A DNA stretch of 64,000 nt. It comes from Haladaptatus cibarius D43. Its GTDB lineage: Archaea; Halobacteriota; Halobacteria; Halobacteriales; Haladaptataceae. The first letter of the stretch is position 1. The number at the start of each line of letters is the position of its first letter. The stretch spans positions 496,001-560,000 of the forward strand of contig NZ_JDTH01000001.1 in NCBI RefSeq assembly GCF_000710615.1, in the 5' to 3' direction. Position numbers and translations under genes: made by a program. The notes beneath the pieces are model-generated. The model was not told where the DNA came from. It saw only the letters and a program-made list of their open reading frames with translations, and searched no databases. Of the stretch, positions 1 through 64,000 are shown one piece after another.

Positions 1-162
1 AACGGTCGTTCCGTTTGCCGGATTCACGAGCGTTCCGGCACAGGGATTCTGCGCTGTTTCCTGTCCCCCCGACTGAGCGGTGAGTGGCGAAGCCAGCAAC
101 GGAAAACAGCAAAGGAGTATCACACCGACAGCAAGGGACTGCCGTCGAGAGGGCGTCTGCAT
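1..162 (-). CDS. Secreted protein, N-terminal fragment (runs off left edge)
   Basis: A 54-codon frame opens with ATG at 162-160 and continues to base 1 without a stop. The first 30 residues look like an export signal: a basic start with paired Arg (PSRRQSLA), a hydrophobic run of about 18 residues, then LTAQSGG as a possible cleavage region. The Arg pair lies where a twin-arginine motif would, but the match is imperfect. The mature part starts Gln/Asn-rich and reaches NPANGTTV at the edge. That ending recalls some haloarchaeal secreted beta-propeller (arylsulfotransferase-like) proteins, from memory only. No function can be assigned from this fragment. Confidence 0.6.
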   Translation of the reverse strand, partial: MQTPSRRQSLAVGVILLCCFPLLASPLTAQSGGQETAQNPCAGTLVNPANGTTV

Positions 163-283
163 ATCGGTCACTATTACCGGCCTGCGTCTTGTATGTTTAC
201 ACATCCTTTCGCGGACTCATCGCCTGCACGGTACCGTCAGAGGCAGTACAAACAGATGTCATGAATCGCCACAAAAACCGTCC

Positions 284-796
284 TCACTCCGCTCTCGAAC
301 CCAACCACGCACCGAGCGTCACCCCGTAGATGAGATGACTCACGTGAAAAATGAACCGTTCATCCGACTGAGGGTTCATTCGAAGGACGCGCTTCAGCAC
401 GACGTGAATGCCGAACACGGAGAGCAAGAATCCGTACACTGCTCCCCACATCGTTCCGGATTTTTCGTCCGTCTGCCCGGATTCGACTACTCGACGCTCG
501 AACAGGAGCGCGAAGATACCGCCGCCGACCATCCCGTACACCAAATGGAGAACGAGTCCGTGGACGGGATACTCGCTCGCCTCCTTCTCGCCGACGAACT
601 GCGCCCAAAACGCCGCGGTCGGCGGGAGCGAGCGCGCAATCGGAATCCGGTAGGCGGTCATGACGAGGGTGGCAATCAGTCCTCCGACGAGTCCCCGACT
701 GAACGAGCGAGCGATGGTAATCGCATCAACTGATTCCCGCGACGAAACGGACTGTACGACCGATTTGCCCTTTCGGACTGATTCTTTGTATTCCAT
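284..796 (-). CDS. Small membrane protein, DUF6789-like
   Basis: A predicted 170-residue membrane protein with about four hydrophobic segments, including GGLIATLVMTAYRI and LHLVYGMVGGGIFALLF. The Gly-rich first helix and the His-containing helices resemble haloarchaeal DUF6789 proteins (from memory); no biochemical role is known. I place the start at ATG 796 because a GGAGG sits about 6 nt upstream of it. An in-frame ATG at 871 would add 25 acidic residues and cannot be excluded. It lies between the secreted-protein fragment and the DUF5787 gene, all on the minus strand. Confidence 0.7.
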   Translation of the reverse strand: MEYKESVRKGKSVVQSVSSRESVDAITIARSFSRGLVGGLIATLVMTAYRIPIARSLPPTAAFWAQFVGEKEASEYPVHGLVLHLVYGMVGGGIFALLFERRVVESGQTDEKSGTMWGAVYGFLLSVFGIHVVLKRVLRMNPQSDERFIFHVSHLIYGVTLGAWLGSRAE

Positions 797-883
797 AGAC
801 TCCTCCGGTTCAGCGATAACTCTGTCAGTACCGGCGTCAATAGACGTTTGGGCGATGAGATAGCGATCCATTCACTGCTCGAT

Positions 884-1855
884 TCAGTTCTCCGTCCGAA
901 ACGCGTCGAGCCCTGTTTGTCGTCGTTTCAGTCCGGCGGGGTCTGCGACCCACGGCGTCCGCGAATCGCGTTCGAAATCGAGGTCAACCTCCGGCGGGTC
1001 GGCAGGGTCGTGACCCGAACAGTCCGGCCCGCAGTGAACTGGATTGACGATTCGCCCTTTCCAGCGACAGTACGGAAGTCCGCCGTCCCGCGATTCGATT
1101 TCGCTACACGCCGGGAAGTCGTAGGTTCGCCAGCCTTTGCCGTAGGCGCGTTCCGCCATTCGCCTTCGCTGGCGGGCCTTCGCCGCCGCGCTGACGACGC
1201 GAACGTCCGCTTTCCCCGCATGCTGTTCTATGAGTTCGGTTCCCGCCGTATCGGTTTCGAGCGCCGTCGGTTCGCGGACGACTTCGATTTCCCGCTCATC
1301 TTCACCTCCCGCAAACCGCCAGACGCCGACCTCCTCTGGAATCCGGTTCAGGTGCGCGCGGGTGACGTAGCTCTCGGTCGCCAAAATAACTTCGTCCACG
1401 AGGCCGAGGCTCACGTCCTTGCGGAGTTGCGTTTCGAGGTCGCCGGGGTCTGCGAGGTCTGGTTTGTTCTCGATGCCGACGAGTTTCCCGAACCAGTCGG
1501 GGTAGCGCGCGACCTGCCGGACGTACTCCCTGCCGCGCCGTCGCTTCCGTTCGAAAAAGCCGATTTCGACCGCCCTGTCCACGACCTTCCGGGCGTACTC
1601 CGGCGACGTGTCGAAAGCGTTTCGCCAGTAGCGCGACTGTCCGACGCCGACCTCGCTCTCGATTGCGGCGTCGGGAATCCGCTCGTTCGTGAGTTTCGCG
1701 CGGGCGTCGAACCCAGAATCGGGTTCGACGCACAGCACGTCGATGATGCGGTTCGACGGTGCGTGAACACCGCCGCCGATTTGTCTGGCGAGAACGTCGT
1801 CCGTCGTCGCTTCGAGATGGGCACACAGCGCCAGTTCGAACGGGAACTCTCGCAC
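884..1855 (-). CDS. DUF5787 family protein
   Basis: A soluble 323-residue protein beginning MREFPFELALCAHLE if GTG at 1855 is the start. Haloarchaeal DUF5787 proteins begin this way, in my recollection. An upstream TTG at 1882 would add nine residues, but the T-rich element at 1875-1885 sits about 25 nt before the GTG, as expected for a leaderless mRNA. The middle has a basic helix (KRRRGREYVRQVARYPDWF). The C-terminal third holds Cys residues (FPACSEIES, PYCRWKG, HCGPDCSGHD) that could bind a metal. The function is unknown; the basic and Cys-rich parts allow nucleic-acid binding, but that is inference. Confidence 0.8.
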   Translation of the reverse strand: MREFPFELALCAHLEATTDDVLARQIGGGVHAPSNRIIDVLCVEPDSGFDARAKLTNERIPDAAIESEVGVGQSRYWRNAFDTSPEYARKVVDRAVEIGFFERKRRRGREYVRQVARYPDWFGKLVGIENKPDLADPGDLETQLRKDVSLGLVDEVILATESYVTRAHLNRIPEEVGVWRFAGGEDEREIEVVREPTALETDTAGTELIEQHAGKADVRVVSAAAKARQRRRMAERAYGKGWRTYDFPACSEIESRDGGLPYCRWKGRIVNPVHCGPDCSGHDPADPPEVDLDFERDSRTPWVADPAGLKRRQTGLDAFRTEN

Positions 1856-1874
1856 GATACGAGGTTGGTGCGCT

Positions 1875-1885
1875 GAAAACAAAAA
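1875..1885 (-). promoter_or_regulatory. TATA-like element for the DUF5787 gene
   Basis: On the minus strand this reads TTTTTGTTTTC, centred about 25 nt upstream of the GTG start at 1855. This spacing fits a leaderless haloarchaeal promoter and helps decide the start codon. Confidence 0.4.
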
Positions 1886-1908
1886 TGCCGCGTCAGTGGT
1901 GTGCCGTC

Positions 1909-2139
1909 TCAGTCGTCTCCCGTTCCCATTTTCATGATCGGTTCCGGTTCTCGCCGCCCGTCCTCGCCGGGCGTGTCGAACAGGGACGCGAGACTGTATT
2001 TCGCTCGGATGAGGATTCCCTCTTCTCTCACTCGTCTGCGCTTCTCACTCGGGTTTTCGCGCTCGTCTCTCGACTCGCGCTCTTTGCGTGTCGGTTCTCG
2101 GTCTTTGATTGGGTAGTAACTCCCCCGTGAGTGGCACAT
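1909..2139 (-). CDS. Small highly charged hypothetical protein
   Basis: A 76-residue frame starting at ATG 2139, extremely rich in Arg and Glu (for example RKERESRDERENPSEKRRR), followed by a more ordinary tail with RAKYSLASLFDTPGEDGRREPEP. A T-rich element (AATTTTTC) lies roughly 22-27 nt before the ATG, and a GGGGAG stretch is close to it. I do not recognise a family. It may be a real charged small protein or a chance frame. The long alternating charge and the position between two same-strand genes favour a real gene weakly. Confidence 0.4.
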   Translation of the reverse strand: MCHSRGSYYPIKDREPTRKERESRDERENPSEKRRRVREEGILIRAKYSLASLFDTPGEDGRREPEPIMKMGTGDD

Positions 2140-2217
2140 CGGTTCTCCCCCGCGAGAAAAATTGGCGAGGGACTTCAATAGTCGTTCGCGTGAGTTTCGA
2201 AACGGGAGGAGTAAACC

Positions 2218-2481
2218 TTAGAGTCGGAACGCAGTGAGAATCGTGGCTACGATTCGCACGACGAGGAATGGAGCAAGCACCGCAATGCCGATGCCTGCGA
2301 CCCAACCGAGGAGCATCACAGCAAGGTTGCCGCCGAGCAGTTCAGCGCCGTAGATGTACGCGAGTCCGGTGAGGACGACAGCACCGACAGCGAGGGCGAG
2401 AGTACACAGCGCGACCAGCATCCGGCGAATCGCGTCGAAGGTTGGAATCCGTTTCGGGAGGGTGGTGGTTTCGTATTTCAT
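2218..2481 (-). CDS. Small two-helix membrane protein
   Basis: An 87-residue protein with a basic N-terminus (TTLPKRIPTFDAIRR) followed by two long hydrophobic helices, about residues 20-48 and 53-82, ending in a short basic tail. This is a simple hairpin membrane protein of unknown function. It is transcribed in the same direction as the DUF5787 gene and is separated from the HTH regulator upstream by 180 bp. Confidence 0.65.
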   Translation of the reverse strand: MKYETTTLPKRIPTFDAIRRMLVALCTLALAVGAVVLTGLAYIYGAELLGGNLAVMLLGWVAGIGIAVLAPFLVVRIVATILTAFRL

Positions 2482-2661
2482 GGTGCGTCTCCTCAGGTAG
2501 AGAGAGGACTGCGTACCGCAAAAGTGTTGGCTGAAATACAGTTATGTTGGGCGCGCTACTGAAATCGGATCCTGCATTTCAAATGTCATCTTTTCCTGTT
2601 GATTCCGAACCGCCGGCTGTCGTCAGTCTATTCTCCATCGATCAAAAACAGTCTCTACTCG

Positions 2662-3549
2662 TTATGCGACCTGTCTGCGCTCGATTTCGACGACGTTCAG
2701 GTCATCGTCCACGATGACGCGGAGTTCGCCGTCGGAAAGCGAAATCGTCACTGCGATTTCCCACGGGTCGTCGGCGAGAATCGTCGTCTGCTCGTCGCTC
2801 ACGCACCACGAAAGCGCCCAGAACGGTTTCTGACAGAGGTCGATTCCGTGGTCGCTGTAGAAGGTGACGACCTGCGATTGGTCGAGAAGCGACAACCCGA
2901 CCGTCGAACGAAGTCGGTGCCGACACTGCTCACACTGGTGGTCAACGCGGATTTTCGTTCCCAAAATGTCCTCCGAATCTCGGGTCACGTCCGTCCGCAT
3001 CTTCCCGTTGCACTCCGGACACACGCCGTCGGCGGCGAGACAGTGGAGGTGTCGCACGCGCTGGTTGAACGCGTCCATGATTTCACAGTCGGTTCGGTCG
3101 TTCAATCCGCCCGGCGGGAACGAATAACTTCCGTACAGTTTCGCGCAGTCGGGACAGTCGATTACCAGCGTCTCGTCCTCGTAGGTGGCGTGCAGGTTCG
3201 CGCCGCAATCGGCACAGGTTTCTTCGAGTTCGATTGGGTCGAGTCGCGGATGCTCGTTGAACGACCCGGCGAGAATCGCGCTAACGACCTTCTTCCCGGC
3301 CTGCCGGAAGTCATAGCCGTCGTCGGTTTGTACGACGAAGTGGTCGGCCAACTGCTGGAGGTGGTAGTTGAACTGCGCGCTGTCGCGCATGCCGACTTCC
3401 TTCCGAAGTTCCGAGAACCGAACCGGCCGTTCGGGCGCTTGCCAGAGGGCTTCGAGGATGGAGAGACGTGTCTCGTTGGCGATAACCGAAAACGCTTCCG
3501 CCGGAGCGAGACAATCGTCGCATTCCTGAAGCGGGGTGTCACTGCTCAT
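2662..3549 (-). CDS. Winged-helix transcription regulator with zinc ribbons (ArsR-like)
   Basis: A 295-residue protein. Residues about 12-85 form an ArsR-type winged helix (AFSVIANETRLSILEAL, then FSELRKEVGMRDSAQFNYHL as the recognition region). Two Cys-rich segments follow: CADCG...CPDC around residues 112-134 and CPEC...CEQC around residues 175-208, both CxxC-type zinc ribbons. The C-terminal portion is acidic. It resembles haloarchaeal DUF7351-type regulators. Its DNA target and ligand are unknown. A TATA-like element 27 nt ahead of the ATG suggests a leaderless transcript, divergent from the aIF2 gamma operon. Confidence 0.85.
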   Translation of the reverse strand: MSSDTPLQECDDCLAPAEAFSVIANETRLSILEALWQAPERPVRFSELRKEVGMRDSAQFNYHLQQLADHFVVQTDDGYDFRQAGKKVVSAILAGSFNEHPRLDPIELEETCADCGANLHATYEDETLVIDCPDCAKLYGSYSFPPGGLNDRTDCEIMDAFNQRVRHLHCLAADGVCPECNGKMRTDVTRDSEDILGTKIRVDHQCEQCRHRLRSTVGLSLLDQSQVVTFYSDHGIDLCQKPFWALSWCVSDEQTTILADDPWEIAVTISLSDGELRVIVDDDLNVVEIERRQVA

Positions 3550-3570
3550 ATACCCACTACGGACGGGTAG

Positions 3571-3580
3571 CGAATAAAAC
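3571..3580 (-). promoter_or_regulatory. TATA-like element for the HTH regulator
   Basis: On the minus strand this reads GTTTTATTCG, centred about 27 nt upstream of the ATG at 3549, consistent with a leaderless promoter. Confidence 0.45.
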
Positions 3581-3696
3581 GTTATGTGTATTTCATTTTT
3601 GCAACTATCTTGTCAGAAGCGCGCGCTATACCAGAACAGTAGGTTTATCAGTCGTTCGGGCCGAATCTACGATAAATTACTCTCAGGAGGTCAACG

Positions 3697-4932
3697 TTGA
3701 CAGGAACACACAACCAACCGGAGGTGAACATCGGTCTCGTCGGGCACGTCGACCACGGGAAAACGACTCTCGTGCAGGCGCTTTCCGGCGAATGGACCGA
3801 CCAGCACTCCGAAGAGATGAAACGAGGCATCTCGATTCGACTCGGCTATGCGGACGCGACGTTCCGGCAGTGTCCAGACGTGGACGCTCCGGAGTGTTAC
3901 ACAGTCGATGAGACGTGCCCCGACGGTTCGGACAGCGAACCGATTCGTACAGTTTCGTTCGTGGACGCACCCGGCCACGAAACGCTCATGGCGACGATGC
4001 TTTCGGGCGCATCACTGATGGACGGCGCGGTGCTCGTCGTCTCGGCCACGGAGACCGTTCCACAGGCCCAGACCGAAGAGCACCTGATGGCGCTCGACAT
4101 CATCGGCATCGAAAACATCGTCATCGCGCAGAACAAAATCGACTTGGTTGACCGCGACCGCGTGGAGCGCAACTACGAACAGATTCAGGAGTTCGTGGAA
4201 GGCACGGTTGCGGAAGACGCACCAGTCGTCCCGATTAGCGCCCAGCAGGAGGTCAACATCGACCTGCTGATGCAAGCTATCGAGGAAGAGATTCCGACGC
4301 CGGAGCGCAATCCGGACGACGACCCACAGATGTACGTCGCCCGCAGCTTCGACATCAACCGTCCCGGTACGACGTGGGACAAACTCACGGGCGGGGTTCT
4401 CGGCGGCAGTCTTGTGCAGGGGAACCTTACCGAAGGCGACGAACTCGAACTACGTCCCGGCCGCGAAATCGACGAAGGCGGCCAGACCCATTGGGAACCC
4501 ATCCAAACCGACGTTCGCTCCCTTCAGGCGGGCGGCGAGATGGTGGACGAGGTCACGCCCGGTGGACTGCTCGGTGTCGGTACTGGACTCGACCCGAGTT
4601 ACACCAAAGGTGACGCGCTGGCCGGACAGGTCGCGGGAACGCCCGGCAGTCTCCCCCCGACGTGGGAGCAGTTCACGATGGAAATCGACCTGCTCGATCG
4701 ACTCGTCGGCTTGGACGACGAGGAAATCGACGAAATCAGCACGGGCGAACCGCTCATGCTGACCGTCGGCACCGCGACGACCGTCGGTTCGGTCACCAGT
4801 GCGCGCGACGGCGAGTGCGAAGTCGCACTCAAACGCCCCGTCTGCGCACCGGAAGGCGCGAAAATCGCCATCAACCGCCGTATCGGCGCACGCTGGCGAC
4901 TCATCGGAATCGGAACGCTCACCACCAACTGA
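3697..4932 (+). CDS. eif2g: Translation initiation factor 2 subunit gamma (aIF2 gamma)
   Basis: This GTPase core of aIF2 delivers initiator Met-tRNA to the small ribosomal subunit. The 411-residue length is typical. Visible motifs: G1 GHVDHGKTT (residues 16-24), switch region [12 protein letters not shown], a zinc-knuckle segment with Cys59, Cys67 and Cys74, G3 DAPGH (90-94) and G4 NKID (146-149), then two beta-barrel domains. The start is TTG at 3697, fixed by AGGAGG at 3685-3690, a strong ribosome binding site that is uncommon for haloarchaeal first genes. Its stop overlaps the next start (TGATG), so it heads the operon with the PIN nuclease, Rpo7, Spt4 and dephospho-CoA kinase. Confidence 0.97.
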
Positions 4933-5309
4933 TGGTTCACACGGTCGCCATGGACACGAGCGCGCTCATGATGCCCGTCGAATCGGGCGTCAGGGTGTTC
5001 GACGAACTCGACAGGCTGTTGGGCCAGCTCGACTGCGTCACACCCCGTGCCGTCATCTCGGAACTCGACGGACTCTCTCAAGGCGGCGGCGCAGAAGCGA
5101 CCGCCGCCAGCGTGGGCGCGGATTTGGCGACTCGCTGTCGAACCATCGATCACGAAGAATCGTACGCAGACGACGCGTTCGTCGAACTCGCACCCGAGTT
5201 CGACTTCGTCGTCACGAACGACGCCCCCCTTCGGAAACGTCTGCTCGACGCTGGCGTACCGGTAATTCATATAAGGGGGCAGAACAAACTCGCAATCACT
5301 CAACCATAG
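4932..5309 (+). CDS. PIN-domain protein (Fcf1/VapC9-like, probable RNase)
   Basis: A 125-residue single PIN domain. Conserved acidic positions of the metal-dependent nuclease fold are visible: Asp8 in AMDTSAL, Glu44 in ISELDGL, and Asp in VVTNDAPL near the C-terminus. The final strand (VPVIHIRGQNKLAI) matches the Fcf1/Utp24-like archaeal group, which is linked to rRNA processing in eukaryotes. It starts inside the aIF2 gamma stop codon (TGATG) and ends one base before rpo7, so it is translationally coupled. No antitoxin gene is adjacent, so a housekeeping RNA-processing role is more likely than a toxin; this is inference from context. Confidence 0.88.
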   Translation: MVHTVAMDTSALMMPVESGVRVFDELDRLLGQLDCVTPRAVISELDGLSQGGGAEATAASVGADLATRCRTIDHEESYADDAFVELAPEFDFVVTNDAPLRKRLLDAGVPVIHIRGQNKLAITQP

Positions 5310-5310
5310 C

Positions 5311-5883
5311 ATGTACAAACGGGTTAGACTGAAAGATACGGTCGAGGTTCCGCCCCAGTTCCTCGCAGATGTAACGCCGGGGCTGGTGCAGCGACTCCTA
5401 CAGGACAAACTTGAAGGACGGATGGACGAGGACGTCGGCAGCGTCGTCAGCGTCACCGAAGTTCACGACATCGGTCACGGCGCGGTACTTCCAAACCGCC
5501 CCGGCGTCTACTACGAAGCGGAGTTCGACGCCGTCACGTTCGACCCTCAGATGCAGGAGGTCGTGGACGGAGAGGTCGTGGAAGTCGTCAACTTCGGTGC
5601 GTTCGTCGGTATCGGGCCGGTGGACGGACTGCTCCACGTCTCCCAGATTTCGGACGAATATCTCGCCTTCGACGACGAGAATCAACAGCTCGCCTCGCGC
5701 GAGTCCAACCGCACGCTCGGCGTCGGTGACTCGGTTCGCGCTCGAATCGTGACGAAGAGCATCGACGAGCGCAATCCGCGCGAGAGCAAAATCGGCCTCA
5801 CGGCGAAGCAGGTCGGCCTCGGCAAACACGGTTGGCTGAAAGAAGACCGTGACTCGCGCCAAGCGACTACCGAGAGTGAATAA
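5311..5883 (+). CDS. rpo7: DNA-directed RNA polymerase subunit Rpo7 (E')
   Basis: A 190-residue RNA polymerase stalk subunit. The N-terminal RNP-like domain begins MYKRVRLKDTVEVPPQF and includes YYEAEFDAVTFDP. An S1/OB domain follows from about residue 82 (VVEVVNFGAFVGIGPVDGL, then LLHVSQIS). Rpo7 pairs with Rpo4 to form the stalk used in promoter opening and transcript binding. It lies in the conserved order aIF2 gamma, PIN, Rpo7, Spt4, with only a few bases between genes. Confidence 0.96.
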   Translation: MYKRVRLKDTVEVPPQFLADVTPGLVQRLLQDKLEGRMDEDVGSVVSVTEVHDIGHGAVLPNRPGVYYEAEFDAVTFDPQMQEVVDGEVVEVVNFGAFVGIGPVDGLLHVSQISDEYLAFDDENQQLASRESNRTLGVGDSVRARIVTKSIDERNPRESKIGLTAKQVGLGKHGWLKEDRDSRQATTESE

Positions 5884-5885
5884 CC

Positions 5886-6083
5886 ATGGCCAGTAATCGA
5901 CTCGCCTGCCGCGACTGCCACGCCGTGCTCCAAGCTGACGAGGAGATCTGCTCGATATGCAACTCCACCAGCCTCACGGAGGACTGGAGTGGCTACGTCG
6001 TCATCGCCCACCCCGAGGAGAGCGAAATCGGACAGGAGATGGGTGTGTCGGAACCGGGAAGCTACGCGCTGAAAGTCAGATAA
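5886..6083 (+). CDS. spt4: Transcription elongation factor Spt4 (RpoE2)
   Basis: A 65-residue zinc protein with paired cysteines CRDC (about residues 8-11) and CSIC (22-25), then SLTEDWSGYVVI and a C-terminal EPGSYALKV typical of archaeal Spt4. It partners Spt5 and the RNA polymerase clamp to support processive elongation. It starts 2 nt after the rpo7 stop and ends 1 nt before the next gene, inside one operon. Confidence 0.95.
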   Translation: MASNRLACRDCHAVLQADEEICSICNSTSLTEDWSGYVVIAHPEESEIGQEMGVSEPGSYALKVR

Positions 6084-6084
6084 C

Positions 6085-6636
6085 GTGACCGACTCCGTCG
6101 TCTCGCTCCCTCGCGCACTGCGAAGTGAGCTAAAGGAACCGCTCGGGCCGATTTTCACCGATGCAGAGCGACTTCTCGAATCCGCTGGAAGCCCACTCGT
6201 CGCAGTCGGCGACGTCGTCACCTACCATCTCGAATCGGTCGGCGTCACGCCGGACGTGGCGCTGGTGGACGGACTGACGAAACGCGACACAGTCTCACCA
6301 AAAATTCGGGATGCAGTGAGCGACGACGCGAAACACGTCCCGGTCGAGAATCCTGCGGGAGTGCTCACCCACGACCTCCTTTCGGCGCTCGTCGAGGCAA
6401 TTGTCGCGCCCGAGGCGACCGTTCTCGTCGTCGAAGGCGAAGAAGACCTCGCGGCGCTTCCGGCGGTGCTCGCCGTGCCTGAGGGGGGAAGCGTCGTATA
6501 CGGTCAACCGGACGAAGGAATGGTTCTCGTGCAGGTGACTTCGGCTGTGAAAGAGCAGGTTACCGACCTGCTCTCGCAGATGGATGGCGACACGGAGCGA
6601 CTCTTCTCGCTCGTTGATGACGGTCGAAATTCATAA
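6085..6636 (+). CDS. GTP-dependent dephospho-CoA kinase (DUF359)
   Basis: A 183-residue protein of the DUF359 family, the archaeal enzyme that phosphorylates dephospho-CoA with GTP in the last step of coenzyme A synthesis. Recognisable stretches are LVAVGDVVTYHL, PDVALVDGLTKR, VENPAGVLT and VLVVEGEEDLAALPAVL, the last forming the conserved acidic motif. The start is GTG at 6085, 1 nt after the spt4 stop. It is the final gene of the aIF2 gamma operon; this linkage is common in Euryarchaeota. Confidence 0.9.
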   Translation: MTDSVVSLPRALRSELKEPLGPIFTDAERLLESAGSPLVAVGDVVTYHLESVGVTPDVALVDGLTKRDTVSPKIRDAVSDDAKHVPVENPAGVLTHDLLSALVEAIVAPEATVLVVEGEEDLAALPAVLAVPEGGSVVYGQPDEGMVLVQVTSAVKEQVTDLLSQMDGDTERLFSLVDDGRNS

Positions 6637-6646
6637 TTCGCTAAGC

Positions 6647-6659
6647 GAAAAAATTTATT
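6647..6659 (+). promoter_or_regulatory. TATA-like element for the DUF7504-like gene
   Basis: An A/T-rich run AAAAATTTATT centred about 30 nt before the ATG at 6685. It indicates that this gene has its own leaderless transcript rather than belonging to the operon upstream. Confidence 0.5.
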
Positions 6660-6684
6660 GGGTGTGGCCTGCCACCTCATAACA

Positions 6685-7338
6685 ATGCCTAGCGGTCAGC
6701 GTGGGGACGACGCGACCGTGGAGTTCACGCGGATGCTCCAGCAGTTGAAACGCAGGGGCTGTAATCTGTTGCTTGTTGGGTCAGTTCCCGATTCCGTTCT
6801 GTCGTGTGCTAGTCGGAAGTTTTTCGGCGACCCTCACGAACGTCGGTTTCGCGTGGTCGTTCTCACTGGAACGTCCCGGACGACGGTCGATGAACGAATA
6901 CCGATGTACGGCACCCACGAAGAGCGGACGGCCGTCATCACACATCTAACCGAACTAGCGGATTACGGAGTTCAACCGGTTCGCGTCGATTCGGGCGTTC
7001 CGGAGCTTTCTACTGCCGTCTCGTCGGCGATAACCTCCTTCGAGACGGACGACGGCCTGCAATCGGGACAGCTTCGAGTTGGGTTGGATTCGCTCGAATC
7101 GCTGTTCGAACGCTACGACCCCGAAGTCGTCCGACAGTTCCTCGGCGTCGTCACGGGACAGGTTCGCGGTGCGAACGGGATGGGCCACTTCATTCTCCCC
7201 CGCGACTACGACCACGAACTCGTGAGCGAACTTGCGCCGCTGTTTGACGGAATAATCGAGTACCGCGTCGATGGAGAAGGGCAAGAACAGTGGCATTTCC
7301 CCCACCGAGATTTGCAGTCTCCGTGGCTTTCGGTGTAG
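6685..7338 (+). CDS. DUF7504-like protein of unknown function
   Basis: A 217-residue soluble protein. The N-terminus (LKRRGCNLLLVGSVPDSVLS, then CASRKFFGDPHERRFRVVVLT) and the middle (QLRVGLDSLESLF, VRQFLGVVTGQVRGANGMGHF) resemble haloarchaeal DUF7504 proteins, which look like RecA-fold relatives. No Walker A motif is present, so ATP binding is doubtful. ATG 6685 is chosen over an in-frame TTG at 6658 because the TATA-like element overlaps the TTG. The gene sits alone between the transcription operon and the ribosomal S24e operon. Role unknown. Confidence 0.75.
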   Translation: MPSGQRGDDATVEFTRMLQQLKRRGCNLLLVGSVPDSVLSCASRKFFGDPHERRFRVVVLTGTSRTTVDERIPMYGTHEERTAVITHLTELADYGVQPVRVDSGVPELSTAVSSAITSFETDDGLQSGQLRVGLDSLESLFERYDPEVVRQFLGVVTGQVRGANGMGHFILPRDYDHELVSELAPLFDGIIEYRVDGEGQEQWHFPHRDLQSPWLSV

Positions 7339-7409
7339 GGTACCAATCGCCCACTTCGAAATCCTTTTACACGCTACAGGGAGAAAAGGAGTATAACTGA
7401 GTGTTACAC

Positions 7410-7736
7410 ATGGAAGTCGAAATCCTCTCACAGGAGCAGAATCCAATGCTCCACCGGAATGAAGTGCGGTTCCAGATAGTTCACGACGAGGCAACGCCCT
7501 CGCGCCTCTCGGTGCGAGACAGTCTCGCGGCGAAACTCGACAAGAACGCGGACGAAGTCGTCATCCACGAGATGAGTACGAAGTTCGGCATGCGCAAGAC
7601 GGTCGGCTACGCGAAAATCTACGACAGCTCCGAGGACGCGCGCGACGTCGAACAGGACTACATGCTCGAACGCAACAAAATCACGGCAGACGACGCCGAC
7701 ACCGACGCGGAAGCGGAAGCCGAGGAGGCTGAATAA
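7410..7736 (+). CDS. rps24e: 30S ribosomal protein S24e
   Basis: A 108-residue small-subunit protein. [49 protein letters not shown] and DYMLERNKI are signature stretches of S24e. The C-terminal tail is a short acidic Ala/Asp/Glu stretch typical of halophiles. The start is ATG 7410; an upstream in-frame GTG (7401) would add only three residues. The stop overlaps the start of rps27ae (TAATG). Confidence 0.97.
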
Positions 7737-7870
7737 TGGCGCGAAACGAACTCTACAACGACGACGGCACGACCGAACGAGAACAGTGCCCGCGCTGTGG
7801 CGACTCGTTCCTCGCAGACCACGGTGACCGCGTTCACTGTGGCAAATGTAGCTACACCGAGTGGAACTAA
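7736..7870 (+). CDS. rps27ae: 30S ribosomal protein S27ae
   Basis: A 44-residue zinc-ribbon ribosomal protein. It carries CPRCG and CGKC, giving a four-Cys site (CxxC...CxxC) separated by [11 protein letters not shown], and ends YTEWN. In archaea this protein lacks the ubiquitin moiety found fused in eukaryotes. It begins within the rps24e stop codon and ends immediately before the Kae1-Bud32 start at 7871. The S24e, S27ae, Kae1-Bud32 order is well conserved in Euryarchaeota. Confidence 0.96.
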
Positions 7871-9487
7871 ATGCGAATCCTCGGCGTTGAGGGTACTGCG
7901 TGGGCGGCCAGCGCGGCGGTCTACGACGTGAATACAGACTCCGTTTTTATCGAAACCGACGCCTACCAACCGGAGAGCGGCGGGATTCATCCGCGAGAAG
8001 CCGCAGAGCACATGAGCGATGCGATTCCAGCAGTCATCGAGACGGCTCTCTCCAACGCAGACGGCCCAATTGACGCTGTCGCCTTCTCGCGCGGGCCGGG
8101 ACTCGGCCCGTGTCTTCGCATCGTCGGAACTGCGGCGCGCGCGCTGTCCCAGAGTCTCGATGTTTCACTTATCGGCGTGAACCACATGGTCGCCCACCTC
8201 GAAATCGGGCGACAGCAGTCGGGCTTCGACTCCCCTATCTGTCTGAACGCGAGCGGTGCGAATGCACACGTCTTGGGCTACCGAAACGGACGCTATCGCG
8301 TCCTCGGCGAGACGATGGACACGGGCGTCGGTAACGCAATCGACAAGTTCACGCGACACGTCGGGTGGTCGCACCCCGGCGGGCCGAAGGTCGAGGAGGC
8401 CGCGAAAGACGGCGAATACATCGAACTCCCCTACGTCGTGAAGGGGATGGACTTTTCGTTCTCGGGTATCATGAGCGCGGCGAAGCAGGCCGTCGATTCG
8501 GGCGAGGCAATCGAGGACGTTTGCTTTTCGCTTCAGGAGAACATCTTCGCCATGCTGACCGAGGTTGCAGAACGCGCGCTCTCGCTCACGGGACGCGACG
8601 AACTCGTCCTCGGCGGCGGCGTCGGCCAGAATGCGCGACTCCGAGAGATGTTAGAAGAGATGTGCGACCAGCGCGGTGCGAAGTTTTACGCCCCCGAACC
8701 GCGATTCCTGCGGGACAACGCGGGGATGATTGCGGTACTCGGTAAGGAGATGTTGGATGCAGGCGATACGACTCCCGTCGCGGATTCGGCGATCGATTCG
8801 AACTACCGACCCGACCAAGTGGCCGTGTCGTGGCGAACCGACCGCGAGGAGGTGTTCCGCAACGTCGGCGAGCGCGAGATTCGGGGCGCGGAAGCCACCG
8901 TTTCCATCGGTTCCGAGCGCGTGACGAAGCGCAGGGCGGTCAAATCCTACCGCCACCCCGAACTCGACGCGCGTCTTCGAAAGGAGCGCACGACCCTCGA
9001 AGCGCGCCTGACGAGCGATGCGCGCCGGGCCGGGGTTCCCACCCCTGTCGTCTACGACGTTGACCCCACGGAGGCCTCCATCGAGTTCGAACACGTCGGC
9101 GAAAGCGACCTCCGCGAGGAACTGACCGCATCCCGAGTGCGCGACGTGGGTCGGCATCTCGGAACGATGCACCGCGAAGGAATCGTTCACGGCGACCCGA
9201 CGACGCGAAACGTCAGGTGTGCGGGGGGCGACACGCCACCGAACGAGCGAGCGAATGATTCCCGCGAGTCCGACCGAACGTTCTTCATCGACTTCGGATT
9301 GGGCTACTACTCCGATGACGTGGAGGACTACGCGATGGATTTGCACGTCTTCAATCAGAGCCTCGTCGGAACTTCCGACGTGGCCGACGAGTTGTGGCGC
9401 GAGTTCGAATCCGCCTACGTAGAAACTGGTGACGAGCAGGTCGTTACCCAATTGCGCGAAATCGAAGGCCGCGGGCGGTATCAGTAG
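7871..9487 (+). CDS. kae1-bud32: Kae1-Bud32 fusion: tRNA t6A synthesis enzyme with kinase domain
   Basis: A 538-residue fusion of the two core subunits of the archaeal KEOPS complex, which makes N6-threonylcarbamoyladenosine at position 37 of ANN-decoding tRNAs. Residues 1-325 are Kae1: an actin-like fold with metal ligands His105 and His109 (NHMVAHLE), GANAHVLG, LGGGVGQN and RDNAGM. Residues about 340-538 are the small kinase/ATPase Bud32, with AVKSYRHPELD, HGDPTTRN (440-447) and DFG (474-476). The usual HGDLTTSN loop is slightly altered. Directly downstream of rps27ae with no gap. Confidence 0.97.
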   Translation: MRILGVEGTAWAASAAVYDVNTDSVFIETDAYQPESGGIHPREAAEHMSDAIPAVIETALSNADGPIDAVAFSRGPGLGPCLRIVGTAARALSQSLDVSLIGVNHMVAHLEIGRQQSGFDSPICLNASGANAHVLGYRNGRYRVLGETMDTGVGNAIDKFTRHVGWSHPGGPKVEEAAKDGEYIELPYVVKGMDFSFSGIMSAAKQAVDSGEAIEDVCFSLQENIFAMLTEVAERALSLTGRDELVLGGGVGQNARLREMLEEMCDQRGAKFYAPEPRFLRDNAGMIAVLGKEMLDAGDTTPVADSAIDSNYRPDQVAVSWRTDREEVFRNVGEREIRGAEATVSIGSERVTKRRAVKSYRHPELDARLRKERTTLEARLTSDARRAGVPTPVVYDVDPTEASIEFEHVGESDLREELTASRVRDVGRHLGTMHREGIVHGDPTTRNVRCAGGDTPPNERANDSRESDRTFFIDFGLGYYSDDVEDYAMDLHVFNQSLVGTSDVADELWREFESAYVETGDEQVVTQLREIEGRGRYQ

Positions 9488-9896
9488 CGACTTCGGCGTG
9501 GTGCAGTCGTCTCACGTCTTTTCCGAAATGAGCACGATTTTGACGGAGCGGCGACCGCAGAAGTCACGACTGCATGCCGCGCCCGAAGGCCGAGGTTTCA
9601 TCCGGGACGCGAAGCGTCTCTTGTCCTCACCCCGGCGTTCGCCCGTTCTCGGCCCAACGGATTCGGCAGGGAACGGGCGAACGAACAAAAGAGCGAGTGG
9701 CGAAGCCACGAGCGACTGCGTGAGTTCGGGCGTGGCTTGGAGTCGTGTGAGCAATCGTCTCTTCGTCACCACGACTTGTTCAACGGTTACCTCTCCATTC
9801 GCCGATTCCCACGAAAGTTCCTCGGCTACGAACACCTCTCGGTCATCGCCAACTCATGCCCCAAACGCTATTACCGGTGCGAACATTCGCTATCAT
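9488..9896 (+). other. Intergenic region, no convincing gene
   Basis: About 410 bp between Kae1-Bud32 and the DUF5808 gene. Open frames exist on both strands (for example minus 9512-9835) but their translations are low-complexity, Arg-rich and unlike any protein I know. The region holds a 13-bp inverted repeat with a 22-nt loop and, just after it, a small GTGGC-GAA-GCCAC hairpin (reported separately). Confidence 0.5.
9636..9683. repeat. 13-bp inverted repeat with 22-nt loop
   Basis: CGTTCGCCCGTTC at 9636-9648 is perfectly complementary to GAACGGGCGAACG at 9671-9683. The arms could form a stem around a 22-nt loop. A second small hairpin (GTGGC-GAA-GCCAC) follows at about 9696-9708. It might be a transcript 3' structure or an intergenic repeat; there is no direct evidence for either. 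Confidence 0.6.
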
Positions 9897-10169
9897 ATGT
9901 CCGACAAAGAAACTTCAGGAACCCTCTTCGGCATGCCGTACAACTTCGAACGCCCCAGCGTCGGCCGGATGCTGTCGGCCTACTGGAAACCCGGCGAGAA
10001 GATGCTGGTCGAAAAACCGTTCGGCATCGGCTACACGCTCAACCTCGCCAACTGGCGCTCGTGGCTCGTCCTCGCCCTCGCTGGCATCCTGCTCTGGCAG
10101 GAAAAAAGCGGCCCGGACGTGGAGGACGTGAAAGACGAACCCGTCGAAGTCATCGTGGACGACGACTGA
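9897..10169 (+). CDS. DUF5808 family protein
   Basis: A 90-residue protein: a short polar start, a conserved core (GMPYNFERPS, then FGIGYTLNLANWRSWLVLAL) with one hydrophobic helix around residues 50-67, and a very acidic C-terminal tail. I recognise it as a haloarchaeal DUF5808 protein. Function unknown; the single helix suggests membrane association. The start is ATG 9897; the frame is open further upstream but that part looks non-coding. It precedes the ITPase gene by 39 bp. Confidence 0.8.
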   Translation: MSDKETSGTLFGMPYNFERPSVGRMLSAYWKPGEKMLVEKPFGIGYTLNLANWRSWLVLALAGILLWQEKSGPDVEDVKDEPVEVIVDDD

Positions 10170-10208
10170 TTCGACGCTTCTTTTTGCTCGCGCTACACCC
10201 ACTCAATC

Positions 10209-10745
10209 ATGATTCGGTTCGTCACCGGCAACGAGGGAAAGGTGCGCGAGGCATGCGACTATCTGACCGACGAGGTTCGCCAAATCGAGTACGATTACAC
10301 CGAAATCCAGCACGACGACCTCGCCGAAATCGCGCTTCACGGCGCGCGCGAAGCGTTCGAGGAGACGGGCGGCGAAGACCCCGTCGTCGTTGACGATGCG
10401 GGCCTGTTCATCGACGCGGTCGGTGGCTTTCCCGGCCCCTACTCCGCCTACGTCGAGGACACCCTCGGCGTCGAGCGAGTTTGGCAGTTCGCAAAACAGG
10501 AAGAGAATCGCCGCGCCCATTTCCGCTGTGTCGTCGCCTACTTCGACGGGGAAACCGCAGAAACCTTCTCGGGTGCAGTTCCGGGCACGCTGGTCGCCCC
10601 GCGCGGTGACGGCGGATTCGGCTACGACCCAATCTTCGAACACGAAGGGAAGACGATGGCCGAAATGACGACGGAGGAAAAGAACGCCATTTCCCACCGC
10701 GGGCGCGCACTGGCCAAATTTGCGGACTGGCTGGCGGAGCGGTAA
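10209..10745 (+). CDS. XTP/dITP diphosphatase (non-canonical purine NTP pyrophosphatase, HAM1/RdgB family)
   Basis: A 178-residue enzyme that hydrolyses ITP, dITP and XTP to monophosphates to keep deaminated purines out of nucleic acids. It has the N-terminal FVTGNEGKVREA motif, DDAGLFIDAVGGFPGPYSAY in the substrate-binding region, GYDPIFEHEGKTMAEMT and the C-terminal NAISHRGRAL, all diagnostic. Length is close to the family norm. A weak T-rich element about 27 nt before ATG 10209 suggests its own promoter. The neighbouring PIN-like gene converges on it. Confidence 0.95.
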   Translation: MIRFVTGNEGKVREACDYLTDEVRQIEYDYTEIQHDDLAEIALHGAREAFEETGGEDPVVVDDAGLFIDAVGGFPGPYSAYVEDTLGVERVWQFAKQEENRRAHFRCVVAYFDGETAETFSGAVPGTLVAPRGDGGFGYDPIFEHEGKTMAEMTTEEKNAISHRGRALAKFADWLAER

Positions 10746-10769
10746 ACCGGCGCTGAACAAAAGAGCGAC

Positions 10770-11240
10770 TTAGTTTTCCATCTCCCCGTCCGGCCCCGGA
10801 TACTCCCCGCCGACCACCACGTCGTACAGACTTTCGGGGTCGAAGAGCGACACGAATCCATCCGGGTGCTTGACGCTCACCGAAATCCGTCCCTGAAGCG
10901 TGGCCGCGGTTTTCGCGCTTCGCAGGTCGTCGTCGTAGGAGACGATGTGTGCCGCGTTTCCGGCGTGAGCGCTGGCGAGAGCGGGATGGTCGCCGGGCGA
11001 CTGCTCGACTTCGATTCTGCATTTCTCGATTTCCTCGCGCCAGTCGCGGGCCAGTTGGTCATCCGCCAGTTGGTGGATGACCCATTCGGCATCCGAGAGG
11101 AGTTCGTCGCTGGCGACGAGTTCGACCCACGAGTGGCTGCGAACGATGTCCATCGTTTGGCGGGCGTTCCCGCCGACCAGCAGATCCGCCGCCAGCACGT
11201 CCGCATCGACCGCGATGCGGGCGGGGTTCGGATTACTCAT
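10770..11240 (-). CDS. PIN-like domain protein (DUF7384-like)
   Basis: A 156-residue protein with a PIN-like arrangement: RIAVDADVLAADLL near the N-terminus (Asp12 and Asp14), SDELLSDAEWVIHQLADD in the middle, and HIVSYDDDLRSAK toward the end. These match the acidic positions of the nuclease fold, although motif spacing is not classical VapC. It resembles haloarchaeal DUF7384. The start is ATG 11240, which lies inside the end of a 30-residue gene on the same strand (8-nt overlap), so the two are probably translated together. Confidence 0.75.
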   Translation of the reverse strand: MSNPNPARIAVDADVLAADLLVGGNARQTMDIVRSHSWVELVASDELLSDAEWVIHQLADDQLARDWREEIEKCRIEVEQSPGDHPALASAHAGNAAHIVSYDDDLRSAKTAATLQGRISVSVKHPDGFVSLFDPESLYDVVVGGEYPGPDGEMEN

Positions 11241-11325
11241 TTCGTCGCTCCGAAAGCGTCTCGCGGACGGTTTCGAGGTCGGTATCGAACTGTTCCGCAC
11301 GGTCGAACAGGTCGTGCCACGTCAT
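11233..11325 (-). CDS. 30-residue conserved-looking microprotein upstream of the PIN-like gene
   Basis: A 30-codon frame from ATG 11325 to TAA at 11235-11233: MTWHDLFDRAEQFD, then TDLETVRETLSERRNE. It is predicted to be a short amphipathic helical peptide. I recall very similar peptides encoded just ahead of the same PIN-like protein in other haloarchaea. It overlaps the PIN-like start by 8 nt, a layout that favours translational coupling. The small acidic peptide next to a PIN domain invites comparison with an antitoxin, but it has no DNA-binding domain and that reading is speculative. Confidence 0.6.
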   Translation of the reverse strand: MTWHDLFDRAEQFDTDLETVRETLSERRNE

Positions 11326-11387
11326 AGCGTTGTCTGCGAGTTCGAGGAAGAAAAGGGCTCGTTTCGCCGTGAAAATCGTTCGCTTGC

Positions 11388-13214
11388 TCAGGCGGATTCG
11401 TTGCCGAGCATGTCGGTCGTTACCGACTTTTCGTAGTTCAGTGTGTCGAGTTCGACGCGCTCGGTGTAGCCCTGATACTCCACGATGACGTAGTATTCGA
11501 CCGAAAGCGTACTCTCTTCTCCCTGTCGAAGATGGGTCTTCCACCACGCGCCCAGTTTCGAGTTGTCGAGCTGAACCGTGTCCCGAATCGTCGCTTGGCT
11601 GTTTGATGCGATTTCGATGTCTCGCTCGTTTGCTTCGTCCGCGAGGACGACGTCGTTCATCGTCACGCGGGAGCCGATTTCGGTGATGTGTATCGATTCG
11701 CTTCGGTCGTTTTTCACGACGGCGGAGGATTCGATTGGCGTCTCGGCCATCGTCGCGTCACCCCACTTCGCTCGCGTCTCGGAGACGGTTCCGACCTGTC
11801 TCCCTGCGACCGAGAAATCCAGCGTCGAACTCGAATCCACCGGCCCGAGCATGTCGGTCGTGATGGTTCCGCGCTCCGCTTTGCCGCCGACGGGCAGACG
11901 AGCGAATCCGGCATCGACCGTCACGTCGCGTTCGACCACGCGGTCGGTTTCCTCGCCGTTGTTGACGTGGCTAGCCCACCATTGTTGAACTTCACGGTCG
12001 GTGATGTCGCCGGACAGTTCGAGGTCGGTGCGACCCGAATCGAGGGTTCGGCTCGTCTGGCCTTCGACCAACTGCACGTCGTTCATCAGCACGCGATAGC
12101 TTGCATCGACCGAAAGGCGGTCTGCGAACAGCGACCCCGGTTGATTCGGGTTCTGCACGACTGCGCTCGTTCGAATCCCGGTGTTTTCGGTTTCGGGGAC
12201 GACCCACTCGCTTTCAACCGACTGGAGTTTCGGCGGTTGGAATTTCGTCGCCTCGGTTCGCGGTACGGTTTTCGTGGTCGTTTCGCCGCCGCCCAACGCG
12301 TCGGTCGTGAAGACGACGCGCTTGCTCAGGAAGGGAAGCGTGACTTTCTTCGTTTTGCCGTCTTCGTCAACCGTGGCGTAAAACTGCACGTCCATCGTGG
12401 TCTGTTCGCCGTTTTCGACGTGGCTCTCCCACCACGTCGGCAGTTTGCCGTTGTCGAACGTCGAGTCGATTGCGAACGTCGTTTTCTCGCCTGGTGCAAC
12501 GTTCACCTCGCCGTCCGTCGTTCCTTCGGCGACCGTCACGTCGTTCATCGTGATAGTGTAGCCGAGTTGTGAGAAGGCGACATCTCCACTGGCCGGATTC
12601 TCGACGGTTGCGCCGACGTTGAGCGGGGTTCGTTCTTCGGTTGCTTTGCCCCACTCGGCGTCGGTTTCGGTCACGCGGAGCACCGTCTTTTCTCCGGCGG
12701 TCATCGTCTGCGTTTCGTTGCTTTCGAACGCGCCGAGCAGGTTCGTCTCGAACGAGCGTTCTTCGGCGGGAAGGTTCTTCGAAACCAGTGGCAGGCTGAT
12801 TGCTGGTTGGATACTCACAGTGGTCTGTTCGCCGTTGTTGATGTGGCTCGCCCACCACGCAGGAATTTTTTGGTTGTCCATCTGCGTCGAAAGCGAAATC
12901 GTGGACTCTCCCGTTGGAACACCGACATCGTTGCTCGTTCCCTCGGCGACAGTCACGTCGTTCATTTCGACTGCGTAGTTCACGTCAGCGACGCCGGGGA
13001 CGCCGACGGAACTCGGATTGTGGAGGTCGATTTCCGTCCGAATCTCGCTCGTCTCAGGGTTCACCGCACCCCAATCGGTTCGGACTTCTTCGACGGTCGG
13101 TTGACCGACGGTCAGTATTCCGGACGTGACGGCCACGCCGAGTCCTCCCGCCGTGATGACGCACACCGACAGTATCCCGACGACGAATTTGCCGAACAGG
13201 TTACGCGGCGTCAC
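11388..13214 (-). CDS. Membrane-anchored protein with four LEA14/WHy repeats
   Basis: A 608-residue protein beginning at GTG 13214. Residues about 8-32 form one N-terminal hydrophobic anchor. The rest is four tandem copies of the WHy (water stress and hypersensitive response, LEA14-like) beta-sandwich, roughly 37-180, 185-325, 335-470 and 478-605. Each copy repeats the pattern VEN/LHNP, MNDV.(L/V)AEG, WW.SH..NGEQTT and T(D/N).LG. Single or double copies are more usual in haloarchaea, so four is long. LEA14 proteins are linked to desiccation tolerance in plants; here an extracytoplasmic structural or stress role is inferred. Confidence 0.85.
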   Translation of the reverse strand: MTPRNLFGKFVVGILSVCVITAGGLGVAVTSGILTVGQPTVEEVRTDWGAVNPETSEIRTEIDLHNPSSVGVPGVADVNYAVEMNDVTVAEGTSNDVGVPTGESTISLSTQMDNQKIPAWWASHINNGEQTTVSIQPAISLPLVSKNLPAEERSFETNLLGAFESNETQTMTAGEKTVLRVTETDAEWGKATEERTPLNVGATVENPASGDVAFSQLGYTITMNDVTVAEGTTDGEVNVAPGEKTTFAIDSTFDNGKLPTWWESHVENGEQTTMDVQFYATVDEDGKTKKVTLPFLSKRVVFTTDALGGGETTTKTVPRTEATKFQPPKLQSVESEWVVPETENTGIRTSAVVQNPNQPGSLFADRLSVDASYRVLMNDVQLVEGQTSRTLDSGRTDLELSGDITDREVQQWWASHVNNGEETDRVVERDVTVDAGFARLPVGGKAERGTITTDMLGPVDSSSTLDFSVAGRQVGTVSETRAKWGDATMAETPIESSAVVKNDRSESIHITEIGSRVTMNDVVLADEANERDIEIASNSQATIRDTVQLDNSKLGAWWKTHLRQGEESTLSVEYYVIVEYQGYTERVELDTLNYEKSVTTDMLGNESA

Positions 13215-13339
13215 GACTGTCTCCCAAAATTGACGTATCGAACCACATACAGTTCATTAGCTGAGCAGTTCGGCCGGAACTCCAAGTATGTTTACCTGTA
13301 ATTATCCAGTGTGGGAATTGGCATGTTGGATTCGACTGT

Positions 13340-14206
13340 TTACTGTTCTGCGGCCTGCACTAGTTCCGCGAGTTCGTCCCGAACCTCGTCGCTCACCGGA
13401 CGGTGCGGTCGGCGCGGCGCACCCGCGGGTGCGCCGCGCGCTTGCATGGCCGCCTTCGCACCGGGTACGCCGTATTCGGTGGTAACCGCCTGATTCAACT
13501 CGACCAGTTTGGTGTTCAACTGGCGGGCCTGTGCGTCGTGGCCACCCCGATGCAGTCGATAAATTTCGCTGGCACGCTCGGGTGCGACGTTCGCCAGTCC
13601 GAGGATACCCCCGTCAGCCCCGGCGTCGAGTCCGGCGGCGAAGATGCTTCCGCTTCCGACCAGCAGGTCGAAATCTGCGTCCTCGGTGCGAGCGCGCTCT
13701 CGCTGGAGTCTGGTTAGGTTCCCGCTCGAATCTTTCATCCCAACGATGTTTTCGTGGTCGGCGAGTTCGCCGACCACTTCCGGCGAGAGAACGACGTCGG
13801 TGAAAACTGGAACGCTGTAGAGGTACACCGGAATCGGACTTTCCTCGGCCACGGTTCGGTAGTAGTCGGCTAACGTATCATCGTCGTGACCGAAGTAAAA
13901 GGGCGTTACCACGAGCGCGGCGTCGGCTCCCGCCTCCGCCGCGAGGCTGGTTTGGCGAAGCGTCTCGCGGAGTCCGGGATGGCCAGTTCCAGCGAGAACC
14001 GGAACACTCGCTTCGTCCGCGACGATTTCGGTTACCCGATTTCGCTCCTCGACGCTCATCAGTTCCGCCTCGCTGTTCGACCCGCAGGGGACGATAAAAT
14101 CCACGCCGCGATCTTCGACCCACGCGACCAGTTCGCGGAGTTCATTTTCTCGGAGGTCACCCTCGTCGTCGAACGGTGTCAGCAGGGGGACGCCAGTTCC
14201 GTGCAT
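13340..14206 (-). CDS. Dihydrodipicolinate synthase/KDG aldolase family lyase
   Basis: A 288-residue class I aldolase of the DapA superfamily, forming Schiff bases with pyruvate. The Schiff-base Lys158 (GMKDSSGN) and catalytic Tyr130 (YLYSVPVF) are both visible, as are the N-terminal GTGVPLLTPFD and PCGSNSEAELMS. The substrate motif differs from the GTTGE of DapA, and no lysine-pathway gene is adjacent, so a 2-keto-3-deoxy sugar acid aldolase or related lyase is as likely as DapA. ATG 14206 is preferred over GTG 14215. The 3' end of the gene contains a 28-bp perfect palindrome. Confidence 0.88.
   Translation of the reverse strand: MHGTGVPLLTPFDDEGDLRENELRELVAWVEDRGVDFIVPCGSNSEAELMSVEERNRVTEIVADEASVPVLAGTGHPGLRETLRQTSLAAEAGADAALVVTPFYFGHDDDTLADYYRTVAEESPIPVYLYSVPVFTDVVLSPEVVGELADHENIVGMKDSSGNLTRLQRERARTEDADFDLLVGSGSIFAAGLDAGADGGILGLANVAPERASEIYRLHRGGHDAQARQLNTKLVELNQAVTTEYGVPGAKAAMQARGAPAGAPRRPHRPVSDEVRDELAELVQAAEQ
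13412..13439. repeat. 28-bp perfect palindrome inside the aldolase gene
   Basis: GCGCGGCGCACCCG and its exact complement meet at 13425/13426 with no loop. It encodes the Gly-Ala-Pro-Arg stretch near the C-terminus of the aldolase. It could be chance in GC-rich coding sequence or a recognition or recombination site. Confidence 0.6.
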
Positions 14207-14747
14207 GGCTCTCACATCTCACGCCGTAACTATGAAATCGGTGGTAGCGGAAGGGTCGTACAACCGTCTGACGCGGTTTTAAGTCACCGTCGCGCCGAGA
14301 TAAAACCGGGCGCGCACAACACTCTCTCCCATCCTCCCACTTCGCGCGCCCGGCACACCACCCACATCCTCCCTGACCCCGCTCTCCCCCACCTCCGCTT
14401 CGGAACTCCCCTTTCGGCAGGCAACTCCTGATTCGACGTAGAGCTATCCTGATAGTTCCAAACGGTGCCTGTACCCGCGACAAACAGTTCATAACAAAGA
14501 GGTATCCCGTCTTTTTCGTATCTGCGCCCGACGGCTCGGGCGCGAAGCGTGTCGCAGTCTCGCGGTGGGTTTCCGGCGGGGCCGGGGGCTCTGGCGGCGG
14601 GTTGGCTTCCCGTTACAGTGTCACCAATCTCCCCACGAAAGTTCTCGTCCCGGACGACCCTAGAACCCCGCGCTGCCCAATCGTTTTTCAACCTTTTCCG
14701 AACCGTGGAATCCGATAGCGGTGCAAACGCCGCCAAAAATCCGACGA
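14207..14747. other. Intergenic region, partly C-rich, no convincing gene
   Basis: About 540 bp between the aldolase and trkA starts and stops. The plus strand at about 14310-14420 is visibly rich in C and poor in G, like the longer tract at 34168-34601. The frames at minus 14284-14736 and plus 14549-14806 have low-complexity Arg/Pro/Gly translations with no family resemblance. I see no RNA gene here. Confidence 0.5.
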
Positions 14748-15407
14748 CTACGCCGACCCCTGTAGTCGCTCACGAACCGCCGGAAGCGCATCTCGCGCGG
14801 CGATGAGTGCCACGCGGTCGCCACCTTCGAGCGCGGTTCCGGGGAGCGGAATCGTCATTCGTTCGTGGGAGCGCCCGTGGGCGTAGATACGCGCGTCGGT
14901 TGGCAGTGAAACGCCCATCACGTGCGTTCCGATGAGTTCCGAACCCTCCGGAATCGTCATCGTCGTCAACTGCAAGTTTTCGGTCAAATCCGCGATAACG
15001 TCGAAATCGCCGCCGAGAAGGGCCGTTTTCGCTCCCGCCGCGCCGAGACGTTCGGGGTAGATAACCTCGTCTACGTCGTCGGCGAACTTGTGGTAGATAT
15101 CCGCCCGGTAATCCTCGTCGATGCGCATGACGGTTCGACAGCCGTGGTGCTTGCCGACCATGCAGGCCGCGAAGTTGACGTTCAAATCGCCGGTCAGTCC
15201 GGCGATGGCGTCCGCCGAGTCGATACCGGCCTCGACTAGCGCGTTCTCGTCCGACCCGTCGCCTTCCACGACTTCGAAGCCGTCCTTGCGCGCCCGCTCG
15301 ACTTTGTCGGAGTTGTTCTCCACGATAACGAGGTCGTGACCCTCCTCGGTTAGCACTCGGGCGGTTCGCAGTCCGACTCGTCCGGAACCCACGATAACAA
15401 ATCGCAT
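14748..15407 (-). CDS. trkA: TrkA family K+ uptake regulatory protein (RCK domain)
   Basis: A 219-residue cytosolic protein with TrkA-N (residues 1-130) and TrkA-C (about 135-219) domains. The Rossmann nucleotide motif is clear: MRFVIVGSGRVGLRTARVL, with an acidic Glu/Asp at the end of the second strand (VIVENNSDK) that favours NAD(H). TrkA proteins gate Trk/Ktr potassium channels in response to NAD(H) or ATP. No membrane subunit is adjacent here. ATG 15407 is chosen because the 32 extra upstream codons lack homology. It lies downstream of the broken PQQ gene. Confidence 0.92.
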   Translation of the reverse strand: MRFVIVGSGRVGLRTARVLTEEGHDLVIVENNSDKVERARKDGFEVVEGDGSDENALVEAGIDSADAIAGLTGDLNVNFAACMVGKHHGCRTVMRIDEDYRADIYHKFADDVDEVIYPERLGAAGAKTALLGGDFDVIADLTENLQLTTMTIPEGSELIGTHVMGVSLPTDARIYAHGRSHERMTIPLPGTALEGGDRVALIAARDALPAVRERLQGSA

Positions 15408-15453
15408 GGCTGTGTGATAGCGAAGCGAGAACAAAAACGTTGGTGTGGTTCGG

Positions 15454-17014
15454 TCAGTTTCCGTAGATGACTTCGGTCGTTTTACTGATGCTGGTTTTTG
15501 CATCGGTGACGGTGAGCCAAACTTGCTGAACGGAGCCGAGAGTTATCTCGATAGAACTGGCGTGTTTGTCGAACTCGTAGGGGCAGTTCGTTCGCCACTC
15601 GTATTCGAGGCCTTCTCCGAGTGGGTCTTTCGAGACAGACCCGTCGAGCGTGACTGTCTCTCCCTCTTCAAGTTCGCATCCGTCGTCGTTTTGCACTACT
15701 TCGAAGCGTGCTTCCGGAACGTCTTCCAGTTCAATATCGTCTGGTTCATCGCTTGGATTAAGTATATAGATAGTCACATCTAAGGTATATCATCCCGCGC
15801 TTTCGAACCACGTCGGGTTGACATCGGTCACTCTTGACGGAACGTACACGTTCCCGTCCGCAACGACCGGTGTCTCGGCTGTGATTTCATCGAATCCCTC
15901 GTAGTCATCGTTGTATGCGTATCTACTCGGGAGGATAACGTCCCACTCGTATTCACCGGACATGGCGTCAATGGCCACAGCAACTCCCCGGCCACGACTG
16001 TCCTCTCGAATGTATTTTCCACCGAGATGGACGGTTCCATCGGCTATCGATAGACCAGCGAACGACACATCCGACTCATAAACCCATTTGTCTTCGCCAG
16101 TTTCCACATCGAGTGACGTCACCGTCTTTGAACCGCCGGAATCGATGAAGAACACACGTCCGTCAGCTATCGCAAGACCGTCAGCGTCGGCATCACCCGC
16201 ATACGACTATTGTCCCGTCGCTTGCCGTTCGTGCTTCGAGTCCATTGCTTCCAGAACCGTAGATCAATCCATCGCTAACCGCGTACGGTGTGAAGGTATC
16301 GTTCGACCACAGTTCCGCCCCGTCTTCTGCTTTTAATGCAGTTCCATCGAAGAACACTGTTCCATCGGCGTAACATGGTGAACCACTGATTCCTTCGCTT
16401 TTCCAGAGCGTCTCCCCGGTTTCGGAATCGAGCGCGTACGCCGCTTCTTCACTTTCCCTGCCGACGTACACTCGTCCGCTCGCGACGACCGGCCGCGACC
16501 AACTTGCCTCTCGTTGCCACTTTCGCTCGCCGGTTTCAGTATCGGGGGCGTGCAACGCATTCACCCGCCGGTCGTTACCCTCACCCACATGGTCTGTGTA
16601 GTACAGGGTGCCATCGCTGACAGTAGCCGTTTGGGGGCCGGGAATGCCGTCTTGCTTCCACTTCCGCTCTCCGGTTTCAACGTCGTATGCGGCGACGGAA
16701 CTCATCATTCCAATATCACTAACCGATGTTAGAGGTGATACATACACCGTCCCATCGGCGACGAGTGGTTCGAACCACTCGTTCCCATCCAGCTCAGTCA
16801 TCAAATCGCTCGTTGCATACGGTGTCGGGCCGCTGTCAGTCGTCGAATATGACCGTCCCGAATTCGCACCGGGGTCAGTCCATCCTCTTAGAGAGTCTTC
16901 GTGTTCGCTATCGTCGTCTTGCTGTGCGAGAACCACGCCGGTTCCGGTGAGACCAAGCGCGCCGGTGGCTACACCGACGGTTTTCAGGAACGTTCGCCTG
17001 TCGTTTGTAGGCAT
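15454..17014 (-). pseudogene. Broken Tat-exported PQQ-propeller protein with PKD-like C-terminus
   Basis: Three minus-strand pieces form one protein. The first (from ATG 17014) starts TNDRRTFLKTVGVATGALG, a twin-arginine signal, then carries PQQ-type beta-propeller repeats (DVETGERKWK, DTETGERKWQ, DSETGETLWK). It runs out of frame at 16204, where one extra base turns DGTIV-YAGDAD into DGTIVVCG-stop. Reading resumes in the shifted frame through another repeat (DVETGEDKWVYE) to an in-frame TGA at 15792-15790, where TGG (Trp) would read through. The same frame then encodes a PKD-like domain to 15454. Two lesions argue for a decayed gene; sequencing error is the alternative. Confidence 0.8.
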
Positions 17015-17203
17015 GCGGGCGAACATTCATCCGGTTAATTATCACTTATTGACGAATTAACAGGAGTTGGATTCGTTCCAAATCTAATTTAATTAACCAA
17101 TGGCTGGTTCGTTTCTTGTTCACATTTGAACATCTGGGAAGGGATTTACCATTCTGCCCCCACATACAACGATCGCTCAGCTGCTCGGGTGAGAATCTAA
17201 AAA

Positions 17204-17275
17204 AGCCTAGGCCGGGATTTGAACCCGGGCTCTCGTCCTTACCAAGGACGCGCTTTACCGCTAAGCTACCCAGGC
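17204..17275 (-). tRNA. tRNA-Thr (GGT anticodon)
   Basis: A 72-nt minus-strand cloverleaf. The acceptor arms GCCTGGG and CCTAGGC pair over 7 bp with one G-U. The D loop carries AGCGGTAA. The anticodon stem CGTCC/GGACG encloses TTGGTAA, giving anticodon GGT (reads ACC/ACU, Thr). The T arm CCGGG-TTCAAAT-CCCGG is perfect. The discriminator base is U, usual for haloarchaeal tRNA-Thr. No CCA is encoded and there is no intron. A run of T follows the 3' end (about 17199-17204 on the minus strand), a likely terminator. Confidence 0.95.
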
Positions 17276-17326
17276 GCAGGCATCTATTTCTACACACGGA
17301 ACTGTCTTTAGGCGTTTCGATTTCGG

Positions 17327-17968
17327 TCAGGGGTCGGTCGTCGATGACGGCGGTTCATCGACGTGACTCGTCCGGCGTCCTGACAGCTTCGTGAGTCGAT
17401 CTACGGTGTCGTCGGGAAGGTTCGAACTCGATTCATGTTCAGCTACTGTCGTTGCGAGTTGTTCCGCGTACCGTCGGGTTCCTGCTGGTCGGTCACCACC
17501 CGTCGCGGTCGTTCCCGCGACGATGGCGAGTTCGAACACGTCGATTTCGAGCGCGCCATCGCCACTTCCAGCGGTCTGGTCGCGACCGAAGGACTTCACT
17601 GTTCGAACCGCGGTTTCGGCGGCTTCCGTGCGTGCGAGAAGCGAAAAGCCACGGGAAACCATCACGTCCGCCGCGAGAACCGCGATATTGCTCTCGGTGT
17701 GTGGCGGTTCCGCGTCCCAGGGTTCGTCGTGTGCGAGCCTTCGTGTAAGTCGCAATCCTTCGTAGATAAGCTGAACGCCTGTGGCGCGACGTTCGACTTC
17801 GCTTGCGTTGACATCGCCATCGTCTGCTCGCACGCTGAGCAACGTCAGCACACCCGGGATGATTCCCGACGATTCCAGCAGTCCGTCGATGTATTTACGG
17901 AGTCGCGCTGGCGTAATGTCCTCGATAGCCTCGCGCGCTGCCCCGCGCGCCCGGACGGCCTCTTCCAT
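17327..17968 (-). CDS. DUF7114 family protein
   Basis: A 213-residue, largely helical, Ala-rich acidic protein. The N-terminal MEEAVRARGAAREAIEDI, SGIIPGVLTLLSVRA and VQLIYEGLRLTRRL match my memory of haloarchaeal DUF7114, and the pattern of helices (NIAVLAADVMVSRGFSLLA) looks distantly like the prenyl synthase all-alpha fold but lacks DDxxD motifs. Function unknown. It is divergent from the enoyl-CoA hydratase gene, whose start lies about 60 bp away, so the two probably share a promoter region. Confidence 0.75.
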   Translation of the reverse strand: MEEAVRARGAAREAIEDITPARLRKYIDGLLESSGIIPGVLTLLSVRADDGDVNASEVERRATGVQLIYEGLRLTRRLAHDEPWDAEPPHTESNIAVLAADVMVSRGFSLLARTEAAETAVRTVKSFGRDQTAGSGDGALEIDVFELAIVAGTTATGGDRPAGTRRYAEQLATTVAEHESSSNLPDDTVDRLTKLSGRRTSHVDEPPSSTTDP

Positions 17969-18026
17969 TATCGAGGTTTACGACGGAACTGCCAAAGACC
18001 TTTGGAAAGCGTCGCCAACGTGGTGT

Positions 18027-18725
18027 ATGATTCGCGTAACCGACGGCACGAAAATTAGAACGATTACTATCGACCGTCCCGAGTCCCGAAACGCACTGAC
18101 ATCCGATGGCCTCGACGGCCTCGCGGAAGCCGTCGAAACCACCGACTTGCCCGTTATCTATCTTCGCGGCCAAGGAACCGCTTTTTGTGCCGGTGCCGAC
18201 CTCGATACTGTCGCCGAACTGAACAAAGACTCGGCGGAGGCGTTCGCGGAGCGCGGCCAGCACACCGCGAACGCCATCGAGCGTGCGGAAAGCGTCGTCG
18301 TCGCCGGAATCGACGGCTTCGCCCGTGGCGGCGGAGTGGAACTCGCGCTCGCCTGCGACCTGCGGGTCGCCACGCCGGGCGCGACGTTCGCGGAACCGGG
18401 GGTGCAACTCGGTATCTTCGGCGCGTGGGGCGGAACTGCCCGACTTCCCGAAATCGTCGGACTGGGTGACGCCCTCGACCTCGCGCTTTCGGGCCGGGTC
18501 GTGGACGCCGAGGAAGCCAGACGGATTGGACTGATTTCACGCATTACCGACGACCCACGGGCAGTCGCGGAAGAAGTCGCCGAAAATGCGCCCGACGCGC
18601 TCCGAGTCGTCAAAGCCCGCGTCCGCGACCGGTCTTCGATGGGAGTACAGGCCGCCCGTGAAGCCGAGAGGTTCGGCGAACTCGTCGCAGAACACGCCGA
18701 GAACATCGCCGCTACGCGCGACTAA
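18027..18725 (+). CDS. Enoyl-CoA hydratase/isomerase family protein
   Basis: A 232-residue crotonase-fold protein. It has the oxyanion-hole segments GTAFCAGADLDTV and GFARGGGVELALACDLRVA, then FAEPGVQLGIFGAWGGTARLP. The typical catalytic Glu pair is only partly evident: the first Glu (VELALACD) is present, while the second position reads Trp-Gly-Gly, so the exact reaction is uncertain. It is somewhat shorter than the usual 255-260 residues. The start at ATG 18027 is taken because the 82 codons upstream are the mirror of the DUF7114 gene. Confidence 0.88.
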   Translation: MIRVTDGTKIRTITIDRPESRNALTSDGLDGLAEAVETTDLPVIYLRGQGTAFCAGADLDTVAELNKDSAEAFAERGQHTANAIERAESVVVAGIDGFARGGGVELALACDLRVATPGATFAEPGVQLGIFGAWGGTARLPEIVGLGDALDLALSGRVVDAEEARRIGLISRITDDPRAVAEEVAENAPDALRVVKARVRDRSSMGVQAAREAERFGELVAEHAENIAATRD

Positions 18726-18737
18726 ATGAGTAAAATC

Positions 18738-19532
18738 TCATAGCGATTCGGGCGTCGGCGGAACCGCGCGCTTGTGCTCGCTTCGGGCGAACATCGACCT
18801 GATTCGGGACACGTCTTCCTCGCTTACGCCGTCAACCTGTCGAGCGGTCGCGGCGGCCGAAAGCGGGCCATCGACGTTGAGCGCCAACACCGAATCCAGC
18901 GTATTGTAGTCAATGCCCAACTCCTCCTCGTCGGTCTGTCCGGCCCAGAGTCCCGCAGTCGCCTCTTTTTCGGCCAGTTCGTCGGGGACGCCGACGTGTC
19001 GGGCCAGCTGGCGCACCTGCTGTTTGTAGAGGTTGCCGATTGGGTGGCAGTCCACCGCCCCGTCGCCGTACTTCGTGAAGTAGCCCACGAGCGCTTCAGT
19101 TCGGTTTCCGGTTCCGAGCACCAACGACCCTTGGTGGTTCGCAACGAGGTAGTTCAACACCGCTCGCGTGCGGGCGCGGGCGTTGCCCACCGCCATCTGG
19201 TCGCCCTCGGCTTCGCTGTAGGCGTTCAAAAACTCGTCCACGATGGGGTTGATTTCGAACACGTCGTAGGAAATACCGAGTTCTTGGGCGACCCACTCCG
19301 CGTCGCTCATGTTGTTCTCTCGGCTCACCGCGCCGGGCATGACGAGGCCGTGCAGGTTTTCGGTTCCGAGGGCTTCTACCGTGAGGTAGGCCGTCAGCGT
19401 GCTGTCGATGCCCCCCGAGAGTCCGAGAACTGCCGAGTCGGTGCCCGCCGACGAAACTTGTTCACTGATGAAATCCGTGATGTGGTCGCGGTGGGCGTCG
19501 AGTTCCGACTCCGAGAGTTCGAGGTCTATCAT
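18738..19532 (-). CDS. nadE: NH3-dependent NAD+ synthetase
   Basis: A 264-residue enzyme that amidates nicotinic acid adenine dinucleotide to NAD+ using ammonia. The ATP pyrophosphatase P-loop LGLSGGIDST lies at about residues 37-46. GTGNRTEALVGYFTKYGDG, DCHPIGNLYKQQVRQLA and ATAGLWAGQTDEEELG are characteristic NadE stretches. There is no glutaminase domain, so free ammonia is the donor. It converges on the enoyl-CoA hydratase gene (13 bp between stops) and has a TATA-like element 27 nt before its ATG. Confidence 0.96.
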   Translation of the reverse strand: MIDLELSESELDAHRDHITDFISEQVSSAGTDSAVLGLSGGIDSTLTAYLTVEALGTENLHGLVMPGAVSRENNMSDAEWVAQELGISYDVFEINPIVDEFLNAYSEAEGDQMAVGNARARTRAVLNYLVANHQGSLVLGTGNRTEALVGYFTKYGDGAVDCHPIGNLYKQQVRQLARHVGVPDELAEKEATAGLWAGQTDEEELGIDYNTLDSVLALNVDGPLSAAATARQVDGVSEEDVSRIRSMFARSEHKRAVPPTPESL

Positions 19533-19553
19533 CGGTCTGTGTTGGTCTGCTGA

Positions 19554-19562
19554 TGACTAAAA
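19554..19562 (-). promoter_or_regulatory. TATA-like element for nadE
   Basis: On the minus strand this reads TTTTAGTCA, centred 27 nt upstream of ATG 19532; a leaderless promoter is likely. Confidence 0.45.
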
Positions 19563-19653
19563 CATCCCCGATAGTGGTGGATTTGTGGACGAATGTTTGG
19601 TCGGGGAATGTTAAAATGGAGTCGGGACGTAGTACGTATGGAATCGTTCGAGT

Positions 19654-19750
19654 GCGCCGGTGTCTGAGCGAAGCCAGATTCGAATCCATCGAACGAAACC
19701 AACAAGCGCCGGTGATGAGCAAATTCTTCGAATTTGCGATTCTCGGCGCA
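19654..19750 (+). repeat. Partial copies of the tRNA-Gly acceptor sequence upstream of the tRNA
   Basis: GCGCCGGTG, the first nine bases of the tRNA-Gly at 19771, also occurs at 19654 and 19706. The 3' acceptor sequence with discriminator, TCGGCGCA, recurs at 19743-19750. The segment 19706-19750 therefore has a complete 7-bp acceptor stem identical to the tRNA, enclosing an 8-bp hairpin (GCAAATTC-TTC-GAATTTGC) in place of the three arms. The first copy is followed by GATTCGAATCC, which looks like a T arm. These are tRNA-like remnants or a duplicated integration site. Confidence 0.6.
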
Positions 19751-19770
19751 TGGAACGAAGTGAGTGACAT

Positions 19771-19841
19771 GCGCCGGTGGTCTAGTGGCAGGACATGAGC
19801 TTCCCAAGCTCATAGCCCGGGTTCGACTCCCGGTCGGCGCA
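19771..19841 (+). tRNA. tRNA-Gly (CCC anticodon)
   Basis: A 71-nt cloverleaf. GCGCCGG pairs with TCGGCGC (7 bp, one G-U). The D loop is TAGTGGCA. The anticodon stem TGAGC/GCTCA encloses TTCCCAA, so the anticodon is CCC (reads GGG). The T arm is CCGGG-TTCGACT-CCCGG. The discriminator is A; CCA is not encoded. No intron is visible. Confidence 0.95.
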
Positions 19842-19952
19842 TCCTGCGAGGAACGAACGTGACGAGCGGATGCACTCACGGGTGTTGAGCAAACGAGTCA
19901 CAACCGAGCGAAGCGCGGTCGTCTCGTCCAGTTCACTCCCAAAAATCCGCCC

Positions 19953-21122
19953 TCAGACGAATTTCACGCTGTCGATTTCGAATCGTGCACCGCCCGTTTT
20001 CCCCTCTGTCACCGTAATCGACCAGCCGTGTGCTTCGACGATTTCCTTGACGATACTAAGTCCGAATCCGGTTCCGTTGTCGCCGGTCGAAAATCCGGTT
20101 TGGAACACCTGCTCGAATTTTTCCGGTGGTATTCCCGGCCCATCGTCTTCGAAATAAAATCCCCTCTCGTCGTCCAACAGGCCGATTCGGATCGTAGCCG
20201 CTGAATCGACGTGGTCGCCCGTATTCCGGATGAGATTTTCGAACGCCTGCTGGAGGTGGCTGTGACTGCCGACGACCGGAACCAGCGTCTCCTCAATCGA
20301 CAGCGACATGGAATCTGTTGCGGCAGTTTCCCACGCATCGGTGATGACGTCGCGGAGGTTCACCGGTTCGGAGTCGATTTCCTGTCGCTCGATTCGGGCG
20401 AGCGCCAGCACGTCGTCGATGAGGACGACCATTCGGTCTAGTGCGGTTTCGATACCCTCTAAATGCTCCTCTTTGTTTTCGGGTTCGTTCCGCGCGAACT
20501 CGATGTACGCCTGTGCGACGTTTATCGGATTCCGGAGGTCGTGGGCGACGACGTTTGCGAAATCGTCCAATCGATTCCGCTGTCGGGTGAGTCTTGCCTC
20601 GCGCTGTTCGCGCTCCAGTTCGTAGCTGATCCATTTGCCCATCAGGTCAACGAGCGTAATATCCCACTCGGAGAACTGTTCTTCTCGAACGTCTCGGTCA
20701 TAAAAGCAGAACGTGCCGTAGACTTCTCCGTGTACCATGACCGGCGTTCCGATGTAACATTGAACACCCATCTCGGTGACGCCTGCACGGGTAGTCAGTT
20801 CTGGTGCTTCCGCTTCGATATCCGCCAGAACGAGCGTGCGTTCGGTGTCGATGGCGCGCTCGCAGTTCGTCTCTTCGAGGGGAACGACATCTCCGGGTTT
20901 CGTCTCCCCGTCAGGGTCGTGGACGATTTCGAATATGTAGTCGTCGTCTTCGATGTACGAGAGCGCTCCGTACTCCGTTCCGAGCGTGTTCCGTCCGATT
21001 CTGAGTAGTTCCTCGACCTTTCTTTCGAACGTTTTGTCTTTGTTAGCGATAACACGATAGATACTTCTGAGAATAGTTGCGTATCGCTCCCGACTTTCCT
21101 CGGGTGCTTCATTTTTTACCAT
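19953..21122 (-). CDS. GAF-domain sensor histidine kinase
   Basis: A 389-residue soluble kinase. A GAF domain (residues about 30-175; ALSYIEDDDYIFEIV, VQCYIGTPVMVHGEVYGTFCFY) is followed by a HisKA region with the phospho-acceptor His194 (VVAHDLRNPI) and a HATPase domain containing NLIRNTGDH (N box), EDDGPGIPPEKFEQVF (G1/F) and GTGFGLSIVKEIVEAHG (G2). There is no transmembrane segment, so the signal is cytoplasmic, perhaps small-molecule or redox through the GAF domain. No response regulator is nearby; it is an orphan, as is common in haloarchaea. Confidence 0.93.
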   Translation of the reverse strand: MVKNEAPEESRERYATILRSIYRVIANKDKTFERKVEELLRIGRNTLGTEYGALSYIEDDDYIFEIVHDPDGETKPGDVVPLEETNCERAIDTERTLVLADIEAEAPELTTRAGVTEMGVQCYIGTPVMVHGEVYGTFCFYDRDVREEQFSEWDITLVDLMGKWISYELEREQREARLTRQRNRLDDFANVVAHDLRNPINVAQAYIEFARNEPENKEEHLEGIETALDRMVVLIDDVLALARIERQEIDSEPVNLRDVITDAWETAATDSMSLSIEETLVPVVGSHSHLQQAFENLIRNTGDHVDSAATIRIGLLDDERGFYFEDDGPGIPPEKFEQVFQTGFSTGDNGTGFGLSIVKEIVEAHGWSITVTEGKTGGARFEIDSVKFV

Positions 21123-21302
21123 TTTTGACGGCGACTCTCACAGTCTACTTTCACAGTGGTGATGAACGATTCTTACGACGTTTCCGATTCCGGGGATGTC
21201 CGATGTGACATTTCGAGCCACTATCCCGCTCGTTGCGAACTCACGTATCATACGATGGTTTACATTCGACCGACATAAAATTACCCGACACGCGCTCTGT
21301 CA

Positions 21303-22022
21303 TCATATTTTATCGTCGAAATTCCGGTTCCTCCGCATCGAAACGACGTCCGCTGTCTCATCCTCATCGAACTTCATCGGCCTTCGCCACCACGGCCCTT
21401 TTCCGGAATCACTCGACAACTCGGTCACAATTCGATTCGCCTCCACTCCCGCCTCGGAACTGCTCAGTGGCACTGCCTGCTCGTACAATCCAGATTCCTC
21501 CTCCGAACCCTCCAACAACACTTCTGCATCAAACTCCTCGCGCTTCACATGCGCATTGTTCCGGAAAATTTCCCGCTTTTCATCCCGGAACTCCGAAAAC
21601 TTCGCACCCGAAATCGGCTCCCGAGCGAGTCGAAACTGGCCGATGATGTACGTGCCCCAATCGGGAGTAATCCATTTTTCTTCTGGCTCGCCGCTCGTCG
21701 AAAGCGTTGCGTAGAAAAAGACGAAATCACCGTTCTCCAATTTCAGCAGTGGCCGGGCTTTCACGCCGAAAGGGTCGCCGTAGGTGTATCGCTCACAGCA
21801 GGGGTACTCCGCGAACTCCGGGTCGAGGTGAACCGGGAGTTCCGCCGCACCGTCGGGCAGTTCGACCGAGAGATCGAGGTCGGCGTAGGTCGGAACGTCA
21901 CGACTGGTCGGCTCTGACTCGGGAATCGGGACGTATTCGAAACTCCCGTCCGGAAAAATCGGGCCGCGGACACCCGGTTGGTTGGTGTTTGCGGCGACGT
22001 TGATGGCGACAGCGCGAGGCAT
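21303..22022 (-). CDS. Nmad3-like protein (putative nucleotide-modification-associated domain)
   Basis: A 239-residue soluble acidic protein. AINVAANTNQPGVRGPIF, PDGSFEYVPIPE, VHLDPEF followed by YTYGDP, KLENGDFVFFYATL and GTYIIGQFRL recall the Nmad3 family. That family was defined computationally near DNA-modification genes in bacteria and phages; this assignment is from memory. The Asp/His/Cys content of the N-terminal half could form an active site, but no reaction is established. Neighbours (histidine kinase, zinc-ribbon membrane protein) give no hint of a modification operon. Confidence 0.6.
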   Translation of the reverse strand: MPRAVAINVAANTNQPGVRGPIFPDGSFEYVPIPESEPTSRDVPTYADLDLSVELPDGAAELPVHLDPEFAEYPCCERYTYGDPFGVKARPLLKLENGDFVFFYATLSTSGEPEEKWITPDWGTYIIGQFRLAREPISGAKFSEFRDEKREIFRNNAHVKREEFDAEVLLEGSEEESGLYEQAVPLSSSEAGVEANRIVTELSSDSGKGPWWRRPMKFDEDETADVVSMRRNRNFDDKI

Positions 22023-22110
22023 GACGTTCTGTGGGAACGCGGGCGTGAAAAGCGTGGCTACCGGCTACTGCGAGCGACACATTGCCCCGAAAAGTACCGA
22101 CGACACCCGA

Positions 22111-22398
22111 CTACCAAACGCCGAGCGGTTCGACGCACTCCCGGCAGAAGGTGTACTCTGCGCCGTTTTCGGTTCCACAGTGTGGACACAGTCGAGTGCT
22201 CGGGTCGGCGGTGTTCGGCTCGTTGAACTCTTCGAGAACGCTCTCCTTTCGGATGTCGTCCGGCGCGCGTCCGTCGGGACCCGACGGTGTAGACTGCAGG
22301 AGCGGCGAATCCTCGTCGCTCCGAAGAAACCGATAGATAAGTAGCTGGAGTCCCGCGAACAGGACGACGTACAGGATTATCCACCCCCAGACGTTCAT
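22111..22398 (-). CDS. Membrane-anchored zinc-ribbon protein (DUF7577-like)
   Basis: A 95-residue protein with one N-terminal transmembrane helix (about residues 4-24), a polar linker, and a C-terminal zinc ribbon CPHCGTENGAEYTFCREC (two CxxC pairs). It resembles haloarchaeal DUF7577. The ribbon would face the cytoplasm if the short N-terminus is outside. Function unknown. Confidence 0.75.
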   Translation of the reverse strand: MNVWGWIILYVVLFAGLQLLIYRFLRSDEDSPLLQSTPSGPDGRAPDDIRKESVLEEFNEPNTADPSTRLCPHCGTENGAEYTFCRECVEPLGVW

Positions 22399-22536
22399 GC
22401 TACATCATGACATACGTCGTCATGCTACTTGGTAGCTTCGCACACTTCTATCGGGCAGTTTTAGAAGCGCTGCTGATTAGTCGCGGAACTGGGTTGTTGC
22501 TCTCTACGCGGGGGGACAGTTCGACCAGAGTAGAGT

Positions 22537-23616
22537 TTAGGCCGGTTGCAGTCGAAGCACGCGGTCGTCCTGCGGTGCCGGTGCCGCAGACCGCCCATCT
22601 TGGTTGCTGGTCGTCACGTACAGATGTTTGTCCGGGCCGATGAACGTCGTCCGGAGACGCCCGTACTCTCCTTCAAGGAGGCGCTCCTGTTCGACCACTT
22701 CCCCCTTCTCGATTTGAACGCGGTGGAGATGTTGGCCCGCGAGCGTGCCGAAAAAGAAATTGCCCTGCCACTGGGAAATGGGGCCGTCGTAGAACGTCGC
22801 ACCGCCGGGCGCAATCGTCGGCGTGTACGTCGCAATCGGGTTCGTGAACTGGTCGCTCACTCCCGTGACAATCGGCCAGCCGTAGTTGTTTCCGGCTTCG
22901 AGGACGTTGATTTCGTCGTTCGTGGTCGGACCGTGTTCTGTGCTGAAGAGCGTTCCGCCCCGGAACGCGAGTCCCTGCGGATTTCGGTGGCCGTAGGTGA
23001 ACACCTCGCTATCGAACGAATTGTCGGGATGGGGGTTGCCGTCGAGCGTGAGTCTGAGGACTTTCCCTGCCAAAGAATCCCTGTTCTGTGCTTGCCCTTC
23101 GTTTCCGGCGTCGCCTGTGGTGACGTACAGGGCGTCGTCGTCAATCGCTACTCTACCGCCGTTGTGGATTGACGAGGCTGGAATGTCGTCTATCAGTACC
23201 TTGTCGCGGCTGAACCTGTCGTTGATGCGGTGGCGCACGACCCGGTTTCGAAGCCCGTTTTGGCTGTCGTAGGTCTGGTAGGTGTACGCGAGGTTGTCGT
23301 TTTCGGGGTGAAACTCGAATCCGAGGAGGCCGCCTTCGCCGCTGTGGGCTATCTGGTCGGTGATGTCCGCGACGATGTCGTTGCTGTTCGGTCGAATGCG
23401 GCGAATCCGCCCCGGTCGCTCCGTGACGTACAAGTCGCCGTTAGAGTGAAAGTCCGCACCCCACGGCACTTCGAGGTTCATGGCGACCGTTTTGATGCGA
23501 ACCCCTTGGTCGATGTTCGCGGTGGAGATTTGTGTCGTACTACCGGTCGATTCCATACACCCGGTGAATCCGGTGATGCCGAGTGCCATCGTCCGGAGGT
23601 ACGTGCGGCGTCGCAT
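22537..23616 (-). CDS. PQQ-dependent sugar dehydrogenase-like lipoprotein (GSDH family)
   Basis: A 359-residue six-bladed beta-propeller of the soluble glucose/sorbosone dehydrogenase (aldose dehydrogenase) family. It starts at ATG 23616 with RRRTYLRTMALGITGFTGC, a basic/hydrophobic signal ending in a lipobox-like Cys, so it is probably an exported lipoprotein. Diagnostic stretches are VPWGADFHSNGDLYVTERPG, GEGGLLGFEFHP, SIHNGGRVAIDDDALYVTTGDAG, YGHRNPQGLAF, STEHGP and NNYGWPIVTG. The family oxidises sugars with PQQ and Ca2+. Few haloarchaea are known to make PQQ, so cofactor use is uncertain. Confidence 0.9.
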   Translation of the reverse strand: MRRRTYLRTMALGITGFTGCMESTGSTTQISTANIDQGVRIKTVAMNLEVPWGADFHSNGDLYVTERPGRIRRIRPNSNDIVADITDQIAHSGEGGLLGFEFHPENDNLAYTYQTYDSQNGLRNRVVRHRINDRFSRDKVLIDDIPASSIHNGGRVAIDDDALYVTTGDAGNEGQAQNRDSLAGKVLRLTLDGNPHPDNSFDSEVFTYGHRNPQGLAFRGGTLFSTEHGPTTNDEINVLEAGNNYGWPIVTGVSDQFTNPIATYTPTIAPGGATFYDGPISQWQGNFFFGTLAGQHLHRVQIEKGEVVEQERLLEGEYGRLRTTFIGPDKHLYVTTSNQDGRSAAPAPQDDRVLRLQPA

Positions 23617-23762
23617 AGTCCGCTCCACGACCCCACGGGGGAAAAACGATGTGGGTTCGTTCCGCGAGAGAGTTTGTTTGGTGAATTACGTAATTTTGGA
23701 CAGTATTGACGTAATTAGTATCTGTTGGCCGACATGCGAGTTCAGTCGGGGTAAAACTGGAT

Positions 23763-24653
23763 TTAGTCGAGGTCGCGCTGGAACTCGTCGAACTGCTCGA
23801 AATCGTCCGGCAGTTCGGAGTCGATTCGACGCGACTCCTTTTCTGTCGGTGGGACGTCGTCCAGCGGCACCGCCTCGTCTTCCCATCCGGGTTTGATTTT
23901 GACGCTCTTTGCGGGCGTACCGACCGCGATGTGGTGCGCCGGAACGTCGTGCTGAACGACTGCGCGTGCGCCGACGATGGCGTTCTCGCCGATTTTGAGC
24001 CCCGCTCGAATCATCGAATCGTAGGTCAGGCGCGCGTCGTCCCCGATGACGGTGTGGAAGTTCGTGACCTCGGTTTGGTCAACGACATCGTGGTCGTGGC
24101 TGTAGACGTGAACGCCGTCGCTGATGGAACATCGGTTGCCGATAGTTAGTTTGCCGCGGTCGTCCAGATGCACGCCGTCGTGGATGACTGTGTTGTCCCC
24201 GACGGTGATGTTGTGCCCGTAGGTCATCGTGACGCCCTTGAAGATGCGGAGATTGTCGCCCGCCTCCTCGAAGAGATGGTTCGCCAGCATCTCGCGGAAT
24301 CGAAGCGCGAACTCCACGTTGTCGGCCATCGGCGTCGCGTCGAACTGCCGCCAGAGCCATTGGAGATGCTTCGAACGCCGGAACTTTTCTTCGTTTTTTT
24401 CCGCGTAGTACTCGCTCTCCAGCGTCGCGTTGCACGGGTCGTAGCTCTGGAGTCGAACGCGCTCTGCGTTCGACACCTGTTCGCCGTTCTGCCATGCCTC
24501 GTATGCGTCGCGGTCGCCGTGGAGGTCTACGAGTACTTCGTTGACGACTCTGCACGTGTCCTCGTCGCTGGCGAGTCGTTCGTCTACTTCATCGATAAAC
24601 CCGCGAAGGCCCGCCTCTGCGGACTCGGGGAGTGTGACGTGTCGCTTTGTCAT
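23763..24653 (-). CDS. Hexapeptide-repeat acyltransferase (left-handed beta-helix)
   Basis: A 296-residue protein whose middle (about residues 135-240) shows hexapeptide repeats of the trimeric left-handed beta-helix: ITVGDNTVIHDGVHLDD, LTIGNRCSISDGVHVYSH, IGENAIVGARAVV and VPAHHIAVGTPAKSVK. The last is typical of maltose/galactoside O-acetyltransferases. The N-terminal 130 residues are helical and longer than in MaaT, and the C-terminus is a long acidic tail. The substrate is unknown; sugar or surface-glycan acetylation is a reasonable guess. It has a TATA-like element 27 nt upstream. Confidence 0.88.
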   Translation of the reverse strand: MTKRHVTLPESAEAGLRGFIDEVDERLASDEDTCRVVNEVLVDLHGDRDAYEAWQNGEQVSNAERVRLQSYDPCNATLESEYYAEKNEEKFRRSKHLQWLWRQFDATPMADNVEFALRFREMLANHLFEEAGDNLRIFKGVTMTYGHNITVGDNTVIHDGVHLDDRGKLTIGNRCSISDGVHVYSHDHDVVDQTEVTNFHTVIGDDARLTYDSMIRAGLKIGENAIVGARAVVQHDVPAHHIAVGTPAKSVKIKPGWEDEAVPLDDVPPTEKESRRIDSELPDDFEQFDEFQRDLD

Positions 24654-24674
24654 ATCCTTATTTCACCCTCGGTT

Positions 24675-24684
24675 TTCTTATAGG
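24675..24684 (-). promoter_or_regulatory. TATA-like element for the acyltransferase gene
   Basis: On the minus strand this contains CCTATAAGAA, centred 26-27 nt before ATG 24653; leaderless promoter. Confidence 0.5.
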
Positions 24685-24913
24685 TTAGTTACTCTTCTGA
24701 AGGCATGGGGGTTTTGGTTCCGGCGGGGAGTGTGACTTCTTCCCGCCATCGCTTCGACTGGAAAATCGCAGGATGGTGGTTAGTTTCTTGTGGCCTCCAC
24801 ACTCCACAGTTTCGAAACGAAGTATCTATCTGCTGTCTGGAAGTGCTCCGTTCGTCACAACCGAACGTCGTCACCGAAAACTTATGCCACATACGTCATA
24901 TTTTTATCCAATA

Positions 24914-25762
24914 ATGGTTCTTCGTTCCCGACGCGGCGTCCTCCAACTCGGCGGCGCAACGCTTGCGTTACTCGCAGGTTGTACGTCCAATTCGAACCTC
25001 GAAAACCGCTCTACGACACCTGCTACGGATACGCCGACCACAACATCATCTACGACCACTTCCCGGCCCACAACGACGGATTCAGGGGATGTGACGGTGG
25101 AAAACGTCAGGGCCACACCGGCATTGGTTGCACCAAACACTCCTGATTCTATCAGTACTCTCGGAGAACGTGACGAACAGTTCGTTCTCGCAACGGTAGC
25201 GGGTTATGGGATGTCGATTCCCGACCGGGACAAATTCGTATTGGAAACTACCGTGGATTCGTATCCACCGGTGGATAAGTCATTTGTCTACGCTCTTTGG
25301 GATGACGAAGACGGCTACACATCGATTCCGGACGACCCCCTCATCTTCAGCGTTCCGAAGCCCCTCAACGCAACTGAACTCTCACTTCGCTGGCCGGATG
25401 GCGATTTCGCCGTAGACGAGGCGCTCATCCAAACACTGACACGGCCGCCGACGGACTTCGTGACCGAACTCTCCGCACCCAAGTCCGTCACGAGAGGGTA
25501 TGAAGCGTCAGTGACGCTGACCGTTGAGAACACCGGGTCGGTCGCCGGAACGTTCGTCGGTGCGCTCAATCGTGTCGGCCCGAACGTCGCATACACACCC
25601 GTCACTGGCATCTCCCTTGAAATTGCGGCGGGGGAGTCGGAGACGTGGACGCACTCGTATGCTCCGAGTCCTCATTCGACGGATGACGACCCTGCGGCGA
25701 CATTTCATCTAAACTGGCGGGGTGGTCGGCAGTCGAAAATTATCGACGTCGAACCGGTCTGA
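24914..25762 (+). CDS. Tat lipoprotein with Thr-rich linker and CARDB-like domain
   Basis: A 282-residue exported lipoprotein. The signal RSRRGVLQLGGATLALLAGC has a twin-arginine motif and a lipobox with Cys at about residue 23. A Thr/Ser-rich linker (about residues 24-58) follows, a likely glycosylated spacer seen in haloarchaeal surface proteins. The body contains a C-terminal Ig-like/CARDB-type strand pattern (ASVTLTVENTGSVAGTF, LEIAAGESETWTHSYA). No enzymatic motif is seen. It sits alone, divergent from the acyltransferase gene. Confidence 0.82.
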   Translation: MVLRSRRGVLQLGGATLALLAGCTSNSNLENRSTTPATDTPTTTSSTTTSRPTTTDSGDVTVENVRATPALVAPNTPDSISTLGERDEQFVLATVAGYGMSIPDRDKFVLETTVDSYPPVDKSFVYALWDDEDGYTSIPDDPLIFSVPKPLNATELSLRWPDGDFAVDEALIQTLTRPPTDFVTELSAPKSVTRGYEASVTLTVENTGSVAGTFVGALNRVGPNVAYTPVTGISLEIAAGESETWTHSYAPSPHSTDDDPAATFHLNWRGGRQSKIIDVEPV

Positions 25763-25809
25763 GCGCAGAACATCGGCAAAATCGAAAACGGTCTTCCTGT
25801 CTGTTCGTC

Positions 25810-27312
25810 CTACGCCAAGAAGACGTGTCGCGGTCGGTCTGCCAAAACGTCCCGGCCCCAATCGACCGTGTCGCTGAAGGCGTCACTGCGGAAGAATGCC
25901 ATCGCGTCCTCCTTCGAGCGCCACTGACTGGCGATGAACATGTCGTTTTCGTCCTCGTGGTTCGTCAGCAGTTCGGTGTCGAAGTGGCCTTCCATATCTG
26001 CAAGCACGCCACCGACCGTCTCGAACTTCTCCACGAAATCCTCCCGTTTGTCGGGCTTGACGGTGTAGAACATCCCCATCGTCCCGAACCCGCTCTCCTC
26101 GCCTGCGCGGGCGACGACGCCGGGGAGGTCGGCGAGGAAGCCACCCGCCGTCTCCGCCGCACTCTGGGTCTTCCAGAGGCTTACGACCGCCGAGCGGTCA
26201 CTGCCGCCGTACACTGCGGTTTTGACGTGTGTGTCGTAGTGGTCGAAGTTCTTCCGCAGACCGTCCACTTCATCGAACAAGTGCTCCGGGTCTTCCTCGG
26301 AGTAGAGCACCATCGCGTACACGTCCTCGCCGTGGGGTTTTCCGGCGTAGATGTCGAGGTCTTCGAGTTCGCCGCGGATGTCGCCGTCTTCGTCGCCCTC
26401 GTCGTCACCGGATTTTCCGTGGTGGTGGCCGTCCGAACCGTGGCCGCCTTCGCCATGCGGACTTTCGCCGTCGTCACCGTGCGCATGCGCGTGACCGTGG
26501 GAATCGCCGTGCGGATGAGCGTCCTCCGGAACCGGAACTTCGTTGCCGGACATGAACGCCGGGAGGTCTTCCGGCGGGAAGCGCCGCCCGAAGTAGAACG
26601 AACCGAACTCCGCGAAGCGCGAACTGCCTTCGTCGAAGCGCATCTCGTACAGCAGGTCTTTGATGTGGGTCGGGTCGTTGCTGAACAGGTCAACGCCCCA
26701 TTCGAAGTCGTCCATGCCGATGCTTCCGGTGATGATTTGGGTGACCTTTCCGGCGTAGCCTTTGCCGATGTCGCCGTGACTGGACATCATTTCTGCACGC
26801 TCGTCGAACGGCGTATCGTACCAGTTATCCTCCGCGGTTCGGCGTTTGCTCATCGGGTAGAAACAGATGAACTCCGCGTCCGGCACGTCGGGGTAGAGTT
26901 TACTCGCAACGTAGCGGGCCATGCCAGTATCTTCGATGTCCTCGGGGTCTTTCACCATCTCGTCGGAGGTGTAGCCGCCGACTTCGGTGACGGAGACGTA
27001 GGAGTCGGTTCGCTCGGTGAAGTCGGCGAAACCGGTTCGCTCGAAGGCCCGCTCTGCGGTGTCGAGATCGTTCATTTCCGGCCGGAAATGAACGACCAAC
27101 AGGTCTGCTTTGTGTCCCATGACGCTGAAGACGGCGGACGACCCGTCCTCTGCGTCGGTGACGTTCTCGCGCGCTTGGAGGAATTCGGTTCCGTCGGTCA
27201 GTGCGTTCTTCCGAACTCGCTCGGGGGCGTCTCGCCATGCGTTCCAGTCTATCGTTCGAAAGTCGTGGAGTGCGTACCACCCTTCGCGCGTCGGTGGGAC
27301 TTTTCTCGGCAT
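25810..27312 (-). CDS. pitA: PitA: chlorite dismutase-like domain fused to antibiotic-biosynthesis-monooxygenase domains
   Basis: A 500-residue haloarchaeal fusion known as PitA. Residues about 1-245 are chlorite-dismutase-like (TREGWYALHDFRTIDW, SSHGDIGKGYAGKVTQIITG, DDFEWGVDLFSNDP, RYVASKLYPD), the fold that binds heme in the Cld/HemQ group. A linker of about 50 residues, very rich in His, Gly and Asp (for example HPHGDSHGHAHAHGDDG), follows. The C-terminal half has two ABM-type domains (FYTVKPDKREDFVEKF, NDMFIASQWRSKEDAMAFF). The H. volcanii PitA has been described as such a fusion; its activity is unsettled. The His-rich linker probably binds metal. Confidence 0.92.
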   Translation of the reverse strand: MPRKVPPTREGWYALHDFRTIDWNAWRDAPERVRKNALTDGTEFLQARENVTDAEDGSSAVFSVMGHKADLLVVHFRPEMNDLDTAERAFERTGFADFTERTDSYVSVTEVGGYTSDEMVKDPEDIEDTGMARYVASKLYPDVPDAEFICFYPMSKRRTAEDNWYDTPFDERAEMMSSHGDIGKGYAGKVTQIITGSIGMDDFEWGVDLFSNDPTHIKDLLYEMRFDEGSSRFAEFGSFYFGRRFPPEDLPAFMSGNEVPVPEDAHPHGDSHGHAHAHGDDGESPHGEGGHGSDGHHHGKSGDDEGDEDGDIRGELEDLDIYAGKPHGEDVYAMVLYSEEDPEHLFDEVDGLRKNFDHYDTHVKTAVYGGSDRSAVVSLWKTQSAAETAGGFLADLPGVVARAGEESGFGTMGMFYTVKPDKREDFVEKFETVGGVLADMEGHFDTELLTNHEDENDMFIASQWRSKEDAMAFFRSDAFSDTVDWGRDVLADRPRHVFLA

Positions 27313-27448
27313 ACGCGAGGGTTAGGAGCGACCGGACAAGGAACTTTTGAGTCGTCCCGGAAGTTTCGCTTCGCCGACGTTGATATTACTTTGGAGAGTG
27401 TCGCTCCGACCGAAAGCCTTTCAAAAACACGACTTAAACCCCCAGTCA

Positions 27449-27964
27449 ATGCGGAAAAGCGGCCCGCCGAAAGGCCTAATATCGTACCTCGTGCTCGAAC
27501 TTCTGGACGAAAAACCGCGGTATGGGTACGAGATACTCAAAGAAATACGGGACATCAGCGGTGGTCACTGGGAACCGTCCTACGGTTCCGTCTACCCCAT
27601 TCTGTACAAATTCGAGGAGAAGGGCTGGGCGGAGCGAATCGAGCGCGAGGACGAACCCGACCGAAAATATTTCGAACTCACCGACTCGGGATACGAGGAA
27701 CTAAAAGAAAAGCGAAAGGAAAGCGGGACGAAAGCCCGCGAATTTGCGGACGTTATTCTCGGATTCTATCACGTCTACGTCGCCTTTTCTACCGACGACC
27801 GTTTCGAAGTCGAAAGTCCCGAAGGTGAATGGCAGTTCGACGAAACGTTCAGTTCGTGGATTCTCGAACAGATAATTCGTCACCACGAACGCGACTTCGA
27901 CGAGTTCGAGCGCATCCCCGACACCCCCGAGGAGTTCTACGAGCGGATGGGACTCGAAGACTGA
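27449..27964 (+). CDS. PadR family transcriptional regulator
   Basis: A 171-residue regulator. The N-terminal winged helix is typical of PadR: GPPKGLISYLVLELLDEKPR, YGYEILKEI, GHWEPSYGSVYPILYKFEEKG and the wing EDEPDRKYFELTDSGYEEL. The C-terminal half is a helical dimerisation/effector region with acidic residues. PadR proteins repress genes for phenolic or multidrug responses; the target here is unknown. The ATG at 27449 is supported by homology; the preceding frame is non-coding. It is divergent from pitA, so regulation of that gene is possible. Confidence 0.93.
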   Translation: MRKSGPPKGLISYLVLELLDEKPRYGYEILKEIRDISGGHWEPSYGSVYPILYKFEEKGWAERIEREDEPDRKYFELTDSGYEELKEKRKESGTKAREFADVILGFYHVYVAFSTDDRFEVESPEGEWQFDETFSSWILEQIIRHHERDFDEFERIPDTPEEFYERMGLED

Positions 27965-28014
27965 CCGATTTTCCTTCATCTTCCAAAAACCGTCGAATAG
28001 ATTCTCGCCGATTC

Positions 28015-29853
28015 TCAGGCCAGCAGTTGCGGGCCGAATATCATCAGGAGAAGACTGGCGAGCATCGTCAGTCCCACCGTCGTCGTTATCATCGTTGTAA
28101 CCTGTCGCCCCTGACTCGTCGGAAGTCGCGAAACGATGGCTTCCGAACCCATTCGGAGGATGTGTCCGCCGTCCAGCGGGAACGCCGGAATACAGTTGAA
28201 GAAGCCGAGGTTGAGGTTTATCCACCCCGTCCAAAACAGGGCGTTTGCAAGGATGAAGAGGCCGCCGCCGAGTCCCGAAAGCGGCCCCTGAATCGCGTAG
28301 AAGTTGGTGTTCCACGCGACGAATCCTGCGAAGTTGTAGCCGACAGGCATCGAGAGGCTGGCAAACGGAAGGAGGAGCGTTCCGGCGACGCCGAGCAGGA
28401 ACGTCGTGAGTGGCCCGTCGCCACCGCCACCACCGCCGAAGGTGGTCATGAACTGCCCCGCCATCAGGTCGCGGAACGTCTCGGCTGGGTACAGATTCGT
28501 ACCGAACCCGCTCGTTTCGATACCGGAGGTTCCCGGCGCGACGAGGATACCGACGATGGCCTCACCGCTGTTGTTCTCGTCCAGCGTCACGTCGTAGGTC
28601 GTTCGCTGGTCGGAATCGCCGTCTTGCGTGTACGCTTCGACGGTGACGGTTTGTCCCGCCTCGTAGCCGTCCATGGTACTGCTCAAGTCGCTGCTGTTGA
28701 CTATTCGGTTGCCGTCGATAGCCGTGATGACGAGCGTGTCGCCCGCGCTCAATCCGTCGGCGCTGCTCACCGGCCCGTCCTGCTGAACCGTCGAAAGCGC
28801 GCCAATCGGCCCCGTTATCTGCTCTCCGTTGACGGTCAGCGTGGCGACTTTCCTGTCCGCGAGTTGTTGGCTCAGGTTCTTTTCGGTGTACACCGTGGTT
28901 CCGTTCACCGCGGTGATGTTCTCCCCGGTGCTGATTGCCGGTTCGTCAGATCCTTGCTCATCGCCCGCCGCAAACGGCGAGGTTTGCGTAATCGCCGTCA
29001 CGAGCAGGGAGCGTTCGATTGTCGTCTGTCGTCGTTCGTCGCCGTTTTCGACCGTGACCGTCACCGACCTGCTGTCGATGGCCGCGAGCTTTTGGTTGAG
29101 GTCGGCGTTATTTTCGACGTCGGTGCCGTTCACCGCGACGATTCGGTCGCCGCGTTCGATGCCCGCATCACCCGCCGCAGAGCCGTCGAAGACGCCGCCG
29201 ACCGCCGCGCCGGAGGCGACGGTTACCGACCCCATTATCGGGCCGAACAGCAGCATGAAGACGAGAATCGTGACAGCGAAGTTGTTCGTCACTCCTGCCG
29301 CAAACATTCGGCTTTGGCCGCCTCTGTCCGCTTCTCTGCGATTTTCCTCGTCCGGTTCGACGAACGCGCCGATTGGGAGGATTGCGAACAGTGCGAGTCC
29401 CATCGACTTGATTTCGATGTCCTCGACGCGGCAGAAGATACCGTGGCCACCTTCGTGAACCACCAAGCCGATTAGCAGACCGAGCAGAATTTCGGGGGCG
29501 ACGGAGAGCGGGAGGAAGTCGTTGACCCCCGGAATCACGAGCACGTTTCGTGGCTGTGTCACCGCTGTCGGCTCCGGTGGGTTCTGAATGATAGAAACCG
29601 CCTGCAAGACGAGGAGGAGGAAGGTTCCAATCATGACGACCAGCGCGATACCGAGGCCGAAGTTACCCCACGCTCGCCAGAATCGTTTCGGACGGGAGAG
29701 TTTATCGAGTAGCTTCTTTCCTTTCTGGGTGTGTAGCGTTAGAATCGGCCCTTGCATGCCGATATACGACGGTAGCATGCCGTTCGCCCGTAGTCCAAGC
29801 AGGGCGAACCAGTAGGCCGTGATTCCGATAACCACCCACACAATCGTATCCAT
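28015..29853 (-). CDS. Site-2 protease (M50) with internal PDZ domains
   Basis: A 612-residue intramembrane zinc metalloprotease. The HExxH-type motif HEGGH lies at residues 133-137 in a membrane helix, and the second metal-ligand motif FPLDGGH near residue 560. Between them are two PDZ-like domains (VASGAAVGGVFDGSAA... with RGDRIVAVNGTDV, and SAGDTLVITAIDGNRI), plus several hydrophobic helices. S2P enzymes cut transmembrane regulators or signal-peptide remnants. ATG 29853 is chosen over an upstream start at 29874. The second, smaller S2P at 35587 belongs to a different subfamily. Confidence 0.93.
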   Translation of the reverse strand: MDTIVWVVIGITAYWFALLGLRANGMLPSYIGMQGPILTLHTQKGKKLLDKLSRPKRFWRAWGNFGLGIALVVMIGTFLLLVLQAVSIIQNPPEPTAVTQPRNVLVIPGVNDFLPLSVAPEILLGLLIGLVVHEGGHGIFCRVEDIEIKSMGLALFAILPIGAFVEPDEENRREADRGGQSRMFAAGVTNNFAVTILVFMLLFGPIMGSVTVASGAAVGGVFDGSAAGDAGIERGDRIVAVNGTDVENNADLNQKLAAIDSRSVTVTVENGDERRQTTIERSLLVTAITQTSPFAAGDEQGSDEPAISTGENITAVNGTTVYTEKNLSQQLADRKVATLTVNGEQITGPIGALSTVQQDGPVSSADGLSAGDTLVITAIDGNRIVNSSDLSSTMDGYEAGQTVTVEAYTQDGDSDQRTTYDVTLDENNSGEAIVGILVAPGTSGIETSGFGTNLYPAETFRDLMAGQFMTTFGGGGGGDGPLTTFLLGVAGTLLLPFASLSMPVGYNFAGFVAWNTNFYAIQGPLSGLGGGLFILANALFWTGWINLNLGFFNCIPAFPLDGGHILRMGSEAIVSRLPTSQGRQVTTMITTTVGLTMLASLLLMIFGPQLLA

Positions 29854-29917
29854 TGGCAAAAGAAAGGTTCGCACCGCTCAAATGCGTTTGGGAAAACGGT
29901 CGTAAAAACCGGGAGCG

Positions 29918-30226
29918 TTATTCCGCGGTCTGCCAGTCTTCTTCGAAGTCCTGCTGCTCTTCGTCCTTCTTGCCTTGGCGTTTCTGCTGGAATTTTCGTG
30001 CGGCCGCGAGTCCGGCGGCGGTGCCACCGAGAACTGCGGCGCGGCGGGCGAACGTTCCGGCTTTGCCGCGGCCTTTTGTCTCCTCGATTTCTGCTTCCGC
30101 GACTTCTTCTTCTTCCGTCGTCTCGGTTTCCGTCTCTGTCGCGTCCGTTGCTTCGGTTTCGGATTCTTTGACGAGTTCGGTACGTTTCAACGCTGGTTTC
30201 TCAAGATTGAGTTCTATCAGGGCCAT
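29918..30226 (-). CDS. Acidic hypothetical protein
   Basis: A 102-residue protein. The N-terminal LIELNLEKPALKRTELVK is followed by a low-complexity Glu/Thr stretch (residues about 20-50), then a basic and Ala/Gly-rich segment (TFARRAAVLGGTAAGLAAAR) that may be a short amphipathic or membrane-associated helix, and a charged Gln/Glu tail. Similar small proteins occur in other haloarchaea, but I cannot name a family. Located between S2P and lysS on the same strand. Confidence 0.6.
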   Translation of the reverse strand: MALIELNLEKPALKRTELVKESETEATDATETETETTEEEEVAEAEIEETKGRGKAGTFARRAAVLGGTAAGLAAARKFQQKRQGKKDEEQQDFEEDWQTAE

Positions 30227-30399
30227 GGTAATATCTTGGTTTAGTCGCTGACGTGATTGGTCGCCAGACAGACGTTACATCTCTCCCTATCACTGGCAGG
30301 TACTTTGTTATGCACCTGTTATGTGGAGACAGTAGGGTTATATTTACCAACACTATTAACTCTGTTGGCGATTAGGGTAGTCGTAAAAATCGGTTGAGC

Positions 30400-32052
30400 C
30401 TATCCTTCCCGGCGAAGTCGCCGAAGGACGAACTCGCGATCTAAGTTCGAGAGGAACGGCCCGAGCTTTGGCCCCTGTTCCTCGTCGAAAAAGAGGCGGT
30501 AGCCCGTTCCGAAGAAGTCGCCCATGTCGATGTCGTGGCGCTTTGCGGTTTCGTAAATCTCCTCCTGAATCTCGTCGCCGTCGTGGCCCGCTTCGATGAA
30601 CTCCGCGAGTTCATCGAGTGCAACCGCGGTTTCGGCGTCGAAGTCCGCCTCGGGCATCTCGGTTCGTTTCAGGTCGTAGTCGTACTCGTTGCTCGTCCGC
30701 TGTGCCCACGTCTGCGCTCGTTCCACTCGCGCAAGTGCTTCCTCGACTGCCCACTCCGGCGCGTCGTCGGGGATGTGGCCCTCTTTTCGCGCGATTTCCT
30801 CGCGGAGGTCGGGGTCGTCGGTCATGCCCAAAATCGCTGCGAAGGTGTACGGAATCCGGATTCGTTCGGGTCGAACTTCGTCCACGACCATCGGATAAAT
30901 TCGCTCTGCGAGCGCGGTTTCCCGCTCGTCCGCGCTCTCCTCGCCGAAGTAGATTCGCTCGAATCGGTCGAACTCGTCCACGAGCAGGTCGAGGCGACCG
31001 ATATCGAAGTCGCGCGCCTTGTTCGGGTCTTTCGTGAAGAAGTACCGGAGCACCTCGGGTTCGAGGAGTTCCAGCACTTCCGAAACCAGCACGATGTTCC
31101 CTTCCGAGGACGAGAACGGCTTTCCGTTGAGGGTGAACCACTCGTAGGTCATCGGAACCGGCGGTTCGAAGTCCATCACGTTTCGCGCGATGTCGTCGCC
31201 GCTCGGCCACGAGCCTTCGGCGTGGTCTTTGCCGAACGGTTCGAAATCCACGCCCAGCGTCTTCCACTGGGCGGGCCACTCGAACCGCCACGGCAGTTTG
31301 CCCTCTCGGAGTGTGGCGGTGCCTTCGTGGCCACAGCCGTCGATGGTGTTGTCGCCCGCCTTCAGGTCGGTGCAGACGTATTCGACGGTTCCTGCTTCCG
31401 TGTCGAAATCGGTCACCGTCTCGGTCACTTTCCCGCATTCCTCGCAAATCGGATTGAACGGAATGTAGTCGTCGTCAACCTTGTCCTGATACTCGGCGAG
31501 CACTTCGCGGGCTTTTTCGGAGTTGTCGAGTATTTCGGCGGTTACGTCCTCCAACTCGCCGGACTCGTACATCTCCGTGTTCGACATTACGTCGATGGGG
31601 ACGGAGAGCAAATCAGCGCTCTGCTGGATGAGGTTCGAGAAGTGTTCGCCGTAGGAGTCACAGCAGTCGAACGGGTCGGGAATGTCCGTGTACGGTTTTC
31701 CGAGGTTTCGACCGAGCGCTCCGGCGTTCACGTCGCCCAACTCCACGATGTTGCCGTCCAAGTCGGCCAGTTTTCGTGGCAGTTTCCGAAGCGGGTCGCG
31801 GTCGTCCGCGGTGAACACCTGTTTTACCTCGTGGCCTCTGTCGCGGAGCGCTTCCGCGACGAAGTAGCCACGCATGATTTCGTTGACGTTGCCGAGGTGC
31901 GGAACGCCGGATGGAGAAATTCCGCCCTTGATGATGATGGGTTCGTCCGGGTCGCGCGCTTCGATTCGGTCGGCAACCTCGTCGGCCCAGAAGACGTGGT
32001 GGTCGTCCGCTCCCTCGTCTCGTTCGTCCATCGGTGCCGTGCCTGCGCTCAT
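30400..32052 (-). CDS. lysS: Lysyl-tRNA synthetase, class I
   Basis: A 550-residue class I LysRS, the archaeal type unrelated to the bacterial class II enzyme. The HIGH-like motif is PHLGN (51-55, in SPSGVPHLGNVNEI) and the KMSKS-like motif is FSSSEGN (around residue 315). A four-Cys zinc site is evident as CEECGK near residue 165 and CTDLKAGDNTIDGCG further on. It charges tRNA-Lys in the cytoplasm. Its start overlaps the pyrH stop by 4 nt, so pyrH-lysS form a coupled pair. Confidence 0.97.
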   Translation of the reverse strand: MSAGTAPMDERDEGADDHHVFWADEVADRIEARDPDEPIIIKGGISPSGVPHLGNVNEIMRGYFVAEALRDRGHEVKQVFTADDRDPLRKLPRKLADLDGNIVELGDVNAGALGRNLGKPYTDIPDPFDCCDSYGEHFSNLIQQSADLLSVPIDVMSNTEMYESGELEDVTAEILDNSEKAREVLAEYQDKVDDDYIPFNPICEECGKVTETVTDFDTEAGTVEYVCTDLKAGDNTIDGCGHEGTATLREGKLPWRFEWPAQWKTLGVDFEPFGKDHAEGSWPSGDDIARNVMDFEPPVPMTYEWFTLNGKPFSSSEGNIVLVSEVLELLEPEVLRYFFTKDPNKARDFDIGRLDLLVDEFDRFERIYFGEESADERETALAERIYPMVVDEVRPERIRIPYTFAAILGMTDDPDLREEIARKEGHIPDDAPEWAVEEALARVERAQTWAQRTSNEYDYDLKRTEMPEADFDAETAVALDELAEFIEAGHDGDEIQEEIYETAKRHDIDMGDFFGTGYRLFFDEEQGPKLGPFLSNLDREFVLRRLRREG

Positions 32053-32768
32053 TCTTGAACCCAGTAGGTCATCTCGTCGTCCGTCCCGTGGGGGATGATG
32101 TCCGTTCCGTCGTGTTCCCCGTTGAGGACGGCGTCGGCGATTCGCTCCGGTTCGGTTCCGTCGAGAACGATGGTTCTGACGCCCGACCGTTCGATGAGTT
32201 TCGCGGCCAGCAGGTCAACCGGCGAGGAACTACCCGCAGTCATTTCGAGGTCGGCGATAACGTCCACGAGTTCGCCCGCGGACAGTTCGTCGTACTTCGT
32301 CGCGTCGTCCACTTCGTTCGGGTCGTCGCTGAACACGCCGTTGACGCTCGTCGCGTAGACGAGCAAGTCCGCGTTCGTGTATTCAGCCAGCGCCGCGCTC
32401 ACGGCGTCGGTCGTCTGACCGGGCATCACGCCGCCCATGACTGCGATGTCGCCGCGGTGCATCGCAGTTCCGGCTTTTTCGTACGTTTCGGCTGGACTCG
32501 GGGCGGCCTGCTCGCCGAGTGCGGCAATGAGCAGACGAGCGTTGAGTCGCGTTACGTCGATACCGATGTCGTCCAGTTCGATTTCGTTTGCGCCGAGGTT
32601 GCGCGCTGTACCGATGTACTCACGCGCGACGCCCCCGCCGCCGACGACTGCGCCGATGGTACACCCTTCGTTTGCGAGCGATTCGATGACTTCGGCATGG
32701 CCACGGACGCGCTGGGACTCCAAGTCCGGCGCGAGCACGCTCCCGCCGATAGAAACGACCACCTTCAT
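32049..32768 (-). CDS. pyrH: UMP kinase
   Basis: A 239-residue amino-acid-kinase-fold enzyme that phosphorylates UMP to UDP. MKVVVSIGGSVLAPDL, GAVVGGGGVAREYIG, HRGDIAVMGGVMPGQTTDAVSA, LLVYATSVNGVFSDDPN and PVDLLAAKLIERSGV are hallmark motifs of the archaeal PyrH. Length is typical. It is divergent from the moaE gene (87 bp) and overlaps lysS by 4 nt downstream. Confidence 0.96.
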   Translation of the reverse strand: MKVVVSIGGSVLAPDLESQRVRGHAEVIESLANEGCTIGAVVGGGGVAREYIGTARNLGANEIELDDIGIDVTRLNARLLIAALGEQAAPSPAETYEKAGTAMHRGDIAVMGGVMPGQTTDAVSAALAEYTNADLLVYATSVNGVFSDDPNEVDDATKYDELSAGELVDVIADLEMTAGSSSPVDLLAAKLIERSGVRTIVLDGTEPERIADAVLNGEHDGTDIIPHGTDDEMTYWVQE

Positions 32769-32823
32769 ACTACCGCCGACTTACCGGGACTTGGCCTTAA
32801 GCGTTCTCAACTTCCGACCGAAG

Positions 32824-32831
32824 GCTAAAAG
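32824..32831 (+). promoter_or_regulatory. TATA-like element for moaE
   Basis: GCTAAAAG centred about 28 nt before ATG 32856, consistent with a leaderless promoter in the region shared with pyrH. Confidence 0.35.
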
Positions 32832-32855
32832 CGATTCGCCACCTGCGTTACGCCC

Positions 32856-33671
32856 ATGAAGGTACTGGGTGTCGTCGGGCGCGAGTCGGCGGCAGTCGCC
32901 GACCGACTCGCGTCCGAACTCGCGGAACAGGGTCGGGTCGGCGTCGTCACGTCTGACGGTTCGAACCCGGCGGTTACGAGCGACGCAGTCGATTCGACTG
33001 CGTCGCTCGACTCGTCTGTTCCTACCACGTTCGAACTCGGCGAACGTGGTTGGAGCGCCAGCGGGACGAACCGTTCCCTGTCCGACGTTTTGGACGAACT
33101 TGCGCCGACACACGACTACGCTATCCTCGCCGGATTTCCGGACATTGACATTCCCGCGATTTCGCTCGGTGACACAGCCTCCGTCGGCGAACCGCTGATT
33201 CGCGCGGAAAACGCGGACAGTCTCGAAATCGAGGCTGTCCGCGATGCGGTCGGCGGAGTCGAGGAGTACGAAACGCTCGAATCGCTCGTCGCGCGTGCGA
33301 AAGAATCGCCAGATGCGGAGCGCTCGGGCGCGATTGCCACCTTCACGGGGCGCGTCAGGGCCAAAGATAGCGACGACGACACGCCGACCAAATCCCTCGA
33401 ATTCGAGATGTACGATGGGGTCGCACAGACGAAACTGAAGGCCATCCGCGAGGAACTCGAAGCACGCGAGGGCGTTTTCACTGTTCTCATGCACCACCGA
33501 ACCGGCGTCATCGAGTACGGCGAGGACATCGTTTTCGTCGTCGTCCTCGCTGGCCACCGAGAAGAGGCGTTTCGAACCGTCGAGGATGGCATCAACCGAC
33601 TGAAAGCAGAGGTGCCGATTTTCAAAAAAGAGGTGACTACGGACGAACAGTTCTGGGTTCACGAGCGGTAG
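32856..33671 (+). CDS. moaE: Molybdopterin synthase large subunit (MoaE) with degenerate MobB-like N-terminus
   Basis: A 271-residue two-part protein. Residues about 1-110 resemble the MobB P-loop fold (MKVLGVVGRESAAVADRLAS, VVTSDGSN, YAILAGFPDI), but the Walker A lysine and Ser/Thr are absent (GRESAAVA), so nucleotide binding is probably lost. Residues about 135-271 are MoaE (GAIATFTGRVRA, LEFEMYDGVAQTKL, MHHRTGVIEYGEDIVFVVV, LKAEVPIFKKEV), which with a MoaD-type small protein converts precursor Z to molybdopterin. The small subunit here could be a SAMP such as the one at 61397. Confidence 0.92.
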   Translation: MKVLGVVGRESAAVADRLASELAEQGRVGVVTSDGSNPAVTSDAVDSTASLDSSVPTTFELGERGWSASGTNRSLSDVLDELAPTHDYAILAGFPDIDIPAISLGDTASVGEPLIRAENADSLEIEAVRDAVGGVEEYETLESLVARAKESPDAERSGAIATFTGRVRAKDSDDDTPTKSLEFEMYDGVAQTKLKAIREELEAREGVFTVLMHHRTGVIEYGEDIVFVVVLAGHREEAFRTVEDGINRLKAEVPIFKKEVTTDEQFWVHER

Positions 33672-33915
33672 GCCGAAGATATCGGTGTGATTTGTCCCGG
33701 TTTTCGAGCCGAGTGTGTCGGAATGGTGAGTTTGTGAAATAAAAACTGAGGGGAGTCTATAAACTTTCTAAGAGATTTTTAGCAGTTTGTAAATCGTCGT
33801 TTTTACCCGCATTCACGTCGATTTCCGCTCAATTGGACTGAATATTCCCGAAACTACCCTAAGATTCCTCCCTTTATAACATCCCTCCCGTCTATCCAGA
33901 AACTGGAGTCAGCAC

Positions 33916-34167
33916 ATGAGCGCTACCACCCAAGTTGCCCCTGAGAGCCCTGAACCGGAAACCAAAGAAGCCCGACTCAAGCAGTACCTGTGCGAGAAGG
34001 CAAGCGACGGAGAGATGTACTTCAAAAGCAAGTTCATCGCGGACGAAGTTGACCTCTCCGCGAAGGAAATCGGTGCGCTGATGGTGAAACTGACCGACTG
34101 CGCCGAACTCGAAGTCGAGAAGTGGTCGTACACGAGTGCAACCACGTGGCGCGTGGCCCCTGCGTAA
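33916..34167 (+). CDS. DUF7123 family protein
   Basis: An 83-residue acidic protein. The core KQYLCEKASDGEMYFKSKFI, then ADEVDLSAKEIGALMVKL, has the look of a small winged-helix domain and matches haloarchaeal DUF7123 in my memory; a short Thr/Pro-rich N-terminus precedes it. A transcription or RNA role is plausible but not shown. A TATA-like box (TTTATAAC, about 33872-33880) gives a short leader, with a GGAG before the ATG. Confidence 0.75.
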   Translation: MSATTQVAPESPEPETKEARLKQYLCEKASDGEMYFKSKFIADEVDLSAKEIGALMVKLTDCAELEVEKWSYTSATTWRVAPA

Positions 34168-34601
34168 GTTCCTCGACCCCTAGTCCCCGCACGACCAACC
34201 TCCAACGACACCCCGCAACACCACTGCAACCACACCCCACTCCGCACCCGCAATCTGCCACGCGCTGTCACGCGAAATCCCGCTCCGAAACGGCAACCCG
34301 TCCCCTCGAAGCACCCTAACAAAAGACACCCCACCTCGAAACGCCCGCAAATCGAACCCCAGCAGAACAGTTCCCGAACGCCCCGTGCCATCCACTCCCT
34401 GAACGACCCCGCCTCCCCTGAACTCTCCCACCCGCTTCCCTGCGAACCCCCCCACACGCTTCCCATTCCCCCTCAAAACGACACATCCCTGAGTCCCCTG
34501 TACGTCACACTCCCAACTGCCACGGCGACACCCTCTGACCCCTGAATCCCCGTTTTCCGCCTTCGACGCATTTGTAATGTCTCACCGATTCCGTTCGACC
34601 A
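34168..34601 (+). other. C-rich, G-poor intergenic tract
   Basis: About 430 bp with no gene, strongly C-biased on the plus strand. The 60 bases from 34201 hold 32 C and 6 G by my count, and the 60 bases from 34441 hold 30 C and 7 G. Open frames on the minus strand here are Gly-rich and implausible. The tract extends from just after the DUF7123 stop to shortly before the AEC transporter. See findings. Confidence 0.7.
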
Positions 34602-35552
34602 GTGTCACTCCTCTCCGCATTGACGAACGCCATTCTTCCGGTTCTCTCGGTTGCGGCCGTCGGTTTTCTCCTCGGAACCCTCCGCGACATCGACGTTGAC
34701 GCGCTCGGCACCGTCACCATCTACATTCTGACGCCCGCGCTGGTTTTTCACAGTCTCACGACGACCTCCATCGGCGGAAAAACGGCGCTCAACCTCGCAG
34801 TCGCTGTCGTCGTCTTCACCCTCGGGATGGTGACGTTGGCGGAGTTCGTCGGGCGTGCGCTCGGCGAGTCGGAACCGGTTCTCGGTGCGCTCGTGTTGGC
34901 GAGTTCGTTCCCGAACGCCGGAAACTACGGGATTCCGCTCTCGCAGTTCGCCTTCGGCGAAGTCGGCAGGAGTACCGCGATTCTCTACATCGCGGCCCAG
35001 TCGGTTCTCACCTACACCGTTGGTGTTTACCTCGCTTCGCGTGGAAACGGCACGTCGAATCTTTCGGCACTGAAAGAGGTGTTCAAACTCCCGCTCGTGT
35101 ACGCGGTTTTGGCCGCCGGAATCGCACGTGCTGTCGGTTTCGTCCCGCCTGTCGATTCGGCGGCGATGGAGACGCTGAAACTGACCGGCGATGCCGCGAT
35201 TCCCGTAATGTTGCTCATGCTCGGGATTCAGCTGGCCAACACAGATTCCGGTGCCGCCATCACGCGCGTGGGCGTCTCAAATGTGATGAAGCTCCTCGTC
35301 GCCCCCGTCGTCGCCGTGGGCGTCGTCTTCCTACTTGGATTCGAAGATCTGACCGTTGCACGGGTGTTCGTCCTCGAATGTGCGATGCCGGCGGCGATAA
35401 CCCCGCTCATTCTCTCTATCGAATACGACGATGGAAGTGTCGGCCTGTCCGCGCCCGAATACGTGAGTACCGCGATTTTTGTCAGCACATTGGCAAGCGT
35501 GCCGGTGTTGACGCTCCTCATCGCCATCTTGCAGTCAGGCGCCATCGTCTAG
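34602..35552 (+). CDS. AEC family transporter (auxin efflux carrier-like)
   Basis: A 316-residue membrane protein with about ten hydrophobic helices, starting at GTG 34602. Family features include LPVLSVAAVGFLLGTLRDID, LASSFPNAGNYGIPLSQFAFG, the conserved break between two five-helix halves, and MLGIQLANTDSG. AEC proteins export small organic anions; the substrate here is unknown. No neighbouring metabolic gene points to one. Confidence 0.92.
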   Translation: MSLLSALTNAILPVLSVAAVGFLLGTLRDIDVDALGTVTIYILTPALVFHSLTTTSIGGKTALNLAVAVVVFTLGMVTLAEFVGRALGESEPVLGALVLASSFPNAGNYGIPLSQFAFGEVGRSTAILYIAAQSVLTYTVGVYLASRGNGTSNLSALKEVFKLPLVYAVLAAGIARAVGFVPPVDSAAMETLKLTGDAAIPVMLLMLGIQLANTDSGAAITRVGVSNVMKLLVAPVVAVGVVFLLGFEDLTVARVFVLECAMPAAITPLILSIEYDDGSVGLSAPEYVSTAIFVSTLASVPVLTLLIAILQSGAIV

Positions 35553-35555
35553 GGG

Positions 35556-35561
35556 TTTATA
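35556..35561 (+). promoter_or_regulatory. TATA-like element for the second site-2 protease gene
   Basis: TTTATA centred 29 nt before ATG 35587; leaderless promoter. An out-of-frame ATG at 35583 just upstream is unlikely to be used. Confidence 0.5.
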
Positions 35562-35586
35562 CCGATTCGTTCCGTACTAAGAATGA

Positions 35587-36711
35587 ATGGCTTCGACCGA
35601 GCCGCCCGAGAATGGACCTCCACTCGAACGACTTCATTCCGTGTTTCGGGTGTATGACGTTCGTCGAGATGGTGACCAATTGGTCTACTACGGAGAACCG
35701 CTGGTGCCGCAAAATCGGCTGATGAAGACTGTGTGGCCCCTGTTTCGAGAGCAAGGCTACGAGGTCATGCTCTCGACGCGAATGGGTGAATACGTTCTCG
35801 TGGCTGAACCGGTCGAACTCGGGCCGAACGGCGTTCCGTGGAAGAACGTTTTTCTCTTCGTTGCGACAGTTCTTTCGACACTTTGGGCGGGCGCATCGTG
35901 GTACCACGTCAATCCCCTTTCGAACCCGATAGAGGCGCTGTTGACCGCGTGGCCGTTTACGCTTGCTGTCCTCGGCGTCCTCGGAACCCACGAACTCGGC
36001 CACTACGTGATGAGTCGGTATCACGGCGTGAACGCGACACTGCCGTACTTCATCCCCATGCCGACACTCATCGGGACGATGGGGGCCGTCATCCGGATGA
36101 AAGGCCAGATGCCCGACCGAGAGGCGCTGTTCGACATCGGCGTCTCCGGCCCGCTCGCGGGCCTCGTTGCGACGGTTGTCGTCACCGCAGTCGGCCTGAC
36201 GATGGAGCCGGTAACCGTCTCACAGGAGATGCTCAACAGCGCGTCAACCATCGAGGTGAAGTTCGGCTACCCGCCGCTGTTGCAGGGAATCGCCGCGATT
36301 ATGGGTGAACCCCTGGCCTACGATAACGACCCGACGAAATCCGTCAATCCGGTCGTTATCGGCGGCTGGGTTGGGATGTTCGTCACGTTCTTGAATCTCA
36401 TTCCGGTCGGCCAACTCGACGGCGGCCACATCGTCCGCGCGATAATCGGAGAACGACAGGAGAGCGTCGCGGCACTCGTTCCCGCGGTTTTGTTCGGACT
36501 GGCGGCTTACGTCTTCTACGTCCTCGATGTGAGCAACGCGACGGTGCTTTGGGTTATCTGGGGCTTCCTCTCGATGTTCTTCGCCTACGTCGGCCCTGCG
36601 ACGCCGATAGACGACGGCGAACTCGACTCGCGCAGAAAGCTTATCGGGATTCTGACCTTCGTCATTGGCCTGCTCTGTTTCACGCCGACGCCGATTCAAA
36701 TTATCTCCTAA
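35587..36711 (+). CDS. Site-2 protease (M50), small EGY-like type
   Basis: A 374-residue intramembrane metalloprotease. The cytoplasmic N-terminal 80 residues (LHSVFRVYDVRRDGDQLVYY, then MKTVWPLFREQGYEVML) precede about seven membrane helices. HELGH is at residues 135-139 and LIPVGQLDGGH around residues 272-282, the two zinc-ligand motifs. There is no PDZ domain. This architecture recalls plant chloroplast EGY and cyanobacterial S2P homologues. Substrate unknown. Confidence 0.93.
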   Translation: MASTEPPENGPPLERLHSVFRVYDVRRDGDQLVYYGEPLVPQNRLMKTVWPLFREQGYEVMLSTRMGEYVLVAEPVELGPNGVPWKNVFLFVATVLSTLWAGASWYHVNPLSNPIEALLTAWPFTLAVLGVLGTHELGHYVMSRYHGVNATLPYFIPMPTLIGTMGAVIRMKGQMPDREALFDIGVSGPLAGLVATVVVTAVGLTMEPVTVSQEMLNSASTIEVKFGYPPLLQGIAAIMGEPLAYDNDPTKSVNPVVIGGWVGMFVTFLNLIPVGQLDGGHIVRAIIGERQESVAALVPAVLFGLAAYVFYVLDVSNATVLWVIWGFLSMFFAYVGPATPIDDGELDSRRKLIGILTFVIGLLCFTPTPIQIIS

Positions 36712-36724
36712 CCGACTCGCCGCG

Positions 36725-37609
36725 TTACTTTTCTCCCTGTCCGTGCGTGTAACCGCGGTCAGGGAGCGGTTTTTCGTCCATCACCACTCCGGAGTCGGTG
36801 ACGTCACCGACCACGGAAATCGGCGTCGGTGACGCTTTTCGTGCCGCAGCGAGGTCGTCTTCTGCAAGCGTGAACACCAGTTCGAAATCCTCGCCGAAAA
36901 AGAGGCTCAATGCTTGTTCGTCCGCTTCGTCCTCCGCAACGTCACGGACGCTTTCCGCGACCGGAATGGCATCGCCGTCGAGGGAAAAGCCGCAGTCGCT
37001 CGCCTCCGAGAGTTGGTGAACCGAGCGCGCGAGGCCGTCGCTCGAATCCATCATGGCGGTTGCGTAGGGTGTGAGTGCCCGTCCCGCGGGCACTCGCGGG
37101 TCGAACCGAAACAGGTCGTTTGCGCGCTCTTCGTTTCCTGCCTCAAACAGGCGGAGGGCCGCGCCGCTCCGGCCGAGCGTTCCGGTCACGCAAAGTACGT
37201 CACCGGGTTGCGCTCCCGAGCGAAGCACTGGGTCGTCGGTTCGGCCCAGTGCGGTCGTCGTCACGGTGAACTCCGAAAACGTGTCGAGGTCGCCGCCGAC
37301 GTAGCGCGCATCCACGGATTCACACACGTCGCTCGCGCCCGCGACGAACGCTTCGAGTTCGTCGCGGGCGAAGTCGGAATCGGCATAAACGGCGACCGCG
37401 GCGACGGCCTCTGCCCCCATCGCGGCGACATCCGAGAGGGAGGCACCGACCGCGCGCCATCCGGCGGTGTATTTTTCCGTTCCGTCGGGAAAATCCGTCG
37501 TCTCGTGGAGCATGTCGGTCGTTATCACTAATCCATCCACGACTGCCGCGTCGTCGCCCGCGTCGGGGAGTTTGCCCGCCAGCAGTTTGAGCGCGGCCCG
37601 TTCGTCCAT
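36725..37609 (-). CDS. thiL: Thiamine-monophosphate kinase
   Basis: A 294-residue PurM-like ATP-dependent kinase that makes thiamine pyrophosphate from TMP. Diagnostic stretches: DAGDDAAVV, VITTDMLHETTDFP, GWRAVGASLSDVAAMGAEA, VGGDLDTFSEFTVTTTALG, DVLCVTGTLGRSGAAL and MMDSSDGLARSVHQLSEAS, with Asp residues for Mg2+. The start at ATG 37609 is chosen; the 62 codons upstream in frame are not homologous. It ends 13 bp from the S2P stop (convergent). Confidence 0.95.
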   Translation of the reverse strand: MDERAALKLLAGKLPDAGDDAAVVDGLVITTDMLHETTDFPDGTEKYTAGWRAVGASLSDVAAMGAEAVAAVAVYADSDFARDELEAFVAGASDVCESVDARYVGGDLDTFSEFTVTTTALGRTDDPVLRSGAQPGDVLCVTGTLGRSGAALRLFEAGNEERANDLFRFDPRVPAGRALTPYATAMMDSSDGLARSVHQLSEASDCGFSLDGDAIPVAESVRDVAEDEADEQALSLFFGEDFELVFTLAEDDLAAARKASPTPISVVGDVTDSGVVMDEKPLPDRGYTHGQGEK

Positions 37610-37696
37610 ATCGGTCGTTCTATCGCGCCGGGAAAAAAGCCGAACGGTCTTCGTTGGCTTCAAGCAGTCTCGCTGATAGGAGGCAACTGATAACTG

Positions 37697-38740
37697 ATGC
37701 GCCTCGATTTTGGTGACCTGCGAACGGTGACTGTCGGATTCGTCGCCGCAGTCGCCGTCTTGTTGGTCGTTTTCTCCATCGTCGGCATCGACCATGTGGT
37801 GTCGGCGCTGTCGATGGCCGACGCGCGATTCGTCGTCGCAGTCGCAGTGGTTGCTCTCCTCTGGTTGTTCTCGTGGGCGATGTCACTTCGAACCGTCCTC
37901 GGCATTCTCGGCGTTCACATCTCGTCGCTCCGGGCGTTTTTCCTCTACGCGGGCGCGACGTTCGCGAACAACGTGACGCCGTTCGGGCAGGCGGGCGGGG
38001 AGCCATTCACAGCTCTGCTCATCTCGCGGGTTACCGACGCCGAGTACGAGACGAGTCTCGGCGCGATTGCGACCGTGGACTCCATCAACTTCGTCCCCTC
38101 CATCTCGTTCGCGCTGGTCGGCGTAGCCTACTACGCGACCGTTCTCACGCTCGGCGACACAATCGAACTGGTCGCGCTCTCAATCGCCGCACTGGCGATC
38201 GCCGTTCCCCTCGCGGTGCTGTTCGCGTGGCGCAACCGCGACCGATTGGGGTCGGGTGTCGCGGGCGTCGTCGTTCCCGTGGTCGGAGTCATCGCTCGAA
38301 TCGTTCCTCCCGTGAATCCAACTACGGAATCTGCCGTCGAACGGCGGATTCAGGGCTTTTTCGGGACAATCGAACGAATCGCGGGCGACCGCCGCGGTCT
38401 GTTGCTCGCTCTGTTCTTTTCTGCCTTCGGGTGGCTTCTTTCTTCTCTCTCGCTGTGGCTCTCGCTCTACGCGCTCGGCCATCCCGTCCCGTTCGCCGCA
38501 GTGCTGTTTATCGTCCCGATTGGAAGTATCGCAGGTGTTGCACCCCTTCCGGGTGGACTCGGCGGCGTGGAGGCGGCGCTGGTGATTCTGCTCGTTCCGA
38601 TTACGGGTGTCACCGCGGCGACGGCAGGGGCGGCGGCGGTCATCCACCGGGGGGCGACCTATTGGCTTCCAACCATGCTCGGCGGGGTGACCACGGCGAT
38701 GTTGGAAGCCGACAGTGTCAATGGCGAGTTGCCACGGTAG
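37697..38740 (+). CDS. Lysylphosphatidylglycerol-synthetase-like TM protein (UPF0104 flippase-like family)
   Basis: A 347-residue polytopic membrane protein of the MprF N-terminal/UPF0104 type. About eight hydrophobic helices are present, with conserved signatures FANNVTPFGQAGGEPFTAL (about residues 93-111) and GSIAGVAPLPGGLGGVEAAL (about 275-294). Family members move or modify lipids or lipid-linked sugars. The haloarchaeal role is unknown; AglD-type glycosylation proteins carry a similar C-terminal region but also a glycosyltransferase domain, which is absent here. Confidence 0.9.
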   Translation: MRLDFGDLRTVTVGFVAAVAVLLVVFSIVGIDHVVSALSMADARFVVAVAVVALLWLFSWAMSLRTVLGILGVHISSLRAFFLYAGATFANNVTPFGQAGGEPFTALLISRVTDAEYETSLGAIATVDSINFVPSISFALVGVAYYATVLTLGDTIELVALSIAALAIAVPLAVLFAWRNRDRLGSGVAGVVVPVVGVIARIVPPVNPTTESAVERRIQGFFGTIERIAGDRRGLLLALFFSAFGWLLSSLSLWLSLYALGHPVPFAAVLFIVPIGSIAGVAPLPGGLGGVEAALVILLVPITGVTAATAGAAAVIHRGATYWLPTMLGGVTTAMLEADSVNGELPR

Positions 38741-38858
38741 TGCGGGTCGTCTCCCCGTGACTGTCGGCTTCCGGTTCCGGCATTCTAGAAGTCCGCGGTG
38801 AGCGAAAGCGGCGGCCGAGACGGCTATCGAGTCCCGCGTCCGAACTCCGTAACGATGG

Positions 38859-38866
38859 CTTTAAAC
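38859..38866 (+). promoter_or_regulatory. TATA-like element for rps19e
   Basis: CTTTAAAC centred 27 nt before ATG 38890; the classic haloarchaeal leaderless layout. Confidence 0.55.
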
Positions 38867-38889
38867 GCCGCCGAAGGGAATCCAATCGT

Positions 38890-39345
38890 ATGACGACGCT
38901 CTACGACGTTCCGGCCGACGCGCTCATCGAAGCGCTTGCCGACGAGCTTGAGGATCGAATCGACGAACCCGACTGGTTCGAGTTCGCCAAAACCGGCGCA
39001 CAGCGCGAACTGCCACCGGAACAGGACAACTTCTGGTACATCCGCGCGGGCAGTCTTCTCCGCAAGGTCGCCACCAGCGCCCCGGTCGGCGTCGAGCGAC
39101 TCTCGACCGAGTACGGCGACAGCAAATCCGGTTCGAACCGCTACTCCGTCGCGCCAGCACACCGCGCCGACGGAAGCAAGAAGGTCATCCGAACCATCCT
39201 CCAGCAACTCGAAGAGGAAGGGTTCATCAGCTCCAGCGAGAGCCGTGGCCGCGAAGTCACCGGCGAAGGTCGCAGTTTCCTCGACGACACGGCCGGTGAG
39301 GTCATGGAAGACCTCGACCGACCGGAACTCGAACGCTACGCGTAA
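38890..39345 (+). CDS. rps19e: 30S ribosomal protein S19e
   Basis: A 151-residue small-subunit protein. TTLYDVPADALIEALADEL, QDNFWYIRAGSLLRKV, GVERLSTEYGDSKSGS, VIRTILQQLEEEGFI and the C-terminal GREVTGEGRSFLDDTA are signatures of S19e, required for pre-rRNA maturation in eukaryotes. It heads the conserved archaeal pair with PDCD5, but here a 384-bp gap separates them. Confidence 0.97.
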   Translation: MTTLYDVPADALIEALADELEDRIDEPDWFEFAKTGAQRELPPEQDNFWYIRAGSLLRKVATSAPVGVERLSTEYGDSKSGSNRYSVAPAHRADGSKKVIRTILQQLEEEGFISSSESRGREVTGEGRSFLDDTAGEVMEDLDRPELERYA

Positions 39346-39490
39346 ATTCGGAATTTCAGTTTTCGACTATCGGTTTCCTTTGAGTAGTTACGGCTTTACG
39401 CGGTTTGTGTGGTTTTTACCGCTGGTTTTCTCGTTTGGTCGATTGCAGTGACTCAAATCACGACTCCAAATACCGCCTTCGCATGCGGAC

Positions 39491-39515
39491 GAGTGCGCCG
39501 ACCGCTGGCGCACTC
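39491..39515 (+). terminator. Hairpin with T-rich tail downstream of rps19e (copy 1)
   Basis: GAGTGCGCC pairs with GGCGCACTC (9 bp) around the loop GACCGCT, followed by ACCTTTTTC. It could end the rps19e transcript about 150 nt after the stop. The core GCGCCGACCGCTGGCGC is repeated in the hairpin at 39551. Confidence 0.4.
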
Positions 39516-39550
39516 ACCTTTTTCGTCCCCGACCTCCCCGGGCGCTCGAC

Positions 39551-39577
39551 CACCTGCGCCGACCGCTGGCGCAGGTG
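39551..39577 (+). repeat. Related hairpin (copy 2)
   Basis: CACCTGCGCC pairs with GGCGCAGGTG (10 bp) around the identical loop GACCGCT. The shared core is GCGCCGACCGCTGGCGC, while the outer stem differs from copy 1 on both sides in a complementary way. Confidence 0.65.
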
Positions 39578-39729
39578 TCCTCGCCGCGCGTCCAGACCGG
39601 GTGTGTGGATTCCGAGATACCGATGTCCGAAAATTCGAGATTCGGGAAATCCCATCGCCTTTTCCCGCCCGGTCGAACGCTGTTGTCCGTAATTGTTTTT
39701 GGTCGTGCGCGGTAACGAAGTGATAAGGC

Positions 39730-40071
39730 ATGAGTGGAAGTCCTGACGACGACCGACTGGAAGAGCTTCGAAAGAAAAAGATGGAGGAGATGCAAGACCA
39801 AAAACAGCAAGAAGAGGCCCAACAACAGGCAAAACAGCAGGCCGACGCCCAGAAGAAGGCCCTGCTCCGGCAGTATCTGACCGACGGTGCGCGAAAACGA
39901 CTGAACTCGGTTCGGATGAGCAAGCCGCAGTTCGCAGAACAGGTCGAACAGCAAATCCTCGCCATCGCCCAGAGCGGGCGCATCAACGGCAAAATCGACG
40001 ACCAGAAGATGAAAGAACTGCTCCGCGAACTGAAGCCCGACAAAAAGAGCTTCAACATCAAACGCCGCTGA
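39730..40071 (+). CDS. DNA-binding protein, PDCD5/TFAR19 family
   Basis: A 113-residue archaeal PDCD5 homologue. It has a charged, Gln/Lys-rich N-terminal helix ([18 protein letters not shown]), [39 protein letters not shown], and the C-terminal [15 protein letters not shown] with its basic tail. The helical bundle binds DNA weakly; the archaeal function is undefined. It is followed after 1 nt by the PP-loop ATPase. Confidence 0.94.
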
Positions 40072-40072
40072 G

Positions 40073-40672
40073 ATGGAACTCGGACTCCTCTACAGCGGGG
40101 GAAAGGACTCGACGCTCGCCGCCCTCCTGCTAGATGATTTTTACGATGTAACGCTCGTCACGGCCCACTTCGGCGTCACGGACGACTGGAAGCACGCCCG
40201 CAACACCGCGGAAGCCACCGGTTTCGACTTCGAGACGGTCGAACTCGACCACGACGCTGCCATCACCGCCGTCGAACAGATGATCGAAGACGGCTACCCA
40301 CGAAACGGTATCCAGCAGGTGCATCTGCACGCGTTGGAAACCGTGGCCAGCATGCGATTCGACGCGGTCGCAGACGGCACGCGCAGGGACGACCGCGTGC
40401 CGACCGTTTCGCGCGCACAGGCCCAAAGTCTCGAAGACCGCCACGGAATCGACTACATCGTCCCGCTCTCCGGCTTCGGCAGGAATGCGGTCGATTCGCT
40501 CGTCACGGCGAACCTCGACGTGGAATCCGGCCCGAGCGACCAGATTCGGAAGGCCGACTACGAGGCGGAACTGCGCTCCCTCCTCGTGGACGAACACGGC
40601 GCGGACGCGGTGGACGACGTATTTCCCGCACACGAACAGACCTACGTTACAGGGTTCCACACACCGCGGTAA
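40073..40672 (+). CDS. PP-loop ATP pyrophosphatase-like protein (DUF7411-like)
   Basis: A 199-residue protein of the adenine-nucleotide alpha-hydrolase fold. The PP-loop LLYSGGKDSTLAALLL is at residues 4-19, followed by THFGVTDDWKHA... HARNTAEATGFDFETVEL and ADGTRRDDRVPTVSRAQAQS. It resembles haloarchaeal DUF7411 and is related to Dph6 and tRNA thiolation enzymes. The adjacency to truA and PDCD5 suggests an RNA-modification role; the substrate is not known. The start is 1 nt after the PDCD5 stop. Confidence 0.85.
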   Translation: MELGLLYSGGKDSTLAALLLDDFYDVTLVTAHFGVTDDWKHARNTAEATGFDFETVELDHDAAITAVEQMIEDGYPRNGIQQVHLHALETVASMRFDAVADGTRRDDRVPTVSRAQAQSLEDRHGIDYIVPLSGFGRNAVDSLVTANLDVESGPSDQIRKADYEAELRSLLVDEHGADAVDDVFPAHEQTYVTGFHTPR

Positions 40673-40829
40673 CGCGGTGCCTGCAAAACGTTTGTTCGTC
40701 GTTTGGGAGCCGGTACCGCACTCGATTCGAGTAAATCGCCATCTGTTTTCTCGGGCCGGTTCCGCAACGACTGCGTTCTTCGCGGTAGTATCCAACGAAC
40801 TAAAGCCATCCCCAATCTATGCACTGGCG

Positions 40830-41621
40830 ATGCGCGCCTTTCGAGTTGCCTACGACGGCCGTCCGTTCTACGGATTTCAGCGCCAGCCGGATGTCCCGAC
40901 GATAGAGGACGCGATGTTCGACGCGCTCCGCGCCCTCGGCGTCGCCGACACCGTGCCGGAAGGGTACGCCGCCGCGGGAAGAACCGACGCCGGAGTTTCT
41001 GCACTCTCTCAGACTGTCGCGTTCGAGTGCCCCGACTGGCTCACCCCGTCGGCATTCAACAGCGAGTTACCCAAGTCGATTCGCGCGTGGGCCAGCGCGG
41101 AAGTCGTGCCGGAGTTTCACGCGACACACGACGCCTACTATCGAGAGTACATCTATCACTGCTACGCGCCGACGGCAAACCTCGCGCTGGCGAAAGATGC
41201 TTCGGGCCGACTCTCCGGCGAAAACGATTTCCACAACCTGACGCCGGACGAGGACGGCACCGTCCGCGACCTCGATATTCACGTCCTCCAAGACGGCGAC
41301 TACCTCGTGTTCACGCTTCGGGCGGGCGGCTTCGCTCGAAATCTGGTTCGCCGAGTCGTTTCGCTCGTCCACGGGATTGCCGTGGGAGACGCCCCGATGG
41401 AAAAAGTCGAGCGCGTCCTATCCGCGAAACCGTTGCAGGGGCCGGAAGGCGTTCCACCCGCGCCAGCACACCCACTGCTTCTCGCGGACGTGGGATACGA
41501 CTGCGAGTTCGAAATTGAAGAAGACGCCGCAGAAAGCGCGGAATCCGTGTTCCGCGATATGCGAATCGAACAGCGAACTCGGTCGCGGGTCGCCCGTGAG
41601 ATTACGAGCCATCTCGAATAG
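40830..41621 (+). CDS. truA: tRNA pseudouridine synthase A
   Basis: A 263-residue TruA, which converts uridines 38-40 of tRNA to pseudouridine. The catalytic Asp53 lies in AAGRTDAGVSALSQ. MRAFRVAYDGRPFYGFQRQP, YYREYIYHC, and FTLRAGGFARNLVRRVVSLV are further signatures. ATG 40830 is supported by homology; the upstream open frame mirrors the previous gene. The 157-bp gap before it suggests a separate leader. Confidence 0.95.
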   Translation: MRAFRVAYDGRPFYGFQRQPDVPTIEDAMFDALRALGVADTVPEGYAAAGRTDAGVSALSQTVAFECPDWLTPSAFNSELPKSIRAWASAEVVPEFHATHDAYYREYIYHCYAPTANLALAKDASGRLSGENDFHNLTPDEDGTVRDLDIHVLQDGDYLVFTLRAGGFARNLVRRVVSLVHGIAVGDAPMEKVERVLSAKPLQGPEGVPPAPAHPLLLADVGYDCEFEIEEDAAESAESVFRDMRIEQRTRSRVAREITSHLE

Positions 41622-41677
41622 TTTCAGCAGCGTCACAGATCGAATAGTTTTATAGTTGTCACCTGTAGCTAGCCGAT

Positions 41678-41908
41678 ATGGTAAACAGCGATTTGCTTCG
41701 AAACGTGGCCGTGAGCGTCGCCGCCGGAATACTGACTATCTCCTTCGGGCGCTGGCTCGGCGCGACGATTGCCGGAACCATCGACGGATTCGGAATCGTC
41801 GTCTTCGCGTTTTTCTACCTCGTTTCGCTCTTCGTCGGCGTTTACGTCATCGTCCGCGCGCTCGGCAATCTCGTCGAGGACATCGTCCGAGACGAGATTG
41901 CACAGTAA
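41678..41908 (+). CDS. Small two-helix membrane protein
   Basis: A 76-residue protein with two hydrophobic segments (about residues 10-30 and 36-60: GFGIVVFAFFYLVSLFVGVY) and an acidic C-terminus. Family unknown. It is followed by another small membrane protein of similar design (41991), so the two may work together. Confidence 0.65.
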   Translation: MVNSDLLRNVAVSVAAGILTISFGRWLGATIAGTIDGFGIVVFAFFYLVSLFVGVYVIVRALGNLVEDIVRDEIAQ

Positions 41909-41990
41909 ATCTCCACCTGCATCTCAACGGGAAGTTATCGGCGTTTCATCCTACCGAATCATTTTTCATTCTCAACTGAAATTTATCGAC

Positions 41991-42236
41991 ATGAGTCGAA
42001 ATACGAACGACACCGACTGGCTCTGGCAGGCGACGATGTACATTACCATCGGCGTGGTCATCATGACCATCGGGTCAGGAATCGCCAGCGCGGCCATCGT
42101 CGCCTTCGAAATTGCTGGTGCTATTCTCTCGCTGTTTATTATCGCCGGTTCGACGCTGGGCGGCGTCTATTTCATCCTACGCGGCCTCGCTCTGTTCCTC
42201 GGCGAAATCGCAGATGGAAAGCGAATCGGACCCTAA
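41991..42236 (+). CDS. Small two-helix membrane protein
   Basis: An 81-residue protein with two hydrophobic helices (about residues 18-42 and 45-70) and a Trp-containing polar start (RNTNDTDWLWQATMYI). Family unknown. Its stop overlaps the stop of the convergent M28 peptidase gene by 3 nt (CTAA at 42233-42236). Confidence 0.65.
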   Translation: MSRNTNDTDWLWQATMYITIGVVIMTIGSGIASAAIVAFEIAGAILSLFIIAGSTLGGVYFILRGLALFLGEIADGKRIGP

Positions 42237-43567
42237 TTCCACTTCTCGGGCCAGATTCCGGCGGCCCGCATCCCTTCCTCGAACTCGTTTTCGCGGAGGT
42301 TCTCCGTCAGACTCTCGGTGGTCGGTCGCGGAATCTCGTCGCGCGAGGCGACTTCCTGAATCAACAGCGCGGCCAGCATGGCGTGTTCGCGGAGATTTCT
42401 GTCGTCCACCTTGTCCCGCGTGTCTGCGTGGGTGTGGCCCCAGCCACGCCCACGCGAACCCGGCGCGCTGTGGTCTTGTTCGCTGTGCAGTTGGAGGGCC
42501 GGAACGCCCCGCATCAAAAATGGCCAGTGGTCGCTGAAGGGATGGACGTTGTCCTGCTGGTGAATGGGCTGGTTCGCCTGCTCGGAGACGGTTTCGACCA
42601 CGTCGCGCATCGTTTCGGAGTCGTGGAGATACGCCCGCATGTCGCGGAATCGACCCGCGCCGTCGATGTTGACCACCGCTTTCACGTTGTCGGTGTCGAG
42701 CGACCCGGCCAGTGCCTTGGCTCCGAGAAGGCCGATTTCCTCACAGCCGACCCCTGCAAGCCGAACCCGCGTGTCGAGGTTCGTCTCTGCGAGCAGGTGG
42801 GCCATCGCAACGACGACGGTGATACCACAGCCGTTGTCCAGTGCACCTTCGGCGATGTCGTGCGAATCGAGGTGTGCGACGACCACGATTTCCTCTTCGG
42901 TGTCCGGGCCGAGTTCCGCGATGGCGTTGTGGCTCGTTCCCGGTTCCGTGTCCGCATCGACAGTGAGTCTCGCGGTCGCGTTTTTGCCGGCGTATTCGGT
43001 CAACCACGCGCCGGTTTCCTTGCTCACGCCGACGCCGGGAATCGCGGTTTCGTTACCGAAGGTGAGCGACCCCGTGGGTGGCAGTTGTCCCGAAACGTGG
43101 TTGTGGAAGATGAATCCCTCCGCACCCGCGGCGGCGGCGTAGCCGAACTTCTCCATTCGATGGATGAACCGACTTCCCGCGGGCGTCGTCGTACTGGCGA
43201 CAGCGATTTTCCCGGCCACGTCCTTCTCGTCTATCTCGTCGGGCATCCCGTGGCCGACATCGACCAACTCGCCGCGAACGTCGCCAGCGGGCGAGTACGG
43301 CAGTGCGATGGTTTCGAACGAGCGTTCAACCGGGTCGGTGACGGCAAATCGTGCGGAACCCCGCGACCAGCAGTCCATGTCGAACGATTCGGTGTGGGCG
43401 TTTCGCGCCCCGGCGCGCTCGAACCCTTCGGTGACGAGTTCGGCGGCCCGTCTCTCGCCGGGATGGCCGCCCATCCGGTTTTCGAGTTCGGTCAGTTTCG
43501 TCAGAAATTGCCACGGATAGTCATCCTGCCACATTTCGGCGAGCGCTGTGTGTGCCTCGTCAGCCAT
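42233..43567 (-). CDS. M28 family zinc aminopeptidase
   Basis: A 444-residue metallopeptidase. Metal and catalytic positions are visible: VVVAHLDSHD (His and catalytic Asp), EGALDNGCG (bridging Asp), GCEEIGLLGA (general-base Glu and zinc Glu), VNIDGAGR (Asp) and HTHADTRDKVD (His). An inserted PA-like domain (about residues 85-200) precedes the catalytic core. No signal peptide is seen, so it is probably cytoplasmic, degrading peptides alongside the PepF gene that follows divergently. Confidence 0.93.
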   Translation of the reverse strand: MADEAHTALAEMWQDDYPWQFLTKLTELENRMGGHPGERRAAELVTEGFERAGARNAHTESFDMDCWSRGSARFAVTDPVERSFETIALPYSPAGDVRGELVDVGHGMPDEIDEKDVAGKIAVASTTTPAGSRFIHRMEKFGYAAAAGAEGFIFHNHVSGQLPPTGSLTFGNETAIPGVGVSKETGAWLTEYAGKNATARLTVDADTEPGTSHNAIAELGPDTEEEIVVVAHLDSHDIAEGALDNGCGITVVVAMAHLLAETNLDTRVRLAGVGCEEIGLLGAKALAGSLDTDNVKAVVNIDGAGRFRDMRAYLHDSETMRDVVETVSEQANQPIHQQDNVHPFSDHWPFLMRGVPALQLHSEQDHSAPGSRGRGWGHTHADTRDKVDDRNLREHAMLAALLIQEVASRDEIPRPTTESLTENLRENEFEEGMRAAGIWPEKWN

Positions 43568-43667
43568 ACTCTCACTGTGTCGGCATTCCCTAAATACCTC
43601 TGTCCGGCGGTAAAGTATCCTTCCGAAATCTCAACGTTTACAGGGTGGCTGTTCTTACCAGTATGGT

Positions 43668-45458
43668 ATGAGTTCTGTACCCGAACGAAGCGACATCGAT
43701 ACGCAGTACAAATGGGATTTGGAGAGCATCTACACGAGCGACGAAGAGTGGGAGGAAGCCTACGAAGAAGTCGAAGACAGGCTCTCCGACCTCGAAGCAT
43801 ACGAGGGACAAGCAACGGAAGACGGCGAGACTCTCCTTTCGGTGTTGGAACTCTCGGACGAACTCGGACGCGAAGTCGCAATGGTCGCGTCCTACGCACG
43901 AATGCGAAGCGACGAGGACACGTCAGACCAGCAGTATCAGGCACTGTCCACCCGTGCACAGTCGCTCGCCTCGCGCGCACAGAGTGCAGGCAGTTTCATC
44001 GAACCGGAAGTACAGTCTCTCGGCCGTGACGAACTCGACCGCATGATTGCGGAGACAGACGGCCTCGAACAGTACGACCACTATCTGGACGACGTGATGC
44101 GGATGAAAGAGCACACTCGCTCGGCCGAAATAGAGAACCTCCTCGCGGAGTTCGGCGAAGTCACCGGCGCGTCCGGCGAGATTTACAACATGCTCTCGAA
44201 TGCGGACATGGAGTTCCCGACGGTCGAAGACCCCGACGGAGACGCGGTCGAAATCACGCAGAGCAACTTCGTCAACCTGCTCAAAAACCCAGACCGCGAG
44301 TTCCGCCAGTCGGTGTACGAAGGCTACTTCGACGAATGGGCTGACGTGCGAAATTCGGTCGGCGCGGCCTACAAAAACAGCGCCAAGGCCGACGTGAAAT
44401 ACGCCCGTGCCCGAAACTACGACACCGCGCGAGAGGCGGCACTGGACGGGCCGAACGTCCCGCCGAAGGTGTACGACAACCTGTTGGAGACGGTGCGCGA
44501 CAACCTCGACAAACTCCACCGCCACGCTGAACTCAAACGCGAAAGCCTCGGCGTAGACGAACTCCAGATGTGGGACGTGTACATGCCGATGACCGAATCG
44601 GAGAGTCCCGACCTCGACTACGACCAAGCGGTCGAGTACGTCGTCGAGGCAGTCGGCGCGCTCGGCGAGGATTATCAGTCGAGAGTCGCAGCGGGTATCG
44701 AATCGCGCTGGATAGACGTGTACGAGTCACAGGACAAGCGAGCGGGAGCGTACAGCGGCGGCACCTACGACACCCAGCCGTTCATCCTGATGAACTATCA
44801 GGACGACATCTCATCGATGTACACCCTCGCGCACGAACTCGGCCACTCGCTCCACTCCCAACTGACGAGCGAGATACAGCCCTACGTGTACGGCGGCTAC
44901 GAAATCTTCGTCGCCGAGGTTGCCAGCACGGTCAACGAAGCGCTGCTGACCCATCACCTGCTCGAAACCGTAGACGACCCCGAGTTCCGTCTGCACGTCC
45001 TGAACGAGTATCTAGAGCGGTTCCGTTCGACGCTCTATCGCCAGACGCTCTTCGCAGACTTCGAGTACCAAGCCCATCAGGTCGTGGAAAACGGCGAGGC
45101 GCTCACGCCTGACCGACTGGACAGCATTTACGGCGACCTCAAACGCGAGTTCTACGAGCCAGCCGTCGTGGACGACCGAATCGAGCGCGAGTGGATGCGC
45201 ATCCCACACTTCTACCGCGCCTACTACGTCTACCAGTACAGTACAGGCATCAGCGCCGCCGTTGCGCTGGCCGACAAGATTCTGGACGAAGGCGAACCCG
45301 CCGCGGAACGCTACCTCGACTTCCTGAGCAGTGGGTCGCGGGAGTATCCACTCGAACTCCTCCGTGATGCGGGCGTCGATATGGCGTCACCCGAACCCAT
45401 CCAACGCGCGCTCGACGTGTACGATACGCATCTCGACGAGATGGAAGAGCTGATTTAG
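43668..45458 (+). CDS. pepF: Oligoendopeptidase F (M3 family)
   Basis: A 596-residue zinc endopeptidase that cuts peptides of about 7-17 residues. The zinc motif HELGH is at residues 389-393 (LAHELGHSLHS). Other M3 signatures are QYKWDLESIYTSDEEWEEAY, YEGYFDEWADVRNSVG, DTQPFILMNYQDDISSMYT, GGYEIFVAEVASTVNEALL and FYRAYYVYQYSTGISAA. It probably finishes peptides released by the PAN-proteasome system, whose ATPase is the next gene. A TATA-like TTTACA lies about 30 nt upstream of ATG 43668. Confidence 0.96.
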   Translation: MSSVPERSDIDTQYKWDLESIYTSDEEWEEAYEEVEDRLSDLEAYEGQATEDGETLLSVLELSDELGREVAMVASYARMRSDEDTSDQQYQALSTRAQSLASRAQSAGSFIEPEVQSLGRDELDRMIAETDGLEQYDHYLDDVMRMKEHTRSAEIENLLAEFGEVTGASGEIYNMLSNADMEFPTVEDPDGDAVEITQSNFVNLLKNPDREFRQSVYEGYFDEWADVRNSVGAAYKNSAKADVKYARARNYDTAREAALDGPNVPPKVYDNLLETVRDNLDKLHRHAELKRESLGVDELQMWDVYMPMTESESPDLDYDQAVEYVVEAVGALGEDYQSRVAAGIESRWIDVYESQDKRAGAYSGGTYDTQPFILMNYQDDISSMYTLAHELGHSLHSQLTSEIQPYVYGGYEIFVAEVASTVNEALLTHHLLETVDDPEFRLHVLNEYLERFRSTLYRQTLFADFEYQAHQVVENGEALTPDRLDSIYGDLKREFYEPAVVDDRIEREWMRIPHFYRAYYVYQYSTGISAAVALADKILDEGEPAAERYLDFLSSGSREYPLELLRDAGVDMASPEPIQRALDVYDTHLDEMEELI

Positions 45459-45648
45459 CTCGGAAAGTTTTCCAAACCAAGCTTTTCTCCTCGCTGACTT
45501 TCCACCGAAATAACTATTTTCGGATAGTATGAATGATTATATGCTCGAATTAAATGGCAGAGCTGCAAAAATAACGCAAAACTGCCCGAACACGCGCGAC
45601 CATTTCGAACGTTCACAAATCTTGCGGATAGCCCGCGACCCAAAGGCA

Positions 45649-45656
45649 CTTTTAAT
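45649..45656 (+). promoter_or_regulatory. TATA-like element for pan
   Basis: CTTTTAAT centred 29-30 nt before ATG 45682, in an A/T-rich 223-bp gap; leaderless promoter. Confidence 0.55.
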
Positions 45657-45681
45657 GTGGCGACATACGAACGAATAACAA

Positions 45682-46905
45682 ATGTCGCGCAGTCCATCTG
45701 TCCCTGATAGACCAACACTCGAACTTGACCCGGAGATGTCCGACGAGGAGCGTCTTGCGGCGCTTCAAGAACATTTCACGGACATCGTGAAGGTCAACGA
45801 AAAACTGCGCGAGCGTGTCGAAAACGCCGGTGACCGTCGTGAAGACCTCGCCGGCGAAGTTGACCGACTCCAGCGTGAAAACGAGACGCTGAAGACGACT
45901 TCGCTGTACGTCGCCACGGTCGAGGACGTGACCGACGACGGCGTCATCATCAAACAACACGGCAACAATCAAGAGGTGCTGACCGACGTTGCAGTGCAGT
46001 TGCGAGAAGACATCGAAGCGGGCGACCGAGTCGCAGTCAACGACTCGTTCACCATCGAGCGACTGCTCGATTCGGAGACGGACGCGCGAGCGCAAGCGAT
46101 GGAAGTGGACGCATCGCCGGAAGTGAGCTACGAGGACATCGGCGGCATCGAAGAACAGGTTCGGGAAGTCCGCGAAGCGGTCGAAGAACCGCTCGTCAAC
46201 CCCGAGCAGTTCGAAGCCGCGGGTATCGAACCACCGAGCGGCGTCCTTCTCCACGGGCCACCGGGAACCGGGAAGACGATGCTGGCGAAAGCAGTCGCCA
46301 ATCAGACCGACGCGACCTTCATCAAGATGGCCGGGTCGGAACTAGTCCAGAAATTCATCGGTGAAGGTGCGAAACTCGTCCGCGACCTGTTCTCGCTTGC
46401 ATCGGAGCGCGAACCGGCAGTCATCTTCATCGACGAAATCGACGCCGTCGCGTCGAAGCGCACCGACTCGAAAACGTCGGGCGACGCCGAAGTTCAGCGG
46501 ACGATGATGCAGTTGCTCTCGGAGATGGACGGCTTCGAAGACCGCGGCGAAATTCGCATCATCGCGGCCACCAACCGCTTCGACATGCTCGACAACGCAA
46601 TCCTTCGCCCGGGTCGCTTCGACCGCCTCATCGAAGTGCCGAACCCGGACGACGAGGGTCGCCGCCGCGTCCTCGAAATCCACACTCGGGATATGAATCT
46701 CTCGGACGACGTGGACTTCGACCACCTCGCCGAGGCGACCGAGGGATTCAGCGGTGCCGAAATCGAGAGCTTGACGACCGAATCCGGGATGTTCGCCATC
46801 CGCGACGGCCGCACCGAAGTCACCATGGACGACTTCACAGGTGCCTTGAAGAAAATCGAGGCCGGCGACGACACCGCGGTTCCGAACCTGCGGTACGCGT
46901 ATTAA
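45682..46905 (+). CDS. pan: Proteasome-activating nucleotidase (PAN AAA ATPase)
   Basis: A 407-residue AAA unfoldase that feeds the 20S proteasome. An N-terminal coiled coil (about residues 25-65) precedes an OB domain ([20 protein letters not shown]) and the AAA module: Walker A GPPGTGKT (192-199), Walker B VIFIDEID, sensor IIAATNR and arginine-finger [12 protein letters not shown]. The C-terminal residues RYAY contain the HbYX-type hydrophobic-Tyr-X end (YAY) that docks into the proteasome and opens its gate. Haloarchaea commonly have two PANs; which one this is cannot be told here. Confidence 0.97.
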
Positions 46906-47376
46906 AACCCACTTTTTCCTGCGTTCGCGCGACTTCGTCGCGCTCTCTGGCAAAACCTGGACTAAAAGCACTCCTCACCCCCTCAGTCGCGTCTTCGACG
47001 CTCCTTCGAGGGATTCGTCGGCCCGCTCACTCGTCACTACGCTCCTCGTTCGCGGAGAAGTTCCTGGCCGCTAGCGGTTGTGTAGTTCGCTGGCTTTCGT
47101 GGTTTGTTCGGATTGTTGATTCCCGTGGTTCGTGTCGATAGCTGTCTTCCGCCGGTTGGTCGGCCTGCCGACTTTTGGTTTCAAGTTGATTGTCAACCAG
47201 TCGTATCGGCATCAGGGGTTGCGGTATTGGCCCTAGCGACTGCAAACGTGAAATCGGAAATCCAACCCAGTAGGCGGTACCTGAAACTATCAAATCCAAA
47301 ACGAACACTAACAGAATCTCATTTCTAACGCGACGACAAGGATGCCTTTTTTACGTCCGACGATGCCGACTCTCGT
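46906..47376 (+). other. Intergenic region between pan and pgi, no gene seen
   Basis: 471 bp. A T run (ACTTTTTCC at 46911-46919) directly after the pan stop is a plausible archaeal terminator, and a 7-bp hairpin GCGCGAC-TTC-GTCGCGC follows at about 46927. The open frames on either strand (for example minus 47027-47308) have no plausible protein. The pgi promoter lies at the right end. Confidence 0.5.
47346..47354 (+). promoter_or_regulatory. TATA-like element for pgi
   Basis: CTTTTTTAC centred 27 nt upstream of ATG 47377; leaderless promoter. Confidence 0.5.
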
Positions 47377-48669
47377 ATGCGAGTTGACCTCGGCAACGCT
47401 CTCGACACCGTTGCCTCGCCGGGCATCCCACGGGACGCACTCGACCGATTGGACGAGTGCGTCGCCGACGCCCACGAGCGAATCGAAACCGGGCGCGAAA
47501 ACCACGAACATGGTTACGAAGCACTGAACCTACCACAGACGACCGACACCGACGAGATTCGAACCGCGGTCGAATCCTTCGCGGAGGCCGAAACCGTTCT
47601 CACGGTCGGCATCGGCGGAAGCGCGCTCGGCGCGGCTACGCTGGCCCACGGACTCGAATCCGACGTAGACGCCTACTTCCTCGACAACGTTGACCCGGAA
47701 CACGTCTCTGCTCTGCTGGACAGCATCTCGTTCTCCGATACTGCTGTCAACGTCGTCTCTCGCTCCGGCACGACCGCGGAAACACTGGCGAATTTCCTCG
47801 TCGTCCGCGACGCGATGGAATCTGCGGGCGTGGATTGGACGGAGCAAACATTCGTCACAACGGGCGAGGAGGGCAACCTGCGGAATCTCGCGGAGCGCCA
47901 CGACCTGCCCGCGCTCGACGTTCCTGATGGCGTTCCGGGTCGATTTTCGGTGCTCTCGACGGTCGGATTGGCTTGCGCCGCGATTCAGGGCCACGACATC
48001 GACGCCGTGCTTTCGGGTGCGGAGGCGGAGGCGAACCGCCTGTCGGGGTCGCTGTTCGACTCGCCAGCCTACGCTTACGGAACCGCGTGCTACGCACTGG
48101 ACGAACGCGGCGCAGGAATCAACGCGATGATGCCCTACGCAGAATCGCTGGAAACCTTCGCCGAGTGGTACGCTCAACTGTGGGCCGAGAGCCTCGGCAA
48201 GGACGGACTGGGCCAGACTCCGGCTCGGGCACTCGGCGCGACCGACCAGCACTCACAACTCCAACTGTACCGCGCTGGCCCCCGGGACAAGATGGTCACC
48301 TTTGTTCGCCCGACGGAGCGCGAGGATTGGTCGATTCCGGAAACCGACCTGCCCGGATTGGAATACCTCGGTGGACGGAGCCTCGGAACCTTGTTGGACG
48401 CCGAGTTCGAAGCCACTGAGGCGAGTCTCGCGGAATCGGGCCAGCCCTCGGTGCGAGTCGAAATCGACCGCGTGGACGAGTACGGACTCGGCGAACTGCT
48501 CTACTGTCTGGAGGCGTCCTGTGTCCTTGCGGGCGAACTCTACAGCGTTGAAACGTTCATCCAACCCGCAGTTGAGTGGGGCAAGCGTGCCGCCCGTGGC
48601 CTGCTCGGCGGCGGCGATTTCGACGAAGCGGATTCGGTCGCTGACAAGTCCACGTTCGTGATAGAATAG
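47377..48669 (+). CDS. pgi: Glucose-6-phosphate isomerase
   Basis: A 430-residue PGI with two SIS domains, interconverting glucose 6-phosphate and fructose 6-phosphate. Substrate-binding motifs are VLTVGIGGSALGAATLAHGL, VVSRSGTTAETLANFLVVRD, TTGEEGNLRNLAERH, GVPGRFSVLSTVGL and the C-terminal QPAVEWGKRAARGLL containing the catalytic Lys. This is the bacterial-type enzyme used by haloarchaea, not the cupin PGI of other Euryarchaeota. Monocistronic by layout. Confidence 0.96.
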   Translation: MRVDLGNALDTVASPGIPRDALDRLDECVADAHERIETGRENHEHGYEALNLPQTTDTDEIRTAVESFAEAETVLTVGIGGSALGAATLAHGLESDVDAYFLDNVDPEHVSALLDSISFSDTAVNVVSRSGTTAETLANFLVVRDAMESAGVDWTEQTFVTTGEEGNLRNLAERHDLPALDVPDGVPGRFSVLSTVGLACAAIQGHDIDAVLSGAEAEANRLSGSLFDSPAYAYGTACYALDERGAGINAMMPYAESLETFAEWYAQLWAESLGKDGLGQTPARALGATDQHSQLQLYRAGPRDKMVTFVRPTEREDWSIPETDLPGLEYLGGRSLGTLLDAEFEATEASLAESGQPSVRVEIDRVDEYGLGELLYCLEASCVLAGELYSVETFIQPAVEWGKRAARGLLGGGDFDEADSVADKSTFVIE

Positions 48670-48751
48670 TCGCTGTTCACAAAGCATTTACCGACCTGCG
48701 GGAAGTAATCATACGTCCTTCGCGTCACCCCCTGAATGACGCCCTTTCAGT

Positions 48752-49558
48752 ATGATGAGTCACAACTACGCCTCGGCAGTCCTCACGGCCCTCGTCGTGA
48801 TTTCGCTTTTCAGCGGCGCGACGGCCGCGACCAGTGTAACCCACTCGCTTGCCGACCGCTCGATGGAAGCGACATCCGACGTTCCGTTCGACCACAGCAA
48901 AATCGAAGCGAACAACAGTTCCGTTTCGCTGGACGGCGGCGGCGACCGCTTTGCCTTCGACACTGCCGCAAATCAGACCGTTCGCGGTCAGACGACCTTC
49001 GAGCCCGGAACCGAACTCCTCGTTCAAATCCACGCCAGAGGACAGTTCTTCAAGACACAAACGGTCGCGGTACAGTCCGACGGGTCGTTCACCGGACTGT
49101 TCGATTTCACCGGCTACGAACCCGGTGTCGAGTTCGGAGTCGTCGTCGCCGCCGCGGCGGAGCGCAACGCAACGGAACCGACACCGCTCGCCGTCTCCGA
49201 TGGCGTCCTTCGAGAAGGGCCAGCGTCGGCGACGACCACGGGGACGCTGTCAACGATGCTAGAAACGACGAAAACGACGGCGGTGGACGACGCCGGGGCA
49301 AAAACGGAATCCGACACCGGAACGGAGGTCACAACCGAATCCGACACTCGAACTGAAGCGGCGACCGAGACGGAAACCGAAACTGAAGCTGCGATGGAAA
49401 TGGAATCCGAAACCCAAACGAGCACCTCGGCGGACGGTGTGGAAGCGACTTCCGAAACGACAGCGCAATCGAGCGACAGCGGCGGTCAACCCGGCTTCGG
49501 ACTGTTCGTCGCACTCGCCGCACTCGCCGGAATCGTAGTTTTTTCTCGGCGATACTGA
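48752..49558 (+). CDS. PGF-CTERM-anchored surface protein with BGTF-like domain
   Basis: A 268-residue exported protein. A signal peptide occupies residues 1-25 (YASAVLTALVVISLFSGATA). The core domain (VSLDGGGDRFAFDTAANQTV, RGQTTFEPGTELLVQI, GSFTGLFDFTGYEPG) resembles the BGTF surface domain. A Thr/Glu-rich linker (about residues 165-245) follows, then the tripartite sorting signal QPGFGLFVALAALAGIVVFS with a basic end (RRY). The PGF-CTERM tail is cut by archaeosortase A and replaced by a lipid anchor. A structural surface role is likely. Confidence 0.88.
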   Translation: MMSHNYASAVLTALVVISLFSGATAATSVTHSLADRSMEATSDVPFDHSKIEANNSSVSLDGGGDRFAFDTAANQTVRGQTTFEPGTELLVQIHARGQFFKTQTVAVQSDGSFTGLFDFTGYEPGVEFGVVVAAAAERNATEPTPLAVSDGVLREGPASATTTGTLSTMLETTKTTAVDDAGAKTESDTGTEVTTESDTRTEAATETETETEAAMEMESETQTSTSADGVEATSETTAQSSDSGGQPGFGLFVALAALAGIVVFSRRY

Positions 49559-49604
49559 CTCTCAGGTCGTAGCACCTTTAGTTCCGCAGTCCCTTTCCGC
49601 GCAT

Positions 49605-50378
49605 ATGGAAGACGGTACAGCGACAGGTGTCGGCGGTGATTCTTCGAGCCACACTTCGCCCGTCCAGATGGTGCTTGCAGTTTTCATCGGAACTGTTGTC
49701 GGACTCTCGGGGTTGGCCGCAATCTCGTTGTGGGCGACGGCGTTCATTCTCGTTCTCGGCCCGAACACTATCGGGCCGATGGAAGAACTCGCCGTTTCCA
49801 CGCTCTCGCTTGGCCTCGGGACGGGAACGGTCGCAGCACTGTTCATGGCTGGTCGCGGCTACGGACTCTCGCATCTCGACTTTAAACTGCCCGACGTCAG
49901 TGGCTTCGTTTATGTCATCGTCGGAACTATCGCCCTGTTAGCTCTGCAAATCGTCGCCGGTATCGTGATGACGCAGTTCGGTATCAGCACTGCAGAGCAC
50001 AGCATCCAACAGCAGGCTAGCCAAGGCAATCCCGAAATTCTTCTCCTTCTGATTCCCGCAGCGTTGCTCATTATCGGTCCCGGCGAAGAACTGCTGTATC
50101 GAAACATCATCCAGAAATCGCTGTACGACACGTTTTCGAAACGCAATGCGGTCGTCATCGCCAGCGTGATTTTTGCGCTCGCACACATTCCGGCCTACGC
50201 GATGGGTTCGACACTGATGGGAACGGCGGCGACGCTCGTCATCATCTTCCTCCTCGCGTTACTTCTCGGTACTATCTACCTCAAAACAGGGAACGTCACG
50301 GTTCCAGCGCTCATTCACGGTTCGTACGACGCAGTTCTGTTCGGCTTGATGTATCTCCAGATAACTGGTCAGTTGTAA
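49605..50378 (+). CDS. CPBP family intramembrane glutamic endopeptidase
   Basis: A 257-residue protein with about six to eight membrane helices. The CPBP (Abi/Rce1-like) motifs are present: the paired Glu in PGEELLYRNIIQ, the FALAHIP motif (VIFALAHIPAYAMG) and NVTVPALIHGSYDAVLF with the final His. Such enzymes cleave CAAX-type or regulatory peptides in the membrane; the substrate here is unknown. A CTTTAG element about 27 nt before ATG 49605 may be its promoter. The gene is tandem with the PGF-CTERM protein. Confidence 0.92.
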   Translation: MEDGTATGVGGDSSSHTSPVQMVLAVFIGTVVGLSGLAAISLWATAFILVLGPNTIGPMEELAVSTLSLGLGTGTVAALFMAGRGYGLSHLDFKLPDVSGFVYVIVGTIALLALQIVAGIVMTQFGISTAEHSIQQQASQGNPEILLLLIPAALLIIGPGEELLYRNIIQKSLYDTFSKRNAVVIASVIFALAHIPAYAMGSTLMGTAATLVIIFLLALLLGTIYLKTGNVTVPALIHGSYDAVLFGLMYLQITGQL

Positions 50379-50418
50379 TCGCGTCGAAATCGCTGTCAGT
50401 TAAATGCGTTGGAACGGA

Positions 50419-50877
50419 TTATGACGGATTCTTTCGGGACAGCGGACTGCCACAGATTGGACAGCGGTCTTTGTCCTCGTCGAACTCCCGACCACAGCCG
50501 GAACACTGGAACGACCAATTTCGCTGCTCTTCGATGCCGTCTTGGGCGATGACATCGACAGCAACGTCCAGCCGGTTAGCGACGTTCTGCATCGCGTAAT
50601 CGTCGGTAACGAGCGTGCCGTCGAGTTCGAACGTGGCCGCGATGAGTCGAATGTCGGTCATCGAGAGGACGTCCAAATCGCCCGTTTCGCTCGCGGCTCG
50701 GCGCACTTTTTCGACCGCGTCGTCGCGGGGCAGGTGGATGTGCATCCCCGACCCTTCCATGGCGTCGAATCGGAAGGCGTGTTCTCCCTCCAACTCCTCT
50801 TGTACCATCGGAATGGACGCTGTCTGTTCGGTCGTGTGATACTCGTTGATAAAAGCTGAGGCGTCTAGAACGTACAT
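50419..50877 (-). CDS. nob1: Ribosome maturation endonuclease Nob1 (PIN + zinc ribbon)
   Basis: A 152-residue archaeal Nob1, which cleaves the 3' end of 16S rRNA. The PIN domain covers residues 1-110 with acidic positions in [10 protein letters not shown] (Asp5), LSMTDIRLIA and GTLVTDDYAM. The zinc ribbon is CSGCGREF...CPICGSPL. Its start codon overlaps the stop of the PRC-barrel gene by one base (TAATG), so the two are coupled, as in other haloarchaea. Confidence 0.95.
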   Translation of the reverse strand: MYVLDASAFINEYHTTEQTASIPMVQEELEGEHAFRFDAMEGSGMHIHLPRDDAVEKVRRAASETGDLDVLSMTDIRLIAATFELDGTLVTDDYAMQNVANRLDVAVDVIAQDGIEEQRNWSFQCSGCGREFDEDKDRCPICGSPLSRKNPS

Positions 50878-51122
50878 TACCGCTGAACTACGATGTAATC
50901 TTTCACTGCTTGTACCCTGTTGACGGGCAGTTCGAAATGCCCGTCCTCGTCGAGTTCGAGGTCAACGGTTTTCGGGTCGATCTGTTCATCGGGTTCGACG
51001 ACGAGGCTGGACAGCTCCCCCGTCTTCAAGTTCATGGTGATGTTGTAGAGCATCCCCAGTTCGGTGCCGTCTGAACCCATGACGGCCTTCCCTGAGAGAT
51101 TCTCGGCGAGTATATCCGACAT
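50877..51122 (-). CDS. PRC-barrel domain protein
   Basis: An 81-residue single PRC barrel: [36 protein letters not shown] and the terminal [22 protein letters not shown]-barrel proteins of this size are linked to ribosome maturation (RimM-like) and RNA metabolism. Overlap with nob1 (1 nt) and divergence from aIF5B fit a translation-related role. Function is inferred from context. Confidence 0.9.
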
Positions 51123-51287
51123 AAGTGGGGGTTACCGACCGCTACTACATAAACTCCACGGGGTGCTGTGGCGAACAGTCGATTGTAGCTGACGGTTTGT
51201 ACGCACCGACTGCCCGACCTGCATGGCGATGGAGTTAAATGCCGTGCGGGGCTGTTCTGTGATAAGAACTTCTTCCGGGTGGTAGGT

Positions 51288-53093
51288 ATGTCGGACACAG
51301 ATTCACACGAGACGGAAACCCCGTCTCTCAGAACTCCCATCGTCGCAGTCCTCGGCCACGTCGACCACGGCAAAACCAGCCTGCTCGACAAAATCCGCGG
51401 CTCGACGGTGATAGAAGGCGAAGCGGGCGCAATCACACAACACATCGGTGCGACGGCAGTGCCACTCGACATCGTGTCGAAAGTCGCAGGAAAGCTCGTC
51501 AATCCGGACGACTTCGACCTGCCGGGACTGCTGTTCATCGACACGCCGGGCCACCATTCGTTTACGACCCTCAGGTCGCGCGGTGGCGCACTGGCGGACA
51601 TCGCAATCCTCGTGGTTGACGTAAACGACGGATTCCAACCCCAGACCGAGGAAGCGATAAACATCCTCGCGCAGTCACAGACTCCGTTCGTCGTCGCGGC
51701 GAACAAAATCGACACGACGCCGGGGTGGAATCCGAACCCCGATTCGCCGATTAAAGCGACCTACGACGCACAGAGCGACCGGGCGCGCTCGATGCTCGAC
51801 CAAAATCTGTACGAACTCATCGGCGAACTCAGCGACGCTGGTTTCTCCGCCGACCTGTACTGGCGCGTGCAGAATTTCCAGAACAACGTCGGCGTCGTTC
51901 CGGTCAGCGCGGAAACTGGCGAAGGCGTCCCCGACTTGCTCACCGTGTTGATGGGACTCGCCCAGCGCTACATGCGCGAGGACATGGAAATCGACGTCAC
52001 CGGGCCGGGCGCGGGAACCGTCCTCGAAGTCAAAGAGGAGAAAGGCTTCGGGACGACGCTCGACGTGGTGCTGTACGACGGCACCGTCGGCGCGGACGAA
52101 ACCGTCGTCGTCGGTGGCAAGAACGCGCCAATCGTCACCGACGTTCGGGCACTGCTGAAACCGCGACCGCTCGCCGAGATTCGAACCGAAGACCGATTCG
52201 AAAAGGTCGATTCCATCGGTGCCGCCGCGGGTGTGAAAATCGCCGCTCCCGACTTGGACGACGCAATGGCGGGTGCGCCCGTCCGCGTCGTCCGCGACCG
52301 GGAAATCGAGGATGTTATCGAGGAAGTCGAAGCCGAACTCGCGGAAGTCGAGGTCAGCACCGCAGAAGAGGGCGTCGTCGTCAAAGCCGACACGCTCGGA
52401 AGCCTCGAAGCGATGGTCAGCACGCTCAAAGAAGAAGAAATTCCGGTCATGCTCGCCGAAGTCGGCGACGTTGCACCGCGCGACATCCGATTTGCGACGA
52501 CGGCGGACGAGCCGAAACACCGGACAATTCTGGCGTTCAACGTCGATACGCTCGCCGAAGCGGGAGATGAAGCCGACCAGCGAGATATTCGACTGTTCGA
52601 CAGCGACGTCATCTACCAACTCATCGAAGAGTACGAGGAGTACGTGGACGAGATGGAGCGCGCTCAGCAGAAAACCGTCCTCGACAACATCACTCGCCCG
52701 TCTCGATTCCAAATCCTACAAGACCACGTGTTCCGGCAGAACAACCCCGCGGTGGTTGGCGTCGAAGTCCTGTCCGGAACCGTGAAAAACAACTCCTTTG
52801 TCGCCAAGTTCGAAGGGAACGAACCGAAGCGCGTCGGCACCATCAAAGGGATTCAAGAGCAGGGCGAGGACGTGGACGAGGCCCGCGCAGGAACACGGGT
52901 CAGCGTCGCTATCGACGGCCCGACTGTCGGTCGCCAAATCGAGGAAGGCGACGAACTCTGGATCGACCTGCCGGAAAAACACGCGAAAATTTTGGAACAG
53001 GAACTCTCCGACGACATTCCGGGCGACGAACTCGAAGCGCTCCGGATGTATCTCGACAAACAGCGAAAGCGCGACCCCTTCTGGGGCAAGTAA
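51288..53093 (+). CDS. infB: Translation initiation factor aIF5B (IF2 homologue)
   Basis: A 601-residue GTPase that promotes subunit joining. The G domain shows [19 protein letters not shown] (G1), TQHIGAT (G2), DTPGHHSF (G3) and NKID (G4); it is followed by domain II, the IF2-specific alpha/beta/alpha domain III and a C-terminal beta barrel ([19 protein letters not shown]). No long N-terminal extension is present, as usual for archaea. ATG 51288 is preferred to an in-frame GTG at 51279. No intein is present, although this gene often hosts one in other archaea. The stop is followed by a T run (AATTTTTTA). Confidence 0.96.
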
Positions 53094-53102
53094 TTTTTTA
53101 AT
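53094..53102 (+). terminator. T-run terminator after infB
   Basis: A run of six T directly after the infB stop, the usual U-tract signal for archaeal termination. There is no stable hairpin before it. Confidence 0.35.
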
Positions 53103-53138
53103 CGCTTGTCGCGTGATTCCACGACGGAGGGATGAAGA

Positions 53139-53360
53139 ATGAGCGTACGCAGCCGATATGAGAGTCGCATCGCTCGCAAGTCGGTTTCGTACTACGACCT
53201 CGTGTCACTTCTCCTTCCGGTTATCGTCGTCGGCGGTTTCGCCGTCAGCCTGCTCACTGCAGTTCCGAAAACTATCGGAACGATGCTGACGGGATTCGCG
53301 TCGTCGCTGGTCGTCGGCGATGCGGTGTTCAAACGCCCGCCTATCGGGCGGTCGGAGTAA
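53139..53360 (+). CDS. Small two-helix membrane protein
   Basis: A 73-residue protein with a basic start (SVRSRYESRIARKSVSYYD), one strong helix (LVSLLLPVIVVGGFAVSLLTAV) and a second hydrophobic stretch (TMLTGFASSLVVGDAVF). Family unknown. Its 3' end overlaps the convergent DUF5811 gene by 20 nt. Confidence 0.65.
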   Translation: MSVRSRYESRIARKSVSYYDLVSLLLPVIVVGGFAVSLLTAVPKTIGTMLTGFASSLVVGDAVFKRPPIGRSE

Positions 53361-53733
53361 TCTTGTCTTCGACTGCCTGTTTTACTTGGAGTACGGCACT
53401 CGCGGCTAATCCACGAGCAACTTCGTCACGTTCCTCTGCGTCGATGAGTTCGTCATCCAGTTCGTCGTTGTCGGGTTCGAATCCGGCGCTGACGATGTGG
53501 CCGACCGGTGGTTGAACAGAGACAGTCGCTTGCGGCCCTGTTGCACCGTTCGTCACCTGCGACCCGATGACGTACTCGTCGGGAAGGAACTGCCGAGTCA
53601 GCGTGGCAATGTCGGTCACACTGTCTCGAAGCGCGCGCGTCTGTTCGGAAGAGAGTTCGACGACATCGGCAGACGCACGCTGTCCGGCCTGCGTCACGTC
53701 GGGTGTACCAGCGTAGGGAGTATTTCCATTCAT
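53341..53733 (-). CDS. DUF5811 family protein
   Basis: A 130-residue acidic protein. NTPYAGTPDVTQAGQRASAD, VVELSSEQTRALRDSVTDIA, RQFLPDEYVIGSQVTNGATG and the C-terminal LAASAVLQVKQAVEDKITP match haloarchaeal DUF5811 from memory. It is soluble with no catalytic motif; function unknown. It lies 57 bp upstream-facing from pdaD, both on the minus strand with pdaD upstream. Confidence 0.82.
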   Translation of the reverse strand: MNGNTPYAGTPDVTQAGQRASADVVELSSEQTRALRDSVTDIATLTRQFLPDEYVIGSQVTNGATGPQATVSVQPPVGHIVSAGFEPDNDELDDELIDAEERDEVARGLAASAVLQVKQAVEDKITPTAR

Positions 53734-53790
53734 GCGGTCTGCTACCCTTTGATAAGGTTGTCCGCCGTATAAACCCGTCGTCCCCGGAAA

Positions 53791-54264
53791 CTAACAAATC
53801 GGCTCGCTCTCGCCGTACACCGCGAGGACGACAGCCGTGACGTAGGTGCCGGGTTCGGCGTTCTCTGTTACGGTTTTCACGGCTTCGTCGGAAAACTCCC
53901 AGTCGCGGAGTTTTCGCCCTGCTTCCAATCCCGCTCGAACTCGTTCCTCGATTTCCTCCGCGTCGGTTTCGCCCGCGGCCTCGTAGAAGAGTCCGGGGCC
54001 GTCGCTTTCCGTCCAACCCAGTCCTGCCGAAACGTGGCCCGGCCCGGGACGCGTTGCGCGCGCTTCCACTACGGTCAGGCGATTTCCGGCCGGACCGAGG
54101 TCGGGCGCGGTGCCGACTGCTTCGACCGGCGTGTCGGCCGGAATGACAGACGAGACGGAGACGAGATTGTAGTTGTGGACGTTCGCGTCCGCGAGCGCCG
54201 CGTCGTAGGACGACATCTTCGTCGGCCCGCTCGCGGTTCCCCAGACGACCCGAATCGTGCTCAT
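53791..54264 (-). CDS. pdaD: Pyruvoyl-dependent arginine decarboxylase
   Basis: A 157-residue proenzyme that decarboxylates arginine to agmatine. The self-cleavage site is in NLVSVSSVIPAD: cleavage between Ser38 and Ser39 would give beta and alpha chains with a pyruvoyl group from Ser39. Other features: KMSSYDAALADANVHNYNL, AAGETDAEEIEERVRAGLEA and TYVTAVVLAVY. In archaea agmatine is needed for agmatidine at position 34 of tRNA-Ile(CAU), so the gene is probably essential. Confidence 0.94.
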   Translation of the reverse strand: MSTIRVVWGTASGPTKMSSYDAALADANVHNYNLVSVSSVIPADTPVEAVGTAPDLGPAGNRLTVVEARATRPGPGHVSAGLGWTESDGPGLFYEAAGETDAEEIEERVRAGLEAGRKLRDWEFSDEAVKTVTENAEPGTYVTAVVLAVYGESEPIC

Positions 54265-54355
54265 GCACGGGGATCGGATACTCGTGGGAAAGGGTCTGTC
54301 GATTCTAGCAGGATGTGGGTTTGGGTGGCGTGTTGCAGATGTATTCTGTGTAGAA

Positions 54356-54376
54356 ACAGCGAACCACGTTCGCTGT
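54356..54376. repeat. 9-bp hairpin between idi and pdaD
   Basis: ACAGCGAAC and GTTCGCTGT form a perfect 9-bp stem around CAC. It lies in the 282-bp gap between idi and pdaD, both minus-strand, and may be a transcript 3' end or a leader structure of pdaD. Confidence 0.4.
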
Positions 54377-54546
54377 ACTGTGACTGGTTCTGATTACGTG
54401 ACGATAGCTACCGCTGGGCGCAAGCCACGCCCTCGCTCCGTTAGTCACTCGTGACTTCTGCGGCTATCACTCCCTCAAAACCCGTTTCAGCGTCTCGAAA
54501 AGCAGAACAATCAACTACGTTCAGAAAAATCACGAAACTATCTTCG

Positions 54547-55143
54547 CTACTCGAAGTCGCGGCGCATGGCGATTTCGAACCACGGGCAGAGTCGCAGTTG
54601 GCGGTACCAACGCGGATTCTCGTACAGGCGCTCGTAGGGCACCCACATTAGGCCGCCGACTTCCTCTTCGACGGGGTCGAGGGAGGTGTCCGTCAGCGTG
54701 AGTTTCAGAACTGCACAGACCTCGTGTTCGACGCCTTCCTGGGGGTAGTAGCGCTTGTACTCGAACTTGTCCGTCTGCCGTAGGTCGTCGTACTGGTCGG
54801 GCGAGATACCGAGTTCGTCTTCGAGACGCTGGCGTGTGGCCTCCTCCTGCGATTGGCCGGGATTCGGGTGGGAGGCGACGGTGCCGTCCCAGTAGGTGTC
54901 CCAGAGGCGCTTGGTCGGCGCGCGCTGAGCCAGCAGGATGTTGTCGTCCTCGTCGAAGATGAGCGCGGTGAACGCCCGGTGTCGGATGCCGTCGCCCGTG
55001 TGGGCTTCGAGGCGGTTGACGATTTCCAAATTGTTGTCGTCGGCGTCCACGGCGACGACCGATTTGCGGGCGTTTTTGTGGGTTTCACCGGACTCTTCGC
55101 TTGCGGCATCACCGGACGGATTGGTGGCGCTGTCAGCACTCAT
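54547..55143 (-). CDS. idi: Isopentenyl-diphosphate delta-isomerase, type I (Nudix)
   Basis: A 198-residue type I Idi. HRAFTALIFDEDDNILLAQR leads into the core, with WDGTVASHPNPGQSQEEATR and RLEDELGI forming the modified Nudix box, and LMWVPYERLYENP and LRLCPWFEIAM at the C-terminus. Its product DMAPP starts archaeal isoprenoid lipid synthesis. Many archaea use the type II enzyme; haloarchaea carry type I by transfer from bacteria, often with type II too. The start at ATG 55143 excludes 41 unsupported codons upstream. Confidence 0.93.
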   Translation of the reverse strand: MSADSATNPSGDAASEESGETHKNARKSVVAVDADDNNLEIVNRLEAHTGDGIRHRAFTALIFDEDDNILLAQRAPTKRLWDTYWDGTVASHPNPGQSQEEATRQRLEDELGISPDQYDDLRQTDKFEYKRYYPQEGVEHEVCAVLKLTLTDTSLDPVEEEVGGLMWVPYERLYENPRWYRQLRLCPWFEIAMRRDFE

Positions 55144-55268
55144 ACCGCTATAGAGAACCATCCGTTTCAAACGTTCTTCGGAACACGTCCACAGATGGGT
55201 CGTTCGCGCTCTTCGATTTCTGTTACGAGTCGCACCATTTACGTTCGCGCGATTCTGACAGTCCAACG

Positions 55269-55784
55269 ATGACCGACGCGGCCACCACCAGGGACGACTA
55301 CTCCGGATTGCTCGGCGCGTTTCGCTACAGCTTCCGGGCGAGCGATTCGCGGACGTTCCGCCTTTACGTCCTCGTCAGTTTCGTCCTCGGCTTTCTCTTC
55401 GCGCTCATCTTCCTCTTCGCGCTCATCTTCTGGTTCGTGGAGACGCTCGGCCACTCCGCGTTCGACACCTCCTCGAACGCCTTCCTCGGCGTCGTGGCGC
55501 TGTTCGTCCTCGGCCCGTTGTTTGCGCCCGTCCTGTTCGTCGCGCGCCGACACCGCCGCGGCGAAGCGGCCATCCCCAACTACGACACCCTGCTCGCACT
55601 CGGCGGATTCTTGTTCCTCGCGTCGCTCTACGCCGGACTCATCATTACGGTTCCGCCGGAGTACCAGTCCGCCGACGCTGGCGCAATCGGGTCGTTCCTC
55701 TACTCGCTTCCGCAGTTGTTCGGCCTCGTCCCGCCGCTCGTCTCCGGCCTGCTGATTTTCGTCCTCCATCGAATTGCTCGATAA
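55269..55784 (+). CDS. Multi-helix membrane protein of unknown function
   Basis: A 171-residue protein with about four hydrophobic helices (LYVLVSFVLGFLFALIFLF, FLGVVALFVLGPLFAPVLF, LLALGGFLFLASLYAGLIIT, LFGLVPPLVSGLLIFVL) and a soluble N-terminus. I do not recognise a family. Its start is about 125 bp from that of the divergent idi gene. Confidence 0.75.
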   Translation: MTDAATTRDDYSGLLGAFRYSFRASDSRTFRLYVLVSFVLGFLFALIFLFALIFWFVETLGHSAFDTSSNAFLGVVALFVLGPLFAPVLFVARRHRRGEAAIPNYDTLLALGGFLFLASLYAGLIITVPPEYQSADAGAIGSFLYSLPQLFGLVPPLVSGLLIFVLHRIAR

Positions 55785-55845
55785 CACCGACGATGTTCTG
55801 TTCCGGAGCGCAATCCGGAAAAGGCCCGCCGACCTATCCTCGTCT

Positions 55846-56310
55846 ATGACAGAAAAGACGAGCACGTTCCTCGTCACGCATGCAGAGGAAGAATCGGCGG
55901 TGCTGAAGGACGTTCACGACGGGCAGGTTCACACCCTCTCGGAAAATCCCGGCGTCGAAACTGACGACGCCGTAGACGCCACGGTCGCCGCCGAACCGCC
56001 GATGGAGATGACGTGGGAAGTGGTGGACATCGACGACCAGCGACCACTCAGGGTTCACGAGAGCGAGGAACCACCCACGGTACACGAGCGCGACATCGCC
56101 GCGGAACAGGAGGTCGGCGACCTCGAACGAACCGAACGCGCCGGAATCGGCGAAATTCACGTCCTCTCGGTGTCGGCAGAGGAAACTGAAACCGCCGTGA
56201 GCGACGTGCTGGACGACGAAGGGACCCTTGCACGTGCGGCCCGACTCGGCGTGAACCGCGTCGAAATCCGGTCGGAGGACGGCGTGGTGAGCGTTCGGTA
56301 TTTGCCGTGA
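55846..56310 (+). CDS. DUF5812 family protein
   Basis: A 154-residue acidic soluble protein. TSTFLVTHAEEESAVLKDVH, PPMEMTWEVVDID, GIGEIHVLSVSAEETETAV and RVEIRSEDGVVSVRYLP match haloarchaeal DUF5812 in my recollection. Function unknown. ATG 55846 is taken because the 24 preceding codons overlap the previous gene and are not conserved in character. Confidence 0.8.
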   Translation: MTEKTSTFLVTHAEEESAVLKDVHDGQVHTLSENPGVETDDAVDATVAAEPPMEMTWEVVDIDDQRPLRVHESEEPPTVHERDIAAEQEVGDLERTERAGIGEIHVLSVSAEETETAVSDVLDDEGTLARAARLGVNRVEIRSEDGVVSVRYLP

Positions 56311-56328
56311 AAGGCAGAAATTCTATCG

Positions 56329-56469
56329 TTAGGTGCTTCCGCTGACGCCGCGAATCGCGCCACAGTGGAGGCAGTCCCAGACGGGTTTGGAGCCCAAAAA
56401 TCCGCCAGCGGATGCGTCGCTCTTCGCCAGTTTATCGACTTCGTTACCGCAATTAGGGAACTGGGACAT
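56329..56469 (-). CDS. 46-residue zinc-ribbon microprotein
   Basis: A 46-codon frame from ATG 56469 to TAA 56331-56329: MSQFPNCGNEVDKLAKS, then DASAGGFLGSKPVWDCLHCG and a short tail. CxxC (CLHC) near the C-terminus and a single Cys at the first knuckle (PNCG, where CPNCG is usual) suggest a slightly degenerate zinc ribbon. It is divergent from the HTH regulator, sharing a 41-bp A/T-rich spacer, so the regulator may control it. Function unknown. Confidence 0.65.
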   Translation of the reverse strand: MSQFPNCGNEVDKLAKSDASAGGFLGSKPVWDCLHCGAIRGVSGST

Positions 56470-56510
56470 GTAGTGTATTTTTATTTTGCCACTATAATCA
56501 TATTCTAACC
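56470..56510. promoter_or_regulatory. Shared divergent promoter region
   Basis: A 41-bp A/T-rich spacer between the zinc-ribbon gene (minus) and the HTH gene (plus). It contains TGTATTTTTATTTT and ACTATAATCATATTC, which could serve as TATA elements in both directions. The small distance means RNA polymerase binding in one direction may exclude the other. Confidence 0.5.
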
Positions 56511-56882
56511 GTGTCTTCACCGGAACGCTACGACGTCCCAAAACTGCCCGAAAACAGCGTCCTCGACTTGGAGGACTATCTCGCCATGCAGAGAGCAATC
56601 GGCGAGAAATCACGCTACAGAATCCTCGCGGAACTCCTCCGCGAGGGCGAGATGAGTGCGACCGAACTCGTTGACGCACTCGAAATGAAATCGAACACCC
56701 TTCATTACCATCTGGACGAACTCGTTGCTGTCGGATTGGTCGCAAACAGAAAGCGAAAAGAGCGCGGCGCTGACGGCCTCTACTCCTATTATGTCGCCAC
56801 CTCACTTGGTAGTGCAGTCATGCAACACGGCATCGGCGAACTCATCCGCGAGGAACACGACATCCGCAGTCGCTACAGCTAA
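56511..56882 (+). CDS. ArsR-like winged-helix transcription regulator
   Basis: A 123-residue regulator starting at GTG 56511. The winged helix is clear: AIGEKSRYRILAELLREGEM, SATELVDALEMKSNTLHYHL (recognition helix) and DELVAVGLVANRKRKERGAD (wing). The short N-terminal extension (DVPKLPENSVLDLEDYLAMQ) may aid dimerisation. No metal-binding Cys set is seen, so the ligand is unknown. The divergent zinc-ribbon microprotein is the likeliest target. Confidence 0.9.
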   Translation: MSSPERYDVPKLPENSVLDLEDYLAMQRAIGEKSRYRILAELLREGEMSATELVDALEMKSNTLHYHLDELVAVGLVANRKRKERGADGLYSYYVATSLGSAVMQHGIGELIREEHDIRSRYS

Positions 56883-56913
56883 TCTTTTCTACCTGACTCA
56901 GAAACCCTCTCGT

Positions 56914-57648
56914 ATGGCAATGCAACCGCACCTGCTCGTAGACGAGGGCGACTTGAACGACATCGCGCTGATTCCCGGCGACCCGGGCCGGGTTGACCGA
57001 ATCGCAAAGCAGTGCGATTCCTCGGACGTCGTCTCCGAGAACCGCGAGTACAAAATCGTCAACGCGGAGTATGAGGGCGTTCCCCTGACGATTTGCTCGA
57101 CCGGTATCGGCTGTCCCTCCGCGACCATCGCCATCGAGGAGATGGAGGCAGTCGGCGTCGAAACCGTGATTCGCGTCGGCACGACCGGCGCGCTTCAGAA
57201 GAACATCGAAATCGGCGACATGGTCGTCGCCACGGGTGCGGCCAAGGACGAGGGGACGACCCGACGCTACGAGAAGGACACCTACCCGGCGGTGCCGGAG
57301 TACAACGTCCTCTCCGCGCTGGTCGATTCCGCGGAAGCCAACGACGAAGACGTTCACGTCGGGCCGATTGCATCCGACGACGCCTTCTACGCCGAAACCG
57401 ACGAGTACGTCTCGGATTGGGAAGACGCGAACATCCTCTCCGTCGAGATGGAAGCGGCCGCGGTGTTCTCCGTCGCCCGCCGGAAGGGAATGCGCTCCGG
57501 AGCCATCTGTACGGTTGACGGCAACCTCGTGAAGGGTACCCAGAAGGGCACCGATACCGAGGACGACGAACTGCCCGAAAAAGCGAAAAACAACGTCGAG
57601 CGAGCGATTCGAATCTCGCTGGACGCAGTCGTCTCGCTGTCGGAGTAA
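56914..57648 (+). CDS. Nucleoside phosphorylase (uridine phosphorylase-like, PNP/UDP family)
   Basis: A 244-residue NP-I family enzyme. ALIPGDPGRVDRIA (phosphate binding), ICSTGIGCPSATIAIEEM, VIRVGTTGALQ and ILSVEMEAAAVFSVARRKG (ribose binding Met-Glu) are diagnostic. It splits nucleosides with phosphate for salvage; uridine is the best guess, but purine or methylthioadenosine are possible. The start is ATG 56914; ATG 56920 is also possible. It is 31 bp downstream of the HTH gene and may share its transcript. Confidence 0.92.
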   Translation: MAMQPHLLVDEGDLNDIALIPGDPGRVDRIAKQCDSSDVVSENREYKIVNAEYEGVPLTICSTGIGCPSATIAIEEMEAVGVETVIRVGTTGALQKNIEIGDMVVATGAAKDEGTTRRYEKDTYPAVPEYNVLSALVDSAEANDEDVHVGPIASDDAFYAETDEYVSDWEDANILSVEMEAAAVFSVARRKGMRSGAICTVDGNLVKGTQKGTDTEDDELPEKAKNNVERAIRISLDAVVSLSE

Positions 57649-57693
57649 CCGCCGGATTCGAGCGACTCTATCTCTTCTCCCAGCAACAGAATG

Positions 57694-57701
57694 CATTTAT
57701 T
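57694..57701 (+). promoter_or_regulatory. TATA-like element for the HPP-Usp gene
   Basis: CATTTATT centred 26-27 nt before ATG 57724. It supports ATG 57724 over the in-frame ATG at 57691, which would lie upstream of the element. Confidence 0.5.
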
Positions 57702-57723
57702 CCCGAATCGCCCAGTTTTTCCT

Positions 57724-59193
57724 ATGTTTGACGACCTGCGAATGCGGTATCACGCAGCCCTCCGACGCATTCGCCGGTTCGAACGGCGCGAAATCAAGCA
57801 GTTCGTCCGGTGGATCGAACACACTCGAAACCTCACTCACTTCACGGTGCTGATAGTCGCACCGCTTCTCATCGCCGGTATTACGTGGCTTTCGAACACG
57901 GTCAACGTCATCACGTTTCTGCTCTTTCCGCCGCTCGCGTCGGGAACGTACACGCTCTTTACCGATCCGGAGGGAAAGTACGCCTCGCCGACTCGATTCG
58001 TCGGCGGGATGACCGCCGGGGCGCTCTGTGGCTGGGTCGCACTGGTGTTCTCCGCCAGATACCTCTATCACGTCCCGCCAGCATCCATGACGGTTCACGC
58101 GAGCGAGGCAGCGCTTAGTATTCTCCTCACCGTCCTCGTGACGTGGTCGCTCGACGTGGAACAGCCGACGGCGTTTTCGTCCGCGCTTCTCGTCCTCATG
58201 TTTCCGTTCGGCGAAATGGGGAACGTCGGAAGCTTCCTCTCAGGATTCCTCTACGTCGTCGGCATCGCTATTTCGAGCAGTATCGTGGCTGGCGTGTTCG
58301 TCGTCTGGCGACGCGAGTTCTACGAGCGTCGGGCCCGCTATCTCTACCGTTCCACGAAAGGCGACGACCACGTCCTCGTCCCGATGCGCGGCGAGGACGC
58401 CGAACAAACGGCCATGTTCGGCGCGAAACTGGCGGCGGCCCACGACGCGGGAAAAGTCGTTCTCATCGATGTGGTGGATAGAACCGCAATCGAAGAAGCG
58501 GAAGAAGGAATCAAAGACCACACAGCCGAAGACGAATCCGCCGAGGCAGAGGCGCAGGCCGCGGATGTCGCGGCGGACAGACTCGAAGCGCAGGCCCACC
58601 GAATCCGAACGCGAATGGGCGTCCCCTGTGAGGTCGTCGTCGCGGGCGATGGGAAGACCCCCGCGAAAACCGTTCTCAGCACCGCTCGTGAGGTGAACTG
58701 CGACCTCATCGTCGCGCCCTACGAGGAACGACACGGCGGACTCTCGCCGTTCGTCCGCGGCCTGTTCCGCGGGAACGTAGACGCCATCGCGTACCGTCCC
58801 GGCTTCGACGGAAATCCACATCGCAAATGGAAACGGGTTCTCGTCCCCGTTCGACGGGCGGGCAACACGGCGCACACGATGATCGATTTCGCTCGGCGGC
58901 TGGTCGGTCGCTCCGGGTCGGTCAGCGTCTGTACCTGCATCGACCGCGAAGCGGAACGACGTACCACCGAATCGACGCTCGCAGACCTCGTGGAGGCCTT
59001 TTCCGGCTCGTTCGAAACCCGCGTCTCGCGGAGCAGTATCGAGGAGTTCCTGTCCGCGAACGACGACCACTACGATCTGATGATACTCGGCGCGAGCACC
59101 GACCGGAGCGCTGCCTCTCGATTCATCTCCCCACCGACGTTCGAACGGATGCACGAAATCGACTGCGACGTTGCGGTCGTGCATCGAGGATGA
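57724..59193 (+). CDS. HPP-family membrane protein fused to two universal stress domains
   Basis: A 489-residue fusion. Residues about 40-200 form an HPP-type membrane module with four to five helices (LLFPPLASGTYTLFTDPEGK, YASPTRFVGGMTAGALCGW). The cytoplasmic part has two UspA-like domains, about 215-350 (DHVLVPMRGEDAEQTAMFGA, CDLIVAPYEERHGGLSPFVR) and 360-489 (RKWKRVLVPVRRAGNTAHTM, DLMILGASTDRSAA). HPP proteins in plants and cyanobacteria move nitrite; the Usp domains suggest ligand or stress control. It converges on the K+ channel gene. Confidence 0.88.
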   Translation: MFDDLRMRYHAALRRIRRFERREIKQFVRWIEHTRNLTHFTVLIVAPLLIAGITWLSNTVNVITFLLFPPLASGTYTLFTDPEGKYASPTRFVGGMTAGALCGWVALVFSARYLYHVPPASMTVHASEAALSILLTVLVTWSLDVEQPTAFSSALLVLMFPFGEMGNVGSFLSGFLYVVGIAISSSIVAGVFVVWRREFYERRARYLYRSTKGDDHVLVPMRGEDAEQTAMFGAKLAAAHDAGKVVLIDVVDRTAIEEAEEGIKDHTAEDESAEAEAQAADVAADRLEAQAHRIRTRMGVPCEVVVAGDGKTPAKTVLSTAREVNCDLIVAPYEERHGGLSPFVRGLFRGNVDAIAYRPGFDGNPHRKWKRVLVPVRRAGNTAHTMIDFARRLVGRSGSVSVCTCIDREAERRTTESTLADLVEAFSGSFETRVSRSSIEEFLSANDDHYDLMILGASTDRSAASRFISPPTFERMHEIDCDVAVVHRG

Positions 59194-59199
59194 CGAAAG

Positions 59200-60459
59200 T
59201 CAGAAATCGTCCAGCGTTCGGTTCCTCGGGTTACCGGCCAACTGGTCGGCCAGTTCTTCGGCGTGATTGTCACCGACGGCGGCCTTGACCAGCAGGTGGC
59301 CGATGAAGGCTGGACTGACCACCACGTCCGCACCCGCCCGTCGGAACTTTTCGACGTTCTCGCGGTCGCTCGCGCCAGCCACGATTCGAACGTCGGGGTT
59401 CAACTGCCGGGCGGTTAGCACGCAGAGAGCGTCGTCTGCGTCGTCGTCCGTCGCCACGAGAACCGATTTCGCCCGCTCGATGCCGACTCGCTGGAGTAGT
59501 TCCTCGTCGCTTGGGTCGCCGACGACGACGTTCCGGTGTTCGTCCCGGACGTTTCGGTCGCGGTCACGAAGTTCGTCTCCGAGGTCTGGGTCGCTGACGA
59601 CGATGACGTATTCGGTTCCATCGCCGAGTTCGTCGAATATCGCTTCCGTGAACAACTGCCCGTATCCGAGGACGAGCAGATGTTCGTCCAGAAATTCGAG
59701 TTGTGATTCTGTCATGCGTCCTAAGGCGCTGGCGAAGCGGGCCTCGAGGAGCGGCGCGACGAGGACGCCGATTGCTCCGGCGAAACTCGCGCCACCGAGG
59801 ACGATAACGGACATTCCGAACCAGCGGGCGTCCTGTGTCACTGGTTGCACGTCGCCGTAACCGACCGTACTCGCGGTGACTATCGTGTAGTAGAACGCGT
59901 CGAAGGGGGTGCTGACTCCCTCGAACCCATCCCGTAATGTGTATGCGCCGACCGTCCCGTACAACAGGATTCCAAAAATCGCCGTGATGGCGGCGAGTTG
60001 TGCGGCAGTCAGTGAGATTGGCTGCGTAAACCGGTTGCGCCGACTGTACAGGAGTAGGATGGTGACGAGCGAAACGACGACCAACGGTATCGAGTACGGA
60101 CTCGATTGTAGGATGCCGTGAAGCGCCGCAACCGGGAGCAGTATCATCGTCGCGTACCACGCGACACGCAATCCACGCCGGAGGCCGACCGCCCCCACCA
60201 GCAGTAAAAATCCCGTGATAGAACCGGAGAACGCCGCCAACTGCTGGAGTTCGACGGGGACGAATCCAGCGAAAAAACCGCCGCCGCCGCTCGTGATGGT
60301 GACGGCACCGGTCCCAATTGAAAGTCCGCCTGCCAGCACCGTCAACAACACCGCGAACCGAATCGGAAGGTGTTCCGTTCGTTCCCGCAACGCCATCGAC
60401 TGTTCTGCGACCTTCTTTCGGATAAGTAGGGTGGCCGTACCAACTGGTTCTTTCGTCAC
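59200..60459 (-). CDS. K+ channel with cytoplasmic RCK (TrkA-N) domain
   Basis: A 419-residue ion channel. Several N-terminal helices (about residues 33-140) precede a two-helix pore with the K+ selectivity filter TVGYGD (198-203, in TIVTASTVGYGDVQPVTQ). The RCK domain starts near residue 258 (EHLLVLGYGQLFTEAIFDEL) with VSDPDLGDELR and NVVVGDPSDEELLQRVGI. The nucleotide loop is GYGQLF rather than GxGxxG, so ligand binding may differ. It is divergent (56 bp) from two short genes that may encode its partner. Confidence 0.93.
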   Translation of the reverse strand: MTKEPVGTATLLIRKKVAEQSMALRERTEHLPIRFAVLLTVLAGGLSIGTGAVTITSGGGGFFAGFVPVELQQLAAFSGSITGFLLLVGAVGLRRGLRVAWYATMILLPVAALHGILQSSPYSIPLVVVSLVTILLLYSRRNRFTQPISLTAAQLAAITAIFGILLYGTVGAYTLRDGFEGVSTPFDAFYYTIVTASTVGYGDVQPVTQDARWFGMSVIVLGGASFAGAIGVLVAPLLEARFASALGRMTESQLEFLDEHLLVLGYGQLFTEAIFDELGDGTEYVIVVSDPDLGDELRDRDRNVRDEHRNVVVGDPSDEELLQRVGIERAKSVLVATDDDADDALCVLTARQLNPDVRIVAGASDRENVEKFRRAGADVVVSPAFIGHLLVKAAVGDNHAEELADQLAGNPRNRTLDDF

Positions 60460-60515
60460 TCGCCCACTTCTGCCCCCGTCGGTACGGTTTTGTCACTGCC
60501 GCGACTGTCCGGCGT

Positions 60516-60812
60516 ATGGACTACTCGCTTCCGGTCGCGGTGCTTCTCGGCCTCTATCTCGGGGCACTCACCGGCGCCCTTTCGGGGGCGACGCAACTCG
60601 ACGACAACGTAAGCCGAATCGTCGGCGCGGTGGGTCGGATGGTAACTGTTACGCTCCCCGAACCCACCGACGACATCGACGGCTACGACGCAGTTCCGGA
60701 CGAGACGAAGGAGACGCTCGCCGGGTCGTCGTTCGTGTTCCCGCGCGGAATCACCGTAACGGAACTGAGGGAGCGCGTCACGACCGGCGAAATCCGGGGA
60801 ACTGCGTGGTGA
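60516..60812 (+). CDS. Short membrane protein, possible N-terminal half of a TrkA-C-type channel partner
   Basis: A 98-residue protein with one N-terminal helix (YSLPVAVLLGLYLGALTGAL) and a soluble part (VGRMVTVTLPEPTDDIDGYD, FVFPRGITVTELRERVTTGE). The start LPVxVLLGLYLG and the following pattern recall the N-terminus of longer haloarchaeal TrkA-C proteins of about 400 residues, from memory, but the multi-helix part is missing. The stop overlaps the next start (GTGA). The two could be one gene split by a frameshift or a genuine pair. Confidence 0.6.
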   Translation: MDYSLPVAVLLGLYLGALTGALSGATQLDDNVSRIVGAVGRMVTVTLPEPTDDIDGYDAVPDETKETLAGSSFVFPRGITVTELRERVTTGEIRGTAW

Positions 60813-61186
60813 CGCTAGCCGTGGACGCAGACGACGCGACGAAGTTCGACCCGGAGGAGCAGTACCGATTCGAAACGCTTCCGCAACACACCCGACCGGA
60901 ACGCGAGTTCGTCGCCCAACTCAGGGCTGCCGACAAAACGATGGGTGTGGTGATGGTCGAACCGGAGAGCAACCTCGTCGGTCTTCCCATCGGTAGCCTC
61001 GATGCGATCGTCGTTGCGGTCAGACCCACTGATAGCACTATCGCAACGCTTCCAGTTCGCAGACGTCTGCTCGCCCAACCGACAGTTCTACGGCGAATCG
61101 AACGTTCGGCGGCAACGAAATTGGAAACGTCCGGACGAGAGAACGCCAAAATGGAAACAGGAGACGGCCAAAACTCGGCGCAGTAG
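60809..61186 (+). CDS. Soluble protein, possible RCK-C-like partner of the preceding gene
   Basis: A 125-residue acidic protein starting at GTG 60809, which overlaps the previous stop by 4 nt. VTLAVDADDATKFDPEEQYR, EFVAQLRAADKTMGVVMVEP and NLVGLPIGSLDAIVVAVRPT show a strand-helix pattern resembling a TrkA-C (RCK-C) domain, followed by a helical tail. A -1 shift just before the overlap would fuse it to the preceding frame. Its function is not known; it probably acts with the upstream membrane protein near the K+ channel. Confidence 0.55.
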   Translation: MTLAVDADDATKFDPEEQYRFETLPQHTRPEREFVAQLRAADKTMGVVMVEPESNLVGLPIGSLDAIVVAVRPTDSTIATLPVRRRLLAQPTVLRRIERSAATKLETSGRENAKMETGDGQNSAQ

Positions 61187-61217
61187 CACGGAGTCCATCA
61201 TTCTCATCGTACGAAGG

Positions 61218-61225
61218 TTTATATA
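61218..61225 (+). promoter_or_regulatory. TATA box for the samp1 transcript
   Basis: TTTATATA, a near-consensus TATA box. Initiation about 27 nt later would be near 61246-61249, giving samp1 (ATG 61397) a leader of about 150 nt, unusually long for a haloarchaeon. That leader carries a 15-bp hairpin. Confidence 0.55.
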
Positions 61226-61310
61226 CCGAACCGAAACCAAATCGAATAATGTGTCTTGGGCTGCAGGTTTTGCTGGTCGTTCGGATTCTCACCTCGTTTC
61301 ACTGGATGGG

Positions 61311-61344
61311 GCGGGTCGGTCGCCCACTGGCGACCGACCCGCCG
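61311..61344 (+). promoter_or_regulatory. 15-bp hairpin in the samp1 leader
   Basis: GGCGGGTCGGTCGCC (61311-61325) pairs perfectly with GGCGACCGACCCGCC (61330-61344) around the loop CACT. It ends 52 nt before the samp1 ATG. It could be an RNA regulatory element, an attenuator, or, as a near-palindrome, a protein-binding operator. Confidence 0.6.
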
Positions 61345-61396
61345 TGTTCCCATCGAGAGAGAAAGCCACTTCCCACACCCCACCGTCTCTGCGCAC

Positions 61397-61672
61397 ATGC
61401 AGTGGAAACTCTTCGCGGATCTCGCGGAACTCGCGGGGGACAAGGAGATATCCGTAGACGCAGAGTCGGGAGACACCGTCGAGGACGCGCTTTCCGACCT
61501 TCTGGAACCGCGCCCGGAACTCGAAAATCGCGTACTGGACGACGATGGCCACCTCCGCGACCACATCAACGTGCTTCGAAACGGGACGAACGTGTTCTCC
61601 GAGGAGGGACTGGAAACGGAACTCGAATCGGGCGACGAGTTGGCGCTCTTTCCCCCCGTAAGCGGAGGATAG
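61397..61672 (+). CDS. samp1: Ubiquitin-like small archaeal modifier protein SAMP1 (MoaD-type)
   Basis: A 91-residue beta-grasp protein ending in VSGG, the Gly-Gly needed for adenylation by UbaA. MQWKLFADLAELAGDKEISV, DDGHLRDHINVLRNGTN and ESGDELALFPPVSGG closely follow H. volcanii SAMP1. SAMPs form isopeptide links to proteins and also supply sulfur to molybdopterin synthase; SAMP1 acts as the MoaD partner of MoaE. The moaE gene is at 32856 in this window. The start is ATG 61397; the stop is followed by surE after 3 nt. Confidence 0.95.
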   Translation: MQWKLFADLAELAGDKEISVDAESGDTVEDALSDLLEPRPELENRVLDDDGHLRDHINVLRNGTNVFSEEGLETELESGDELALFPPVSGG

Positions 61673-61675
61673 CGC

Positions 61676-62443
61676 GTGGATATCCTCCTGACAAACGATG
61701 ACGGCGTCGATGCCGGGGGCATCGACGCGCTCTACGACGAGCTTTCAGAAATCGTCGAGGTGACCGTCGTCGCACCTGTGGACAACCAGAGCGGTGCCGG
61801 TCGAACCAACTCGCATAAGGTTGCGGTTGACGACCACGAGCGCGGACTCGTCGTCCACGGGACGCCCTGTGACTGTGTTGCAGTCGGACTCCAAGCACTC
61901 GACCCGACGCCGGAACTCGTGGTTTCCGGATGCAATGCGGGGCCGAACTTCGGCGCGCACAAACTCGACCGCTCCGGAACCGTCGGGGCCGCGAAAGAAG
62001 CCGTCTATCTCGGCGTTCCCGGAATCGCCATCTCCGCATACGACCCTGTGGCTGGTGGCCTGCGCGAGTTCGAACGCGAGGATTTCGTCCCTCCCGCGCG
62101 GGTTGCACGCTATCTCGTAGAGAATGCGGATTCCATCGGTTCAGGGACGTATCTGAACGTCAACGCGCCGACGGTGAGAGACGATGCTCGGATTCAAATC
62201 ACCCGCCCTACGCGGGATTTCGGCGTTCGAATCGAGCGAAATAGGGACGAAGACGGGTTCGCGGTCGTTGACCAGTTTTACGACCCGCTTCGCGGTGACC
62301 GCCCCGAGGAATTGGACGACCCGAAAGGAACCGACCGCCGGGCGCTGGCGGATGGAGAAATCAGCGTCTCGCCACTCGGTGTTGGTCACGAACTGAAACG
62401 AAGCGACGGGCTAGAAGGTGTTGCGGCTGAGTTCGAGCAGTAA
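61676..62443 (+). CDS. surE: 5'/3'-nucleotidase SurE
   Basis: A 255-residue stationary-phase phosphatase acting on nucleoside 5'-monophosphates. ILLTNDDGVDAGGIDALYD holds the metal-binding Asp pair, followed by VVAPVDNQSGAGRTNSHKVA, GTPCDCVAVGLQAL, VSGCNAGPNFGAHKLDRSGT and GAAKEAVYLGVPGIAISAYD. The start is GTG at 61676, 3 nt after the samp1 stop, so the two genes are co-transcribed. Confidence 0.96.
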   Translation: MDILLTNDDGVDAGGIDALYDELSEIVEVTVVAPVDNQSGAGRTNSHKVAVDDHERGLVVHGTPCDCVAVGLQALDPTPELVVSGCNAGPNFGAHKLDRSGTVGAAKEAVYLGVPGIAISAYDPVAGGLREFEREDFVPPARVARYLVENADSIGSGTYLNVNAPTVRDDARIQITRPTRDFGVRIERNRDEDGFAVVDQFYDPLRGDRPEELDDPKGTDRRALADGEISVSPLGVGHELKRSDGLEGVAAEFEQ

Positions 62444-62455
62444 ATCGCCCACTCG

Positions 62456-63370
62456 TCAGCGATAGGATTTGGTCAAATCCATCCCCATCACGAAGTCCGG
62501 GTCGTCGGAGATTTTCACTCGGGCGTAGGCCGTGTCGCTGACGAACTGTGCCGTTTCGGGTATCAACACTCGCGTCCGTTCCGCACCGCGCTCCGCGGCA
62601 TCGCGGGCGATTTCCGCGAACAGCGACCGTGCCGAATCCGCGTCGTCCCACGCGCCGATGGAATATTCGACCCACGTTTCGGGGTCGCCGTCTTCGTTTT
62701 CCCACTCGGATTTACGACAGACGGTCGCAAATCCTCGCACGCCGTTTTCCTGTACGACGAGAAGTTCGTTGTTTTCCGCTCTGTTCTGGAGGTCGTCGCG
62801 CGTGAGCTCCGACAGCGCCCACGACTCCTCGTAATCGAGGACGAGGCCTTCGAGATGAGTGCGGGCGTCGCTTCCCGTCCAGAACTTCCACGCCGCGTTC
62901 ACGTCCTCCGTGAGCGTCATTGCCGATTCTGCGGTTGCGTCCGGTTCGGGGTGCGCCCACCTAAACTCGGTAACGGGGTCGTAGCCCGCGGCACGCGAGG
63001 AACCGAGACCGGCGACGTTCCACGAAAAGACCATGTTTCGCAGAACGGTCGCACCCTGTTCGCGCGCCCAGTCGAACAGGTCGTACGTCATGACGCTTGC
63101 GACACCCTGTTCGCGGAAGTTCGGGTTGACGCGCATTCCCTGCCCCCACGCTTCCCAGTCAGAAAGCATGACGCACTGCACGATTCCGGCGATTTCGTCG
63201 CCAGCATCCGCAACGAGGGTGTACTGATTCTCGCCGTCTATCCAGTCGTGATAGATGCGCGGGATGTAGTCCCCTCGGCCGCGGTCTGCCCACGTATCTT
63301 CGGTGAACGCGACGACGTTCTCGTAATCGTCGTGAGTGGCCTCCCTGAGTTCTATCTCGGTCACTCCCAT
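62456..63370 (-). CDS. GNAT family N-acetyltransferase (tandem)
   Basis: A 304-residue protein with two GNAT-like halves. The N-terminal half has the acetyl-CoA motif MRVNPNFREQGVASVMTYDL, typical of motif A (R/Q-x-x-G-x-A), after ATHDDYENVVAFTEDTW. The C-terminal half (about 160-300) shows a related but degenerate fold (NELLVVQENGVRGFATV). The substrate is unknown. Its ATG overlaps the gatD stop by about 10 nt, so it is translated together with gatD. Confidence 0.88.
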   Translation of the reverse strand: MGVTEIELREATHDDYENVVAFTEDTWADRGRGDYIPRIYHDWIDGENQYTLVADAGDEIAGIVQCVMLSDWEAWGQGMRVNPNFREQGVASVMTYDLFDWAREQGATVLRNMVFSWNVAGLGSSRAAGYDPVTEFRWAHPEPDATAESAMTLTEDVNAAWKFWTGSDARTHLEGLVLDYEESWALSELTRDDLQNRAENNELLVVQENGVRGFATVCRKSEWENEDGDPETWVEYSIGAWDDADSARSLFAEIARDAAERGAERTRVLIPETAQFVSDTAYARVKISDDPDFVMGMDLTKSYR

Positions 63371-64000
63371 GGCACCGACCGTTTCGAAATCTCACCCGCG
63401 ACGGATTCTTGCATCGTCGTCGCCGGGTCGTCGCTGTTCGCAAGCGACCACATCAGTTTCACCTTGGCGGTGCCGGGAAGCATATCTTCGCCCTCTACGA
63501 TGCCCGCGTCGAGCAGGTCGCGGCCCGTATCGTAGACGCGGTCACAGACTCGCCCCTCGATGCACTGACTGGTCATGACGACGGTCGTTCCGCCGTCCAC
63601 CAGTTCGGAAATCCTGTCCGCCCAGTCGGAGTGGACGTGGCCCAAACCGGTTCCTTCGAGGACGAGGCCCGCCTTTCCGTCCGCGAGGTCGAGGGCCTCG
63701 ACGCCCATCCCGGGCGTGAATTTGAGGAGTTCGACCTCACTTTCGAGGTCAGCAGAGAGAGCGAGTTCTTGTGCCCCGCGCTCGTTGTACTTTCGCCGGA
63801 AGGTGACTTCCTCGGTGTCGTAATCGACTCGCCCGAGGGGTTTCGAGCCAATCGTCTGAAACGCATCACGGCGCGAGGTGTGGTTCTTCCGAACTCGGGT
63901 TCCGCGGTGGAGCGCGCAGTTGTCGTCGCTCTCGTTTTCGTGCATACAGACCAGCACCTCGGCGCAGTCGGATTTCGCGGCTTCGACGGCACAGACCGCG
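63361..64000 (-). CDS. gatD: Glu-tRNA(Gln) amidotransferase subunit D (C-terminal part; 5' end beyond right edge)
   Basis: The final 212 codons of GatD, open to the right edge. It is an asparaginase-type domain that supplies ammonia to GatE for converting Glu-tRNA(Gln) to Gln-tRNA(Gln). Visible stretches are CAVEAAKSDCAEVLVCMHEN, HRGTRVRKNHTSRRDAFQTI, VELLKFTPGMGVEALDLADG, GLVLEGTGLGHVHSDWA and TTVVMTSQCIEGRVCDRVYD. Haloarchaea lack GlnRS in most species, so this pathway is needed. The GNAT gene overlaps its 3' end. Confidence 0.94.
   Translation of the reverse strand, partial: AVCAVEAAKSDCAEVLVCMHENESDDNCALHRGTRVRKNHTSRRDAFQTIGSKPLGRVDYDTEEVTFRRKYNERGAQELALSADLESEVELLKFTPGMGVEALDLADGKAGLVLEGTGLGHVHSDWADRISELVDGGTTVVMTSQCIEGRVCDRVYDTGRDLLDAGIVEGEDMLPGTAKVKLMWSLANSDDPATTMQESVAGEISKRSVPWE

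Follow-up and report, generated by a model that had tools for sequence, protein, structure and literature searches.

The closest described systems, cited here from excerpts of the papers concerned, are the REP sequences and BIMEs of bacteria, the PATEs of Haloquadratum walsbyi and hairpins reshaped by template switching. REPs and BIMEs are short intergenic palindromes present in many copies, with variable stems and loops and often paired or inverted, and the excerpted text presents the CGTC superfamily of bacterial REPs as having no dedicated transposase (PMC3733652). PATEs are haloarchaeal and non-coding, with palindromes near their termini and no inverted termini, and have IS605-type ends and differ between strains (PMC3119063). 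Template switching homogenises the arms of a hairpin and inverts its spacer (PMC8604942); it can also create compensatory pairs and inverted loops, loop inversions being rare in RNA genes (PMC8794818). In these excerpts such hairpins are described in yeast genes, microRNAs and rRNAs.

The element reported here resembles REP/BIME in its short, often paired intergenic palindromes with variable stems and loops, but is archaeal, has mostly longer stems and holds two hairpins within a 140-nt unit. Like PATEs, it is haloarchaeal and non-coding, with near-terminal palindromes and no evident inverted termini; unlike them, it occupies positions common to several species, and several carriers have no Y1 transposase. 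With template-switch hairpins it has homogenised arms, compensatory pairs and inverted loops in common; the difference is that an entire dispersed family is involved and that the loop inversions lie at orthologous sites. Overall, we read the two hairpins as one copy of a palindromic DNA element that is dispersed between genes and specific to the lineages Haladaptatus and Halorussus. Its anatomy is REP/BIME-like, and several carriers have no Y1 transposase. We give this reading a probability of about 0.6. The family is apparently an undescribed archaeal repeat family, since we found no description of it in the excerpts of the literature searched, including PMC3119063 and PMC3733652.

Membership of the RAYT-mobilised or tagged REP classes was considered and rejected. 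PF01797 (Y1, RAYT) gave 0 matches in the own genome (G000) and in 6 other carriers (G001, G004, G008, G011, which is Halorussus amylolyticus, G016 and G018), and a GTAG tag was present in none of the hairpin flanks examined. Unlike in the CGTC REPs, CGTC stood no more than 14 nt downstream in only 21 of 48 hairpin-1 and 29 of 49 hairpin-2 units, at a variable distance of 0-9 nt.

Anatomy of the element between the S19e and PDCD5 genes

The window is the whole 64,000-nt stretch of the Haladaptatus cibarius D43 genome that was analysed (C1:496001-560000). Its copy of the element (locus L173) has the following parts and neighbours:

38890-39345, + strand: ribosomal protein S19e gene, upstream neighbour (PF01090, E 5.1e-44)
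39454-39593, + strand: full composite two-hairpin element (covariance-model match, model positions 1-141 of 141)
39454-39488, + strand: 5' leader of the CAAATCACGACTCCAAATACCGCC..CGCATGCGG type (18-copy alignment and leaders of the 52 matches)
39491-39515, + strand: hairpin 1, GAGTGCGCC / GACCGCT / GGCGCACTC (hairpin scan)
39516-39550, + strand: linker with conserved TCCCC-N(2-4)-CCTCCCCGGGCGCTC (nearly invariant alignment columns)
39551-39577, + strand: hairpin 2, CACCTGCGCC / GACCGCT / GGCGCAGGTG (hairpin scan)
39578-39593, + strand: 3' conserved block ending in CCGCGCGTCC (alignment columns)
39594-39620, + strand: weakly conserved tail of the AGACCGGGTGTGTGGATT type, seen by eye in some copies only
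39730-40071, + strand: PDCD5-family gene, downstream neighbour (PF01984, E 6.1e-29)

The first-pass annotation had recorded two hairpins with the same GACCGCT loop, a common 17-nt core and differing but fully paired outer stems in the gap between rps19e and PDCD5. All of this held: the stems are perfect over 9 bp and 10 bp, and both neighbours were identified by Pfam. The window has exactly two occurrences of the core GCGCCGACCGCTGGCGC (39495-39511 and 39556-39572), and the own genome has 5; the pattern read backwards has 0 there. Its other genomic copies sit in similar surrounding sequence, and the repeat unit is therefore larger than the hairpins. Perfect hairpins (stem of at least 9, loop of 3-9) numbered 18 in the window and 1-8 in 20 dinucleotide shuffles, so that single hairpins are only moderately enriched. 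The combination of two hairpins with a common 17-mer and differing, fully paired outer arms is not due to chance. Folding of 39450-39610 gave z scores of -3.46 as DNA and -3.17 as RNA. As a covariance-model match, the window copy corresponds to G000:C1:535454-535593 (+), of about 140 nt, with an E value of 9.4e-29.

The general layout is a leader, hairpin 1, a linker CCCC-N3-CCTCCCCG, hairpin 2 and GCGCRTCC. In the 18-copy alignment this order appears as a leader like CAAATCACGACTCCAAATACCGCCACCGCATGC, hairpin 1, TCCCC with about three free bases and CCTCCCCGGGCGCTC, hairpin 2 and a block ending in CCGCGCGTCC. Some copies contain an extra module between the hairpins, with a GAGGCA/GACCGCT/TGCCTC hairpin of its own. 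A constant inner core with varying outer arms, as in the window copy, is the general pattern of the family, and stem sequences are exchanged between the two hairpin slots. The same core carries GGGCGAG or GGACACC arms, and wholly different stems also occur, such as GTTCGCGC. One copy (L215:3057-3289) holds an extra hairpin-rich module inside one arm of hairpin 1; this insert resembles the small mobile repeats of Haloquadratum that are reported, in the excerpt cited, to target palindromes (PMC3119063).

The S19e-PDCD5 gap measures 384 nt here, and the haloarchaeal median is 105 nt (56 measurable of 58 loci tried). Three species carry the element in this gap (G000, H. litoreus G005 and H. pallidirubidus G006), and the gap of a fourth (G008) has none. 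The motif CCTCCCCG[GC] matched at this gap in 2 of the 58 named haloarchaeal loci: L057 (H. litoreus) is a true copy, and L072 was judged by eye to be an unrelated insertion. The H. pallidirubidus copy (L058) is also true, and was missed by the motif because of its variant linker. Hairpin 1 at this locus has the loop GACCGCT in G000 and G005 and AACGGTC in G006. Occupied and empty gaps both exist, too diverged from each other for the element ends to be placed. Unrelated sequence enlarges the gap in other haloarchaea (L061, L072, L108, L109, L111-L113), and in Halorientalis (L112) it is hairpin-rich with TTTTTTGGTCCAGCTTTTTT. Upstream of the PDCD5 gene, at about 39684-39715, lies CCGTAATTGTTTTTGG, and a very similar stretch (CCGTAATCATTTT) is found in many haloarchaea; it is probably a promoter.

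Copy number, positions and age of the family

Three covariance models were used, R1 built from 18 copies, R2 from 46 and R3 from 35; R3 describes hairpin 2 and its linkers. R2 gave 52 matches with E <= 1e-4 in 8 of the 9 Haladaptatus genomes, the own genome holding 12; R3 gave 106 matches in 11 of the 18 genomes of the sister genus Halorussus and none in the single genome of a third genus. When set beside the copy numbers of REPs, the richer genomes hold about 10-20 copies each, with a maximum of 21 in Halorussus, and all these counts are lower bounds because only part of the first-look candidates was scored. With R3 and stricter filters, an order-wide search matched 19 of 293 genomes, all Haladaptatus or Halorussus; of the 265 genomes drawn from the order's other families, 0 gave a match. 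The first-pass annotation had called for a search of this genome and its relatives, and more copies indeed turned up in both. A dispersed repeat, which it named only as an alternative, is the correct class.

In Halorussus the element has a single hairpin: hairpin 1 is missing, and a leader of degenerate ACCGC/ACAGC repeats stands in its place. This form retains CCCC-N3-CCTCCCCG, the hairpin and GCGGCGCRTCC; near the end of 41 aligned Halorussus matches, GCGTCC was found in 20 and GCATCC in 20. In L264, L266, L294 and other copies of this genus, the 3' tail contains degenerate repeats in tandem, each about 26 nt long and of the GCGCGTCCCGTGGTCGGTGAAGATTC type. Exact-core matches in 7 sister-genus genomes (L030-L036) and in L040 looked coding by eye and were set aside. 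L220 (G001) is probably coding and unlike the family; it was left out of the ortholog grouping and of the G:T and A:C counts, and is still among the 52 copies of the gene-context count. Of 49 fetched loci, 44 went into A3; L181, L199, L215, L218 and L220 were omitted because they were odd, truncated or insert-bearing.

Gene context was assigned with a home-made ORF caller (acidic composition, GC3) and was clear for 47 of 52 and 33 of 40 copies. The copies are intergenic and occupy co-directional, divergent and convergent gaps alike. This position between divergent genes argues against tandem transcription terminators, which had been suggested for the window copy and its T5 run after hairpin 1. 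Across the family a T4 run followed hairpin 1 in 6 of 49 copies and hairpin 2 in 0 of 50, and we regard this explanation as very improbable.

Many copies occupy the same gap with the same neighbours across species (neighbours identified by Pfam, orthologs grouped by BLASTP of heuristic ORFs): the ftsY/THUMP methyltransferase gap in 5 species, the polyprenyl synthase/DUF5814 gap in 6 and the RNA polymerase L/COX3 (cytochrome oxidase III) gap in 4, with HemC and others among the further common neighbours. At orthologous loci of the two Haladaptatus clades, 0.681 of the unpaired element columns were identical; the flanks reached 0.578 and 0.587, the random level given by non-orthologues (0.575 and 0.583). 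Since the elements are still recognisable while their flanks are saturated, the family must have occupied these sites for a long time, with its linkers under constraint.

These linkers bear on a further explanation, that of a decayed and functionless repeat in which template switching alone preserves the palindromes. The published excerpts describe a process able to maintain perfect arms in this way (PMC8604942, PMC8794818), the copies vary widely, and 1 of 9 Haladaptatus and 7 of 18 Halorussus genomes have no copy at all. However, a mere relic does not fit linkers that outlast saturated flanks, and we hold this explanation to be improbable.

The shared positions also weigh against a recently active, non-autonomous mobile element of the PATE/MITE type, with hairpins recognised by an IS200/IS605 transposase. 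The two palindromes, the many copies and the lack of evident inverted termini would suit such an element, PATEs are known from Haloquadratum according to the excerpt cited (PMC3119063), and 15 of the 28 family genomes have Y1 transposases. Yet the carriers named above gave no Y1 match, one genome with 7 Y1 matches (G021) has no element, and copies at common orthologous loci point to an old family, which makes recent activity quite improbable. An early suspicion of adjacent TnpB-like ends was unconfirmed and dropped. No clear case of fresh transposition emerged, a point against the palindromic DNA element we favour: the best candidate pairs are inverted copies about 4 and 6 kb apart with 92-95% identity in one Halorussus genome (G018; L304, L305). 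When compared with G014, the first of these pairs is consistent with an inversion between its copies, and a composite transposon was rejected on this ground.

Paired changes in the stems

RNA structure is conventionally proved by covariation, and a selected RNA made from one strand is expected to show wobble pairs above the mirror mismatch. In the first-pass annotation, the matching changes on both arms had been taken as a sign of selection for the structure, as in an RNA element or a protein target, and a covariation analysis had been proposed. We found massive covariation, both between copies and between orthologous loci. In the alignment of 46 copies, which was fitted to the structure and is biased toward pairing, 91.1% of the pair cells were paired, against 36-51% in slid controls, two-sided changes affected 25 of 26 pairs, and 244 cells were double changes, against 70.1 in shuffles. 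Two sets aligned with MAFFT gave 48 double-change cells against 14.3 and 156 against 57.6; in the second, 12 pairs had two-sided changes, a number reached by 147 of 500 shuffles. Among 300 changed pair comparisons at orthologous loci, 176 went from one Watson-Crick pair to another, 34 involved G:T, 36 A:C and 54 other combinations. The stems are thus near-perfect yet almost free in sequence. The arm covariation is real, and alone it is no proof of selection on RNA.

We observed no wobble signature of a plus-strand RNA. In Haladaptatus G:T numbered 32 and A:C 42 (interior pairs 16:25, p 0.21), a count in which the one hairpin of L218 was scored in both slots and contributed one A:C and three other mismatches twice; in Halorussus the numbers were 0 and 8. 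The pooled figures, 50 A:C and 32 G:T, allow at most a weak minus-strand signature. Of 102 slots, 39 had a loop in plus orientation, 9 an inverted one, 51 a loop of another kind and 3 no loop; among the 10 orthologous slots in which at least 2 species keep a GACCGCT-type loop, 7 showed both orientations. Taken together, the missing wobble preference, the inverted loops and the published signature of template switching lead us to take the covariation as mainly DNA-level. Thus the matching changes stood and their reading as selection on RNA did not, with G:T no more frequent than A:C, mostly Watson-Crick swaps and inverted loops. Most likely, the arms change together through copying of one arm from the other in DNA; selection to keep an inverted repeat may act as well and is compatible with the data.

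A structured RNA made from one strand, a small RNA or UTR element whose two hairpins are kept by selection, would account for the double changes and the paired cells, as well as for the conserved single-stranded linkers and the intergenic position. It would also fit two observations that lean toward the minus strand and speak against a palindromic DNA element. The slight A:C excess suits a weak wobble tolerance in a minus-strand RNA, and of 48 cases in co-directional gaps, 34 have the element antisense to the genes, a mild bias that is only a hint because orthologues are counted repeatedly. Against such an RNA stand wobble pairs without clear excess on either strand, loops inverted between species, the occupation of co-directional, divergent and convergent gaps and a search of Rfam that matched no curated family up to E 5. 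We therefore consider it unlikely. Overall, the covariation in this family is as strong as that of an RNA family, but comes without wobble preference and with loop inversions, which makes the family a ready test set for DNA-level arm copying versus selection on RNA.

Conserved linkers and the putative role of the element

The reading as a dispersed palindromic DNA element rests on the dispersal of the copies, their fixed layout, conserved linker motifs, orthologous positions, near-perfect stems of free sequence and both loop orientations. As a mechanism, we propose that now and then, during replication, template switching makes one arm serve as the template of the other, or that copies exchange hairpins. 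Either event would rewrite both arms at once and flip the loop, and the arms would stay perfect. Frequent conversion between copies is opposed by their likeness: copies within a genome were 0.660 alike and same-clade non-orthologues 0.661, so that strong genome-wide homogenisation is unsupported.

Should the perfect stems be wholly a product of mutation, no constrained parts but the linkers would be left, which is a point against this reading. The blocks CCCC-N3-CCTCCCCG and GCGCRTCC beside a hairpin or palindrome could be the recognised part, and the element would probably serve as a DNA site for a protein or as a chromosome-structure element, possibly descended from an old non-autonomous mobile element. 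We infer that its present role is most likely that of a putative DNA site recognised through the linker blocks. A more specific version is tentative: the two archaeal genera would share a chromosome-site system absent from present catalogues, in which a putative protein would read the dispersed DNA hairpin through the two blocks while template switching continually rewrites the arms as a unit. If true, it would be a natural case of family-wide covariation arising at the DNA level and prone to being misread as RNA structure. The family also adds to archaeal repeats one with conserved, protein-site-like blocks at housekeeping loci.

Elsewhere in the window, at 61310-61343, the scan gave its longest perfect hairpin, GGCGGGTCGGTCGCC-CACT-GGCGACCGACCCGCC, with a stem of 15 bp. 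It is apparently intergenic and, by its sequence, stands outside the composite-element family.
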